Of a DNA stretch of 47,096 nucleotides, positions 1-47,096 are shown piece by piece. This DNA is from Elusimicrobiota bacterium (GTDB lineage Bacteria; Elusimicrobiota; Elusimicrobia; JACQPE01): positions 1-47,096 of the forward strand of contig JACQPE010000083.1 of NCBI GenBank assembly GCA_016207685.1. Reading direction: 5' to 3'. Under the pieces are notes generated by a model. That model searched no databases and was not told the origin of the DNA. It saw only the letters and a list, made by a program, of their open reading frames with translations. The position numbers and the translations under genes were made by a program. Every line of letters begins with the position of its first letter. The first letter of the stretch is position 1.

Positions 1-432
1 ATTTCCAGAAACATTGACGCCGAGCTTACGCTGGCGGCTTTGCGGGTGGCCATTAAGGAACGCCGGCCGCCCAAGGGCTGCATCCATCATTCGGATCGGG
101 GCGTGCAATACGCCGCTGATGATTACGTCAAGGAGCTCAAAGCCGCCGGTCTTATCCCCAGCATGGCGGCCAAGGGCAATCCCTATGACAATGCGGCGGC
201 CGAATCTTTCATGAAAACCTTAATATACGATGAGGTTTATCTGTGGGATTACCGCACTATGGACGATGTCTTGCAACGCGTTCCCTACTTCTTGGAAGAG
301 GTTTACAACAAAAAACGGCTTCATTCGGCTCTAGGGTATTTAAGCCCGGATCGCTTTGAAGCCAGGCAGCGGAAGAATCAATTAAAATTAGATGCAGAGC
401 AACCTACTTCGGAGGCTGTTTGTGTCCAATGA
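1..432 (+). CDS. IS3-family transposase OrfB, C-terminal part
   Basis: This is the C-terminal part of an IS3-family transposase (rve/DDE integrase core), open from base 1, so the 5' part lies outside the window. The translated sequence shows IHHSDRGVQYA, which carries the second catalytic aspartate, then NPYDNAAAESF with the catalytic glutamate, and the family-typical ending RLHSALGYLSP. The enzyme cuts and joins DNA at the element's terminal inverted repeats. The frame is intact to its stop, about 15 bp before the apparent element end. Whether the whole element is active cannot be judged from this fragment. Confidence 0.93.
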   Translation: MSRNIDAELTLAALRVAIKERRPPKGCIHHSDRGVQYAADDYVKELKAAGLIPSMAAKGNPYDNAAAESFMKTLIYDEVYLWDYRTMDDVLQRVPYFLEEVYNKKRLHSALGYLSPDRFEARQRKNQLKLDAEQPTSEAVCVQ

Positions 433-447
433 TAGGGGTTCACTCCA
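1..447 (+). mobile_element. Right end of an IS3-family insertion sequence
   Basis: The element continues from outside the window through the transposase stop to a probable right terminal repeat, TGTGTCCAATGATAGGGGTT followed by CACTCCA, ending near 447. An IS3 end usually finishes in CA. The boundary is inferred because the adjoining minus-strand acyltransferase frame changes from typical family sequence (ERPFLLMRRKAI) to unrelated residues at this point. The left end and any target duplication are not visible. Confidence 0.7.
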
Positions 448-1616
448 ATTGCTTTACGGCGCATGAGGAGGAAGGGGCGCTCAATGAGCGCGTAGGATAA
501 TGCGGATAAAAAAATCAAGGCCGTTCCATAAAGGACGTAGAAAAAAAACGGGGCATGAAACACCGAACTCACACCCAAACTACCGTTGATTGATCCGGTT
601 CCATTAAATATGATCGGTGTTCCCGTGGCAACAAAAAGACTGTGCCACATATACATGCTGTAGGATACGATTCCTAACAAACGAAAAGGATACCAGCTTA
701 AGACCCGATTGATCAGAGTTATGCTCACCGATGACCACAAGAGGCACAAGACAGAGATTGGGAGGCACTCCCCGATGAAAAGTCGGTACTCCGGATCTAA
801 GTCCAAAACCCAGGCGTAGGGTTCGTGCGGGATATAGGCGCATATCGCCGTAAAACCCAGGCCGAGTCCAACCAAAAAAATGACCCATGGGACCCATTCC
901 CGAGTCTTAAAATCAATGACTTCCGTTAAAAAGATACCAATGGAAAAATATCTTAATAAGTCCAGTTCCCGGGATGGCCAAAAGACCATAGCGAAGGAAC
1001 TCGCCACATAGGATAAGACAGACCCTAATATTGGGCGTTTACTAAAAATAAGGAACCAAACGGGAGCGAGGATGTAAAAACCCTCTTCGACATATAGGCT
1101 CCAGCACGGCGGATTGTAATAATTTGGATACCCGAATAGCCGCCTCATGAAAATTTCGGAAAGAATGTCCTTGACGTTGAATGGCTCTGCCGCATAGCCG
1201 CCGATAAAGATCACAAGCGCCACAATAAAATACAAAGGATAAATTCTAAGCCAACGGCGTTTGAGATAATTGGCCAAATCATGCGCTGAAGCGACGGGCC
1301 GGAGAGTCCGGTAGATGAGAAAGGCACTGATGGATACAAACAGCGGCACCGCAAGAAAGCCCTGTTCAATCATAAAATGTGTTCCCGCGTCATTAAAAGG
1401 GTACAGCCATTGCCAGCAATGAAATAGCGCCACCCAAAGCGCCGCGAAGCCTCGTATGGAATCGAAAGGCTTGATGACGGATTGATTGGCCGGCGCGGGC
1501 AGGCTAAAGACGGTCAGGAAAAGCTTACGAAATTCGTTTGAGAAAGCGAGGAGCGCCAATGCGACGACAAAACCCAAGCTGCTGAAATACAAAATCGCAA
1601 GATGGTTGTAAAACAC
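378..1616 (-). CDS. Acyltransferase family 3 membrane protein, 3' end replaced by IS
   Basis: Integral-membrane acyltransferase of the OafA/YrhL type (acyltransferase 3), which acylates sugars of O-antigen, exopolysaccharide or similar glycans. The domain begins with FDSIRGFAALWVALFHCW, containing the conserved His, followed by about ten hydrophobic segments and the usual end, LIERPFLLMRRK. The last ~23 codons run into the IS3 element, so the native C-terminus was cut just after the conserved end of the domain. The protein may remain functional. The start is GTG, with GGGAG six bases upstream. It is divergent from the large membrane protein at 1675. Confidence 0.88.
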   Translation of the reverse strand: MFYNHLAILYFSSLGFVVALALLAFSNEFRKLFLTVFSLPAPANQSVIKPFDSIRGFAALWVALFHCWQWLYPFNDAGTHFMIEQGFLAVPLFVSISAFLIYRTLRPVASAHDLANYLKRRWLRIYPLYFIVALVIFIGGYAAEPFNVKDILSEIFMRRLFGYPNYYNPPCWSLYVEEGFYILAPVWFLIFSKRPILGSVLSYVASSFAMVFWPSRELDLLRYFSIGIFLTEVIDFKTREWVPWVIFLVGLGLGFTAICAYIPHEPYAWVLDLDPEYRLFIGECLPISVLCLLWSSVSITLINRVLSWYPFRLLGIVSYSMYMWHSLFVATGTPIIFNGTGSINGSLGVSSVFHAPFFFYVLYGTALIFLSALSYALIERPFLLMRRKAIGVNPYHWTQTASEVGCSASNFN

Positions 1617-1674
1617 ATGTCGCTCCCAGACACGAGCAATTTTAGGATAATTCGCTAAAATTAGTGACGGATAC

Positions 1675-4302
1675 GTGCATCTATTTCATCGTTTTCTAAA
1701 ATCTCCGGCCCTTCCTGTTTTTTTGATCCTAGGCAGTTTTTACCTGCTCATCCTTCGCCACGCTAATCCAGGCGCCTCCTTGTATCATGGGGATGCCTTA
1801 AGAATGGCCCTGGGCATTCTTCCTGTGGCCGAACACATCAAAATCCCGGAGGAATACGGACAATACGGCGCCTCAGGTTCACCCTATGGGCTTATGATCT
1901 GGATATTGGCCTTCATCACCAAAAACGTCGCCCTTTCGCTTTTTCTACCGGCGCTGGCCGCGCTCATCGCCTATTTGATCATCAGCGCCGCGATCGGCCG
2001 GCGGCTGGAAGGCACGGCCATGGCATTTTTCAGCGTTATTTTGACGTTATGCTGCCCCAGCATTGTTTTGGAGTCGCGGCTAAGCCTCTATCACCAAATT
2101 TTTACCCTAACAATCGGTGGCGCCATGATTTTGGTGAGCCTGCAAAGCGACTGGACCCGATGGAAAAAAGCATCGCTTCTAACGGCCTTGCTGGGCATTG
2201 GGCTCTTATCAGGCGCATTCAACTGCGCTCTCTTCATTCCCAGCATGATCATTGTTCTCATGCTGCGCCCAGGGAAGGGCAAAATTCAACACGGCGGCAA
2301 ATTAGCCGCGTTGCTGGCGCTGGCCGCCATATTCATGCCTAAAATAAAACAACTGGTTCAAATCTTCTCCAAAAATATTCCCACCAGCGCGGAAACAATT
2401 TGGTCATATTTGGCCATCAAAACGTTTAAGGCGATTTCTTCTATTGATTTCATTGCGGGTTCAGAAAGACTCGCCAAGCTGCTCTACGATCTTTTTTGGA
2501 GGGCGGACTCATTTTTTTATAAAGAAGCATGGCTGTTTGATTTTTTTGACCAGCCCCTGGTTCCCGCTGCCATCGGACTGCTCTTCATCGCCGGCCTCTG
2601 GCGCTCTATGGAACGCCGGGATCAAACCGACATTGCGCTCTGGGCGTTTCTCATTCCTCCGGCGTTAATGCTCGGCTTCATCGTGGATTCCTACGATGCG
2701 CATTGTGCCGTGGCTTTCATGCCGGCGATCTTGACGATGGCCGCGCGTGAAACGCATCTTTGGTGGAACCGCTTTCCTAAACTGCCGCGAATCGCCGCCA
2801 AGACGATTATTTCATCTTCCATCGCCGCCATGTTAATATATGCCTATCTTTACTGCGTCCCAACATTTGACCAAAGAAATCCCCTGGAATTCGTCGAATC
2901 CGTTGCCGCCTACGTCAACAACATCAAAAACCCCCAACGCATGGTCATTTTTCTTCCTTTTCTCCCTCACGATTGGACGGAAGCGTTTCATTTCATCACC
3001 AGATTTAAATATGCCGGAAGGGTTTTCCCGCAGCCGGTTGATCACCAGGGATTGATCGATACGGGCTTTCAATTCGCCAAGCTGCACCCCGACAATCGCT
3101 CCCTCATTTTCATTGAAGACCGCTCTTCGGATAAACGCCTGGCCAACGGCATCTTTTCTTATTACCCGCCGGACTCGATCTTTTTCAAATATATTGCCGG
3201 CATCAATGCCTATGAGCGAAAACGTGAAAATTTTCCCTCAATGACTAATTTTTACATGCCGGCCTTGCTGGAACCTCAAAAGCCCTTTATCTGGAACTTC
3301 AACAATCCTCTTAAGGGCCGCTATCAACTTTGGTGCCGTTTTAAGCCGGTGGATCCGCAATCATTGAGTATTGACGCCTGGCTAAAAACTACAAAATTAT
3401 CAACAGGCGCCAAAACCGCTTGCGGCGCCGGCAGTGAATCAAACTGTTGGAAATTCTTCGGATCGCACAAAATTAATGCCGGCAACCAGTCTTTAGTTTT
3501 AAAAAATTCAGACGCCGAAGGGGATATCAATCTTCATCAATGCCTGTTCATCAATGAAAACGAACCGATGACTTGGCCCAAAAAAATCGTCAGCCAAACC
3601 AAAACGGGAAGCTTCGCCACCGATAAAAAAGGCTTCTATGAATTCACCATCAACAGCTCGACGGACTGCATCAATATTGTGCGCGTTGACAATGAACTCT
3701 ATCCAAATTTTGTCAAAACCGTTTTTATGCGCTTTTTACCGGCCGGCAAGCACCGTATTGACGCTGAATCCTCCTGCCGGACAGATGAAACATTCAACAT
3801 AGCAATAAATCCTCTGGAAGTTATACGGAAATTGACGCCGAAAGATATCATCGCCAGCCATGGCGTCGAAATTAGCAGCGAATCAACCAAGGTCTTTTTC
3901 TCCCCGACCGAAGTTGTCAAACATCAAAATAGGGACGTTGCCAGATCTCTTGACGGCAAACTCGCTGACTCCTCATGTTATGCCACCTACCGTTTCTCAA
4001 TACCCGAGTCGGGGCCCTATGATTTATGGGTCCTGATCGAATACGGCAAAACCGCCGGGGAATTCTACTTGTCCATCAACGAAGGTCAAAAATTTAAAAT
4101 CAAACCCCTCAATATCACCTGGGGGGCGGAAAGCTACGCCCGATGGGTCAAAATAGCCTCGGTTAACTTTGATAAAAACGATTTTATTATCTCAATTGGA
4201 ACGCCGCTTTACGGTAAGGACCTGACGCTGCGCGATATTCTTATCGTTAAAACGCCGGATAGGGGCTGGTCAAAAGAAAAATCCGATTTACCAACAAACT
4301 AA
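1675..4302 (+). CDS. Large polytopic membrane protein with C-terminal extracytoplasmic domains
   Basis: Not recognised by name. Residues ~10-400 contain roughly ten hydrophobic segments resembling membrane glycosyltransferases that use lipid-linked sugars, but no catalytic motif could be assigned. The remaining ~470 residues are soluble and beta-rich. The last ~130 (around SCYATYRFSIPESGPYDLWV) resemble carbohydrate-binding-module-like sandwich domains. The start is GTG at 1675 with a possible -10 box TAAAAT at 1656-1661 and no clear Shine-Dalgarno. A perfect 11-bp hairpin follows the stop. A role in surface polysaccharide biology is inferred from the fold and the neighbouring acyltransferase only. 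Confidence 0.8.
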   Translation: MHLFHRFLKSPALPVFLILGSFYLLILRHANPGASLYHGDALRMALGILPVAEHIKIPEEYGQYGASGSPYGLMIWILAFITKNVALSLFLPALAALIAYLIISAAIGRRLEGTAMAFFSVILTLCCPSIVLESRLSLYHQIFTLTIGGAMILVSLQSDWTRWKKASLLTALLGIGLLSGAFNCALFIPSMIIVLMLRPGKGKIQHGGKLAALLALAAIFMPKIKQLVQIFSKNIPTSAETIWSYLAIKTFKAISSIDFIAGSERLAKLLYDLFWRADSFFYKEAWLFDFFDQPLVPAAIGLLFIAGLWRSMERRDQTDIALWAFLIPPALMLGFIVDSYDAHCAVAFMPAILTMAARETHLWWNRFPKLPRIAAKTIISSSIAAMLIYAYLYCVPTFDQRNPLEFVESVAAYVNNIKNPQRMVIFLPFLPHDWTEAFHFITRFKYAGRVFPQPVDHQGLIDTGFQFAKLHPDNRSLIFIEDRSSDKRLANGIFSYYPPDSIFFKYIAGINAYERKRENFPSMTNFYMPALLEPQKPFIWNFNNPLKGRYQLWCRFKPVDPQSLSIDAWLKTTKLSTGAKTACGAGSESNCWKFFGSHKINAGNQSLVLKNSDAEGDINLHQCLFINENEPMTWPKKIVSQTKTGSFATDKKGFYEFTINSSTDCINIVRVDNELYPNFVKTVFMRFLPAGKHRIDAESSCRTDETFNIAINPLEVIRKLTPKDIIASHGVEISSESTKVFFSPTEVVKHQNRDVARSLDGKLADSSCYATYRFSIPESGPYDLWVLIEYGKTAGEFYLSINEGQKFKIKPLNITWGAESYARWVKIASVNFDKNDFIISIGTPLYGKDLTLRDILIVKTPDRGWSKEKSDLPTN

Positions 4303-4312
4303 CTTCAGTTGG

Positions 4313-4344
4313 GCGCGCTGTTACAGGCAGCCATAACAGCGCGC
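4313..4344 (+). terminator. Hairpin after the large membrane protein gene
   Basis: An 11-bp perfect stem, GCGCGCTGTTA with TAACAGCGCGC, closes a 10-nt loop 10 bp after the stop codon at 4302. There is no T-run after it, so it may act in mRNA 3'-end protection or factor-assisted termination rather than as a classical intrinsic terminator. Confidence 0.5.
4314..4333 (+). repeat. 20-bp direct repeat, copy 1
   Basis: CGCGCTGTTACAGGCAGCCA matches the sequence at 5400-5419 at 18 of 20 positions in the same orientation. The two copies bracket the Phd/VapC-type module. This copy also forms the left arm and loop of the hairpin at 4313-4344. Confidence 0.5.
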
Positions 4345-4437
4345 ATCTGAAAAATTTAGGATAAAAGTAAAATAGAGATTTGACCCTAGTTCGCTAGTTT
4401 GTCTAGTTCTCTACTGGATATTGAAACTACTTCAGTG

Positions 4438-4443
4438 TATAAT
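4438..4443 (+). promoter_or_regulatory. -10 box TATAAT of the antitoxin-toxin operon
   Basis: A perfect TATAAT lies nine bases before the ATG at 4453. No good -35 is visible at 17 bp. If transcription starts 6-8 bases downstream, the mRNA would have essentially no leader, in keeping with the absence of a Shine-Dalgarno before this ATG. Confidence 0.45.
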
Positions 4444-4452
4444 GTAACTACA

Positions 4453-4755
4453 ATGCATAACTATAACTACCCTGTGCCCAATTCCTCAACCGCCGGCATT
4501 CGGCAATTAAAAGCGCATCTGAGCGCATATCTCAATCAAGTTAAACATGGCCAAGCGGTCACCATTACCGAAAGAGGTCATAAAATCGGCATTATTCTTC
4601 CTACCGAACAAAAAGAAGAACCCCCGCAATGGCTTTGGTCTTTAATTAAACAAAGCGCCATCAAATGGTCAGGGGGTAAACCGAAAGGCCTGCAAAAGCC
4701 GGTTTCTATTAAGGGCAAACCGCTATCTCAAACAATCCTAGAGAATAGAAATTGA
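4453..4755 (+). CDS. Phd/YefM-family antitoxin
   Basis: A small antitoxin of the Phd/YefM type. The N-terminal half has the family pattern IRQLKAHLSAYLNQVK, then GQAVTITERGHKIGIILP, which in relatives forms the DNA-binding and dimerisation fold. The C-terminal ~45 residues should be the flexible toxin-binding tail. The frame is open back to 4399, but ATG 4453 was chosen because it starts just before the conserved domain and sits right after a TATAAT box. The gene is followed 61 bp later by a PIN-domain toxin. Such antitoxins normally repress their own operon; no operator was identified here. Confidence 0.88.
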   Translation: MHNYNYPVPNSSTAGIRQLKAHLSAYLNQVKHGQAVTITERGHKIGIILPTEQKEEPPQWLWSLIKQSAIKWSGGKPKGLQKPVSIKGKPLSQTILENRN

Positions 4756-4816
4756 CGCTGCCCGCCCTTTGCTCCGGAACCAATCGCGACTCCAACAGCG
4801 TTCGGTGGCGCGCAGA

Positions 4817-5248
4817 ATGAATCTCTACCTGGATACCAGTTGCCTGGCCAAGGCGTATATCCAGGAATCAGGCAGTGATATTGTGCTTCAACAAATCGGC
4901 CAAGCCGAGCTTATCGCCACCTCATTAATTAGCTATCCAGAAATGCGTGGCGCTCTAACGCGAAGGCTTCAAGAAAAACACCTTCGCGAATCTGATTACC
5001 GCAAGCTTCTCCATCAATTTGAAAAAGACTGGCCATGCTTTGTCCGCATTCCCGTTGCCGAGGAATTGGCTCTTCAGGCAGGAAAGTTGGCGGCCCGGCA
5101 TTTGCTTCGCGGGCTCGACGCCATTCATTTGGCCTGCGCTATCAAGCTCAAACGCTCCGGTGCGGCGATTCTTTTTTATAGCGCCGATCAAAAACTCAAC
5201 CGCGCCGCCCACAAAGAAGGCTTTCGGGAACTTTACCCTGCTATCTAA
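4817..5248 (+). CDS. VapC-type PIN-domain toxin
   Basis: A PIN-domain ribonuclease, the toxin partner of the antitoxin gene upstream. The acidic residues of the metal-dependent active site are visible: Asp in MNLYLDTSCLAK near the N-terminus, Glu in SYPEMRGAL, Asp in RGLDAIHLA and Asp in YSADQKL. Length (143 aa) is typical. The frame is open from 4769, but ATG 4817 begins exactly at the conserved beta-strand with the first catalytic Asp. No strong Shine-Dalgarno is seen, so translation may depend on the upstream gene. Target RNA is unknown. Confidence 0.92.
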   Translation: MNLYLDTSCLAKAYIQESGSDIVLQQIGQAELIATSLISYPEMRGALTRRLQEKHLRESDYRKLLHQFEKDWPCFVRIPVAEELALQAGKLAARHLLRGLDAIHLACAIKLKRSGAAILFYSADQKLNRAAHKEGFRELYPAI

Positions 5249-5323
5249 AGTATTGCCCCAGGGAGAGCCCCCCTGACCCCGGTTTGATCCCTGGCCGAAC
5301 CTTGCGCTCATCTGAAGAACTGC

Positions 5324-5396
5324 GTCATTCCAAGGAGCAAAATGACGAAGAATCTCGATCAATTCTCGCCTGCGGCTTAGAATGACAACTTTTTTT
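5324..5396. repeat. Imperfect inverted repeat with T-tract downstream of vapC
   Basis: GTCATTC at 5324-5330 pairs with GAATGAC at 5380-5386, with further weak pairing inside, followed by a run of seven T at 5390-5396. The layout resembles a common type of intergenic palindromic repeat and could also terminate transcription of the toxin-antitoxin operon. Confidence 0.45.
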
Positions 5397-5399
5397 GAA

Positions 5400-5419
5400 C
5401 GCGCTCTTACAGGCAACCA
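5400..5419 (+). repeat. 20-bp direct repeat, copy 2
   Basis: CGCGCTCTTACAGGCAACCA matches 4314-4333 at 18 of 20 positions. Unlike copy 1 it is not part of a strong hairpin. Together the copies flank the toxin-antitoxin genes and the intervening palindrome. Confidence 0.5.
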
Positions 5420-5429
5420 GATTTATGGG

Positions 5430-5474
5430 ACTTTAGTCCTAAGTTAATATTAGGACTTTAAAGTAATATTTTTT
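5430..5474 (+). promoter_or_regulatory. Leader element with two competing stems
   Basis: Within an AT-rich stretch ahead of the exported protein at 5522, AGTCCTAA (5435-5442) can pair with TTAGGACT (5450-5457). Alternatively AATATTA (5446-5452) can pair with TAATATT (5464-5470), which is followed by TTTT. The two stems share bases and exclude each other. The segment begins with ACTTTAGTCCTA, a 12-mer also found upstream of the protease gene on the other strand (8341-8352). Function is unknown; the sequence is AT-rich enough that chance pairing is possible. Confidence 0.3.
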
Positions 5475-5521
5475 CCCCCAAGACCCAAGAATCCCGCCGA
5501 TCAATAAGATATCTTTAAATA

Positions 5522-6865
5522 ATGCGCGCTATTTTCGCGTTGAGCATGGTTTTATTATCAGTCCGGCCATCCATGAGCGAATGTCCGTCTGGTTTACCAT
5601 ATTGTCCGGAGAATTCCGCGGTGGCGGCGCAAAAATCTTTTGAAGGAACGATTCCCGAACGATTTAAGCCGGAATCACCCGTTCGGGCTCCCGGCGGCGC
5701 GCACATAAACTTTTTGGCGGCCGTGGTAATGCCCAATGCGATTTACGGCGCCGCTTCAGCCTCCCATGCCGCTCATCGAGTGACTGCCCGACAAAAATTA
5801 TGGGCTTCAGTCACGCCAAGCGTTCAGGTAACGGATCAAGGCATTTTTGTGTCGGTTTCAGGAGGTCAGCCAACGGTTTTTCCCCCTGAACTTGAAAACG
5901 ACCCTGCCCGCATTGCCGAGTTGCAGGAGGATTACAATCCCGCCGGCTACCACACGGCTTTTATCATGGGCGGCACAAGTATGCTCGCGGGAGCTCTCCT
6001 TGAAGCGGGAGGCGTTGTTTCAACGCCGGAGCCTTGGTATGTTGACCTCGTTCTCAACGGCGGCAGCGGCTTTGCTTTGGGCTGCACTTTCAACCAAGGC
6101 GCCTTAAGCAGGGACATCGCGCAAGGCGCCTTAAATGGCATCAGCGGCTGGGGCACATCCTTGGCCGCTTCCGTCATTTTTGACAAACCGGCGCCGGACC
6201 CTAGATATGCTACGATCTCCTATGCTGCCATTTATGGATTAAAGGGTGTCTTGCCCAACAATGGCAATCCCATTTTTACCGATGGCGTGACCAATGGCAA
6301 TTGGCTCACCAATGCGGCCACGGACATTGTTTTTGCCGGCCTCTGGGATGGCACATCCGGATTTCTGGCCCAGACCCTGCGCGGCCGGCCCGAATCGAAA
6401 GATTTTCTCTCGGACTTAGCCGGAGGCCTTATATTCAAAGGCATCCAAAACGCCTACTATGGAACCCGCATTGAATTAGACCCCTCCGTGCTTGCCCGGG
6501 CCGAACGCCTCGCTTTAACCGGCGCCGGGGCCGATGTCAGCCATCTCATGGGTGATGCGGAAATCCGGCGGGGCGGTCTCTATTTCATGTTCAATCCCGG
6601 CGATCAGACAACCGCCAGAACCTGGATTACCGTTAAAAACTCCTACGCCCTAGGGGATCTCGCCAATCGAGGCGAATTGACTTCTTCCGGCGACCGGACA
6701 TCAGCCGTTTTGGCCGGTGGATTCACGCATTTATGGACCCTGGATCGCGTGGGCTTGCAGCTTGGCCTTTGGAGAGTCTACCGCACGATCACAGGCGCCG
6801 ATCAAGGCGCAACCCTCTATGATGACTTACCGGATGAGGCAAAGAGACCGTTGGAACCAGAGTAG
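5522..6865 (+). CDS. Exported protein of unknown function
   Basis: Not recognised. The N-terminus MRAIFALSMVLLSVRPSMS looks like a signal peptide, and CPSGLPYCPE follows, with two cysteines that could form a disulfide. The middle (residues ~130-300) is rich in Gly and Ala with alternating hydrophobic stretches such as FIMGGTSMLAGALLEAGG. The last third (from ~360) resembles alternating beta strands, so an outer-membrane or membrane-associated location is possible. No Shine-Dalgarno precedes ATG 5522. The gene ends directly against the oppositely oriented protease gene with no intervening base, and with that gene shares a 12-mer in its leader. Confidence 0.75.
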   Translation: MRAIFALSMVLLSVRPSMSECPSGLPYCPENSAVAAQKSFEGTIPERFKPESPVRAPGGAHINFLAAVVMPNAIYGAASASHAAHRVTARQKLWASVTPSVQVTDQGIFVSVSGGQPTVFPPELENDPARIAELQEDYNPAGYHTAFIMGGTSMLAGALLEAGGVVSTPEPWYVDLVLNGGSGFALGCTFNQGALSRDIAQGALNGISGWGTSLAASVIFDKPAPDPRYATISYAAIYGLKGVLPNNGNPIFTDGVTNGNWLTNAATDIVFAGLWDGTSGFLAQTLRGRPESKDFLSDLAGGLIFKGIQNAYYGTRIELDPSVLARAERLALTGAGADVSHLMGDAEIRRGGLYFMFNPGDQTTARTWITVKNSYALGDLANRGELTSSGDRTSAVLAGGFTHLWTLDRVGLQLGLWRVYRTITGADQGATLYDDLPDEAKRPLEPE

Positions 6866-8233
6866 TCAATTTCCAAAAAGCCTGAAACCAAGAGCCATGC
6901 TCCGTAACGCCGGTTTTTCGATCCCAGCATTGATTGGCGTGGCATCTCCAACAATTCCTGACAGCGCAGCAGCCCATGTCCGCATTCCGGATAAAACGGG
7001 GGTAGACCGGCTTTGGGATACCAATGAAAAACCGCTGCTTGCCGCCTCCATAGCGGCCCGCGCATTGACCAATCCCGCGCCCTGCGCCCCGGCGTCATAG
7101 CCCAAATTCTCCGCCGATTCGAGCAAAATGCGTCTAACTTGTCCGGCTGCAAGTGAAGGATTTACGTTCAATATCAACGCCGCAACGGCGCTGACCATTG
7201 GAGCCGACATGGAAGTTCCACTATATCGCTCATAGCCGCCTCCGGGAACAGTAGAAAAAATTTCAGCGCCTGGGGCTATGAGATCGAGCCCTTCGCCGGT
7301 GTTAGAAAAATCAGCCACGCTGTCATAACCGTCACTGGCTCCCACGGCAATGACCTCATCATAAGCCGCGGGATAGTCCATCTCATCTTTGCCGTCGTTG
7401 CCGGATGCGGCAACTAAAATAATCCCTGCCCTGGCGGCCTGCCTGACCGCTTGATAGAGAGCTTCGTTGTCATCGGGGCTGCCCAAGCTCATGTTGATGA
7501 CGCGCGCTCCGGTCCCCATGCAATACTCAATACCGGAGATCACCGCCGAGTCCGGAGCGCCGCCTTCGGCGCTGAAGACCTTGGCGTGGAACAACCGGGC
7601 CCGCGGCGCGACACCAGCCACGCCGCGGCCATTGACGCGCGCCGCGATGATGCCGCTGACATGCGTGCCGTGGCCCAATTCATCTTCCAAGTCCCCTGAT
7701 CCGGTAAAGTCCATGCCGCCTTGATAAACTCCCGCCAAATCAGGATGTCCGCGGTCAATGCCGGAGTCAATGATGCAAACTGCCGCTCCTTGCCCTTGCG
7801 AGATTTTCCAAGCCTCCGGAGCCTCAATACGCGCCACGCCCCAATCAATTTCCGAATCCTCATCCAATTTCATGGGCCTGAATAACTTTTTAGCCCCAGG
7901 CAGCGGGACTATGGGCCTGACAAGGCCGTCATCAATAACCTCTTCGATCTGCGGATGACCCTGAAGACGCGCGGCGGCTTCGCTGGAGATACGCCCCAAC
8001 ATTCCGTTGATGAGCCTTAATTCCATCACCGGCTCGCCACCGGCCTCATGGATAAGGTCTTCCCGGCCTTCGGTGTCCAGCTTGCAGGAATGTTTAAAAA
8101 GGACTATTTTTCTTTGATTTACCGGCTCCCATGAATCATCTGCTGCCCATCCCCAAGGAGATTGGATGCTCCACGCGACCAACCCAACAACGCCCAGCGT
8201 AAAAAATCCCATTCCCTTGCCGCCGGTCTTCAT
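6866..8233 (-). CDS. Subtilisin-like serine protease (S8 family), secreted
   Basis: A secreted subtilase. It has a signal peptide (residues ~1-31, ending GWA-A), an I9-like propeptide region (~40-110) that should assist folding, and the S8 catalytic domain (~130-395). The catalytic triad is complete: Asp156 in IIDSGID, His188 in GHGTHVSG and Ser341 in GTSMSAP, with oxyanion Asn279 in ASGND. The ~60 residues after the domain have no recognised motif. The gene runs convergently into the unknown exported gene at 5522, with stop codons abutting. Substrate is not predictable; extracellular or periplasmic protein degradation or maturation is expected. Confidence 0.95.
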   Translation of the reverse strand: MKTGGKGMGFFTLGVVGLVAWSIQSPWGWAADDSWEPVNQRKIVLFKHSCKLDTEGREDLIHEAGGEPVMELRLINGMLGRISSEAAARLQGHPQIEEVIDDGLVRPIVPLPGAKKLFRPMKLDEDSEIDWGVARIEAPEAWKISQGQGAAVCIIDSGIDRGHPDLAGVYQGGMDFTGSGDLEDELGHGTHVSGIIAARVNGRGVAGVAPRARLFHAKVFSAEGGAPDSAVISGIEYCMGTGARVINMSLGSPDDNEALYQAVRQAARAGIILVAASGNDGKDEMDYPAAYDEVIAVGASDGYDSVADFSNTGEGLDLIAPGAEIFSTVPGGGYERYSGTSMSAPMVSAVAALILNVNPSLAAGQVRRILLESAENLGYDAGAQGAGLVNARAAMEAASSGFSLVSQSRSTPVLSGMRTWAAALSGIVGDATPINAGIEKPALRSMALGFRLFGN

Positions 8234-8296
8234 AGATACCTCCTATTCCCGTTCAATTCCCTCAAATCCCCTCCTCCCCTTCACTTTAACCCTGTT

Positions 8297-8352
8297 CCCA
8301 AAAGACTTAAAAAAATAGGGTCTTTTGGGTAAGTTAAAAATAGGACTAAAGT
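8297..8352 (-). promoter_or_regulatory. Protease leader: 10-bp hairpin plus shared 12-mer
   Basis: Upstream of the protease start (8233), CCCAAAAGAC (8297-8306) pairs perfectly with GTCTTTTGGG (8320-8329) around a 13-nt loop. Reading toward the protease, ACTTTAGTCCTA (8341-8352) comes first; the same 12-mer sits at 5430-5441 ahead of the convergent exported gene. A shared regulatory site or a dispersed repeat are both possible. Confidence 0.35.
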
Positions 8353-8376
8353 TGCGATATATGTGAATTAACCCAG

Positions 8377-8546
8377 ATTCCGCAGTTGCGGAATCCTCCT
8401 CGCAAGCCCCGCAGACAGGGCTGCGGGACCCTGAAGCGCCACAGGCGCGACGGGAGCGAAACAATCCCCCACCGGCGTAGCCGGAAATTCCGCATTTTTC
8501 TGTGCGCGTGTTTCCCCTATGCAAAGGCTGTTCAAATGCGGAATTT
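8377..8546. repeat. Cluster of GC-rich hairpins between protease and lipoprotein genes
   Basis: This fills most of the 367-bp gap at 8234-8600. It starts with an 18-bp palindrome, ATTCCGCAGTTGCGGAAT (8377-8394). Small hairpins follow: CCCGCAG with CTGCGGG, GCGCC with GGCGC, and CCGGC with GCCGG. A perfect 13-bp inverted pair ends it: AAATTCCGCATTT (8485-8497) with AAATGCGGAATTT (8534-8546). A minus-strand frame spans it but has no coding character. It is similar in style, though not in sequence, to the structured interior at 18571-18748. Confidence 0.55.
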
Positions 8547-8562
8547 GGGATTAATACGCACG

Positions 8563-8592
8563 TTGGAAATTTTTAACTTGGCCTGGTAAACT
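8563..8592 (+). promoter_or_regulatory. Promoter of the HExxH lipoprotein gene
   Basis: TTGGAA (8563-8568), an 18-bp spacer and TAAACT (8587-8592) form a plausible housekeeping-sigma promoter. The -10 box ends eight bases before ATG 8601, so the transcript would have almost no leader; no Shine-Dalgarno is present. Confidence 0.5.
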
Positions 8593-8600
8593 TAAATGCT

Positions 8601-9695
8601 ATGCGATGCCAGTCTTGTAGGCTATTGAGGAAAGAAGGGCTCGCTTTTTCATTGGCGGCCTTTTTAAGCCTGGCGCCGGGAGGCCGCCAGGCGGTCCAGG
8701 CAATGACTCTACCCTTAATGCTCGCCGGCTGCAACCAGGGGCCGGGCTACGATGAATGCACGAAGTCCACAAGCTACGATAAAAGCCTTGTTGTGACTAA
8801 TGCGCAATTTGAGGACATTGCCTCGGCGTGCAATTTGTATTTGGTCACCTGGGATGCTTTTCACCATCCCATCATCAGCCAGGAGTGCGCGGATGAGATC
8901 AAAAGCGTTCTGCCCATTGATCCCGAATGGGAAGATAACGACGATGAAACAGCCCAAGGAGTCTTAAATACGGTCATACGCGGATTCCATTATCTGCTTT
9001 TTTTCCCCTTGGCGGATGATCAAACGATGATGGGAATTGAGGATTACTACTGCGATTCCATTTACCAGGGCTTCCTTCACGCCCAAAAAAAATCCGCCGT
9101 ATTGACGGCCCGCGTTTTAAGCCGTTCAGGATATCAAAACAGCTTATCCCAAATGAATACGGGGCTATTTCGATTCATCGTTGAGCGGCTTGATTTCCTG
9201 GTTTATGACCCCGTAAAAGTTCACAAAAAAGAAGCGCTGGCTTATGAATCGGGAGGAGATATGATTTTTGGGTCGGATATTGAAAAGTTTTCTCCCATTG
9301 ACACTGCGGTTATCATTATCCATGAATCAAGGCATAACAACAGGGGTTTTTCCGACCTCGCCGATCATGTCCCTTGCTATAACTCGGACAATGTCGACGC
9401 CGAAGATGGGGAACAGGCTTGCGATGATTCTTTCTTTGGAGCCTTTGGAGCGGGGCTCTCCTATCTGGATGCTCTGGCCAAAGGTTCGTCCTACCTGACC
9501 CTTGATAACGGCACTTCGATCTTAAGCGATACCTATCAAATAAGCTACCTTATTCAAGGCGCCTGCGAGATCGTCAACGGCGGCATTAATGAACCCGGGC
9601 CGGAGTTATCCGATATCTTCGGCGATTATGATTGTTTTCATAATACAAACACCGCCACTGACGAAGAAATCTTCGACCGCCTCTATGGGCGCTGA
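8601..9695 (+). CDS. Putative lipoprotein with zincin-like HExxH motif
   Basis: No named family was recognised. The N-terminus has a charged and hydrophobic region, then LMLAGC, a good lipobox with Cys44 as the lipidation site; the stretch before it is long for a signal peptide. HESRH at residues 241-245 fits HExxH and follows a hydrophobic strand (TAVIII), as in zinc metallopeptidases. Several acidic and cysteine-containing segments (CYNSDNVDAEDGEQAC) follow and could bind metal or form disulfides. A surface or periplasmic peptidase is a reasonable guess, but a third zinc ligand was not identified. The gene converges with the FixC-FixX gene, with an 11-bp gap. Confidence 0.75.
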   Translation: MRCQSCRLLRKEGLAFSLAAFLSLAPGGRQAVQAMTLPLMLAGCNQGPGYDECTKSTSYDKSLVVTNAQFEDIASACNLYLVTWDAFHHPIISQECADEIKSVLPIDPEWEDNDDETAQGVLNTVIRGFHYLLFFPLADDQTMMGIEDYYCDSIYQGFLHAQKKSAVLTARVLSRSGYQNSLSQMNTGLFRFIVERLDFLVYDPVKVHKKEALAYESGGDMIFGSDIEKFSPIDTAVIIIHESRHNNRGFSDLADHVPCYNSDNVDAEDGEQACDDSFFGAFGAGLSYLDALAKGSSYLTLDNGTSILSDTYQISYLIQGACEIVNGGINEPGPELSDIFGDYDCFHNTNTATDEEIFDRLYGR

Positions 9696-9706
9696 TAAAA
9701 ATATCG

Positions 9707-11362
9707 CTAGCCGAATTTGTATTCGACGCCTTTGTTGCCGCGGGGGTGCTCCCATTGGGTGGCGCCCACGACGGCGCAAGTGCCGCATTCAACGCAGGGC
9801 TGGGTATCTAAGACAACTTTCTGCACTTTACGGCCGTTTACTTCCTGTTCCACCAGGCTGTAGCAGCCCCTTGACGAATCGCGCGCGCTCACAGGACACG
9901 CCGTCACGCAAGCGCCGCTTGCCTGTGGAGTGTCATCTAAAACTTCGATATGGGGCTTGCCGATGTCCGTGTCATAACTCAACCGGGCAATGCGCTCATC
10001 AATAGGGAGCGTTGTGAAGCGTTTTGCGGTTTTGACTTCATCGCCATGGATTTCGGCTAATTTCGACGGCAAAGTATTATAGGCGAAGGCGGAATCCGGG
10101 GCCGATTCGCTTAAACGATAACTTTTTAACATGCCCTCGATTTGTCCCAAGACTAAGGGCGATTTGACCGCGGAAGAGAATAAAGAAGTCTTCGCCACTC
10201 CCTCGCCGATCGAGGTCAAGATTGAAAGAGCGCTTCTTAACAAACCATTGCCTTCAAGGGATTTACGAATGTAGCTGTCGCTTAATGCCTGCGCGTAACG
10301 GGCTCCGACTGACTCTAAATCGCCGCGTTTCTTGGCTTCAACATAAGACTTTGCCGCCAAAATACCGGCGGTGATGCCCAAATTCATACCCTTGATAATG
10401 GGCCCCGCCGCCAGCATTTGATTGGCCGCGTCGCCGATAACAAGCATTCGGTCTTTATAGGGCCGCTCAATAAAAGCCTTTTTACCATCAGGAATTAATT
10501 TGGCCGAATACTCGACTTCACGGGCGCGGTCCGCCAACATTTCAGCCAATACAGGATGCGCCAGCAAGCGGTCCAAATACCGGTGAGGTTCAAGGCCCTC
10601 GGACACCACGGAGTCCAAATGAAACACCGTGCCGATGCTTAAGGTGTCTTTATTGGTGTACAGAAACCCCCCGCCGCGCGCGTTGCCAAAAAGATTACCG
10701 GCATAAAGGTGGGCAACACCCTCATCGCCGCTCACGTTAAAGATGCGTTCGAGCTCCGATTGCGACATGGAAAGAACCGCCTTGACGCCCTGAAACCACG
10801 ATGAAGGCTCCATCCAATTTCGAATCTTAGATTGGCGCACCAGCTCGCTGGTGGCGCCGTCAGCCGCGATGACCACTTCGGCATGAATGGGCTCAAGCTC
10901 GGAGGTCTCCACCCCCGCAATGCGGCCGTTCTCCAGAACCAAGCCCGAAACGCGCACGCCGGAAATCAGGCCGCCGCCGGTTTTTTTAGCCGCAAGATGA
11001 ACCTTTTGGGAAAGCCACGCATCGAACTTTGTGCGCAGCACGCTCCAAGCGAATTTGGTGTTGTATTCATGAAGTTCGGTCAAGTCCACGCGCCGAACTT
11101 TGTTGCCGGAGATGGCATGCATGAAATACTTTCGAATCCGCCGCTCCAAGGGCGCCTCTTTTTCAAATTCAGGAAGAACATAGTCCAGGTTATAGGGCGT
11201 GTCGTTCTGGCCGTAGAGAATGCCACCGGTTACATTTTTGCCTCCGGGAACCCGGGCGCGGTCTAAAACAAGAACTTGAACGCCGTTTTTGGCGAGCTCC
11301 AAGGCTGCCGCGGCTCCGGCCGGACCGCAGCCGACAACAACTGCCTCAAACTTTTCCGCCAC
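9707..11362 (-). CDS. FixC-FixX fusion: ETF-quinone oxidoreductase-like flavoprotein with ferredoxin domain
   Basis: The N-terminal ~430 residues are a FixC/ETF-QO-type FAD oxidoreductase: dinucleotide motif VVVGCGPAGAAAA at the start, GGKNVTGG, and the FAD-contacting MLVIGDAANQM. The C-terminal ~95 residues are a FixX-type ferredoxin domain with CVTACP and CVECGTC, ending WEHPRGNKGVEYKFG. In most genomes FixC and FixX are separate proteins; here they are one chain. The protein should take electrons from the adjacent EtfBA and pass them to quinone. It is the last gene of the redox operon and overlaps the preceding EtfA gene by 17 bp. Confidence 0.93.
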   Translation of the reverse strand: MAEKFEAVVVGCGPAGAAAALELAKNGVQVLVLDRARVPGGKNVTGGILYGQNDTPYNLDYVLPEFEKEAPLERRIRKYFMHAISGNKVRRVDLTELHEYNTKFAWSVLRTKFDAWLSQKVHLAAKKTGGGLISGVRVSGLVLENGRIAGVETSELEPIHAEVVIAADGATSELVRQSKIRNWMEPSSWFQGVKAVLSMSQSELERIFNVSGDEGVAHLYAGNLFGNARGGGFLYTNKDTLSIGTVFHLDSVVSEGLEPHRYLDRLLAHPVLAEMLADRAREVEYSAKLIPDGKKAFIERPYKDRMLVIGDAANQMLAAGPIIKGMNLGITAGILAAKSYVEAKKRGDLESVGARYAQALSDSYIRKSLEGNGLLRSALSILTSIGEGVAKTSLFSSAVKSPLVLGQIEGMLKSYRLSESAPDSAFAYNTLPSKLAEIHGDEVKTAKRFTTLPIDERIARLSYDTDIGKPHIEVLDDTPQASGACVTACPVSARDSSRGCYSLVEQEVNGRKVQKVVLDTQPCVECGTCAVVGATQWEHPRGNKGVEYKFG

Positions 11363-12503
11363 TTAGAACCACCTCCAGCTTTTTTCCCGTTTTAATTTGC
11401 TCAATCATTTGAGGCAGCACCTCAAAGAGATCGCCTTGAATGAAAACATCCGCAAAGTCATGGATCGGAACCATCGGGTCCGTGTTGATCGCGACAATAA
11501 ACTCCGACTGATCCATGCCCTTTTTGTGTTGGATGGCGCCGGAAATGCCGACGGCAATATAAAGTTTGGGTTTAACCGTCTGTCCTGTTTCGCCGATTTG
11601 CCGCGCTTCGGTCACATATTGGGCAAACGCGGGTTCAACGGTGTATTTCGCCGTGCACACGCCTCGGGAAAGACCCATCTCGCCGCCCAATAAACGAGCG
11701 AGTTCAATGCATAGCCGCAAGCCTTCGGTGGGATTCTTTCCGATGCCTCGTCCGGCGGAAACAATGACGTCATGGCCGGTTAAATCCATAAGATTGGGAA
11801 TTTTTTCATGGCCCGTCACGGTCACCAATAAATCCTGCTGCGCCAAATCGAATTGATAGCGGACAATTTCCCCTTTGGAATTTTCCTGAAACGGCAATGG
11901 TTTAAATGAACCCGGAATAACGCTGCACGCCTGGGGGGAGTATTCCATTTTGGGACTATCAAGGCACAGGATGGTGCTCCACTCATAGCCGGAGAAATCC
12001 GGCCGTTTCATGTGCAAAATGCGGTAAAACACCCTCGGTGTTCCATCTGTTTTGGCCCGATGGGAAATCGTTGTTTCCTTAATATAAAGTTTGTTGCAAT
12101 CAGAAGCCAAACCGCTCTCCAGCTCCGCTAAAACGGTTGAAGAAAGGTCGCGTCCGTTGTTGGTCGCCGGAAATAAAAAATAACGCGGCTTATCATAATT
12201 TTTATGGGCGTCTTTTTGGCGGCTCATATTGGCGATGATTTTGGTGTAAGGCTGCATGCGGATATCTTTGAGCTCCGAATGGTCGGCCGCGTAGACTCTA
12301 TCAGCGCCGCGTCCAAGCGCCTCTTTGACAAGATGTTCAATGTTGTGCCCAAGAACAACGGCAACCACGGATTCCTGCTCATTGTAATCGACGTTGTATT
12401 TGTCCATTAAACGGCGCGCCTCGCCCAGCATCTCTAAACTTACATTTTCAAAACGTCCGTTGCGCTGCTCACAAAAAACCCAGATGTCGCGATACTCCGC
12501 CAT
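11346..12503 (-). CDS. Electron transfer flavoprotein alpha subunit (FixB-like), second pair
   Basis: EtfA/FixB family. The C-terminal FAD-binding domain is clear: VSAGRGIGK, GETGQTVKPKLYIAVGISG and AINTDPMVPIHDFADV. At 385 aa it is longer than the other EtfA in this operon (342 aa), the extra length lying in the N-terminal half. It pairs with the EtfB encoded four bases upstream and precedes FixCX, reproducing the FixA-FixB-FixCX order of nitrogen-fixation-type electron-bifurcating complexes. No nif genes are seen, so the low-potential electrons, if made, probably serve other ferredoxin-dependent reactions. Confidence 0.95.
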   Translation of the reverse strand: MAEYRDIWVFCEQRNGRFENVSLEMLGEARRLMDKYNVDYNEQESVVAVVLGHNIEHLVKEALGRGADRVYAADHSELKDIRMQPYTKIIANMSRQKDAHKNYDKPRYFLFPATNNGRDLSSTVLAELESGLASDCNKLYIKETTISHRAKTDGTPRVFYRILHMKRPDFSGYEWSTILCLDSPKMEYSPQACSVIPGSFKPLPFQENSKGEIVRYQFDLAQQDLLVTVTGHEKIPNLMDLTGHDVIVSAGRGIGKNPTEGLRLCIELARLLGGEMGLSRGVCTAKYTVEPAFAQYVTEARQIGETGQTVKPKLYIAVGISGAIQHKKGMDQSEFIVAINTDPMVPIHDFADVFIQGDLFEVLPQMIEQIKTGKKLEVVLSGGKV

Positions 12504-12506
12504 AAT

Positions 12507-13352
12507 TTACGCCCTTCTCTCCAAAATAAGTTCAACTACCCCTTGCAATTGATCACGATCGCGCCCATTGATCACGCGCGCCTTTCGCTCGGATGGCGCC
12601 CTCGGAATAGGGTCCACTGCCTCAACGATGGTCGGCGAACCCTTGATGCCCACTTTCCACTCATCGGCGCCAAGCGCAGCCGCGTCCCAGATCGTTAAAA
12701 ATTCTTCAAACTGATAAGCGCGTTTCTTCGTTTCTTCGCGGTAATCTTGAAGCTTTAAGCGCTGTGTTGCCGTGCGGTATTCACTTTTAAATGCAGGGTC
12801 CGTCACCAGGAACGCCGGCAAAGGCCCGCGAACAAACTCAAGCTCATCTTTTATGGACCGCGTCACCTCAAAAATTCCGGCTTCGGGGTTAAGGTTATAA
12901 CGGATCACATGAGTGGCCAACGAATAACCCAATTTCCAGGCCGCCTGCGGCCCGGTTTGGCCGGTTTCGCCATCCGCGGTTTTAAAACCCGCAAAAATAA
13001 TATCCGCGCCGCCCAACTTTTGAACAGCCAAACGAATGGCTTCGGCTGTGGCCAAAGTGTCGGCCGCGGCAAATTTGGCATCAGAGAGAAGATAAAGATG
13101 GTCGGCATAACGCTGCATGCCCTCTTGAACCACTTTTTTATACGGCGGCGGCCCCATACAAATAATATTGACCGTTCCTCCATATTTCACTTTAGCCTCA
13201 AGAGCGGCTTCAAGGGCCAGATAATCATTGGGATTCATCACCGTCGGCGTGGCCGCGCGATTGAGCGTATTGTCCTCTTTGAAAACAACCTTGCCTTCCC
13301 GGAAATCCGGAACGCCTTTTGTCAAAACAACATAATTGAGCTCTTGGGCCAT
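12507..13352 (-). CDS. Electron transfer flavoprotein beta subunit (FixA-like), second pair
   Basis: EtfB/FixA family, 281 aa. Visible features are the N-terminal strand NYVVLTKGVPDF, the nucleotide-site motif ADGETGQTGPQAAWKLG, and a C-terminal recognition-loop region. It should bind AMP or a second flavin and dimerise with the EtfA encoded next. Its pattern differs from the first EtfB of the operon (NDGDTGQVGP), which suggests that the two pairs are diverged paralogues with distinct partners. It lies six bases after the first EtfA gene. Confidence 0.94.
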   Translation of the reverse strand: MAQELNYVVLTKGVPDFREGKVVFKEDNTLNRAATPTVMNPNDYLALEAALEAKVKYGGTVNIICMGPPPYKKVVQEGMQRYADHLYLLSDAKFAAADTLATAEAIRLAVQKLGGADIIFAGFKTADGETGQTGPQAAWKLGYSLATHVIRYNLNPEAGIFEVTRSIKDELEFVRGPLPAFLVTDPAFKSEYRTATQRLKLQDYREETKKRAYQFEEFLTIWDAAALGADEWKVGIKGSPTIVEAVDPIPRAPSERKARVINGRDRDQLQGVVELILERRA

Positions 13353-13357
13353 AAATT

Positions 13358-14386
13358 TTATGATTGATGCTTCTGTAACTCTTTGACAGCCGCAGGAATA
13401 AATTCATAAAGGTCCGCCTCTATGGAAAAAGAGGCGAGCTTCATCATGGGGCATTCCGGGTCTTTATTAATCGCCACAATGACTTCCGACTGGCCCATGC
13501 CCGCCAAATGCTGCACTTGCCCCGATACGCCGCAAGCCACATAAAGCTTAGGCCGAACCGTGCGGCCCGTGATGCCGACTTGATGCTTATAAGGAATCCA
13601 TCCCGAATCAACAGCCGCGCGGGAAGCGCCCACCGCGGCGCTCAAGGCTTTGGCCAGAGACCGAACCGTCTCAAAACCCTCGGCCTTGCCCAATCCCCGG
13701 CCGCCCGAAACGATTTTATCCGCGGAGCCGATATCAATTTCGTTGCTTGATTCAGCCTGAAACGCGATAAATTTCGTTCTTAAATTCCACGTTGCAGGGT
13801 CAACCGTGATATTTCTGACCACCCCGGTCCGGGTGGAATCTTTGGGCGATCGAGGAAAAACCATGGGCCGAATCGTGTAAATTTCCGGCCGGCTCCTGGT
13901 ATTGACCAACGTGGCCAAAATGTTTCCGCCGTAACTGGGCCGAGTGGCCAACAGCGTTCCCTTCTCAAAACCATTAGAGCCGCTGGCTGCGGAGAGATCC
14001 GTCAAATCAGCGGCGGCCCCAGTCTTGAGCATGACTGCGGCTCTGCCGGCCAGAGACCGTCCTATCGTGGACGCCGGCAAAAAAAGCGCTCTGGGTTTTT
14101 CTTGATTGACTAAATCAGTCAATGCCTTGGCATAAGCCTCATCCACAAATTGCTCCAAAGAGGAATGATCAATAAGATAAACTTGATCCGCGCCGGCTTC
14201 AATCACTTCCTTCGTCCATGGACCCAGGCCGCTACCGATGAGAACAACGGAAAGCTTCTGTCCCAGAGCCGCGGCGATTTGACCGCCGGCTGTCAGGATC
14301 TCAAAAATTGTCGGCGCCAGCTTGCCGTGGCGCACCTCGCCGACGCACCAAATTCCGGAATAGGCGCTTAAGTCCTGATTGCTCAT
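13358..14386 (-). CDS. Electron transfer flavoprotein alpha subunit, first pair
   Basis: EtfA family, 342 aa. The FAD-domain motifs are VSGGRGLGK, GITGRTVRPKLYVACGVSG and AINKDPECPMMKLASF. It overlaps the end of the first EtfB gene by four bases, indicating translational coupling. Being close to the acyl-CoA dehydrogenase gene, this pair most likely accepts its electrons. The two EtfA proteins share the C-terminal motif set but differ clearly elsewhere. Confidence 0.95.
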   Translation of the reverse strand: MSNQDLSAYSGIWCVGEVRHGKLAPTIFEILTAGGQIAAALGQKLSVVLIGSGLGPWTKEVIEAGADQVYLIDHSSLEQFVDEAYAKALTDLVNQEKPRALFLPASTIGRSLAGRAAVMLKTGAAADLTDLSAASGSNGFEKGTLLATRPSYGGNILATLVNTRSRPEIYTIRPMVFPRSPKDSTRTGVVRNITVDPATWNLRTKFIAFQAESSNEIDIGSADKIVSGGRGLGKAEGFETVRSLAKALSAAVGASRAAVDSGWIPYKHQVGITGRTVRPKLYVACGVSGQVQHLAGMGQSEVIVAINKDPECPMMKLASFSIEADLYEFIPAAVKELQKHQS

Positions 14387-15195
14387 AGAAGTTTTAACTC
14401 CCTTAACTTATCCACGAAAATTTTAGCCTTTTCCTCAATGGTGGCTCCCCCGATTTTAAGGCCGCCTGCTCTCTTGGGCGGAGATTGCCGCTTGGCAATT
14501 TCCACCAAGCTCCCCTTGAGGCCAATGAGCGCCGGATCGGCTTTGATATCAGAGGCGCCCCATCGGGGAATCACGGCTTTTTTAGCCGCCATCTTTCCCT
14601 TCAAGGACGGCAAGCGCGGCTCATTGATTTCTTTAACCACTGAAATAAGCGCCGGTCGTTGAATCTCCAAAATATCCGTTCCATCTTCCATCATTCGGTG
14701 AACCCGCAATAATGTATCGGTGACTTGTTCAACTTTTTTAACATAAGCCGTATTGGGCCAATCAAGCCACGCAGCCAGGCCCGGACCCACCTGGCCGGTA
14801 TCGCCGTCATTGGTTTGCTTGGCGCAGATCACAAGATCAATTTTAATTTTTCGCTCTTCTTCAATTTTTCTGATTCCTTGAGAAAGAATATAGCTTGTCG
14901 CAAAAGTGTCCGAGCCGTCAAAAGCTTCGTCGCAGAGATGATAAACGCCATCTACCCCGCGCGCGATGGCCTCGCGCAGAATCTCCTCCGCTCGAACCGC
15001 ACCCATGGTCAGCGCCAAAGTCGCGCCCCCTGGAAAACGCTCCTTTAGCCGCAGCCCCTCTTCCAGGGCGTATTCATCAAAAGGACTGATGGCGTAACTA
15101 ATGCCCTCTTTGCTGATGTCTCCTGTTTGAGGATCAATTGAAACGCTTCCCGTGGCCGGCGTTTGTTTAATGCAAACAACGATATTTAACGGCAT
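14383..15195 (-). CDS. Electron transfer flavoprotein beta subunit, first pair
   Basis: EtfB family. The frame extends to 15237, but ATG 15195 begins the conserved MPLNIVVCIKQTP and lies one base after the dehydrogenase stop, so it is taken as the start. Residues around KQTNDGDTGQVGPGLAAWL form the nucleotide-binding site. A DGDTxQVGP pattern is common in NADH-using (bifurcating) ETFs, whereas mitochondrial-type ETFs have a different loop; this is family knowledge, not proof. The product should carry electrons from acyl-CoA dehydrogenase to a quinone or, with NAD(H), take part in bifurcation or confurcation. Confidence 0.94.
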   Translation of the reverse strand: MPLNIVVCIKQTPATGSVSIDPQTGDISKEGISYAISPFDEYALEEGLRLKERFPGGATLALTMGAVRAEEILREAIARGVDGVYHLCDEAFDGSDTFATSYILSQGIRKIEEERKIKIDLVICAKQTNDGDTGQVGPGLAAWLDWPNTAYVKKVEQVTDTLLRVHRMMEDGTDILEIQRPALISVVKEINEPRLPSLKGKMAAKKAVIPRWGASDIKADPALIGLKGSLVEIAKRQSPPKRAGGLKIGGATIEEKAKIFVDKLRELKLL

Positions 15196-15196
15196 A

Positions 15197-16459
15197 TTAG
15201 ACCTTGAGCAACTCCTTTTGAACCATCTGCGAAGCATATTCCTTAATCATCATCATGGCAATCTCGTTTCGTTGAACCTGATTGGTGCCTTCGTAGATTT
15301 GGGTAATCTTGGCATCGCGCATGTATTTTTCAACGGGAAAATCGCGCATATAGCCGATGCCCCCGCACATTTGCACGCAATCGGTCGTCACTTGCATGGC
15401 CACGTCCGAACAGAAAGCCTTGACCATCGCGGAGTATTTGGTGACGCGCCCGGGATTTAAAGCGCGCATTTCCTCATAAACCAGCTTTCCCGATTCCTTG
15501 GCCCTGGCGTAGGCTTCTTTTTGAATTTTGTCCATTGTGCGATTGACGGAATAAAGAAGAGCCCGGCCCGCCTCAATTTTCATGGCGCAATCAGCCATCA
15601 TGTGCTGAATCGCCTGAAATGAAATAACGGTTTGGCCGAATTGCTTACGATTACGAATATACTTAATAGTCTCATCAAGGGCTCCCTGGGCAATGCCCAG
15701 TGCCTGGGAGCCGACGCCCGGCCTTGAAAAATCAAAGGTGGCCTGCGCCACAAAAAGACCGTAGCCTTCGGATCCCAACCGGTTGCTCGCGGGAATTTTA
15801 CAATTCTCAAAAATAAGCTCGTACGTCGAACTCGCCCGAATCCCCATTTTTGTTTCCTTCTTGCCGAAGGTAAATCCCGGAGTTCCCTTCTCTACCACAA
15901 AAGCCGTGATTCCCCTCGGACCGCGCACGGGATTAACCGTCGCAAAAACAATATAAATTTCAGCGGCTTCGCCGTTGGTGCAAAAATTCTTCAACCCATT
16001 TAACACATAGTAGTCGCCCTCGCGCCGGGCCGTGGATTTTGTGGCCGTGGCATCGGATCCGGCATCGGGTTCGGTTATATTAAAAGCACCCAGGCGCTTG
16101 CCCGAGCCCAAATCAGGCAGCCAGCGTTGACGCTGCGCTTCATTGCCAAAAAGCAATATCGGAATGGCGCAAAGGCCGCACGCCGTCACCGCCAATGAAA
16201 TGCCCCCGCACGCCTTGGAGAGCTCCTCCGAAACCAAGCACATCTCCGTGTTGGCGCCGCCGAAACCACCATACTCAACCGGCAAATAGACCCCAAAAAG
16301 ATCGGCTTTCCGGATATCCTCAATCACCTCCCAAGGAAATTCTTCCGTTTCATCATAATGAGCCCGCACCGGCTTGATCTTTTTTTCAGCGATCTCGCGA
16401 GCCAGCTTGATGATCTCTTTTTGATCATCCGTGAATCCGTAGTCAAACGTCATTAACAT
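15197..16459 (-). CDS. Acyl-CoA dehydrogenase
   Basis: FAD-dependent dehydrogenase that introduces the alpha-beta double bond in acyl-CoA and passes electrons to ETF. The three-domain layout is complete: N-terminal helices (FTDDQKEIIKLAREIAEKKI), the middle beta domain with FNITEPDAGSDA, and the C-terminal helices with IGYMRDFPVEKYMRDAKI. The catalytic glutamate is in IYEGTNQVQR near the end. Length (420 aa) suggests a slightly long butyryl- or short-chain-type enzyme; chain length cannot be read. AAGGAG lies five bases before the ATG. It is the first gene of the six-gene redox operon. Confidence 0.96.
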   Translation of the reverse strand: MLMTFDYGFTDDQKEIIKLAREIAEKKIKPVRAHYDETEEFPWEVIEDIRKADLFGVYLPVEYGGFGGANTEMCLVSEELSKACGGISLAVTACGLCAIPILLFGNEAQRQRWLPDLGSGKRLGAFNITEPDAGSDATATKSTARREGDYYVLNGLKNFCTNGEAAEIYIVFATVNPVRGPRGITAFVVEKGTPGFTFGKKETKMGIRASSTYELIFENCKIPASNRLGSEGYGLFVAQATFDFSRPGVGSQALGIAQGALDETIKYIRNRKQFGQTVISFQAIQHMMADCAMKIEAGRALLYSVNRTMDKIQKEAYARAKESGKLVYEEMRALNPGRVTKYSAMVKAFCSDVAMQVTTDCVQMCGGIGYMRDFPVEKYMRDAKITQIYEGTNQVQRNEIAMMMIKEYASQMVQKELLKV

Positions 16460-16477
16460 AAAAACTCCTTATCAATA

Positions 16478-16565
16478 AAAAAAGTGACGCGCAAAGCGTG
16501 AAGAGCGGGACGTTTTTTCGGACCGCCAAATTAAGGATCTTCGCTCTCCACGCTGCACGCTTCAC
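16478..16565. repeat. Imperfect inverted repeat with AAATTAAGGA core
   Basis: The left arm (AGTGACGCGCAAAGCGTGAA, then GAGCG) and the right arm (CGCTCTCCACGCTGCACGCT, then TCACTG) are imperfect reverse complements, each made of short near-tandem units. Between them is AAATTAAGGA (16528-16537). Closely similar ten-base cores occur in the repeat copies at 33957 and 38902. The element separates the acyl-CoA dehydrogenase gene from rnc. Confidence 0.5.
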
Positions 16566-16575
16566 TGTATTATAT

Positions 16576-17319
16576 TCACTTGACGAGAATTTTGACATTG
16601 CGCAAGGCCTCTTTTGCGGCAATCTGCTCAGCTTCTTTCTTATTTTTACCCACGCCGCGGCCCAGCATCTTTCCCTCGAAACATGCCTCAACCTCAAACA
16701 TTTTGGCATGCTCCGGACCCCAACTTTGGCGCAGACGGTATTCCGGAATTTTCTTATAGGTCTTCTGGATGACTTCCTGAAGACGGCTTTTGTAATCACG
16801 AATCACCAAGCGTTTTTTCTTGGAAACCCAGCGATTGATAATCAAATCCCGGCAAATCTCAAGGCCGCCATCCAGGTAAAGCGACCCGATCACCGCCTCG
16901 GCGCAATCGGCTAAGATATTCTCCCGCTCCCGAGCCATCAAGGTTTTTTTCTGGACATCTTCTTTGGAGCCCACCATGATGCAGCGCTCCAAATCCAAGT
17001 ACTGCGCCAGTTCCAGAAGGCTTTTTTTGGCCACGAGCATGGATTTAAGTTTCGAGAGCTTTCCCTCGTCGGCTTCGGCAAATTTACCGTAAAGATACTC
17101 GGCAATAAGCAAGTTGAATACGCTGTCGCCCAAAAATTCCAATCGCTCATTAGAGCCGCGCAACGCATTATCCGAACTATATGAGCTATGCGTTAAAGCC
17201 AGTTCGAGCAATTTTTGATTCTTGAATTGATAAGAAAGCGACTCCTCAAGCGAGCTTAGGGAATTTTTCCCCGGCATCAGTTCAGGTTTTTGCGTCAATA
17301 AAGAGAAAGATGAAGCCAT
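16576..17319 (-). CDS. rnc: Ribonuclease III
   Basis: Double-strand-specific RNase for rRNA and mRNA processing. The catalytic domain carries the family signature NERLEFLGDSVFNLL with the acidic residues that bind magnesium, and a second acidic site in LADCAEAVIGSLYLD. A C-terminal double-stranded-RNA-binding domain (DYKSRLQEVIQ to the end) is complete. The frame is open to 17541, overlapping acpP, but ATG 17319 has GGAAGG eight bases upstream and gives 247 residues, the usual size. It follows acpP, as in many bacteria. Confidence 0.97.
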   Translation of the reverse strand: MASSFSLLTQKPELMPGKNSLSSLEESLSYQFKNQKLLELALTHSSYSSDNALRGSNERLEFLGDSVFNLLIAEYLYGKFAEADEGKLSKLKSMLVAKKSLLELAQYLDLERCIMVGSKEDVQKKTLMARERENILADCAEAVIGSLYLDGGLEICRDLIINRWVSKKKRLVIRDYKSRLQEVIQKTYKKIPEYRLRQSWGPEHAKMFEVEACFEGKMLGRGVGKNKKEAEQIAAKEALRNVKILVK

Positions 17320-17386
17320 AACGTCAGCCTTCCCCCCGTAACGGGGGAGAATCATCAGTCGCAAAGCCTCGAAGGGAACTTGACGC

Positions 17387-17635
17387 TTATTTTTTTCCGT
17401 GGGTCCTAATATATTCGACCGCTTGACCGACGGTTTGAATTTTTTCCGCGTCCTCATCAGGAATTTCGGCATTGAATTCTTCTTCAAGAGCCATGACGAG
17501 TTCCACGGTGTCCAAAGAATCTGCGCCCAAGTCATTGACAAAATGGGCTCCTATTGTCACCTCGGCCGCATCAACACCTAGCTGCTCGACGATAATTTTC
17601 TTTACGCGCGCCTCAACATCATTTGACTCTGCCAT
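17387..17635 (-). CDS. acpP: Acyl carrier protein
   Basis: The carrier of growing acyl chains in fatty-acid synthesis. The phosphopantetheine attachment site is Ser40 in [19 protein letters not shown]. At 82 aa and strongly acidic, it is typical. GGAGGA precedes the ATG. It sits between fabG and rnc; the fabF gene that often follows acpP is absent here. Confidence 0.98.
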
Positions 17636-17750
17636 TTTAAGTTCCTCCGATTTATTTTTCTAATTAGCCCGCGCCAGCAGTTAGGCTTTTATTCCACGCT
17701 TAAGCGTTGGATACCCGCTTAACTGCCTCAAACAGGCAAAATCCAGTCAT

Positions 17751-18491
17751 TTAAGTATACAAACCCCCGTTGACACCGATTACTTGCCCCGTGACATAGC
17801 TGGAGTCATCGGATGATAAAAAAAGACACACCTTGGCAATTTCCTCCGGTTCGCCGAATCTCTTAAGGGCTATGCCTGAAAGATACTGTTTTTTGACATC
17901 TTCCGGCAAGACGTCCGTCAATCGTGTCCTGATAAACCCGGGGGCCACGGCATTGCACAAAATTTGGCGCGATGCCAATTCCCTGGCGAGCGACTTGGTC
18001 AAGGCCAAAACACCGCCTTTGCTGGCCGCGTAATTAACCTGGCCGGCGTTACCCATCTGGCCGACGACGCTTGAGATATTCACCATCCGTCCCGAACGCT
18101 GCCGGACCATGATCGGAGTGCAGGCCTTGGCCATGTTAAAAACGCCTTTTAAATTAACGTCAATAACCGCATCCCACTCGGCTTCTGTCATGCGCAGCAT
18201 CAGATTGTCTTTAGTGATGCCGGCATTATTAATGAGAATATCCAGTCGGCCAAAAAATTCCATCGCTTTTTTAACGACGCCGTCGCATTCGGCAAATTTC
18301 GTCACATTGCAAAGCGCCGTAGTCACGGATTTTCCAGATGGGTCAAGCTCCCGTGCCGTTGTCGCCAAAGCGGCGGCATCCATATCGGCAAGCATGAGCT
18401 TGGCGCCTTCTGTTAAAAACAGCCGGGCCGTCGCTTTTCCGATGCCCTGGGCGCCGCCTGTAATAATAGCAGCCTTATCCTGAAGTCTCAT
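17751..18491 (-). CDS. fabG: 3-oxoacyl-ACP reductase
   Basis: Short-chain dehydrogenase that reduces 3-oxoacyl-ACP with NADPH. Visible motifs: TGGAQGIGKA (cofactor), NNAGIT, and the catalytic Ser141, Tyr154 and Lys158 (SVVGQMGNAG, NYAASKGG). The C-terminal VTGQVIGVNGGLYT is typical of FabG. No Shine-Dalgarno precedes the ATG; a TATAAT at 18511-18516 may supply a local promoter. The gene is separated from plsX by a 178-bp inverted-repeat element, at the point where fabH and fabD stand in many genomes. Confidence 0.95.
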   Translation of the reverse strand: MRLQDKAAIITGGAQGIGKATARLFLTEGAKLMLADMDAAALATTARELDPSGKSVTTALCNVTKFAECDGVVKKAMEFFGRLDILINNAGITKDNLMLRMTEAEWDAVIDVNLKGVFNMAKACTPIMVRQRSGRMVNISSVVGQMGNAGQVNYAASKGGVLALTKSLARELASRQILCNAVAPGFIRTRLTDVLPEDVKKQYLSGIALKRFGEPEEIAKVCLFLSSDDSSYVTGQVIGVNGGLYT

Positions 18492-18510
18492 TATATTCTA
18501 CTAGTCTAAA

Positions 18511-18516
18511 ATTATA
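18511..18516 (-). promoter_or_regulatory. Possible -10 box upstream of fabG
   Basis: On the minus strand TATAAT lies 19 bases before the fabG ATG. No convincing -35 was found. It would give fabG-acpP a promoter downstream of the inverted-repeat element that separates them from plsX. Confidence 0.3.
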
Positions 18517-18570
18517 ACCACCATAAAATCAAGCTCATCTTGGCCCGAACAAAAAATACCGTTAAGAACC

Positions 18571-18748
18571 AATGCCGTTCACTTAAAGCCCAAGCGCGCC
18601 ATTTTTGTCATTGCTGGCGCCCTGGGCCCCTACGGGGCCCGGGCCGGCACTCGAAGCTCCGCGGAGGGTGCTGACCCGCCGGAGGCGGGTCCCCAGCAGC
18701 CCCCCTGGGATCGCAATGATAGGCGGGGGGCTTTAAGTGAACGGCATT
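18571..18748. repeat. 178-bp element with 21-bp perfect terminal inverted repeats
   Basis: Positions 18571-18591 and 18728-18748 are perfect reverse complements (starting AATGCCGTTCACTTAAAGCC). The interior is very GC-rich and folds into nested short hairpins such as GGGCCCC with GGGGCCC and CCCGCC with GGCGGG. No open frame is contained. The size and ends suggest a MITE-like non-autonomous element or a palindromic repeat; flanking target duplications are not evident. It lies between plsX and fabG. Confidence 0.75.
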
Positions 18749-18762
18749 GCGTTAAAAAATGT

Positions 18763-19806
18763 CTAAGAGCCACTCAAAAATAAATCAGGGTTCTTATTCA
18801 GAAGTTCTTCATAACGATGCAGCATGACCTGGGACATTCCTTGTGAAGAAAGACGCGCGCAATTAATAAGAGCATTATGAATCGCCAAAGGCGTCGATCG
18901 CCCATGCGCCACGAAAACATTGCCACGCACGCCTAAAAGCGGGGCGGCGCCGACGGCTTCCCAAGACAGCTTCTTCTTTAACTTTTTAAGGCTGGGCAGC
19001 ATTAAAAACCCGCCGATTTTTCCCAGCAAATTCAAATTTTTTTTGAGCATCCGTCCCGCTTCTTCAACAAAGCCTTCCCCCAGCTTGAGCATAATATTGC
19101 CCACAAACGCGTCACAAACGACCACGTCTACTTTTCCCGTTGGTAAATCGCGGCCCTCGACCATGCCGGCGAAATCATCGCCCAAGGCCTTTTCGATCCG
19201 GGCATAGGCCTCTTTGACCGTGGCGCTGCCCTTGGAACGCTCCTCCCCAATGGATAGAAGCCCGACGCGAACTTTTTCCCGGCCAAAAAAAACCTTGGCA
19301 TAAAGGCTGCCCAAAATAGCAAAATGAGCCAATTGAATGGAATTGACGTCAGGCGACGCCCCGGCGTCCACCAATAAGGTATGACCCTTGCTATTGGGCC
19401 AAGGAGCCGGTAAACAGGGCTTGAATCCACCCTCAGGAAAAGTCTTTAAAAGATCAATTGACCAAAGAACGCTGGCCGCTGTTGATCCAGCGCTCACGAC
19501 GCCCTGGACGTCTCCCTCTTGATGTAACCTTAGGCACTGGACGATGGATGAGCCCTTGCGCTTGCGGGCAATGGAAAAAGTTCCCTCCCCCATTTCTACT
19601 GCGGCATCCGAATGAACGACCGAAATCGCCAAAGACCGCCATCGGGAATTCAATTTGCCCAAAATGCGTTCCAGTTCGCCGGAGACGCCAACCAATGAAA
19701 CCATAATCGTCGGCATGGAGCGCACGGCAGAAAGAGCTCCCGCCACCAGAGGTTCCGGACCTAAATCTCCGCCCATTGCGTCAAGAGCGACGGAAACTTT
19801 ATTCAT
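18763..19806 (-). CDS. plsX: Phosphate acyltransferase PlsX
   Basis: Makes acyl-phosphate from acyl-ACP for phospholipid synthesis. The N-terminal signature VALDAMGGDLGPEPLVAGAL is clear, followed by family segments such as VDAGASPDVNSIQLAHFAILG and VCDAFVGNIMLKLGEG. ATG 19806 was chosen over the upstream start because it begins the conserved region. It follows rpmF in the common order DUF177-rpmF-plsX. Confidence 0.97.
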   Translation of the reverse strand: MNKVSVALDAMGGDLGPEPLVAGALSAVRSMPTIMVSLVGVSGELERILGKLNSRWRSLAISVVHSDAAVEMGEGTFSIARKRKGSSIVQCLRLHQEGDVQGVVSAGSTAASVLWSIDLLKTFPEGGFKPCLPAPWPNSKGHTLLVDAGASPDVNSIQLAHFAILGSLYAKVFFGREKVRVGLLSIGEERSKGSATVKEAYARIEKALGDDFAGMVEGRDLPTGKVDVVVCDAFVGNIMLKLGEGFVEEAGRMLKKNLNLLGKIGGFLMLPSLKKLKKKLSWEAVGAAPLLGVRGNVFVAHGRSTPLAIHNALINCARLSSQGMSQVMLHRYEELLNKNPDLFLSGS

Positions 19807-19857
19807 GAATCCGCAGAACAACTTTGACGGCTGATGAATGAAGATTTGCTTTTATTA

Positions 19858-20076
19858 TTATTGTTGCTGTTGGCTGTCGTCTTTTTTGGGTTTTTCCAAC
19901 TTTGGCGGCAATACCGCCCGTCCGGCATAAAAACCGCAATGGGAACACACTCGATGCGGCAGCTTAGGTTCGTGACATTGAGGACACTCCGTTGTGGCCA
20001 CGGCCGCGATGCGCCAATTTGACGCTCGCCGGATTCCCGTGCGATGCCGCGTGTGTTTGCTCTTTGGATTGGGCAT
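19858..20076 (-). CDS. rpmF: 50S ribosomal protein L32
   Basis: A small ribosomal protein. The start MPNPKSKHTRHRTGIRRAS is characteristic, and two CxxC pairs (CPQC, CSHC) form a zinc ribbon. The tail PKKDDSQQQQ is a low-complexity extension. It lies between the DUF177 gene and plsX, as in most bacteria. Confidence 0.97.
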   Translation of the reverse strand: MPNPKSKHTRHRTGIRRASNWRIAAVATTECPQCHEPKLPHRVCSHCGFYAGRAVLPPKLEKPKKDDSQQQQ

Positions 20077-20094
20077 ATGGCTTAATTTCCTTCT

Positions 20095-20556
20095 TTATGA
20101 ATGGTATACGTTCTTCAGTTTAGCAAAAGGATTTGAGCCCGTGGGTTTGCACTGACACTGGCGCCGGTTAAAATTGGTGCCGCATTGATGGCAAAGACCC
20201 CTGCATTCCACCCGACACAAGGGCTTTCCCGGAATCCCCAAAACAATAGCCTGCCGGATTTGTTCTCCAACGTTTATTTGAGGAATATTTATGGCGTAGG
20301 TTTCTTCTAATTCCTGTTTAAAACGCTCATCAAACGCTTCATTGCAACGGGAACAAACCAAACGAAACTCTCCGGACACATCACCGAAGAGCAACAATTC
20401 CTTGCTGCCTACTGATATATCAAATTCGACATGAAGCGGACTGATCAATCGAACCATCTCCAATGGATAATCCGGGGCATAGTCCTCGATTTTATCCAGT
20501 CGGCCGCAAAAGTTGTATCCACCCTCCTCAATAACGCCTTGCGTCTCAATGATCAC
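20095..20556 (-). CDS. DUF177 (YceD-like) protein
   Basis: The YceD/DUF177 family is encoded immediately before rpmF in many bacteria and is linked to 23S rRNA metabolism. The sequence shows the family's beta-rich N-terminal half, CSRC in the middle, and the C-terminal cysteine motif CRGLCHQCGTNFN followed by CQC, which may bind zinc. Length 153 aa is usual. Position 18 bp upstream of rpmF supports the call. Confidence 0.92.
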   Translation of the reverse strand: MIIETQGVIEEGGYNFCGRLDKIEDYAPDYPLEMVRLISPLHVEFDISVGSKELLLFGDVSGEFRLVCSRCNEAFDERFKQELEETYAINIPQINVGEQIRQAIVLGIPGKPLCRVECRGLCHQCGTNFNRRQCQCKPTGSNPFAKLKNVYHS

Positions 20557-20601
20557 CCCGTCGCCTCTTTTTAACCGGCCGCACGGCGGCTAAAATTGAT
20601 A

Positions 20602-21675
20602 TCAAACAGCCGCGCCAACCGGGACTCTAAGTTTCTCAATAATGGCATCCGCCATCTGTGATGTTGTGGCGCTGCCGCCCAGATCATAAGTCACGGAGCG
20701 TCCTTCTTTAATAATGGAGGCAACCGCCATTTCCAAATTTTTGGCTGCTCTTGCCTCTCCCAGGTATTCCAGCATCAGTTGAGCTGAAAAAATTATGGCC
20801 GTCGGATTAACCTTGTTTAGTCCTGTATATTTAGGCGCCGATCCATGCACCGCCTCAAATAACGCTCCATTTTCCCCAAAATTAGCCCCTGGGGCGACGC
20901 CCAAACCGCCGATCAGACCGGCGCAAAGGTCGGAAAGAATATCGCCATAAAGATTCGGCAGCACAAGCACGTCATAAAGATCCGGCTTTTGCACCAACTG
21001 CATGCACATGTTATCCACCAAACGCTCTTCATACTCGACCCGGCCCTCATACTCTTTAGACACCTCGCGGGCGACGCTTAAAAAAAGGCCGTCGGTAAAT
21101 TTCATAATATTCGCTTTGGTTACGGCTGTCACTTTGCGACGTTTTTTCTTAACCGCGTAATCAAAAGCAAATTTAACAATCCGCCGGGAGCCCTCCGGGG
21201 AAATGGGCTTAATAGAAATCGCCGCCGACTCCGCGATTTTCCCTTTAGAAAGAACCCGTATCGTCTTTGCCGCTTCGCTGCCCGGCTCAAACTCGATGCC
21301 CGCGTACAAATCCTCCGTATTTTCGCGGACGACAACGAGGTCAATGTTCGCGTAACGCGAGCGCACGCCGACATAAGACTTGCACGGCCGAAGACAAGCA
21401 TAAAGCCCCAATTCTTGCCGCAACGCCACATTGACGCTGCGAAAACCCATTCCGATTGGAGTCGTGATCGGACCCTTGAGAGCGACTTTATTTTTACGGA
21501 TTGAATCAAGAACGTTTTGCGGCAAAGGCGTGCCGTATTTCGCCATGGCCGCTTCGCCGACCTCAACCCTCTCCCATTCAATCGCCACCCCCGTGGCCGC
21601 CACGACACGCACAACCGCATCGGTAATCTCAGGGCCCGTGCCATCACCCGGAATCAAAGTTACTTTGTAAGTCAT
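20602..21675 (-). CDS. NAD-type isocitrate/isopropylmalate dehydrogenase family enzyme
   Basis: Beta-decarboxylating dehydrogenase. The start [20 protein letters not shown], the substrate-loop arginines ([15 protein letters not shown]), [12 protein letters not shown] and the cofactor segment [17 protein letters not shown] are visible. The ENTEDLYAG segment favours isocitrate over isopropylmalate, and the length (357 aa) matches NAD-dependent isocitrate dehydrogenases. It would act in the oxidative TCA branch or in glutamate supply. The ATG lacks a Shine-Dalgarno; TAAAAT ends seven bases before it. Confidence 0.9.
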
Positions 21676-21719
21676 ATTAAATATTTTATCAAATCCGGCC
21701 CAGGTGTTCCGAAACCAAT

Positions 21720-22247
21720 CTAGTTGATGCCGGAAATCGCTTCGGTTACCGCTCGACCAAAGGAATCCGGATCAATAGCCGGATAACGATAAAGCTCACT
21801 CTTGATTTGCTGAAATAGCTTAATCAGTTTTATTGGATCAACCAATCCGCTCTGGATAAAATTCTTAATATCCTCCACGTCCTGGGCATGACCGCGCTCA
21901 ATTTTGGACAATACTTGCGCGTAGGGATCATAATGATAAAAATGGACAACTCCGTAGCTGGCGATAAAAACGCTTCGGTCCTTCCATCCGGGAAGCTCCG
22001 GAATAAAATCCGAAGGACTGGCCAACTCCACATTGATTTTAAGTTCTTCTTTGATAACAGGGATTTGCCTAAGCAAACCATCCTCACCGGTCGTGGCGCT
22101 CAAATCCACATCGATTGTGGTCTCGCGCCAGCCATGAAGCAGGGCCGTGACTCCCCCCGTAAAATAGACGTTTGCCGGCTTCGTTAAACGACTGCCCAAT
22201 AACTCCATAAAGCGACGCAAAAGTTTTAATGTCGTTACTTGGCGCAT
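21720..22247 (-). CDS. Nucleotidyltransferase-like protein (DUF6036-type), possible toxin
   Basis: The segment [23 protein letters not shown] matches the nucleotidyltransferase pattern GG-(x)n-R-x-T-x-D-x-D, as in DUF6036/AbiEii-type proteins. Helical regions follow, with [22 protein letters not shown], which often carries a further conserved Lys and Asp. It overlaps the end of an upstream small gene by 13 bp. This arrangement is typical of toxin-antitoxin-like or abortive-infection pairs. Activity (NMP or NTP transfer to a target) is inferred only. Confidence 0.8.
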
Positions 22248-22522
22248 GAGAGAGCCCGCTCAAAACTCACCAAACGGCGAATCCAGGAGTTATAAAGGGA
22301 ATGCACGGAGCGGCCAGGATTGGTTCGAGCCAGAAGCGAATAAAGTTTCTGTTCGGGATTCTTAATCGTATGGGCGGGTTTGTAACCCAAAAATCGAAGC
22401 CTCGGCGCGCCGATGGACACCAACAAAGCCGGGATATTCGCCCTGGCCCGAGGATTCTTCAGCGCCCTCAATCCCTCTTGGATAACATTTTCGAGCGGCA
22501 GCTTCGCGTTATTCTCATCCAC
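22235..22522 (-). CDS. Small protein paired with the nucleotidyltransferase-like gene
   Basis: Unrecognised 95-residue protein with the basic, helical segment GLRALKNPRARANIPALLVSIG. It starts with GTG six bases after a perfect TATAAT, so the transcript may be leaderless, and overlaps the following nucleotidyltransferase-like gene. By position it is a candidate antitoxin or regulatory partner. Nothing in the sequence proves a function. Confidence 0.65.
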   Translation of the reverse strand: MDENNAKLPLENVIQEGLRALKNPRARANIPALLVSIGAPRLRFLGYKPAHTIKNPEQKLYSLLARTNPGRSVHSLYNSWIRRLVSFERALSCAK

Positions 22523-22528
22523 CCTTAA

Positions 22529-22534
22529 ATTATA
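22529..22534 (-). promoter_or_regulatory. -10 box TATAAT for the nucleotidyltransferase-like pair
   Basis: On the minus strand, TATAAT ends six bases before the GTG at 22522, so a start point at the usual distance would coincide with the start codon. No good -35 was seen. Confidence 0.45.
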
Positions 22535-22557
22535 ACCCGAATTCCCGGAATGAATAT

Positions 22558-22661
22558 GGGGTCACATCTCTACATTTTACATTTCTATCAATACTCTTGG
22601 AAAAAATTGCTCATTTTATTTGGCTATTTTTTCAAAATGTAAAATGTAGAGATGTGACCCC
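22558..22661. repeat. 27-bp perfect inverted repeat with 50-nt loop (REP-like)
   Basis: Positions 22558-22584 and 22635-22661 are perfect reverse complements (beginning GGGGTCACATCTCTACATTT). The block lies between divergently transcribed genes. Similar GTCACATCTCTACATTTT repeats are, as far as I recall, found with REP-associated (RAYT/Y1) transposases in other bacteria. No transposase gene is nearby. The transcript would fold into a long hairpin on either strand. Confidence 0.8.
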
Positions 22662-22677
22662 TTCTATTTTTGATTAA

Positions 22678-24261
22678 ATGATGCCGATGCCGATTATTGG
22701 GACGGACGTGTTTTATTGGTTTCAAAAATTTTTAGGATTGACGGCGGCATTGTGTTTTTTTATTTGGGCCGCCAACGCCGGGGCTCGGCGGGCATTTCTA
22801 AATTTAGTGGAACGACTGGACAACGCGCGCAAAGCCCGTGTCATTTTGCTGGCGTTGGCGGCATTCTCTGTCTGGACGTTTCTGTTGCCGATTTTAAGGC
22901 ATAAGGCGTTTCAGAGCCATACGCTTGAGCTTGGTATTTTGACGAATGTTTCTTGGAATTTTTTGCAGGGAAAAGGATTTTATGACCCTGTAATGCATGT
23001 TCAAAATTATCTGGGGGATCACTGGCAGCCCGTTTTGGCGTTAATGGCGCCGGTATTTTGGTTTTGGCGCAACGCGGCGGCGTTGATTGTTATTCAGTCA
23101 CTGGGTCTTGTCGCGGGCGGGATTATGGTTTACCGGTTATCCCAAAAAATTTTAAGTCAGCGGAGCTGGGCTATTTTGGTTGCGGCAATGTATTTTTTAA
23201 GCGCGCCCATGCATGCGATCAACAGGTTTGATTTTCATCCTGAATTCTTGGCCGTGCCTCTCATTGTCGCGGGTTACTCAATGGCTTATCGAAAATTATG
23301 GTGGAAAGCATTTTTTTGTTTTGCGGCCTTATGGCTCGTTAAAGAAGATATGGCGATTGTGGCCGCGGCAATCGGCTCGCAGTTTGTCCTATGCGCCAAG
23401 GAATCCCGGCGTTTTGGAATTTTGATGATAACGGGCAGCGCTTTTGTTCTTGGGGTGGTTATTTTTGTTTTGATGCCCCTATTTTTGGATCATGCGACGC
23501 CGACTCATTTAGCCCGTTATGCCAATTTGGGGACGAGTTGGCCTGAAATATTCAAAAAAATTCTCTTAAAGCCACATTTTGTGTTATTCGAGATGGTCGG
23601 CCACAGGGCTTTTTGGCAGGGATTAAAAAATATGATTCTGCCTTTCCTGGGATTGCCCCTTTTATCTCCCGCGTCCTTTTGGTCGGCGATTGTTCTGGCC
23701 TGGCTGCCGCACGCTTTAAGTTCTTATGCGCCCCAACGCGAACTCGCCGGACAGTATGCCGCGGCATTTTTACCGATATTGACCATCGGTTCCGCCCATG
23801 CAATTAAAAAATTGCTAGAAGCCAACGGCGGCGTTTTTAGAGTGGTTGGCGCCTGGCTCCGTCAGACAACAGCCTGGCCTTTGTTGGCCGTGGTTATTTC
23901 ACAGTGGTCTTTTACGGTATCAAGATATTTTAGTCCGATCGATCCTGCGCGCCTCGATGTTCTTAACGAACTCGTGCGCCTTGTTCCCAAAGAGGGCACC
24001 GTATGCGCCCAATCGGACCTTGGCCCGCATTTGGCCTTCCGGCAAGAATTGACTCAATTTCCCGATATTAGCCAAGCCCAATTCATTGCGCTGGATATAA
24101 ATGGGAATAAATGGCCCTTATCCGATGAAGAGTACGGTCAAAGGGTTCAAAATTTAGAAACGGATCATTTTTATGAACTGCTCTACAACAAAGAAGGGGC
24201 TCGGCTTTATCGCAAAATTGCCGGGACCGGGGCCGACGGTAAAACATCAAATAAAGAATAG
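22678..24261 (+). CDS. DUF2079 family polytopic membrane protein
   Basis: A 527-aa integral-membrane protein with about ten or more hydrophobic segments. The DUF2079 pattern is visible: SHTLELGILTNVSWNFLQGK, GDHWQPVLALMAP and INRFDFHPEFLAVP, then LWLVKEDMAI. The family resembles membrane glycosyltransferases, with conserved acidic and histidine residues near the outer face; its biochemical role is not established. ATG 22678 follows the REP-like repeat; TATTTT lies seven bases before it and no Shine-Dalgarno is seen. Confidence 0.88.
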   Translation: MMPMPIIGTDVFYWFQKFLGLTAALCFFIWAANAGARRAFLNLVERLDNARKARVILLALAAFSVWTFLLPILRHKAFQSHTLELGILTNVSWNFLQGKGFYDPVMHVQNYLGDHWQPVLALMAPVFWFWRNAAALIVIQSLGLVAGGIMVYRLSQKILSQRSWAILVAAMYFLSAPMHAINRFDFHPEFLAVPLIVAGYSMAYRKLWWKAFFCFAALWLVKEDMAIVAAAIGSQFVLCAKESRRFGILMITGSAFVLGVVIFVLMPLFLDHATPTHLARYANLGTSWPEIFKKILLKPHFVLFEMVGHRAFWQGLKNMILPFLGLPLLSPASFWSAIVLAWLPHALSSYAPQRELAGQYAAAFLPILTIGSAHAIKKLLEANGGVFRVVGAWLRQTTAWPLLAVVISQWSFTVSRYFSPIDPARLDVLNELVRLVPKEGTVCAQSDLGPHLAFRQELTQFPDISQAQFIALDINGNKWPLSDEEYGQRVQNLETDHFYELLYNKEGARLYRKIAGTGADGKTSNKE

Positions 24262-24296
24262 GGCAAGGTGACGAATGTAAAGAAATTTTTTGGACA

Positions 24297-25472
24297 CTAC
24301 ATTAGCCGCTGATACAAATTTTCTTGTTGGCGTATCATGTAATCGATGTCGAATTCTTCGGTAATGGCCAAGGCTGCTTGACGGCCCCAGTTGCGGCGCT
24401 TGGATTGATCAGCGGCCAGATCGCGCAAAACGCGCTCTAAATCGTCAAGATTGCCCGATGGCGACAAGTGGCCGTTAACATTATTTTTGACGATCTCGAC
24501 CAAACCGTCTGTTTGATAAGCAATGACCGGCAACCCGATTGTCATGGCTTCAACCGCGCTGCGGGGCAGGCCTTCCCAAAGGCTCGTCATGACGAAAATA
24601 TCGCTGACTTTCAAAATATCCACCGCATCCTCGCGCCAGCCGAGATAGATCAAATTTGTGGGCACATGCCGGAAGAGCTCCCCTCTGGGACTTGGGCCCT
24701 CCCAGCCGCCGATAAATAAAAACTTAAGCTGCGGCAAATCAATCATGCGCTTGGCCAATTCCCAAAAATGTTCCGGGTTTTTTTGAGGCTTAAGATTGCC
24801 GACAGTGGTGACAACCAAATCATCCGGCCTTAAACTTAACTGCGATCTTTTATTCCGGCGCTTCCCCTCGTCCCAGGGTTGCAGCCGGTTCAACTGAACA
24901 CCGCTTCGGATCAAAACAGGCGGGTTCCGGCCATGGACGCCCCAGTGATCGCCATAAGCCTTGTTGCTCTCGGAAACATAAACAAGCTGCGTCGTGATTG
25001 CCGCCACCCATCGCTCCAGCCATGAAAGAAAAATAAACGCAGCCTTCGGCAAACGATCATGAAAACCAAAACCATGATACGTGTGGATAATAACCGGCGC
25101 GCCGGAGAGCCATGCCGCGAGCCTGCCTAATATACCAGCCTTGGAGGAATGCGTGTGCGTCACACGGGGACGGATCCTCATGGTCACAAGCCAAAGCTCG
25201 ATTAGAGCAGGAAAATCAAACCATGGCCGGATCTCACGGCGCATCCAGCCCAGCCAGTGCACATTAACATGGCGCGGCAAGTCAGGGATCGTCTTATCAA
25301 GATAACCGCCGCGGCCGCACGCTAAATGAATTTCAAAACGATTAGGATCAAGATGGCCGACGGTATAAAGCGTATTCTGCTGTGCCCCGCCGAATTCAAG
25401 CTTGGTAATAATATGAAGAACGCGAATTTTGGAAGTGACAGGGGCCGGGGGATGGGTCTTGGGAGTTGGCAA
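24297..25472 (-). CDS. Glycosyltransferase, GT4 family
   Basis: A GT-B fold glycosyltransferase. The N-terminal domain starts VLHIITKLEFGGAQQNTL, the classic GT4 donor/acceptor entry, and the C-terminal half has LKPQKNPEHFWELAKRM, then SLWEGLPRSAVEAMTIGLPV with the E-x7-E motif and NVNGHL. The frame extends to 25574 into the previous gene; TTG 25472, nine bases after that gene's stop, is taken as the start, with low certainty because no Shine-Dalgarno is visible. It is the last gene of the glycan cluster and probably adds a sugar to the lipid-linked repeat unit in the cytoplasm. Confidence 0.9.
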   Translation of the reverse strand: MPTPKTHPPAPVTSKIRVLHIITKLEFGGAQQNTLYTVGHLDPNRFEIHLACGRGGYLDKTIPDLPRHVNVHWLGWMRREIRPWFDFPALIELWLVTMRIRPRVTHTHSSKAGILGRLAAWLSGAPVIIHTYHGFGFHDRLPKAAFIFLSWLERWVAAITTQLVYVSESNKAYGDHWGVHGRNPPVLIRSGVQLNRLQPWDEGKRRNKRSQLSLRPDDLVVTTVGNLKPQKNPEHFWELAKRMIDLPQLKFLFIGGWEGPSPRGELFRHVPTNLIYLGWREDAVDILKVSDIFVMTSLWEGLPRSAVEAMTIGLPVIAYQTDGLVEIVKNNVNGHLSPSGNLDDLERVLRDLAADQSKRRNWGRQAALAITEEFDIDYMIRQQENLYQRLM

Positions 25473-25480
25473 TGAAATAA

Positions 25481-26803
25481 TTACAAAACCGGCGTCGCGT
25501 GGCCGGCGGCCAGCACGCGTTCGGCCGCGGCCTTGCCATCTAAAACAGCTTCTTCCATGAAAGAGTATTTCCAAGCCCCATAGCGGCCGGTTGAAATAAT
25601 ATTTTGGCGCTCCAAAAATTCAAAGGCTTCCGGTAAAAACTTACGTCGCTTCTTGGTGTAGATGACATAAGCGGGAGCGATCCGCAGCCACCGGGCGACC
25701 ACGACCTCATCCACAGGCCGCATCCAACCCAATTCGCGAACCATGGAGATCACATGATCAAACATTCCTTTTTCATCAAACGACTCATCCTTCCGCCTGC
25801 TGAATTCGCAATAATAAGAGCTCGTTCCGGGCAAGGCCAGCGCGGGCGCAAAATTGCTTGAAATGCCGATGCGGTAAAAACGAAACTTGTTCTCCGGAAA
25901 ATAAACCCAATGTTTATCGGTCGGCTTGGGGTTGCTTAGGCCCAAATTAAGATTATAAACAACCGTATACTTTAAGGCCTCGCCCCGCGCGCGATCCAAG
26001 CGTTCAGGAATCCGCGGCCGCATTTTTTCAAGGAGCTCATGCAAGGGGATGGTGGAAATGAGCCAATCATAAGGATAGCTCCGGCCGTCAGAGGCCGCCA
26101 CTTCGCGGCGCTCCCAGTGAATTTCGATCGCTTGCGTATTTAAAAAAAGCCGGCTTTGATTAAGCCCTGCGGCCATGGCATCAGGAAGCCCTTGAATGCC
26201 GCCTTCTTTGGGATAGAAAAAAGTCGCATTGTATCCAAAAAATTTTTTTTGATCCGTCAGGGCTCCGTAAAGAACTTCCTCGCGCGATGGGATGGGAACG
26301 AAATCTCGAATCCATTCGGTCGTCATTTTTTTCAAATCAATGCGCCATAGCTTGCTGTTATAGGGCAGCATAAAATAACGCGAAATGCCCTTGCCGAATG
26401 TTTGCAGGCACCAACGCTCAAAACTGGGGTCTTTAACCGGTTTCAAACCCCGATCGCGCGCTTGCAGGAACGCCACCAGACACTCGCGCACGACTTTCGG
26501 CGGCAGGCCGAAAGTATTCGCTTGATATGGGTAACGCGTAAAAACGCCGTTGGAAAAAATCCATGAATCGCGCTTCAAATGCAAAAGCTTGTCTTTGAGC
26601 AAATTTTCAATGAGCCAGCCCTTGGTGTAGGGATGGTGCATGTGCAGCAAGTGGCCCGTCTTATCAAAAGTGAACCCCTTGACCCGGTCCGAGCCCGCCA
26701 AGCCGCCCACTTTTAAATTTTTCTCCAAGATCGTCCAATCCTTTTGAAGATGATGCGCGGCAGATAGCCCGCAAAGTCCCGCGCCCAAAATCAAAACGCC
26801 CAT
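25481..26803 (-). CDS. FAD-dependent oxidoreductase (amine oxidase / UDP-galactopyranose-mutase-like)
   Basis: The N-terminus GVLILGAGLCGLSAAHHLQ is a dinucleotide-binding fold for FAD, with GGLAGS a little later as in protoporphyrinogen-oxidase and UDP-galactopyranose-mutase relatives. The C-terminal GRYGAWKYSFMEEAVLDGKA closes the FAD site. In polysaccharide clusters these enzymes modify nucleotide sugars or lipid-linked glycans. The exact substrate is not readable. It begins just downstream of the WecA-like gene and is followed by the GT4. Confidence 0.88.
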   Translation of the reverse strand: MGVLILGAGLCGLSAAHHLQKDWTILEKNLKVGGLAGSDRVKGFTFDKTGHLLHMHHPYTKGWLIENLLKDKLLHLKRDSWIFSNGVFTRYPYQANTFGLPPKVVRECLVAFLQARDRGLKPVKDPSFERWCLQTFGKGISRYFMLPYNSKLWRIDLKKMTTEWIRDFVPIPSREEVLYGALTDQKKFFGYNATFFYPKEGGIQGLPDAMAAGLNQSRLFLNTQAIEIHWERREVAASDGRSYPYDWLISTIPLHELLEKMRPRIPERLDRARGEALKYTVVYNLNLGLSNPKPTDKHWVYFPENKFRFYRIGISSNFAPALALPGTSSYYCEFSRRKDESFDEKGMFDHVISMVRELGWMRPVDEVVVARWLRIAPAYVIYTKKRRKFLPEAFEFLERQNIISTGRYGAWKYSFMEEAVLDGKAAAERVLAAGHATPVL

Positions 26804-26804
26804 C

Positions 26805-27839
26805 TTAATGACGCTCTCCGTGTTTCATTTGAATCCTTGTCAATCGGCGCGCGATCACCCACAAACACAAAAATAATAATGCGTAAATGCCCAAAGCCTT
26901 GGCGTCATCGTCAACCCTGGTTAACATGAAAGCCGCCAGCGACAAAACAAGGGTTCCCGATCCCATGACTAAAACGATATTTTTTTCGGAGAGGCCCACC
27001 ATTTGAAGCCGATGGGCGATATGGTCGCGGCTCCCCCTGAATGGATTCATCCCCTGTTTCACGCGAATGTAGATAAGAAACAGCGTTTCAAAAATGGGAA
27101 CGCCTAAGATCAAAATAGGAGCATAAACCGCGAGTGGATTTTTTGTTGAATAGGAGCACCCCAGCGCCAGCACCGCGAGAATATATCCCAAGGTCAAACT
27201 TCCGCTATCCCCCATAAAAACTTTACCCTTGGCTTTAAAATTATGCGGTAGAAATCCCAGCGTTGCGCCTAGGAGCGTAGCGGCCAGAATGTTGACATAA
27301 ATTTCCTCCGATGGAAATCCGATGGCCAAAAAGCTGGCGGCCGCTATCGCAGCCTGGGTCGCGGCCAAGCCGTCTAAAATATCGATAAGATTAAGCGCAT
27401 TGGCCACGCCCACAATCCAAATGACCGACAAAATCGCCGCCAAATAAGGCGGTGAAAAAAAATGAATTCGTATCGAAGCCACCACCAAAAGCAAAGCGGC
27501 GGCTATTTGAAATAGAAACTTCCACCGGTAGGAAATTCCTCCAGGCATCGTGTCATCGGCAAGGCCCAGCGTAAAAATACCGGCCATGCCAAAAAGAATG
27601 TAACGGAAATTGCGGATAGTTCCCGTGGGATAATGCGTCAAGAAACGCGTCGCCACCAGCACGATCATCATGGAGAAAAAAATGGCGACCCCCCCGATGC
27701 GCGGCGTGGGCTCGGTGTGGGTTTTTAAACGCCGGTCCGGCATATCGTAAAGGCCGAGACGAAACGCCACCCCTCTCGTTAGCGGCGTCAGCAAAAAACT
27801 TAAGGCAAAAGAGCTGGCAATAATGAGTAAATAAACCAT
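26805..27839 (-). CDS. WecA/MraY-family undecaprenyl-phosphate sugar-1-phosphate transferase
   Basis: A polytopic membrane transferase that starts lipid-linked glycan synthesis by moving a sugar phosphate (GlcNAc or similar) to undecaprenyl phosphate. Signatures are TPRIGGVAIFFSMM, GLADDT, the catalytic-loop NALNLIDILDGLAA, and VFMGDSGSLTLGY, with the C-terminal RDHIAHRL expected for WecA/TagO. ATG 27839 is preferred to the longer frame because it begins the first membrane helix and avoids overlap with the heparinase gene; the Shine-Dalgarno is weak. Confidence 0.93.
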   Translation of the reverse strand: MVYLLIIASSFALSFLLTPLTRGVAFRLGLYDMPDRRLKTHTEPTPRIGGVAIFFSMMIVLVATRFLTHYPTGTIRNFRYILFGMAGIFTLGLADDTMPGGISYRWKFLFQIAAALLLVVASIRIHFFSPPYLAAILSVIWIVGVANALNLIDILDGLAATQAAIAAASFLAIGFPSEEIYVNILAATLLGATLGFLPHNFKAKGKVFMGDSGSLTLGYILAVLALGCSYSTKNPLAVYAPILILGVPIFETLFLIYIRVKQGMNPFRGSRDHIAHRLQMVGLSEKNIVLVMGSGTLVLSLAAFMLTRVDDDAKALGIYALLFLCLWVIARRLTRIQMKHGERH

Positions 27840-27861
27840 CTGATCATCATAGATAACATCG

Positions 27862-29997
27862 TTAATTGGCGCCAGGCAGCTCATGAATGACAATTTCAAA
27901 TTGCGTTGGGATGGCGGTTTGAATTTTAGCTTTTAGTTTGATCGTCTTGATAAAAACGCCAAATTCGGGTGAAAACAAACCATCCGCAACTTCCAAGGGA
28001 AAAGGCGCCGATATTTCATAACGCCTCCCCCTGGGTGTTATCAGCACGGCCTTGCCTGCGCCTGCAAAACCCAATGAAATGTCTGGGGCAAGAACAAAAT
28101 TCCATTGCAAAGACGCTTCGTCCCCCTCATTCTTATGCAAAACGACAACCCGGTCGGACAACGTCAATCGAAGCAGCGCGCCGGCCGGATCAAAAATAAA
28201 ATTTCGGCGATGAATAAAACCTCCGGGGAGGCGCAAGTAACCATCATGCTCTCCCATAAATCGCCAAATGGACGTTTTTTCATCTAAATTAACGGCAACA
28301 GCGTTGGGATTTTTGACATGCGGCTCCAGGGCGAAAGGGCCGCCAAATTCATTCTGTTCGACATCATTAATGATAAGCGTATTATGGGACCCAGTTGACC
28401 GAAGTTCGTTACGAATGGAACGGTCGCGTAAATAAACCCCCGTCCCGGGATCCACAATGATATCTTCTCCATAAGCGGTCAAATGAAACGAAAGCCGGTC
28501 ATTGTGCGCATGCCCTCCCCTGTCGTGGGGTCCATTGCGGCCATTGCTCACTAACAGCAAATGCCCTCTTTTATAATGGGCGCACGAATAAAGGCCCCCT
28601 TGGGATAACTCCCGCGCAATGACGGCTCGGGATTCGATTTCCTGAAATTCGCCGGACTTTTTTTTGGAATCAAGCCATTGACGCCAAGTCACCCATGCGC
28701 GAGGCCCCAAAAGCCATAGGGCTTCCGGGGCTAAGTCATTATCCCGGCCTTCAAAAAAATTTGGATCGTTAAAAGCCAAGGCCCCCAAGCTGATCAAATA
28801 GGAATAGTCCAAGATCGGTCGCTCCGGAGCAAATCCCCAAAGTCTTCCGGAATCATTATCGCCGACCTGGACGGTCCGGCCATTGGACTTCATAAAAACA
28901 TCAATAGCCCTAATCATTGATTTAACGCGCCCGCCAAAGGCTGCCGGCATTTTCTCGTCCCGCATCAAGAGCCAGGAGGCCAAAAAAAACTCCGTCGCTA
29001 AACGGTGATAGCTCGTTGAACCCTCAAAATCCATCCCATCGTGAAATACCTGAAGGTCCAACTGCCGAAATAAACCTTGGCGGGCAAAATCGGCCCAATT
29101 TTGAGACGCCTGAAAATACGGATAGCAAACACTAATGTAGGCAAGACCGGTTAAATCTCCCAGCAAATGGTTCGTGGGCAACTCGAGATTCTTAAGAATA
29201 TGGGCGCCATGATGATAACTAAATGCCATTAACATTTCATTGACCCTGGGCTGGGTATTGAGCCATTCATCACCCAGCAAAGAAATGGCGGACAGGACAT
29301 TTGCGGCTCGCAAACCCACATCCATCGTGCATGCCCAATTGACCCCAAAGCCCGGTGGATTATGCCGGCACCAGTCTAAAAATTGCGCCGCGATCTCATC
29401 GGCATACTCCCGCTCGCCTGTTAAAACATGGGCTTGGGCCAGCGTAACAAAATGCGCCATGCGCGAAAGTTCCCATGGCAACTTGACATCAATGCCGTCC
29501 AATGATTCATAATCGCAATCAAGATAAACCCGCCCGGGCTCCCACCGGTGCGGATGAACCCAATCGTAATGCCAAGGAAGATACGTCGGCACATGATGAA
29601 ACCGCTCCGCGAGTTCTAGGGATAATTTTTTTAAATCACGCCCATGCGGCTCGAGAAGCCGATAACGCCCGGACAAGTGCTCCTTGGCTCGCCCAATAAT
29701 CGCCCCGGCATGGACGGGAAATTCTTGATGAATGAGCGCAACGAGCTCCGATTTTTGATTTAAAGGCCAAAACACCCACCGTGGAGAAAGGCTTTTGGGA
29801 GCTTGTTCTCGCGCTTGCGGCAAAAGCGCCCAACGCAACCGGCTCCGGCTTAACCAGCTTGTCAAACCCGCCTTTTGAAGCGCCCGCAAATACTCTCGGG
29901 CGGCCAACAAACGTATTTTTTTAGCGGCCTTTAATGCCAATAACCGCCATGGCTGGCGCCCATGTTTAAGGTAGCGCTGTTCCTGGCCCAACACCAA
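27862..29997 (-). CDS. Heparinase II/III-like protein
   Basis: The central alpha-helical toroid (about residues 150-400, e.g. FVTLAQAHVLTGEREYADEI, NWACTMDVGLRAANVL) is followed by a beta-sandwich domain with DRGGHAHNDRLSFHL, typical of polysaccharide lyases and epimerase-like relatives. No signal peptide was seen, so it may act in the cytoplasm, perhaps on a nucleotide- or lipid-linked uronic-acid glycan. Relatives often sit beside bi-domain oxidoreductases in surface-glycan loci, as here. The start is TTG 29997 or GTG 29994, four to seven bases after the previous stop. Confidence 0.88.
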   Translation of the reverse strand: MVLGQEQRYLKHGRQPWRLLALKAAKKIRLLAAREYLRALQKAGLTSWLSRSRLRWALLPQAREQAPKSLSPRWVFWPLNQKSELVALIHQEFPVHAGAIIGRAKEHLSGRYRLLEPHGRDLKKLSLELAERFHHVPTYLPWHYDWVHPHRWEPGRVYLDCDYESLDGIDVKLPWELSRMAHFVTLAQAHVLTGEREYADEIAAQFLDWCRHNPPGFGVNWACTMDVGLRAANVLSAISLLGDEWLNTQPRVNEMLMAFSYHHGAHILKNLELPTNHLLGDLTGLAYISVCYPYFQASQNWADFARQGLFRQLDLQVFHDGMDFEGSTSYHRLATEFFLASWLLMRDEKMPAAFGGRVKSMIRAIDVFMKSNGRTVQVGDNDSGRLWGFAPERPILDYSYLISLGALAFNDPNFFEGRDNDLAPEALWLLGPRAWVTWRQWLDSKKKSGEFQEIESRAVIARELSQGGLYSCAHYKRGHLLLVSNGRNGPHDRGGHAHNDRLSFHLTAYGEDIIVDPGTGVYLRDRSIRNELRSTGSHNTLIINDVEQNEFGGPFALEPHVKNPNAVAVNLDEKTSIWRFMGEHDGYLRLPGGFIHRRNFIFDPAGALLRLTLSDRVVVLHKNEGDEASLQWNFVLAPDISLGFAGAGKAVLITPRGRRYEISAPFPLEVADGLFSPEFGVFIKTIKLKAKIQTAIPTQFEIVIHELPGAN

Positions 29998-30000
29998 AAT

Positions 30001-32160
30001 TTAAACGGAGGATACTCGCCTAATCTCTTGATCAATGAAAAACGTCAGGCGCGTCACGGCTGCGGCCTCATCAAATGAAATCAAGGGCGAAGGGCTGATC
30101 CCGCCAAAATACCTTGCCAGAAGGCGCCACTGCTCTTCGAATCCCTTGGCGGGCGCATCGCGCTCAATAGTAAAATCTTTCCCTCTCACATGCGCCTTGA
30201 GCCGCTTGAAATCCTCCAGCACGATGGCGCCATCGGTCCCGGTGATCTCAAGCCGCTCTTTCCCTAAAAATCCCGGCGAGCTTGCCTGATACTGGATAGT
30301 GGCCATGACATCTTGCGAATACCTTAATGTGACGATTAACGCGTCCGTCAAGTGGGTCGCGCCATTCAAAGAATTAGCCGAGCAATCACTGGGTCCCACC
30401 GATGGATCGAGTGTCGTCGAACCAATGAGATAACCAACCAAATCAATCATATGACAAAGCTCGCCGATCACCCGTCCGCCTTCGAGCGGCTCGTAAATCC
30501 AATGGGACGCAGGCAGGGACTCCGCGGCCACGCGATATTGAATCATCCAAGGCTTGCCAAGGTCTTTTAATTGAAACTTCAACTGCTGCACCAAAGGAGA
30601 GAATCTTCTATTAAACCCAATATGGAAAGGCGCCGGCTTATCGTGATAAACTCTTTCCAGGTTCTCCAAATCCCCAATCGTCACAGCCAACGGCTTTTCC
30701 AAAAAAACAGCCTTGCCGGCAGCCAGTGCCTCGCGCGCCAAGAGCGCGTGCGTTTGATGCCGCGTCGCAATCAACACGGCATTAACGCGCTGATCGGAAA
30801 AAATTTCAGCCGGACTCGAGCAGGCGCGAGCGCCGAATTTCCGGGCCGCTTGCCACGACTTCTCCGGATGGCGATTGCAAATGGCGCGGATTTCATAAAG
30901 TTCAGAAAGCTTAGAGAGCAACGGCAAATGGGTGCTTGAGGCAAACCCGCCGGCGCCAATGATGCCGAGCCCAATTCGGCCTCTTGGGCGCGCATTTACT
31001 TGAGGCGCGAGCGCCATAGGCTTATCTGCCTTGCGGCCGTTCGCGTAGCCATAGGTTAAGAGGGTTAAAATGGCCGCTTGAGATGCGCCGGGCGCCAACT
31101 GCGCATAGGCTTCTTCCGCCTTCTCTATGGGATAAACAGCCTGGACCAAAGAGTTCACATCGAGCCGCTTATCCGAAATTAATTCCAAATAACAGGCCAT
31201 GTTCCGCGCTGCGGTCCAGCGCACATAAGTCTCGGGATAGTCAACCCCGCGCTCTTCATAATCAGGGTCATAGCGGCCGGGACCATAAGAAACGGCGATA
31301 TTCAGTTTCAAATCTTTTTCATAAAACAAGGACCGCGGCAATGCCACGGGGACGTCGCCCAGAATGGTCAATCGTCCGCGTCTTCTTAAAATCCGCGCCG
31401 CAAATTCGATGGGGGCGGGATCCGCCGGGGCATGCAAAGCCAAAACAACGCCATCAACGCCATGCCCCCGGGTCCAGTCGAAAACTTGAGCCGGAGATGA
31501 CGCCGAGGGCTCCAAAAATTTCCAAATCCAGCCGCGCTCGTGAGCGAAGCTCAACCGGCGCGCATTGCGGTCGATACCAATGACGCGCGCTCCGGCCGCC
31601 CGAGATAGCTGGGCCGCGATTTGACCCAAAGCTCCCATGCCGACGATAGCGATCGTTTCTCCGAGACGCACATCAAGCTGGCGCAACGCATTAAGCGCAA
31701 TGGCGCCCAAAGTCGCGGTTGATGCTTCTTCGAAACTCACACCATGGGGAATTTTGACGCACAAACGGCTCGATGCCAAAATCTCTTCCGCGTGATGCGC
31801 AAACTGATTGCCGGAACACGCCACCCGGTCGCCGGGAGCAAAACCTGAAACTTGTCTCCCGCAAGCGACAACAATGCCGGCGGCGGAATAGCCCACGGGG
31901 TGTCCCATGTGTAATTTTTCACTGATTTTTTCCACAAGAGCGCCAATGCCCCGTTGTCGCCAATAATCCAACGCTTGCCTAAAACGATTCGAACTTTGGA
32001 CTGGATTAAAACCGGAGGAGACAATCAGCGCTTGTTCCGATCCAGGCGATAGAGCGGAGGCCAAAAGACGGACCTTGAGCTCATGATCGTCCGGCTCCCC
32101 AATCCCGGGGACCTCGCAAAGTCTAACCCGGCCGCCTTCAAGCAATAATTTTTTCATCAC
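30001..32160 (-). CDS. Bi-domain oxidoreductase: zinc alcohol-dehydrogenase-like plus Gfo/Idh/MocA
   Basis: A natural fusion. Residues ~1-370 are a medium-chain dehydrogenase-like domain (SPGSEQALI, HPVGYSAAGIV, AIVGMGALGQIAAQLSRAAG). Residues ~390-719 are a Gfo/Idh/MocA dehydrogenase (GLGIIGAGGFASSTHLPLL, with the catalytic-region EKPLAV and GGRVIGELCHMIDL). Such two-part enzymes accompany heparinase-like proteins in exopolysaccharide and lipopolysaccharide clusters and are thought to modify a sugar or sugar-linked substrate. The start is ATG 32160 (ATGATG), overlapping the flippase-like gene by 23 bp. Confidence 0.92.
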   Translation of the reverse strand: MMKKLLLEGGRVRLCEVPGIGEPDDHELKVRLLASALSPGSEQALIVSSGFNPVQSSNRFRQALDYWRQRGIGALVEKISEKLHMGHPVGYSAAGIVVACGRQVSGFAPGDRVACSGNQFAHHAEEILASSRLCVKIPHGVSFEEASTATLGAIALNALRQLDVRLGETIAIVGMGALGQIAAQLSRAAGARVIGIDRNARRLSFAHERGWIWKFLEPSASSPAQVFDWTRGHGVDGVVLALHAPADPAPIEFAARILRRRGRLTILGDVPVALPRSLFYEKDLKLNIAVSYGPGRYDPDYEERGVDYPETYVRWTAARNMACYLELISDKRLDVNSLVQAVYPIEKAEEAYAQLAPGASQAAILTLLTYGYANGRKADKPMALAPQVNARPRGRIGLGIIGAGGFASSTHLPLLSKLSELYEIRAICNRHPEKSWQAARKFGARACSSPAEIFSDQRVNAVLIATRHQTHALLAREALAAGKAVFLEKPLAVTIGDLENLERVYHDKPAPFHIGFNRRFSPLVQQLKFQLKDLGKPWMIQYRVAAESLPASHWIYEPLEGGRVIGELCHMIDLVGYLIGSTTLDPSVGPSDCSANSLNGATHLTDALIVTLRYSQDVMATIQYQASSPGFLGKERLEITGTDGAIVLEDFKRLKAHVRGKDFTIERDAPAKGFEEQWRLLARYFGGISPSPLISFDEAAAVTRLTFFIDQEIRRVSSV

Positions 32161-33145
32161 CAGCGCCCTTTAATTCTACCTCTTGAGCGGCCAAAGGCGC
32201 CGCCATCGCCTCCCAAATAAGAGCCCCGACCACTGATGCCGTTAACGACAAATAAATCGTCGCATGAAGAACCAGGAGCATGGCCAGCGACTGTTCCTTG
32301 GCGAATCCCATTTGACCCAATGTCCATGACCCCATCAACTCATAAATGCCGATAGCGCCGGGACTCACCGATGAGGCATAAGCCATCGCCAAGACAGCCT
32401 GGGTGAACACCATCTGAGGAAAAGTTAATGTGATGCCGAACCCCCTGCTGATTAAACCCAATTGCAGCACATCAAATAACCAAATGGTCAGGGCCGTCCC
32501 CAGGGCCACGGCAACGCGTCCCCGGAGCCGTTCAGCCAAACGGCGCCAACCTTGAACAATATCGTCACGTTTTGACATGAGCTTAGTGCGCCAGGCTCCT
32601 ATATCAAAAATTAACGCAATAACCGCAACGATAACGAAAAATCCGAGGATCAACGCCAGCATCAGCACGGCCCTCCCCCGGTCCTGGACCGTGCCGGCAA
32701 CCCCCTCGAACCACAAATAAAAAAGTCCGGTATTTGTTAAAAAAGCGAAAGCCAAAAGAATTAAGAGGCATAAAACATCAAGCATCCGCTCAACTGCCAC
32801 GGCCAAACCTGAGGCCAGAATCCCTGACTTCAAGTTCTTAACCAAATAAAAAACTTTGATCCCCTCTCCCACCCGCAGAGGAATAACCGCATTGGCCCCC
32901 AAGCCAATGGTCATGGCCCGCGCGCATGGAGCCCAATAGCGCCATTGGCCGCTGATAATCCATGACATTCTAAAACCACGAAACAACATGCCTGCCATCA
33001 TCATGGCTGCCATAAGAACCGGCCGCCACCAAGCAAGCTCTGCAATCTGACCACGCAGATCGCTCCAAGGCATCCGCCGCAGCGCCAGCCATAAAAATAA
33101 GACCCCGAGCGCAACGCTAATGATTGCTCGAAAAATCTTCCGCAT
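32138..33145 (-). CDS. Flippase-like (UPF0104/LPG-synthase TM) membrane protein
   Basis: An integral-membrane protein with about eight hydrophobic segments and the UPF0104/AglD-type pattern, including GLGANAVIPLRVGEGIKVFYL and SPGAIGIYELMGSWTL. The family is related to the membrane part of lysylphosphatidylglycerol synthases and often accompanies lipid-linked glycan synthesis. ATG 33145 overlaps the preceding glycosyltransferase stop by one base (TAATG), supporting this start and translational coupling. Confidence 0.88.
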   Translation of the reverse strand: MRKIFRAIISVALGVLFLWLALRRMPWSDLRGQIAELAWWRPVLMAAMMMAGMLFRGFRMSWIISGQWRYWAPCARAMTIGLGANAVIPLRVGEGIKVFYLVKNLKSGILASGLAVAVERMLDVLCLLILLAFAFLTNTGLFYLWFEGVAGTVQDRGRAVLMLALILGFFVIVAVIALIFDIGAWRTKLMSKRDDIVQGWRRLAERLRGRVAVALGTALTIWLFDVLQLGLISRGFGITLTFPQMVFTQAVLAMAYASSVSPGAIGIYELMGSWTLGQMGFAKEQSLAMLLVLHATIYLSLTASVVGALIWEAMAAPLAAQEVELKGAGDEKIIA

Positions 33146-33882
33146 TAGCCTCTCATCAAAAGTTTCGTGTAATCCGCCATGGACCGCGCCCATCGGAAGC
33201 CGCTGGCCGATCGCTTAAGTCCGTAATCGAGCATTAGCGGAATCTCCCTAACCCGCGCGTCCAAGACCGCGGCGCGCAAAAGAATCTCAAGTTGTATGCC
33301 GAATCCATTTTGGGACAGCGGCTTCTCCCGGTTCTCTAGAATTCTTTTGATAAAATCCCCCCGGTACGCGCGGAATCCGCAAGTTAAATCCCCTATCCCG
33401 CCCAAAAGCCGATAACGATAACGAAAAATAGCGCGCGCCATGGATGCCACACGGGAACGCAATAAGGGCATCCCGATCTCGCCTGATCCTTCCCCGGCAA
33501 AACGCGAAGCGATCACCAGATCAGCCCGGCCGTCATGGATCATTTGAACCATAGCCGGAATCATCGCCGCCGGATGCGTTCCATCGGCATCAAGCGTGAC
33601 GACGGCATCCGAAAAACCAAGATCGGGCCGAAGCCGATTAAAAATCTCACGCAAACTTGCTCCCAAGCCTTTATTTGTTTGATGACGAATAAGCTCAATC
33701 GGCATCTTGGACTGAAATGGCGCGGCAGCATCATAAGTTCTGTCCGATGACGCATCATCAACAAAAATAACACGCCAAGGCCTTTCCCTGCTTATTTCCG
33801 CAAAATTTTGAAGAAGGCGCCCGATCGCGGCCTCTTCATTATAGGCGCACAAAGCAATAATAATCGCCGGGTCAGCATCCAT
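33145..33882 (-). CDS. Glycosyltransferase family 2
   Basis: A GT-A fold transferase. The N-terminal ALCAYNEEAAIGRLL is the family opening. VIFVDDASSDRT binds the nucleotide, TLDADGTHPAAMIP contains the DxD-type metal motif, and GGIGDLTCGFRAY is the acceptor-side signature of dolichyl-phosphate-mannose-synthase-like enzymes. There is no membrane segment at the C-terminus, so a soluble polyprenyl-phosphate glycosyltransferase is likely. An alternative start at 33900 lies inside a dispersed repeat, and 33882 is preferred. The gene ends on the flippase-like gene. Confidence 0.93.
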   Translation of the reverse strand: MDADPAIIIALCAYNEEAAIGRLLQNFAEISRERPWRVIFVDDASSDRTYDAAAPFQSKMPIELIRHQTNKGLGASLREIFNRLRPDLGFSDAVVTLDADGTHPAAMIPAMVQMIHDGRADLVIASRFAGEGSGEIGMPLLRSRVASMARAIFRYRYRLLGGIGDLTCGFRAYRGDFIKRILENREKPLSQNGFGIQLEILLRAAVLDARVREIPLMLDYGLKRSASGFRWARSMADYTKLLMRG

Positions 33883-33890
33883 AGGAATCT

Positions 33891-34010
33891 TGAATTTCAA
33901 ATGTCGAATGTCGAATTACGAAATCAGAAAAATTTCGAATTTCGAATTTCAAATTTCGAATTAAGGAAGTCCCCTTATTCGTCATTTAAAATTCGTCATT
34001 CGACATTTCC
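33891..34010 (+). repeat. Dispersed AT-rich palindromic repeat, copy A
   Basis: Arms of near-tandem ATGTCGAAT-like units flank a short core. The 51-bp part at 33957-34007 (CGAATTAAGGAAG ... TTCGACATT) matches the reverse complement of 38852-38902 inside pilP at roughly four of five positions. The copy sits between two glycosyltransferase genes and supplies the last codons and stop of the gene at 33996-34958. The variable arms with a constant core suggest a spreading palindromic element. Confidence 0.75.
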
Positions 34011-34958
34011 GAGGACTGTCTTTTTCTCAACATGATACGTTTTCACGGTTGAGGTCGCCATAAAGTTGCGCACCGTCAAGTCCGCCAACACTCCCAAAAA
34101 TAAAAAAAATAGAGAGCTGCATGCCAAAAAAAGTCCCAAAAAGAACAAAGGCGAAATCCATTCCCCCCCCAAAATCAATTTCCTAAAAATAACGAAAGTT
34201 TCAAGCCCTCCGGCCGCCAAAAAAAGCCCCGCGGCCGCCGAACCAAAAAGGTGCATTGGTCGCGTCATATAGGAAAAATAAAATTCCAATAAAATAGCGT
34301 CCAGCACGACTTTCCAAATTCGCGGAATCAAGGCATAGTTAGACCGTCCCGCCACGCGCCGGCGATGGCGCACCGGAATCTCCACGAGGCGAGCCCCGCT
34401 CCAGACCAAATAAGCCGGTAAAAGCCGGTGCATTTCACCCATAATAGGGAGCTTTTCAAGCGCTTTCCTTTTATACGCGCGCAAGGTGCAGCCGGAATCA
34501 TGAAGTTCCACATGGGCGATGGCGCCGATTAGCCTATTGGCTGCTCGCGAGATTACGCTGCGCAACCAGTCATCCTGGCGGCTTTGGCGCCATCCACAAA
34601 CGACATCCGCGTCATCGCCAAGCTTTTCAATAAGCGCCGGAATATCCGCCGGGTCATTTTGGCGGTCGCCGTCAATGGTGACAACGATTTCGCCGCGGGC
34701 ATGTTCAAGCCCGCAAGCCAAAGCAGCCGACTGGCCAAAATGGCGCCTCATCTTAAGATAAACGCAGACGCCGCCCCGCGGTTGAAGAGCAAGGACTTCC
34801 TCTTCTGTTTTGTCCGTGCTCCCATCATTGACCCAGAGAATCTCCCAATTTCCACCGGCTGAACATACGGCCGCAATCTCGTTAAACAAGGGCCTGATAT
34901 TAGGCCCCTCGTTATGCACCGGAATAATGATTGAAATCATCGGGTTTTCTTGTCTCAT
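33996..34958 (-). CDS. Polyprenyl-phosphate glycosyltransferase with two C-terminal membrane helices (GT2)
   Basis: GT2 of the ArnC/GtrB/dolichol-phosphate type. The opening is ISIIIPVHNEGPNIRPL, then ILWVNDGSTDKTEE, TIDGDRQNDPADIP (metal site) and the acceptor signature HDSGCTLRAYKRKALEKLP. Two hydrophobic segments near residues 230-260 and 270-300 anchor it in the inner membrane. It likely makes undecaprenyl-phosphate sugar for a periplasmic transferase. ATG 34958 overlaps the previous stop (TAATG). The last residues (about VLGNVE) come from a dispersed repeat. Confidence 0.94.
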   Translation of the reverse strand: MRQENPMISIIIPVHNEGPNIRPLFNEIAAVCSAGGNWEILWVNDGSTDKTEEEVLALQPRGGVCVYLKMRRHFGQSAALACGLEHARGEIVVTIDGDRQNDPADIPALIEKLGDDADVVCGWRQSRQDDWLRSVISRAANRLIGAIAHVELHDSGCTLRAYKRKALEKLPIMGEMHRLLPAYLVWSGARLVEIPVRHRRRVAGRSNYALIPRIWKVVLDAILLEFYFSYMTRPMHLFGSAAAGLFLAAGGLETFVIFRKLILGGEWISPLFFLGLFLACSSLFFLFLGVLADLTVRNFMATSTVKTYHVEKKTVLGNVE

Positions 34959-36481
34959 TAAAATTCGTCGCGCCCGGCCATCATCTTAAGAAGTTTCCAT
35001 TGTCCCTTGCGAAAAGGCTCGATGCGGCATGCCATTCGCCCGGCCCACAAGGCGTAAGGCCTCCGCACGGGAGCAACACGGCTGATTAAATACTCGAAAT
35101 AACCCCTTTGCGACCACGTCTCCGGGTTTTGCGAATCCCAGCGCAGCGAGGCCTTAAGCTCGCGGTCGATTTCCTTTTCCGCGGTTCCCGGCATCACCGC
35201 CATCATCCCAACCCATGCGCCGCTCTGCATTAATGCCGCGCGCCCCAAGGTCAACGTGGCGGCGCCGGAAAAAAGCGCCATGGCGCAAAAAACAACAACG
35301 ATCACGCCCCCTGCGTTCCCGGCAGGCTTTTGGGCCGCACTTTTGTTTAGGCTTGCGTGCGAAGCCGTAAGAGCGACAAAAACAAGAAAAATGGGCAATA
35401 GAAAATGGCTGGACTCAAAAATCCCTGATAACGCGAAAATCCAAAGGGTTGCTGAAAGACTCCACGAAAAGGGCCGCCGGCGCAGATATAAATGCCTGCA
35501 GGAATAAATCAACCAGCAAATCAAAAAAACACCGATGAGACCATATTGACATAAGTATTCTACGGCCGCATTATGACTCAAAATCGAACGAAGCCCAGAC
35601 GAGTCCCCGTGATAAATAGGATACGCCGAAGCAAAGCCGCCTAAATGAGCGACGCCCAGCAATGGATGGTCAAGAAACATCAGCCATCCCGCGCGCGTCC
35701 AGTGCAGCCGCTGCGTTAAAGACTGCGGCCCCGTGGAGCCACCGATGGCCATCGCAAAAAACAATACGCCCAACATGGCAGCTAAAATAAAAATCTTAGG
35801 GCCAAAACGTTCCTTCAACAAACGCCTTGCTCCAATGACAAGTCCCATCAACGCCACCGCGCCAACCATCGAGCGGCTGCTCAGAAGTGAAACGGCCGCA
35901 ATCGCCACGACGCCACCATAAAACCAAAAAATCCGACCATCCCTGTTGCGGTTCTCCTCAAGCCAAAATTCAATCGCCGTCGGTAAAATAAGGCCTAAAT
36001 ACACGGCTAAAATGTTCTGATTCGCCAGCGCCAAATGCCTTGCTTCGCTGTGACTAAAAATCCATCGAGCGCCGATCCAAATGCATGAAACAATCCAGGC
36101 CCCGGCAACAGCCAAAAAACGAATTCCCCGGACACGCTCCGGAGAACAGGCGGCATCCTCATTGACGCGCTCGATCAGAAGGCAGCCGAACACAAGACAA
36201 ACGGCAATTCCGAGAGCCTGCTCCCACATCCAGCTTGTCGTGCGCCAAGCCGAGCATAAACAATAAACAATCAAAGCGCCCCAGGGCCTAATATCAACCG
36301 CTTCAAAACGGCGTTTTGCGCTTAACATCGAGGCGGCCAAAATCACCGCTGCGATAAAACATAAAATAAACGGCCCCGTAACTTTCGGTGCTAACCCATA
36401 AAGAGACGGCGCCGTCAAAAGCGGCAAAAATAACAAAAAATCTTTGGGGTGAATTGTCAGCGGCTGATCAATATCAGTCAA
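34958..36481 (-). CDS. O-antigen ligase / Wzy-family membrane protein
   Basis: A polytopic membrane protein with about a dozen hydrophobic segments and the Wzy_C/WaaL signature RSILSHNAAVEYLCQYGLIG in its periplasmic loop. Members polymerise O-antigen, ligate it to lipid A or transfer glycans to proteins such as pilin (PglL/PilO type). It starts with TTG 36481 and overlaps the pilQ stop by eight bases, so it is translated with the pilus operon. A pilin-glycosylation role is therefore worth considering, but the sequence alone does not separate ligase, polymerase and oligosaccharyltransferase. Confidence 0.85.
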   Translation of the reverse strand: MTDIDQPLTIHPKDFLLFLPLLTAPSLYGLAPKVTGPFILCFIAAVILAASMLSAKRRFEAVDIRPWGALIVYCLCSAWRTTSWMWEQALGIAVCLVFGCLLIERVNEDAACSPERVRGIRFLAVAGAWIVSCIWIGARWIFSHSEARHLALANQNILAVYLGLILPTAIEFWLEENRNRDGRIFWFYGGVVAIAAVSLLSSRSMVGAVALMGLVIGARRLLKERFGPKIFILAAMLGVLFFAMAIGGSTGPQSLTQRLHWTRAGWLMFLDHPLLGVAHLGGFASAYPIYHGDSSGLRSILSHNAAVEYLCQYGLIGVFLICWLIYSCRHLYLRRRPFSWSLSATLWIFALSGIFESSHFLLPIFLVFVALTASHASLNKSAAQKPAGNAGGVIVVVFCAMALFSGAATLTLGRAALMQSGAWVGMMAVMPGTAEKEIDRELKASLRWDSQNPETWSQRGYFEYLISRVAPVRRPYALWAGRMACRIEPFRKGQWKLLKMMAGRDEF

Positions 36482-38345
36482 CGATTTTAGGCGTCACAAA
36501 CACTAAAAGTTCGGTTCTTGGCTCATTCAACGACGTTCGACGAAAAATCCAGCCGATAAGCGGTAAATCACCCAAAAACGGCACCTTAGTTGTTTGTCTA
36601 TCTTTCAGTTCGGTAATCAAACCGCCAATAACGGCCGTCTCGCCATCTTTCACAATGAGCGTCGTTGAAGCCGTGCGTGAATTGATCGCCGGCGCCAGCC
36701 CCGGAATGCCGCCGGTTGATCCCACTTGGCTGACAGTGGGCGTAATTTTCATCCGAATGTAACCATCTGAAGTAACCACGGGGGTCACCGCCAGCATCAC
36801 GCCCACGCTAAGATAAGAAACGCTCTGCGTCGTTCCCACGCCCGGCGAGACCGTCGTCTGCACTGTCGGCACTTGGCTGCCCGCTGATATGGTGGCCGGC
36901 TGGTTGTTCAACGTGACAATTTTCGGATTGGAAAGAACCTTAAGCTTTCCTTCGCGGGCCGCCAGCGTCAATGCCGTCGTTAAAAAAGAGGTGTTTGTCA
37001 CGCGTCCAAAGGCAAATCCGAGCGATGTGACGGCCGTTCCTCCGGCCGGAAGGCTTAATCGAAGAGGATTGTCCGGCATCACACCGTCAGCGCCGCCGAT
37101 GGGTTCGGCGCTGTTAGGGTCGAAACTGCCCAGCGATTGCCGGTCTACTTTATCACCGGAGCTTCGATCCCAAGACTTGGCGTATTGCCACTCGATGCCG
37201 TAATCAAGCGCCTTATCTATCTGCAAATCAATCACCTTGGCCTCGATAGAAACGGCTTTAGGCCGGGCGTCCAATTCTTTAATGAGCTTGGCCGTCTGCA
37301 ATAAGCCATCTTCGGTATCGACCACGATCAATGCGTTGATATCATTGGCGATCAAAATGTTGCCTTTACGGCCCTCCAATTGGCGGATAGCGTCCAAATG
37401 CGTTTTCATTTCGGAAGCCGCGATATAATTCAAAACAAAAATCCTCGTGAACGTAATGGCTTGCTGCTTCTCGGCCAAATAGGTATTCGGACCCATGACC
37501 TTAATGACATTGGACCCCGTCTGCAGGGCCACCATCTGCTTCATGGATAAAACCGTCTGCCAAACCTCCCGAAACGGCGTCTGCTTGAGCTTAAGCGTAA
37601 TCATTCCCGAGACATCAGATGCCGTAATCAAATTAACTTTGCTGCCGGTTAAAGCCTCCAATTTTTCAATCATGATGGTTAAAACGATTTTCATGTCAAC
37701 ATCTTGGAAATTCACATCAATCGGTGAACCCGGAAGCTCCGCTAAGATATCATGAACGCGCGCCGGCTCCCGGGAAGGCGCCGCCGGCGCTTGAGCCGGT
37801 TCTCGGGAAACATCCGATACAATTTTAGGAGACGGACCCTTGCCCGTGTCATCCAAAAAAAGCGTCACCAATCCCTCGGTTTCTTGGGTTTGGAAAGGGG
37901 TTGCCCGGCCCAAATCAACCACCACGCGCGCGACGCTTTCCGGGGCGCTGGCAAACTGCGCCACGCGAATATCCTCGATTAATCCGGAAGAATCTTTGGG
38001 CGCCTTGAACTTCTCGGCAAAACCGGCAGGCACCCATGTGTCATAAAATTCGAGAATGACTTTCGGCGGCCTGCTGACGGCGAAAGCCTTATATTTGGCC
38101 TCCTTGCCGTCTAGATGAACTCGAATTTTTTGCGTCTCCATCTCAATTCCGGAAAGCTTCGTCGCCGCCCGCCAAGTTTCCGCCGCAAAGGAGCCGCGGG
38201 TTGCGAGTTGCGGGTTCAAAGCTAGAAAAGCCAGCCCAAAAACTAAAAACGGATAGCGGATCTTAAGCAAGCGCAAATTTAAAAAAATTTTTCTATTTTT
38301 TCCGCTAACGCGCAACTCGCAACGCGCAACGCGCAACCTCTTCAC
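36474..38345 (-). CDS. pilQ: Type IV pilus secretin PilQ
   Basis: The outer-membrane channel of the type IV pilus. After the signal peptide comes an AMIN-like domain (~55-160), then STN/N0 (PIDVNFQDVDMKIVL), a secretin N1-type domain (FVLNYIAASEMKTHLDAI) and the C-terminal secretin domain (NPKIVTLNNQPATISAGSQV, VKDGETAVIGGLI, DLPLIGWIFR). The start GTG at 38345 overlaps the pilP stop (GTGA). The first ~20 codons and a stretch just after the hydrophobic core are made of a dispersed repeat. It is followed by the O-antigen-ligase-family gene. Confidence 0.97.
   Translation of the reverse strand: MKRLRVARCELRVSGKNRKIFLNLRLLKIRYPFLVFGLAFLALNPQLATRGSFAAETWRAATKLSGIEMETQKIRVHLDGKEAKYKAFAVSRPPKVILEFYDTWVPAGFAEKFKAPKDSSGLIEDIRVAQFASAPESVARVVVDLGRATPFQTQETEGLVTLFLDDTGKGPSPKIVSDVSREPAQAPAAPSREPARVHDILAELPGSPIDVNFQDVDMKIVLTIMIEKLEALTGSKVNLITASDVSGMITLKLKQTPFREVWQTVLSMKQMVALQTGSNVIKVMGPNTYLAEKQQAITFTRIFVLNYIAASEMKTHLDAIRQLEGRKGNILIANDINALIVVDTEDGLLQTAKLIKELDARPKAVSIEAKVIDLQIDKALDYGIEWQYAKSWDRSSGDKVDRQSLGSFDPNSAEPIGGADGVMPDNPLRLSLPAGGTAVTSLGFAFGRVTNTSFLTTALTLAAREGKLKVLSNPKIVTLNNQPATISAGSQVPTVQTTVSPGVGTTQSVSYLSVGVMLAVTPVVTSDGYIRMKITPTVSQVGSTGGIPGLAPAINSRTASTTLIVKDGETAVIGGLITELKDRQTTKVPFLGDLPLIGWIFRRTSLNEPRTELLVFVTPKIVD
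38194..38338 (-). repeat. Inverted repeat inside the pilQ signal-peptide region
   Basis: GTTGCGAGTTGCG (38200-38212) and CGCAACTCGCAAC (38311-38323) are perfect 13-bp reverse complements 98 nt apart, each within a run of similar seven- to nine-base units. The whole block is translated in frame as the PilQ N-terminus: RLRVARCELRV before the hydrophobic core and NPQLATRGS after it. Confidence 0.75.
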
Positions 38346-38950
38346 GGCTTGCCCTGTCCTTCCTTTGAGGGAAATGAGAGCACCGCCATCATTGGTTCCC
38401 CTTGCACACGCTCTATAATGACATTTTCTTGTTCAACACGCGCCCTATAAGACGCCAAAACCAATCCCGTGGCGATATGCTTAAGCTTAAAACCATGGAC
38501 AATGAAACTATCTTCAGGATTTGAGACCATGGATAAGAGCGCCATCGGTTCTCCGCGCACATGATCAGTCATTACCGCTTTTAAAATCAAATCATCAACG
38601 CTGAGCGCTTCCTCAATTTCCTTAACCGACGCATACTTCGTCGCGGAGGAACCGCCCGAAGCGCGTGAGTCGCCCCCCGAACCTCCAAACGCAATCGCGA
38701 TAAAAGGATCTCTCATGTTGCGCGCCTTGTAAACGTAAGACGCGGCCGAAGTCGCCGTGCTCAAGGCCGCGGATCCTTCAGCGTGCAAGAATGACCCACA
38801 TGCTCCGATAGAGACAAGGACCAATAAAAAATGCCGAATGCCTAATCTTGCAATCTCGAACGACGAATTTCGAATGACGAATAAAAAGGATTCCTTAATT
38901 TGACATTCGAGATTCGACATTCGAGATTCGCTCATTTCTAAATTCGTCAT
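38342..38950 (-). CDS. pilP: Type IV pilus inner-membrane lipoprotein PilP
   Basis: PilP links the PilNO complex to the secretin. The conserved ARNMRDPFIAIAF and the C-terminal beta domain (LSVDDLILKAVM ... GEPMMAVLSF) match the family. SIGAC within LLVLVSIGACGSF is a plausible lipobox. AAGGAAG in the end of pilO lies about nine bases before ATG 38950, so translation starts there and reads through a dispersed repeat, adding ~38 residues before the signal peptide. No other good start exists downstream. Its stop overlaps the pilQ start. Confidence 0.88.
   Translation of the reverse strand: MTNLEMSESRMSNLECQIKESFLFVIRNSSFEIARLGIRHFLLVLVSIGACGSFLHAEGSAALSTATSAASYVYKARNMRDPFIAIAFGGSGGDSRASGGSSATKYASVKEIEEALSVDDLILKAVMTDHVRGEPMALLSMVSNPEDSFIVHGFKLKHIATGLVLASYRARVEQENVIIERVQGEPMMAVLSFPSKEGQGKP
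38826..38950 (-). repeat. Dispersed AT-rich palindromic repeat, copy B (in pilP)
   Basis: Second copy of the family seen at 33891-34010, in the opposite orientation. The 51-bp part at 38852-38902 aligns with 33957-34007. Its ATG, at the element edge, is the pilP start codon. The repeat encodes the first ~38 residues of PilP in an open frame. Confidence 0.75.
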
Positions 38951-38953
38951 TTT

Positions 38954-39520
38954 CTAGCTTCCTTTGTACTGAAACGTCACCAAAGTCAAATTAGCGCTGA
39001 TGCTCACCCATGGTTCATTGGCCGTGGGCGGGGATGGAGAAATACTGACTCCTCGGGCATGAAAAATTCGTTCCGTCTCCCCCATGGCCGCTAAAAATAG
39101 AGCTAAATCGTGGTACGAGCATGTCACCGTTAACCCAAAGGGAATTTCATAATAAAGCTCGCTGCTGGTGATGCCCTGCGGGTTGATCGAACCCATGCGA
39201 ATTCGGAAGCGCCTGGTCAGTTGGTTGATCGTCTGGAGTATCTGTGGCAAATTTTTCTTATCGGGAAGTTTCGCTCGCAGAAAAACCCAAGTTTTTTCAG
39301 CCTGGTCAATTTCACTAACGAGCCTCTCCCGATTTCTCGCTCTGCGATCGAGATCGTCAACGCGTTTGCTTAATTCAGAAATTTTGGCCTTATCGGCTTT
39401 TATTTTCTTGAGAGTAGGCCTTAAGAAATACTGCACATAACCGAAGGTCACCATGCCCGCCATTAAAACGACGGCCAAAATCGTCTGCTGCTGTTGTTTG
39501 GTTAGCTTGATTTTGGGCAT
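38954..39520 (-). CDS. pilO: Type IV pilus assembly protein PilO
   Basis: A bitopic inner-membrane protein: one N-terminal membrane helix (ILAVVLMAGMVTFGYVQYF), a coiled-coil stretch (KADKAKISELSKRVDDLDRR) and a small alpha/beta C-terminal domain with QILQTINQLTRRFRI. It forms heterodimers with PilN. One base separates it from pilN, and its 3' end carries the Shine-Dalgarno of pilP. Confidence 0.92.
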   Translation of the reverse strand: MPKIKLTKQQQQTILAVVLMAGMVTFGYVQYFLRPTLKKIKADKAKISELSKRVDDLDRRARNRERLVSEIDQAEKTWVFLRAKLPDKKNLPQILQTINQLTRRFRIRMGSINPQGITSSELYYEIPFGLTVTCSYHDLALFLAAMGETERIFHARGVSISPSPPTANEPWVSISANLTLVTFQYKGS

Positions 39521-39521
39521 A

Positions 39522-40067
39522 TTAGTTTGGCGGAACCACGGTAAACTTTATCGGGAAACTAACCTGATTTTCCGAACTGCTGATGGCGCCCAAACTGACT
39601 TTTGTAACCTCCGGCATGGACTCGAGACGCTCGAGCCAACGAATAACCGTATCGATGTTTAATGCAATGGCCTGCAGAGAAATTTCATAGCCTTCCATCG
39701 TCTTGCTGGTATTCATGCCGGCAAACCACACCTGGCCCGGCGGCAATCCTTGCACGATAATTTCCATGATCTTTGGATAATCCACACGGCCGACCAGCAG
39801 GGCGTTGACCACATTATTTTTGGAATCAATCTGCTGTTTTTTGCTTTCAAGCTGATCAACCTCTAAGGCAATGGCCTCGAGCTGGACAATGCGATTTTGT
39901 AGGGAGCCCGCTTGGCCGGCCAAGGCCTTGGATTTCATGCTTAAGGTTAACGTCACTGCCCCCACGACAGCGACCACTAGGGCCGCCGCGGCGGCGGCCA
40001 TTGTGGTCGTGCTGCGCTTTTTCTCTCGCTCAATGTATTCCCTGGGAACTAAATTAATCCTAATCAT
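39522..40067 (-). CDS. pilN: Type IV pilus assembly protein PilN
   Basis: PilN family: the N-terminal MIRINLVPREYIEREKK binds PilM, then one membrane helix (AAAAALVVAVVGAVTLTLS) and a periplasmic coiled coil leading to a ferredoxin-like domain. Length 181 aa is typical. It lies six bases after pilM and one before pilO. Confidence 0.95.
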   Translation of the reverse strand: MIRINLVPREYIEREKKRSTTTMAAAAAALVVAVVGAVTLTLSMKSKALAGQAGSLQNRIVQLEAIALEVDQLESKKQQIDSKNNVVNALLVGRVDYPKIMEIIVQGLPPGQVWFAGMNTSKTMEGYEISLQAIALNIDTVIRWLERLESMPEVTKVSLGAISSSENQVSFPIKFTVVPPN

Positions 40068-40073
40068 GGAGCA

Positions 40074-41231
40074 TCAGCCTTTCTTCCAGTCCATCCACAC
40101 CCTCATGCCCAGCCCGCAAGCCACGCTAAAAAGCGGTCCTGCCTCAAAAGACGCTTGCGCCTCCGCAGGCGGCGCCAGCAGGCTGAAAGGGTTAAAAAGT
40201 TCAACAGGCATGCTCATTTGACTGCCCGCAAAAGGAATCAAATTCTTTAACAGCGATCCCCCTCCGGTTAGATAAATCCTATTAATCGATCGTTCCACGC
40301 CGTGCGTTAAATAAAAATCGACGGATTTGCTGATCTCCCCAAAAAGGTCGCTGGCCACGCCGCAGCAAATTTCTGAAATCTTGAGCTTTTCCTCTCCATC
40401 GGAACTAGACGAAAGCTTCGCCTTCTCGGCTTCATCCAGAATAATGCCCACCTCGTGTTTAGCCTGAAGCACCTTGGCAATCTCCCAACCCATGGCATTG
40501 TGCAGCGCTCGCGTGAAGGCCGAACCGGCCACGGCGACATCGCGCACGAGCCTCGGCGTTCCTTTTTCCAAAATCGCAAGATTTGTCACCGTTTCGCCGA
40601 TATTGCAGACAATAATCGTTTCACGCAAAATTTCAGGTTTTAAAGACATCAAATTGGAGAGCGCAAAAGCGTCGACATCCACCACGGCCGGCGAAAGTCC
40701 GGCTATAGAAAGAACGCCTAAACGATTTTCAATCAAATCCTTCTTTGCGGCCACTAATATCGTCTCATACTTGCGTTGGCCCTCTTCGGTGATATCGCTG
40801 ATAATATGGTAATCCAGGCTCACCTCCTTGATGTCAAAAGGAATGAAAGGTTCCGCCTCAAAACTCAATGATTTTTCAAGCTCCTCATGCGGCAATGCCG
40901 GAAGCTTGGCTTCGCGCACTATAACCGAACTGCCTGATATATTCGTCGCCACCAGCGCATTTTTGATCTTTGTCGCTTCAAAAAGCGCTCGAACCTCCCG
41001 GCCAATAAAGGAATTCCTTTCTTCGCCCTCCATAGGAAGGTCTTGAGCCGGCACCTCTCTTGAAGCCGCCGCTTCGATAACCCATGACGGACCTGATAGT
41101 TTCATGCTGATCAATTTAAGAGAAAAAGTGCCGATATCAATGGCGACCATCGGCTTTGATGGCCCTGCCAACGTCTTGGCGCGTTCGGCAAACGACTTAA
41201 TTTTTTGAATGATCTCTTCTTTTCTACCCAT
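40074..41231 (-). CDS. pilM: Type IV pilus actin-like protein PilM
   Basis: A cytoplasmic, FtsA/actin-like ATP-binding protein that anchors PilN. MVAIDIGTFSLKLISMK is the phosphate-1 motif; IVCNIGETVTNLAILEKG and RIYLTGGGSLLKNL complete the nucleotide site. ATG 41231 (MGRKEEIIQ) is chosen because the longer frame runs into a dispersed repeat. A promoter candidate lies about 130 bp upstream, so pilMNOPQ and the glycan genes may be transcribed independently of the pilin. Confidence 0.95.
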   Translation of the reverse strand: MGRKEEIIQKIKSFAERAKTLAGPSKPMVAIDIGTFSLKLISMKLSGPSWVIEAAASREVPAQDLPMEGEERNSFIGREVRALFEATKIKNALVATNISGSSVIVREAKLPALPHEELEKSLSFEAEPFIPFDIKEVSLDYHIISDITEEGQRKYETILVAAKKDLIENRLGVLSIAGLSPAVVDVDAFALSNLMSLKPEILRETIIVCNIGETVTNLAILEKGTPRLVRDVAVAGSAFTRALHNAMGWEIAKVLQAKHEVGIILDEAEKAKLSSSSDGEEKLKISEICCGVASDLFGEISKSVDFYLTHGVERSINRIYLTGGGSLLKNLIPFAGSQMSMPVELFNPFSLLAPPAEAQASFEAGPLFSVACGLGMRVWMDWKKG

Positions 41232-41237
41232 CGCCGC

Positions 41238-41335
41238 TCTCTCTGAAAAGTAACGCATATCGAGCGATGAATGACCCCGGAGGAAAAACATCTCTTATTT
41301 CCATGCGCTCGTTACTCATCGTTAGTTAATCCTCA
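41238..41335. repeat. Imperfect palindromic repeat between pilD and pilM
   Basis: The left side (AGTAACGCATATCGAGCGAT) and the right side (GCGCTCGTTACTCATCGTTA) consist of similar short units in inverse order, resembling the arms of the other dispersed repeats but without the AAATTAAGGA core. It occupies most of the pilM leader. Confidence 0.4.
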
Positions 41336-41357
41336 CTGATCCCATATGGACGTGTCG

Positions 41358-41386
41358 AGTGTATCAGGGGAGACTGGATAATTCAA
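41358..41386 (-). promoter_or_regulatory. Promoter of the pilMNOPQ unit
   Basis: On the minus strand TTGAAT (41381-41386), a spacer of exactly 17 bp and TACACT (41358-41363) form a housekeeping-type promoter, with TGA just before the -10 giving an extended -10. The -35 overlaps the pilD stop codon. A start point near 41351 would leave a ~120-nt leader containing the palindromic repeat before pilM. Confidence 0.6.
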
Positions 41387-42210
41387 GAGGAAATGATAAA
41401 AATTAGGCGTTTAAAGATCGCGGGGCCCATCCAAAGCAAAATAATTGCGGCCACCGATAAAAACGGCCCATACGCGATCGGGTCGCGTCTTCCCAGGCGC
41501 TTCAAAGCCAACAAAGGCAAGGCATAGGCCAAGCCCAAGGCCGATGAGACCGCCACCAAAGGCACCAAACTGCGCCAGCCCAGGGCGCCAACGATTGCAG
41601 CCGCCAATTTGACGTCTCCCCCTCCCATTGCTTCAACTTTATAAATTTTTTTTCCGGCCGCGGCAAAGAGCCAATAAATCCCGCCGCCGGCGATCATGCC
41701 TCCCAATGAGCCCGCCATTCGTCCGAGCGGTGAAACGCCCAATAATTCATTGGCAGGTGACGCCAAAAACATCACCAGACACAATCCCAGGCTTAAAAGA
41801 TCGGGAATAGTATAAGTTTGCCAATCAATCGCGGCAACGGCCAAAAGCGCCGTTTGAAAAAAACAAAATGAAAAAAGCATCACCCACTGCGCCATCGAGG
41901 AAGGCGGATATCTGGATGCGACAATCACGGAGCATAACATTGAAACAACCTCCACCCACAGATACTGGAATGCGATTCGCCGGCCACAACAGCGGCCTCG
42001 GCCGCGTAAAATCAAAAAACTGATAATGGGAATGTTATCCAACGGCTTGATAGAACTGCGGCAATGCGGGCAATACGAATAGGGCGGCGCCCAGGGCAAT
42101 TCACCCTTAGGCAATCGCCAAATCAACACATTGGCGAAACTTCCAAATATCGCGCCAATAATAGCGCCAAAAATTAAATGCAGCTTTATAAGTCCAAGGC
42201 CCCCCGCCAT
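41383..42210 (-). CDS. pilD: Prepilin peptidase (A24 family)
   Basis: Inner-membrane aspartic peptidase and methylase that processes prepilins at the G-F bond. GAIFGSFANVLIWRLP is the N-terminal signature, with CPHC in the first cytoplasmic loop; the second cysteine pair is reduced to RCCGRR, unlike the usual spaced pair. The catalytic aspartates lie in DWQTYTIPD and GGGDVKLAAA. The only suitable start, ATG 42210, is the first codon of the 3' arm of a 14-bp hairpin. It follows the pilin gene and precedes pilM. Confidence 0.94.
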   Translation of the reverse strand: MAGGLGLIKLHLIFGAIIGAIFGSFANVLIWRLPKGELPWAPPYSYCPHCRSSIKPLDNIPIISFLILRGRGRCCGRRIAFQYLWVEVVSMLCSVIVASRYPPSSMAQWVMLFSFCFFQTALLAVAAIDWQTYTIPDLLSLGLCLVMFLASPANELLGVSPLGRMAGSLGGMIAGGGIYWLFAAAGKKIYKVEAMGGGDVKLAAAIVGALGWRSLVPLVAVSSALGLAYALPLLALKRLGRRDPIAYGPFLSVAAIILLWMGPAIFKRLIFIISS

Positions 42211-42228
42211 GGGAATGGCGGGGGGCCT
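42197..42228 (-). promoter_or_regulatory. 14-bp hairpin containing the pilD start codon
   Basis: AGGCCCCCCGCCAT (42197-42210) and ATGGCGGGGGGCCT (42215-42228) are perfect reverse complements around a four-base loop. In the pilin transcript this forms a very stable stem just after the pilin gene; the pilD ATG is in its 3' arm and would be occluded. There is no following U-run, so mRNA stabilisation or a translational block fits better than intrinsic termination. Confidence 0.75.
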
Positions 42229-42237
42229 CTCAAAACA

Positions 42238-42260
42238 GGCCCACCTTCTGAAGATGGGCC
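42238..42260 (-). terminator. Second hairpin after the pilin gene
   Basis: GGCCCA and TGGGCC enclose further pairing (CTTC with GAAG) with one mismatch. It lies 16 bp beyond the pilin stop, directly upstream of the 14-bp hairpin, and may add to 3'-end stability or polarity. Confidence 0.45.
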
Positions 42261-42276
42261 GAACAAGCAGTCAATT

Positions 42277-42747
42277 TTAACGGTTGTTCCAAATGACAGA
42301 CTTGCTGTCATTGTGATTGCAACCAACATAGAAGTGTCCCCAGTTGACCGCCGTATTTTCGTTGATGTACTGCCACTGGCCGCTATCCGTCGTCGATGAG
42401 AATTCCGTCCCAACTGCTACGGTCGAGTTGTTGCCATGGCCCGGATTGTTGACTGACGTAAACGGAGGCACCATTACTTCCGGCATCTGCTTGAGGTATT
42501 TCTGGCCCGCTGACAGCACCGACATGTCATCCAATGGATTAATGCCGTCGCTATCTCCATAATAAATGGAGAGCGCGCTGCGCACGGAAGACATATTGCC
42601 GCGGGTCTTGCCCTCTTGAGCTTTCTTCACTAGGTCGGCGAACTTGGGGATCGCGATTGCCGCGAGAATACCGATGATTGCCACCACGATCATAAGTTCG
42701 ATCAAGGTGAAACCCCGCTCGCCAGACCGATGCGAATGCTTCATCAT
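42277..42747 (-). CDS. pilA: Type IV pilin / pseudopilin-like major pilin
   Basis: A short basic leader MMKHSHRSGERG is cut before FTLIELMIVVAIIGILAAIA, giving the typical hydrophobic helix with Glu5. A globular domain of ~120 residues follows, containing only one cysteine (VGCNHND), so no usual C-terminal disulfide. AGGGGGG lies upstream of ATG 42747. The frame continues to 42858, but that part has no pilin character. GspG-like layout is also possible; location beside pilD and pilMNOPQ favours the pilus subunit. Confidence 0.93.
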   Translation of the reverse strand: MMKHSHRSGERGFTLIELMIVVAIIGILAAIAIPKFADLVKKAQEGKTRGNMSSVRSALSIYYGDSDGINPLDDMSVLSAGQKYLKQMPEVMVPPFTSVNNPGHGNNSTVAVGTEFSSTTDSGQWQYINENTAVNWGHFYVGCNHNDSKSVIWNNR

Positions 42748-42882
42748 TTTTATCACCCCCCTCATCAAAGAACAATCGCCGCTGGGGCTTGGGGAGCCCT
42801 TAACCGGCGCTTCTAGGTTAGCGATTATCAAAGTCAAATGCAAGGTGATCGCGCTCACATTGGCGGGGAGCTATCTAAAAAA

Positions 42883-42948
42883 TTATCCCAGAAACACTAG
42901 AAGTGGTTCCAAAATTCCCCACAGGAATTCGATCCATCGATTCCCCAT
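42883..42948 (-). CDS. Putative 21-residue hydrophobic peptide
   Basis: A very short frame with a perfect AAGGAGGT five bases before ATG 42948. It encodes a 21-residue peptide starting MGNRWIEFLWG and ending in a hydrophobic stretch with no charged tail, so it could insert in the membrane. Its stop is 135 bp before the pilin start. It may be a leader peptide of the pilin mRNA or a small membrane protein; with such a short frame chance cannot be excluded, but the ribosome-binding site is the best in the window. Confidence 0.45.
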   Translation of the reverse strand: MGNRWIEFLWGILEPLLVFLG

Positions 42949-43142
42949 CTGACCTCCTTGAAGGAGCCGATCAAAATCCCTGTTTCATCTCTTAAGCCAT
43001 GCCCTGAAAATCCCATGAGCGAAATTTAAATTTTACCGTCGGATTCTTTTTGTTCCCAAAAAATTGTCTGAACTCCCCGGAAAATTCTTCCGGCTCCCCT
43101 GGCGCCCGCTTAAAAGGGGTGTTAATTTCAAAATTAATGAGC

Positions 43143-43239
43143 CGGTAGATTTCACCGAAAAGGCAAACCCGCGGCAACGCGGGGACGCAAAGTCATGGAC
43201 CCCTGCACCCTGGGCCTCTTGGGGGCCGCCAGACTGCCG
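43143..43239 (+). ncRNA. GEMM-I (cyclic di-GMP-I class) riboswitch aptamer
   Basis: The class hallmarks are all present: GGCAAACC (43162-43169), a P2 stem CCCGCG / CGCGGG closed by a GCAA (GNRA) tetraloop, ACGCAAAG (43185-43192), and a P3 stem GGACCCC (43197-43203) with GGGGGCC (43221-43227). The ends close as P1: CGGTAG (43143-43148) with CTGCCG (43234-43239). The ligand should be cyclic di-GMP or 3',3'-cGAMP; the base that decides between them cannot be assigned with certainty without alignment. It lies 60 bp upstream of an exported-protein gene. Confidence 0.9.
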
Positions 43240-43278
43240 AAGGATCAGCAATGGATGCTGCGGCAGTCTGGTTTTTTT
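43229..43278 (+). terminator. Intrinsic terminator overlapping the riboswitch P1
   Basis: CCAGACTGCCG (43229-43239) pairs perfectly with CGGCAGTCTGG (43261-43271), with a further inner CAGCA/TGCTG stem, followed by seven T (43272-43278). Its 5' arm contains the 3' strand of the aptamer's P1, so aptamer closure and terminator formation exclude each other: ligand should prevent termination. Confidence 0.9.
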
Positions 43279-43298
43279 GTTTTTGAGGGAGGGAAATT

Positions 43299-45275
43299 TT
43301 GGGTTTAAGGAGACGTTTGGGGCCGGCATTGTGGCTGGCGGTTTTGGCCGTCCCCGGCTCATTAACAGTTTTCCCTGCCCTTGCTTCGGACATCGCCTCC
43401 TGGGTTATTCCCTCCGGAGGCGCGCTGGGTCAAGGAGCCTTTCAGGCAATCACGGTTGGTCAAGCCGTGGCCGCGCCTTCCGCAGGTTCAATCGCGGGTC
43501 TGGGCTTTGCCCCCACCATCCGCCCCATTGATCTTATGCCTCCAAGGACCTCTTTGCTTCTGGGCTTGCCCAAGTTTCAAGACTCCCAAGGGCTCCTGTT
43601 CATCGCTTCAAGCGCTGTTGCGGCCTTGGCCTCTGTTGATGATCTCCTTGAGATCGCAGACCAAGAGGGGACCGGGGTTCTCGAGCAAAGACTCTTTATT
43701 GACTCCTTGTTAAAAGCCGTATTCTCCAATACTTCTGATCTGCCCACTCCTGGTGATAAACGCGGGCAGGTGTTGACCTCGAGCTTCACCCTGGCCTTGG
43801 AATCCGAGGGCCTCCATCTCCTGGGTTTCTTCGCCCAAGACGCCTTGGGCAACGCGGAGAGCCTGATCACCCAAACGATTGCCCTTGATAAGACTCCTCC
43901 GGTGACCAGAGTCTCCCTGGGGCCATTGCAGCAAAACGTTTTCGGCATCGCCCTTGTTTCCACATCCAGCCTGATCACGCTCGAATCCCTGGACCCTGTT
44001 TCAGGAGGCGTGGCCTGCGGCGTCAAGGCGATTGAATTTAAGATCGAGACCTTAAGCGGGGTCAATGCCGCGACTTCGGGATTTCTTGCCTATGTCTCTG
44101 CCTTCTCTTTGCCCCAGGGAACCCATCGCATTAGTTTCCAAAGCATGGATCAGGTGGGCAATAAAGAACCAGAGAAAAGCATCGTTGTTGCGGTGAGCAT
44201 GCTTGAGGCCGCTGCTCTGACCGGAGTCGCCGGCGTTGAAGCCTCGGGAACAGCCGACATCAGGGGCGGTATTTTTTCCAATGGGGAGGTTTCCCTTAAA
44301 GGAACGGTCAATGTCACGGGTTCCGTGGCCGCTTCCACGATTAGCGTTACGGGCAATGGCTCCATTGCCGGTGAGCGTCGCATCAATGCCCTGACCTTGG
44401 AGGAGGAGCCTATGTCCCTGGCCCTGATGCTTGAAACCGCATCGCTCCATAACGATAACAATCTTATTCCTTCAAAATTTTTAGACCCTGATAGCGCCCT
44501 GCGCGTTGATTCCCAAAAAACCTTGGTCTTGGGCACGGGGACCTATCTTGTCTACGGCTTGACGATCTTAAGCCAGGGTTCCCTTGAAACTCAAGGTCCT
44601 GTCAATCTCTTCATTCAGGGGCCCCTGAGCATCGCCGGAGGCGGTCTCCTTAAGAGCCGGGGAAACCCGCAAGAGCTTTTTATCGCAGTGGCAGGGACCC
44701 ATAGGGTCTTCTTGGGAGGCGGCGCTTCGGCTTCCTTAACGCTCTACGCCCCCCGATCCGGCATCAGCCTGCAAGGCAACGCCTCAGTCACAGGACATCT
44801 ATGGGCCCGCCATGTGACAGCCCAGGGGACCTCTATGGTCATTCAAGCCCCGGAGGCGCCATCCCCTGCATTAACTCAAACAACTCAAAGAACATCCCCG
44901 ACCCCATCATCAGGCAAGGGCAACGGCTTCAAGACCGCCTCGCAGGAAGCCTCCCTGCCGGATAAGGCCTTTGCCCTGCGGGAAGTCTTTGTGTTTCCCA
45001 ATCCCTCCAGGCAGGGCCAAAAGCCTGTTTTCCATGTGGAAGCAGGCCTGGCCCAGGGCCTGGTGATCACTATCTATGACTTGAGCGGCGAGATGCTCTA
45101 CCGCAGGGTGTTGAATGCAACCCCTCAAATCATCGCCAGGGGCGCAGCGCCCCAATACGCCTATGAATACACCCTTGAGGAACCTTTGCCCACGGGAGTG
45201 TACCTCTATCTCATCGAAGCCCAGTGGGACAATTTGGCCCTCAAGCGAGCCGGGAGGTTCAGTGTTGTTAGATAA
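43299..45275 (+). CDS. Exported multidomain protein with T9SS-like C-terminal domain
   Basis: The signal peptide (LWLAVLAVPGSLTVFPALAS) is followed by two OmpL47-like Ig repeats (roughly residues 75-195 and 195-300, each with an xALDxxxPxT-like start and DxxGN end), a repetitive beta region (~310-530, GGIFSNGEVSLKGTVNV) and a C-terminal sorting-like domain (FVFPNPSRQGQKPVFHVEAG, LPTGVYLYLIEA). The C-terminus resembles type IX secretion/FlgD-Ig domains. Start TTG 43299 follows GAGGGAGGG. Expression is probably set by the riboswitch upstream. It may be a surface adhesin; function unproven. Confidence 0.88.
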   Translation: MGLRRRLGPALWLAVLAVPGSLTVFPALASDIASWVIPSGGALGQGAFQAITVGQAVAAPSAGSIAGLGFAPTIRPIDLMPPRTSLLLGLPKFQDSQGLLFIASSAVAALASVDDLLEIADQEGTGVLEQRLFIDSLLKAVFSNTSDLPTPGDKRGQVLTSSFTLALESEGLHLLGFFAQDALGNAESLITQTIALDKTPPVTRVSLGPLQQNVFGIALVSTSSLITLESLDPVSGGVACGVKAIEFKIETLSGVNAATSGFLAYVSAFSLPQGTHRISFQSMDQVGNKEPEKSIVVAVSMLEAAALTGVAGVEASGTADIRGGIFSNGEVSLKGTVNVTGSVAASTISVTGNGSIAGERRINALTLEEEPMSLALMLETASLHNDNNLIPSKFLDPDSALRVDSQKTLVLGTGTYLVYGLTILSQGSLETQGPVNLFIQGPLSIAGGGLLKSRGNPQELFIAVAGTHRVFLGGGASASLTLYAPRSGISLQGNASVTGHLWARHVTAQGTSMVIQAPEAPSPALTQTTQRTSPTPSSGKGNGFKTASQEASLPDKAFALREVFVFPNPSRQGQKPVFHVEAGLAQGLVITIYDLSGEMLYRRVLNATPQIIARGAAPQYAYEYTLEEPLPTGVYLYLIEAQWDNLALKRAGRFSVVR

Positions 45276-46191
45276 GCCCCATGCCTCAAGTCTCCCGTGC
45301 CTTGCCTTTGTCTTATTTTTCCTTCCCTCGCCCATCTTGTGCCAATCCTCCTCCGGCTTCTCCTTTTTGAAAATCAGCGTGGACGCGAAATCCGAGGGTC
45401 TCTCCGGAGCCTATACCGCCATGAGCAATAATGTAACGAGTCTCTACTGGAACCCGGCGGGATTGGCTTGGGTCAATAAAAAAGAAGTCTTGGCCACTCA
45501 TTCAGAGTGGCTCTTGGGGTCCCGGTTCGATTTCCTGGGGGTAGGCATCCCATTGTCAAAATTTAAGGGCTCCCTGGGCCTTGGGGTTTCCATGCTTTCT
45601 CAAAAAGAGCAAGAGGGAAGGGATGAACAAGGCAACAAAACAGGGAGCTTTCCGGCCAATGATGGGGCATTGACTTTGGCTTTGGGCCGCAAGATCAGCT
45701 TATCCTCCCAATGGGGCATGGGCTTGAAGCTCATCCGCAGTCAAATCGCCTCGGACATCGGCCAGGGTCTTGCCCTTGACCTTGGGGTCCGGCATGGTCA
45801 TCGTTTCAACCGGATACCTCTTACCTTGGGAGTCTCCATCTTGAACCTTGGGCCGGGCGTCACCTTCATTGATGAGCCCACAAAATTGCCTTTGACATTG
45901 GCCGCTGGCCTGGCCATTGAGTCCTGGGGAGCGTTTGCCCTGTCGGCTGATTGGCGTTACCGTGTTGATGATCAAAAAGTTCTCTGGGCAGCGGGGACGC
46001 AATACTCCCTTTCGCCTGGTTTTTCCTTAAGAACGGGATATGGCATCACGGATAAGACGGGAGAAGACATTGTATCCGGTCTTGGGCTAGGCTTTGGGAT
46101 TAGTCTTCGGGGATACCAGTTGGACTACGCCTTCACCCCGATGGGAGACTTGGGCAATGCGCATAAGTTCAGCTTGGGAGCGAGGTTTTGA
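45262..46191 (+). CDS. PorV/PorQ-like outer-membrane beta-barrel protein
   Basis: After a signal peptide (SLPCLAFVLFFLPSPILC) the protein begins with ISVDAKSEGLSGAYTAMSNN and SLYWNPAGLAWV, the opening typical of PorV/PorQ and FadL-related barrels. Alternating strands continue to the end LGARF with terminal Phe. PorV works with type IX secretion to attach cargo. The frame is open from 45115, but GTG 45262 or TTG 45265 follow GGGAGG, and the first overlaps the stop of the preceding gene by 14 bases. The two genes form one coupled unit under the riboswitch. Confidence 0.9.
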   Translation: MLLDKPHASSLPCLAFVLFFLPSPILCQSSSGFSFLKISVDAKSEGLSGAYTAMSNNVTSLYWNPAGLAWVNKKEVLATHSEWLLGSRFDFLGVGIPLSKFKGSLGLGVSMLSQKEQEGRDEQGNKTGSFPANDGALTLALGRKISLSSQWGMGLKLIRSQIASDIGQGLALDLGVRHGHRFNRIPLTLGVSILNLGPGVTFIDEPTKLPLTLAAGLAIESWGAFALSADWRYRVDDQKVLWAAGTQYSLSPGFSLRTGYGITDKTGEDIVSGLGLGFGISLRGYQLDYAFTPMGDLGNAHKFSLGARF

Positions 46192-46213
46192 TGAGCAACG
46201 AATCAGGGATTGA

Positions 46214-46627
46214 TCAGATGGGTTTATCCTGCGCCAAATTCAAAAATTGCCGTGGTGAGAGAACAGGAATATTCTCAAATGAAATAACCTTTTGCACCTG
46301 GCGGTCACTGCTCACAATGACATCCGCGCGGGCATCAACGGCGCATTCGAAAAATTTGTCATCTGAAGGGTCGCTGATGACAACCCGTAAAATTCTTCGC
46401 GGTTGCGACAAAATAGTTTTCCCTGAATCTTCGATCAACAAGGAAAGATTTTTTAAATGCGCCTTGCTGATGCCAGATTGCCGTAAAACCCGCTCGTATT
46501 CTTTGGTGATCACCGGCGAGACCGCCACCCGAATCACGCCCGAAATCCAAAAATTCAAAATCGCTTTAGGCGGACCGCCGAAAAATACAGCAGAAAAAAG
46601 CGTGCTTGTATCGATGACTAAAATCAA
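46214..46627 (-). CDS. PIN-domain toxin
   Basis: A PIN-fold ribonuclease of the putative toxin-antitoxin type. Catalytic acids: Asp in MILVIDTSTLFS, Glu in ITKEYERVL, Asp residues in ISDPSDDKFFECA and Asp in IVSSDRQVQ. The start is TTG 46627, four bases after the stop of the small gene upstream. Both lie on the minus strand and converge on the PorV-like gene with a 22-bp gap. Confidence 0.9.
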   Translation of the reverse strand: MILVIDTSTLFSAVFFGGPPKAILNFWISGVIRVAVSPVITKEYERVLRQSGISKAHLKNLSLLIEDSGKTILSQPRRILRVVISDPSDDKFFECAVDARADVIVSSDRQVQKVISFENIPVLSPRQFLNLAQDKPI

Positions 46628-46631
46628 AATT

Positions 46632-46886
46632 TTAGGGACTTCGTTCTTTGGCCCGGGCTACAAGACGCTCCAGGTCCGGCTCTCTCCATCCATGCCTCTT
46701 GGCAAGCCGTTGACCTTCTTGACAGAGGCGTTCGATACGTTCCTTAAGTTTCTTGTCCCTCGCGCGAAACATCTCTACTTCCAGATGATGAAAAATTTTT
46801 TCCTTCTCCGGCCTCGCGAGCCGGTCAATCTCTTTCAAAAGGTTTCCAGTTTTCGGCGACATAAAAGTTATGGCTTCTACAACCAT
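46632..46886 (-). CDS. Antitoxin of the PIN toxin
   Basis: An 84-residue highly charged, helical protein (RLARPEKEKIFHHLEVEMFR, KERIERLCQEGQRLAKRHGW). The gene immediately precedes the PIN toxin, and its length and composition fit antitoxins of this type. The family was not recognised. The Met at residue 9 is an alternative start. Confidence 0.75.
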   Translation of the reverse strand: MVVEAITFMSPKTGNLLKEIDRLARPEKEKIFHHLEVEMFRARDKKLKERIERLCQEGQRLAKRHGWREPDLERLVARAKERSP

Positions 46887-46969
46887 AGTTTAGCAGGAAT
46901 TCTTCATGTCGCGCCATGCCTGCGCATCAAGCACACGCAGGCAGCGCAAATATTTACACGGGAGGAATC

Positions 46970-47096
46970 ATGAACATGCGTCAAAAAACAATTAAGCTCT
47001 TTTGCGTTTTCCTGCTTTCTTTAATTCTCAACCCGCAACTCTTTGTTTGGGCCCAAATCCCCATGTCTTTAGTCATCCAAGGCCGCATGATCAAGC
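46970..47096 (+). CDS. Exported protein, N-terminus only
   Basis: GGGAGGA precedes ATG 46970. The first ~32 residues form a signal peptide (charged MNMRQKTIK, then a hydrophobic core, ending WAQ). The frame continues to the edge of the window. The product cannot be named from 42 residues. Confidence 0.75.
   Translation, partial: MNMRQKTIKLFCVFLLSLILNPQLFVWAQIPMSLVIQGRMIK

Follow-up and report, generated by a model that had tools for sequence, protein, structure and literature searches.

The element at 43153-43242 of the forward strand is a real GEMM-I riboswitch aptamer by every feature of its sequence testable here, and it probably serves as a c-di-GMP-I (GEMM-I) transcriptional ON switch for an exported protein and a PorV-family outer-membrane protein encoded directly downstream. 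It lies in the window (the whole stretch of DNA analysed, 47,096 nucleotides), which is contig C43 of the Elusimicrobiota genome G000 (2.37 Mb, 202 contigs). Such a switch would tie cyclic dinucleotide signalling to apparent type IX-type surface-secretion operons in a phylum most of whose members are uncultured, and its ON direction is a prediction testable from the sequence.

The class of the aptamer was established with covariance models. A cmscan of the window returned a single RNA family, RF03167 (c-di-GMP-I-GGC), at 43153-43242 (+), with 66.5 bits (E 1.2e-13) against a cut-off of 59 bits. The RF01051 (GEMM-I) score of the same aptamer is 63.5 bits, which is significant against the curated cut-off of 35, and a class model, R1, gives 73.1 bits; a preliminary description of this DNA, which had recognized a GEMM-I riboswitch from the bases, was therefore right about the class. 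The three-way junction P1/P2/P3 with its conserved GGCAAACC and GACGCAAAG core is present. According to the class alignments, the P1 5' strand (CG, 43156-43157) pairs with 43238-43239, which makes P1 a helix of 2 bp, to which C43153-G43242 may add a third; P2 is a 6-bp hairpin with a GCAA loop (43168-43183), and the basal 5' strand of P3 (43191-43194) pairs with 43232-43235, all on the forward strand. In the class structure (14 pairs, 96 relatives), pairing holds in 97% of cells, and the covariation is 0.456 versus 0.157 in shuffles and at most 0.073 in slid controls, a figure biased in the structure's favour because the alignment was fitted to that structure. The window riboswitch adds one more example to an already known type. 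One other, weaker aptamer exists in genome G000 (L002, C181:253-366, 43.7 bits), before a PorV-family gene; no paper combining Elusimicrobia, riboswitches and c-di-GMP was found in the open literature searched.

The ligand can be predicted from the pocket, which alignment to the class reads as G20 (43162), A47 (43189) and C92 (43237), all on the forward strand and accompanied by G21-C46; positions follow the Vc2 numbering. Known structures show C92 paired with the ligand. G at position 20 is the c-di-GMP-type selectivity base, and A20, the mark of the GEMM-Ib (cGAMP) aptamers, is absent from the window aptamer. The preliminary description had named a cyclic dinucleotide as the ligand, which fits the class but is too broad, since G20, A47 and C92 together predict c-di-GMP, not cGAMP. 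This prediction depends chiefly on position 20: the G20A change has been linked to cGAMP (PMC6274999), and the role of this position has published support from cGAMP riboswitches (PMC8835794).

Among the 137 relatives, the pocket triplet is G/A/C in 99, A/A/C in 33, G/G/C in four and A/U/C in one. RF03167 is the best-scoring family for the window (66.5 bits), yet position 47 is G in its consensus and A in the window. The Rfam name "GGC", which we take to mean G20/G47/C92, was consequently rejected as a guide to ligand specificity. The four G47 aptamers (L002 254-366, L059 257-371, L089 2450-2565, and L158 2466-2637 on the reverse strand) are found one per genome of the window's family (G000-G003) and do match that consensus.

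Another possibility is that the same ON switch responds physiologically to 3',3'-cGAMP, either instead of c-di-GMP or in addition to it, and we consider this unlikely. A20 occurs in 33 of the 137 class aptamers (e.g., L028, L047, L073, L052, and L088), so aptamers of the predicted cGAMP type are probably common in the class and in Elusimicrobiota, but A20 is absent from both aptamer matches of G000, and the window itself has G20, A47 and C92. Genome G000 encodes GGDEF, HD_5 and PilZ proteins, in favour of a c-di-GMP switch; none of its proteins matched EAL. One of the three GGDEF proteins, L035 (C128:4084-4560), has GGEEF and GHEMGN motifs with N in place of the guanine-selecting residue (D344 in PleD numbering), whereas L034, with canonical N/D residues and GGDE, resembles a canonical c-di-GMP cyclase; the third, L036, has a GGDDF motif. 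Point changes outside position 20 can also shift selectivity, and other changes in P2 are known to alter it (PMC9262584).

The expression platform of the predicted c-di-GMP switch is an intrinsic terminator (43229-43278, +). It comprises a stem of 11 Watson-Crick pairs (43229-43239/43261-43271), with one further G-U pair possible, an inner stem of 5 bp (43246-43250/43256-43260) and a U7 tract (43272-43278), so the perfect 11-bp stem, inner stem and seven T of the preliminary description are all there. Its 5' arm, 43229-43239 (+), is the switch strand, which also contains the P3 3' strand (43232-43235), C92 (43237) and the P1 3' strand (43238-43239), and aptamer and terminator are mutually exclusive. 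This exclusion had been noticed previously but attributed to the wrong helix. CTGCCG does lie at 43234-43239; it had been taken for the P1 3' strand and for the centre of the terminator 5' arm, whereas Rfam and the 137 aptamers place the P1 3' strand at 43238-43239 only, and the hexamer sits at the loop-proximal end of the arm. The real overlap consists of the P3 3' strand, C92 and the short P1. The riboswitch had likewise been started at 43143, about 10 nt before the aptamer. A 6-bp helix between 43143-43148 and 43234-43239 is possible, outside the conserved aptamer; as aptamer P1, it was rejected because it would occupy C92 and the P3 strand.

The frequency of such an arrangement was estimated by shuffling, with dinucleotides kept, the 60 nt 3' of the aptamer: a T-tailed stem of at least 11 bp over C92 appeared in 50 of 20,000 shuffles of the window. 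Across the class, C92 is covered by a T-tailed stem of 8 bp or more in seven of the 137 loci, whereas 200 rounds of shuffling gave 0.7 such loci on average and never more than 5; the terminator-sharing design is thus present but uncommon. A consensus terminator scan missed the window terminator because of its long loop, and a direct pairing search was used instead. The strand-sharing platform of the window is also found in L185, L052, L088 and others. A base triple formed by the P3 5' strand, the switch strand and the terminator 3' arm reads U/A/U in the window (43193/43233/43267) and C/G/C in L185, L052 and L088; therefore, the three strands change together. L052 (2537-2651) and L088 (2462-2551) are terminator-sharing A20 aptamers, the former before an RNB-domain exoribonuclease (2900-4522) and the latter before a CsgG/FlgO-like protein (2668-3609). 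Many other class aptamers directly precede a start codon and look, from this position, to be translational controls. At many loci among L003-L027, the aptamer ends 0-10 nt before the start codon of an ORF of about 500 aa, often PorV-like, and lacks an obvious ribosome-binding site, so that control there is probably translational.

The strand sharing suggests how the switch might operate. RNA polymerase would make the aptamer first, and c-di-GMP binding before about 43263 is transcribed would lock P1, C92 and P3; with 43229-43239 then unavailable, the terminator would be blocked, and the gene for the exported CTD (C-terminal domain) protein and the PorV-family gene would be transcribed. Without ligand, 43261-43271 would pair with 43229-43239, and transcription would stop at the U-tract. 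In the energy model, mean terminator pairing is 0.001 in a transcript ending at 43261, 0.26 once 43264 is reached and 0.97 in one ending at 43267, and the end-state energies are -58.8 kcal/mol for the terminator versus -40.7 kcal/mol for the ligand-free aptamer. This difference of about 18 kcal/mol in favour of the terminator means that a simple equilibrium would not do and that control would have to be kinetic.

A very similar architecture is that of the pilM riboswitch of Geobacter metallireducens (GEMM-Ib, cGAMP, transcriptional ON; PMC9262584), which has the GEMM-I fold in common with the window. In both, the strand that closes the aptamer is part of the terminator, so that the two structures exclude each other, and the terminator sequesters the ligand-contacting C (PMC9262584). 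In pilM, C75 pairs with G102, 27 nt away, binding-competent transcripts extend from about 77 to 101 nt, and switching has been argued to be kinetic (PMC9262584); in the window, C92 (43237) lies 26 nt from its terminator partner (43263). The pilM switch differs in its cGAMP-type ligand base (versus G20), its phylum and its target genes, and it is a studied ON switch, whereas that of the window is predicted. The ON direction proposed in the preliminary description is supported as the best reading, and the strand-sharing ON mechanism is not new, being already that of pilM. The Cd1 c-di-GMP-I riboswitch of Clostridioides difficile resembles the window in aptamer class, predicted ligand and transcriptional control, but its terminator can form while ligand is bound and has an antiterminator as its competitor, and it is an OFF switch, opposite in direction to the window (PMC9262584).

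It is very unlikely that the aptamer is degenerate and blind to its ligand, the element being a plain constitutive attenuator or terminator. P1 is short and the J1/2 linker is 1 nt shorter than in most relatives, but the same shortening is found in L002, L185 and L151, three models (RF03167, RF01051 and R1) score the aptamer highly and the pocket bases are all kept. There are also strong competing folds: in the energy model, the best fold of 43139-43242 contains the 43143-43148 helix (-37.4 versus -29.9 kcal/mol for the aptamer), and the isolated aptamer fold lies above the minimum for RNA from 43150 too (-29.9 versus -32.5 kcal/mol). According to this model, the upstream helix, if transcribed, would compete with ligand binding. 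The stretch 43143-43152 may be part of the transcript; a sigma-70 scan gave no promoter on the forward strand, and the transcription start of the riboswitch was not found. Against a ligand-blind element stands, finally, genome G002, where the same strand sharing precedes a comparable operon. An OFF switch, in which 43143-43148/43234-43239 would be a ligand-free antiterminator removed by ligand binding, is scarcely credible: until transcription reaches about 43261, this helix is the most favourable fold, but 43143-43148 lies outside the conserved aptamer and may lie outside the transcript, the terminator displaces the helix in the ligand-free full transcript (pairing of at most 0.01 from 43264 on, energy model), and ligand binding itself occupies the terminator 5' arm, so that removing the helix by binding would free no terminator.

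The genes that the ON switch would control begin with a candidate ribosome-binding site, GAGGGAGGG (43285-43293, +), 5 nt before the TTG at 43299 that opens the gene for a 658-aa exported protein (43299-45275, +; DUF7305, 43.9 bits). The C-terminal 104 aa of this protein (44961-45272) score 24.0 with TIGR04183 against a cut-off of 23, versus 18.7 for the whole protein, and with this marginal type A sorting-domain score it looks like a T9SS-type CTD cargo. The start of the next gene (45265-46191, +) overlaps the end of the first; its product, a PorV/PorQ-family outer-membrane protein, scores 156.4 with NF033709 (cut-off 90) and is weakly matched by the solved PorV 6h3i, which agrees with the target that the preliminary description had proposed, an exported protein followed by a PorV-like one. 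Type IX secretion in Bacteroidota relies on CTD cargo and a PorV shuttle (PMC5562754), and the window likewise pairs a type A-like CTD protein with a PorV-family barrel, although, unlike in Bacteroidota, the CTD score is marginal and a genome has multiple pairs of cargo and PorV. Directly upstream of the riboswitch lies a divergent type IV pilus cluster (36474-42858, -) encoding a pilin, a prepilin peptidase, PilM, PilN, PilO and a secretin, and surface-polysaccharide genes are also among the divergent neighbours.

The association with PorV extends beyond the window. A PorV-family gene is present in the examined downstream DNA of 44 of the 137 class aptamers, while a riboswitch-bearing genome typically carries just 10-25 or so such genes, which points to an outer-membrane regulon. 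The window type of operon recurs, on sequence grounds, in other families: the combination of riboswitch, CTD protein and PorV is present in G002 (L185), G009 (L186), G092 (L182), G089 (L183) and G017 (L184). In L185, the aptamer is of the single form, its C92 is covered by a terminator, and the CTD protein is preceded by an additional ORF. In L184, the start codon comes 13 nt after the aptamer, and control there looks translational instead.

In at least 14 relatives (L182, L183, L186, L187, and L206-L215), ten of them identified when 295 genomes of the phylum were searched with a pattern, a single 5' half is followed by two tandem copies of the aptamer 3' half; this duplication is absent from the window. 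Examples are L182 155-338 (+), L183 4695-4904 (-), L186 4057-4300 (-) and L187 2722-2899 (-). The duplicated unit comprises GCC-GG, the P3 strand and C92-C93-G94-AA, and at most of these loci the terminator takes its 5' arm from the distal copy; in L199-L201 and L203, only the stretch from about C92 onward seems to be used. An alignment of 13 loci shows 100% of cells paired between the shared 5' strand and the distal copy, and 98.7% between that strand and the proximal copy; the sole informative pair changes from U-A to C-G with both copies, which is thin covariation among related sequences. Judging from complementarity, the pairing partner available to the spacer differs between loci, being the P3 5' apical strand in some and the proximal 3' half in the rest of those read. 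The next gene encodes a CTD protein in 11 of the 14 loci and PorV directly in one (L187); in L207 and L208 it encodes a giant protein with repeats like those of the window's protein, whose end lies beyond the DNA examined. PorV is seen in 11 of the 14. Among the pattern matches, L202 was rejected as a riboswitch because the aptamer 5' half is absent upstream, and L188-L190, L204 and L205 were put aside because of the sequence matched.

One 5' half could thus close either of two complete aptamers, of which only the distal one would block the terminator. Proximal closure would leave the terminator free (OFF) and distal closure would prevent it (ON); with this logic, the response to one ligand might be decided kinetically or be of a band-pass type. 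A general reading, which we hold in even balance, is that CTD-cargo/PorV operons of Elusimicrobiota are placed under a terminator-sharing GEMM-I switch that exists in a simple form (the window and L185) and in a two-aptamer form with a duplicated 3' half, proximal OFF and distal ON. No report of a duplicated 3' half was found in the open papers searched, nor anything relevant on overlapping or alternative aptamers in the open literature searched. The relatives with this duplication are a more novel lead than the window, and they offer a natural comparison of a simple ON switch with a two-aptamer switch on one type of operon. Two complete GEMM-I aptamers also occur in tandem or close together in L005, L080, L096, L171, L085 and L055; the tandem complete aptamers (L005, L080, L096, and L171) were counted separately from the loci with a duplicated 3' half.
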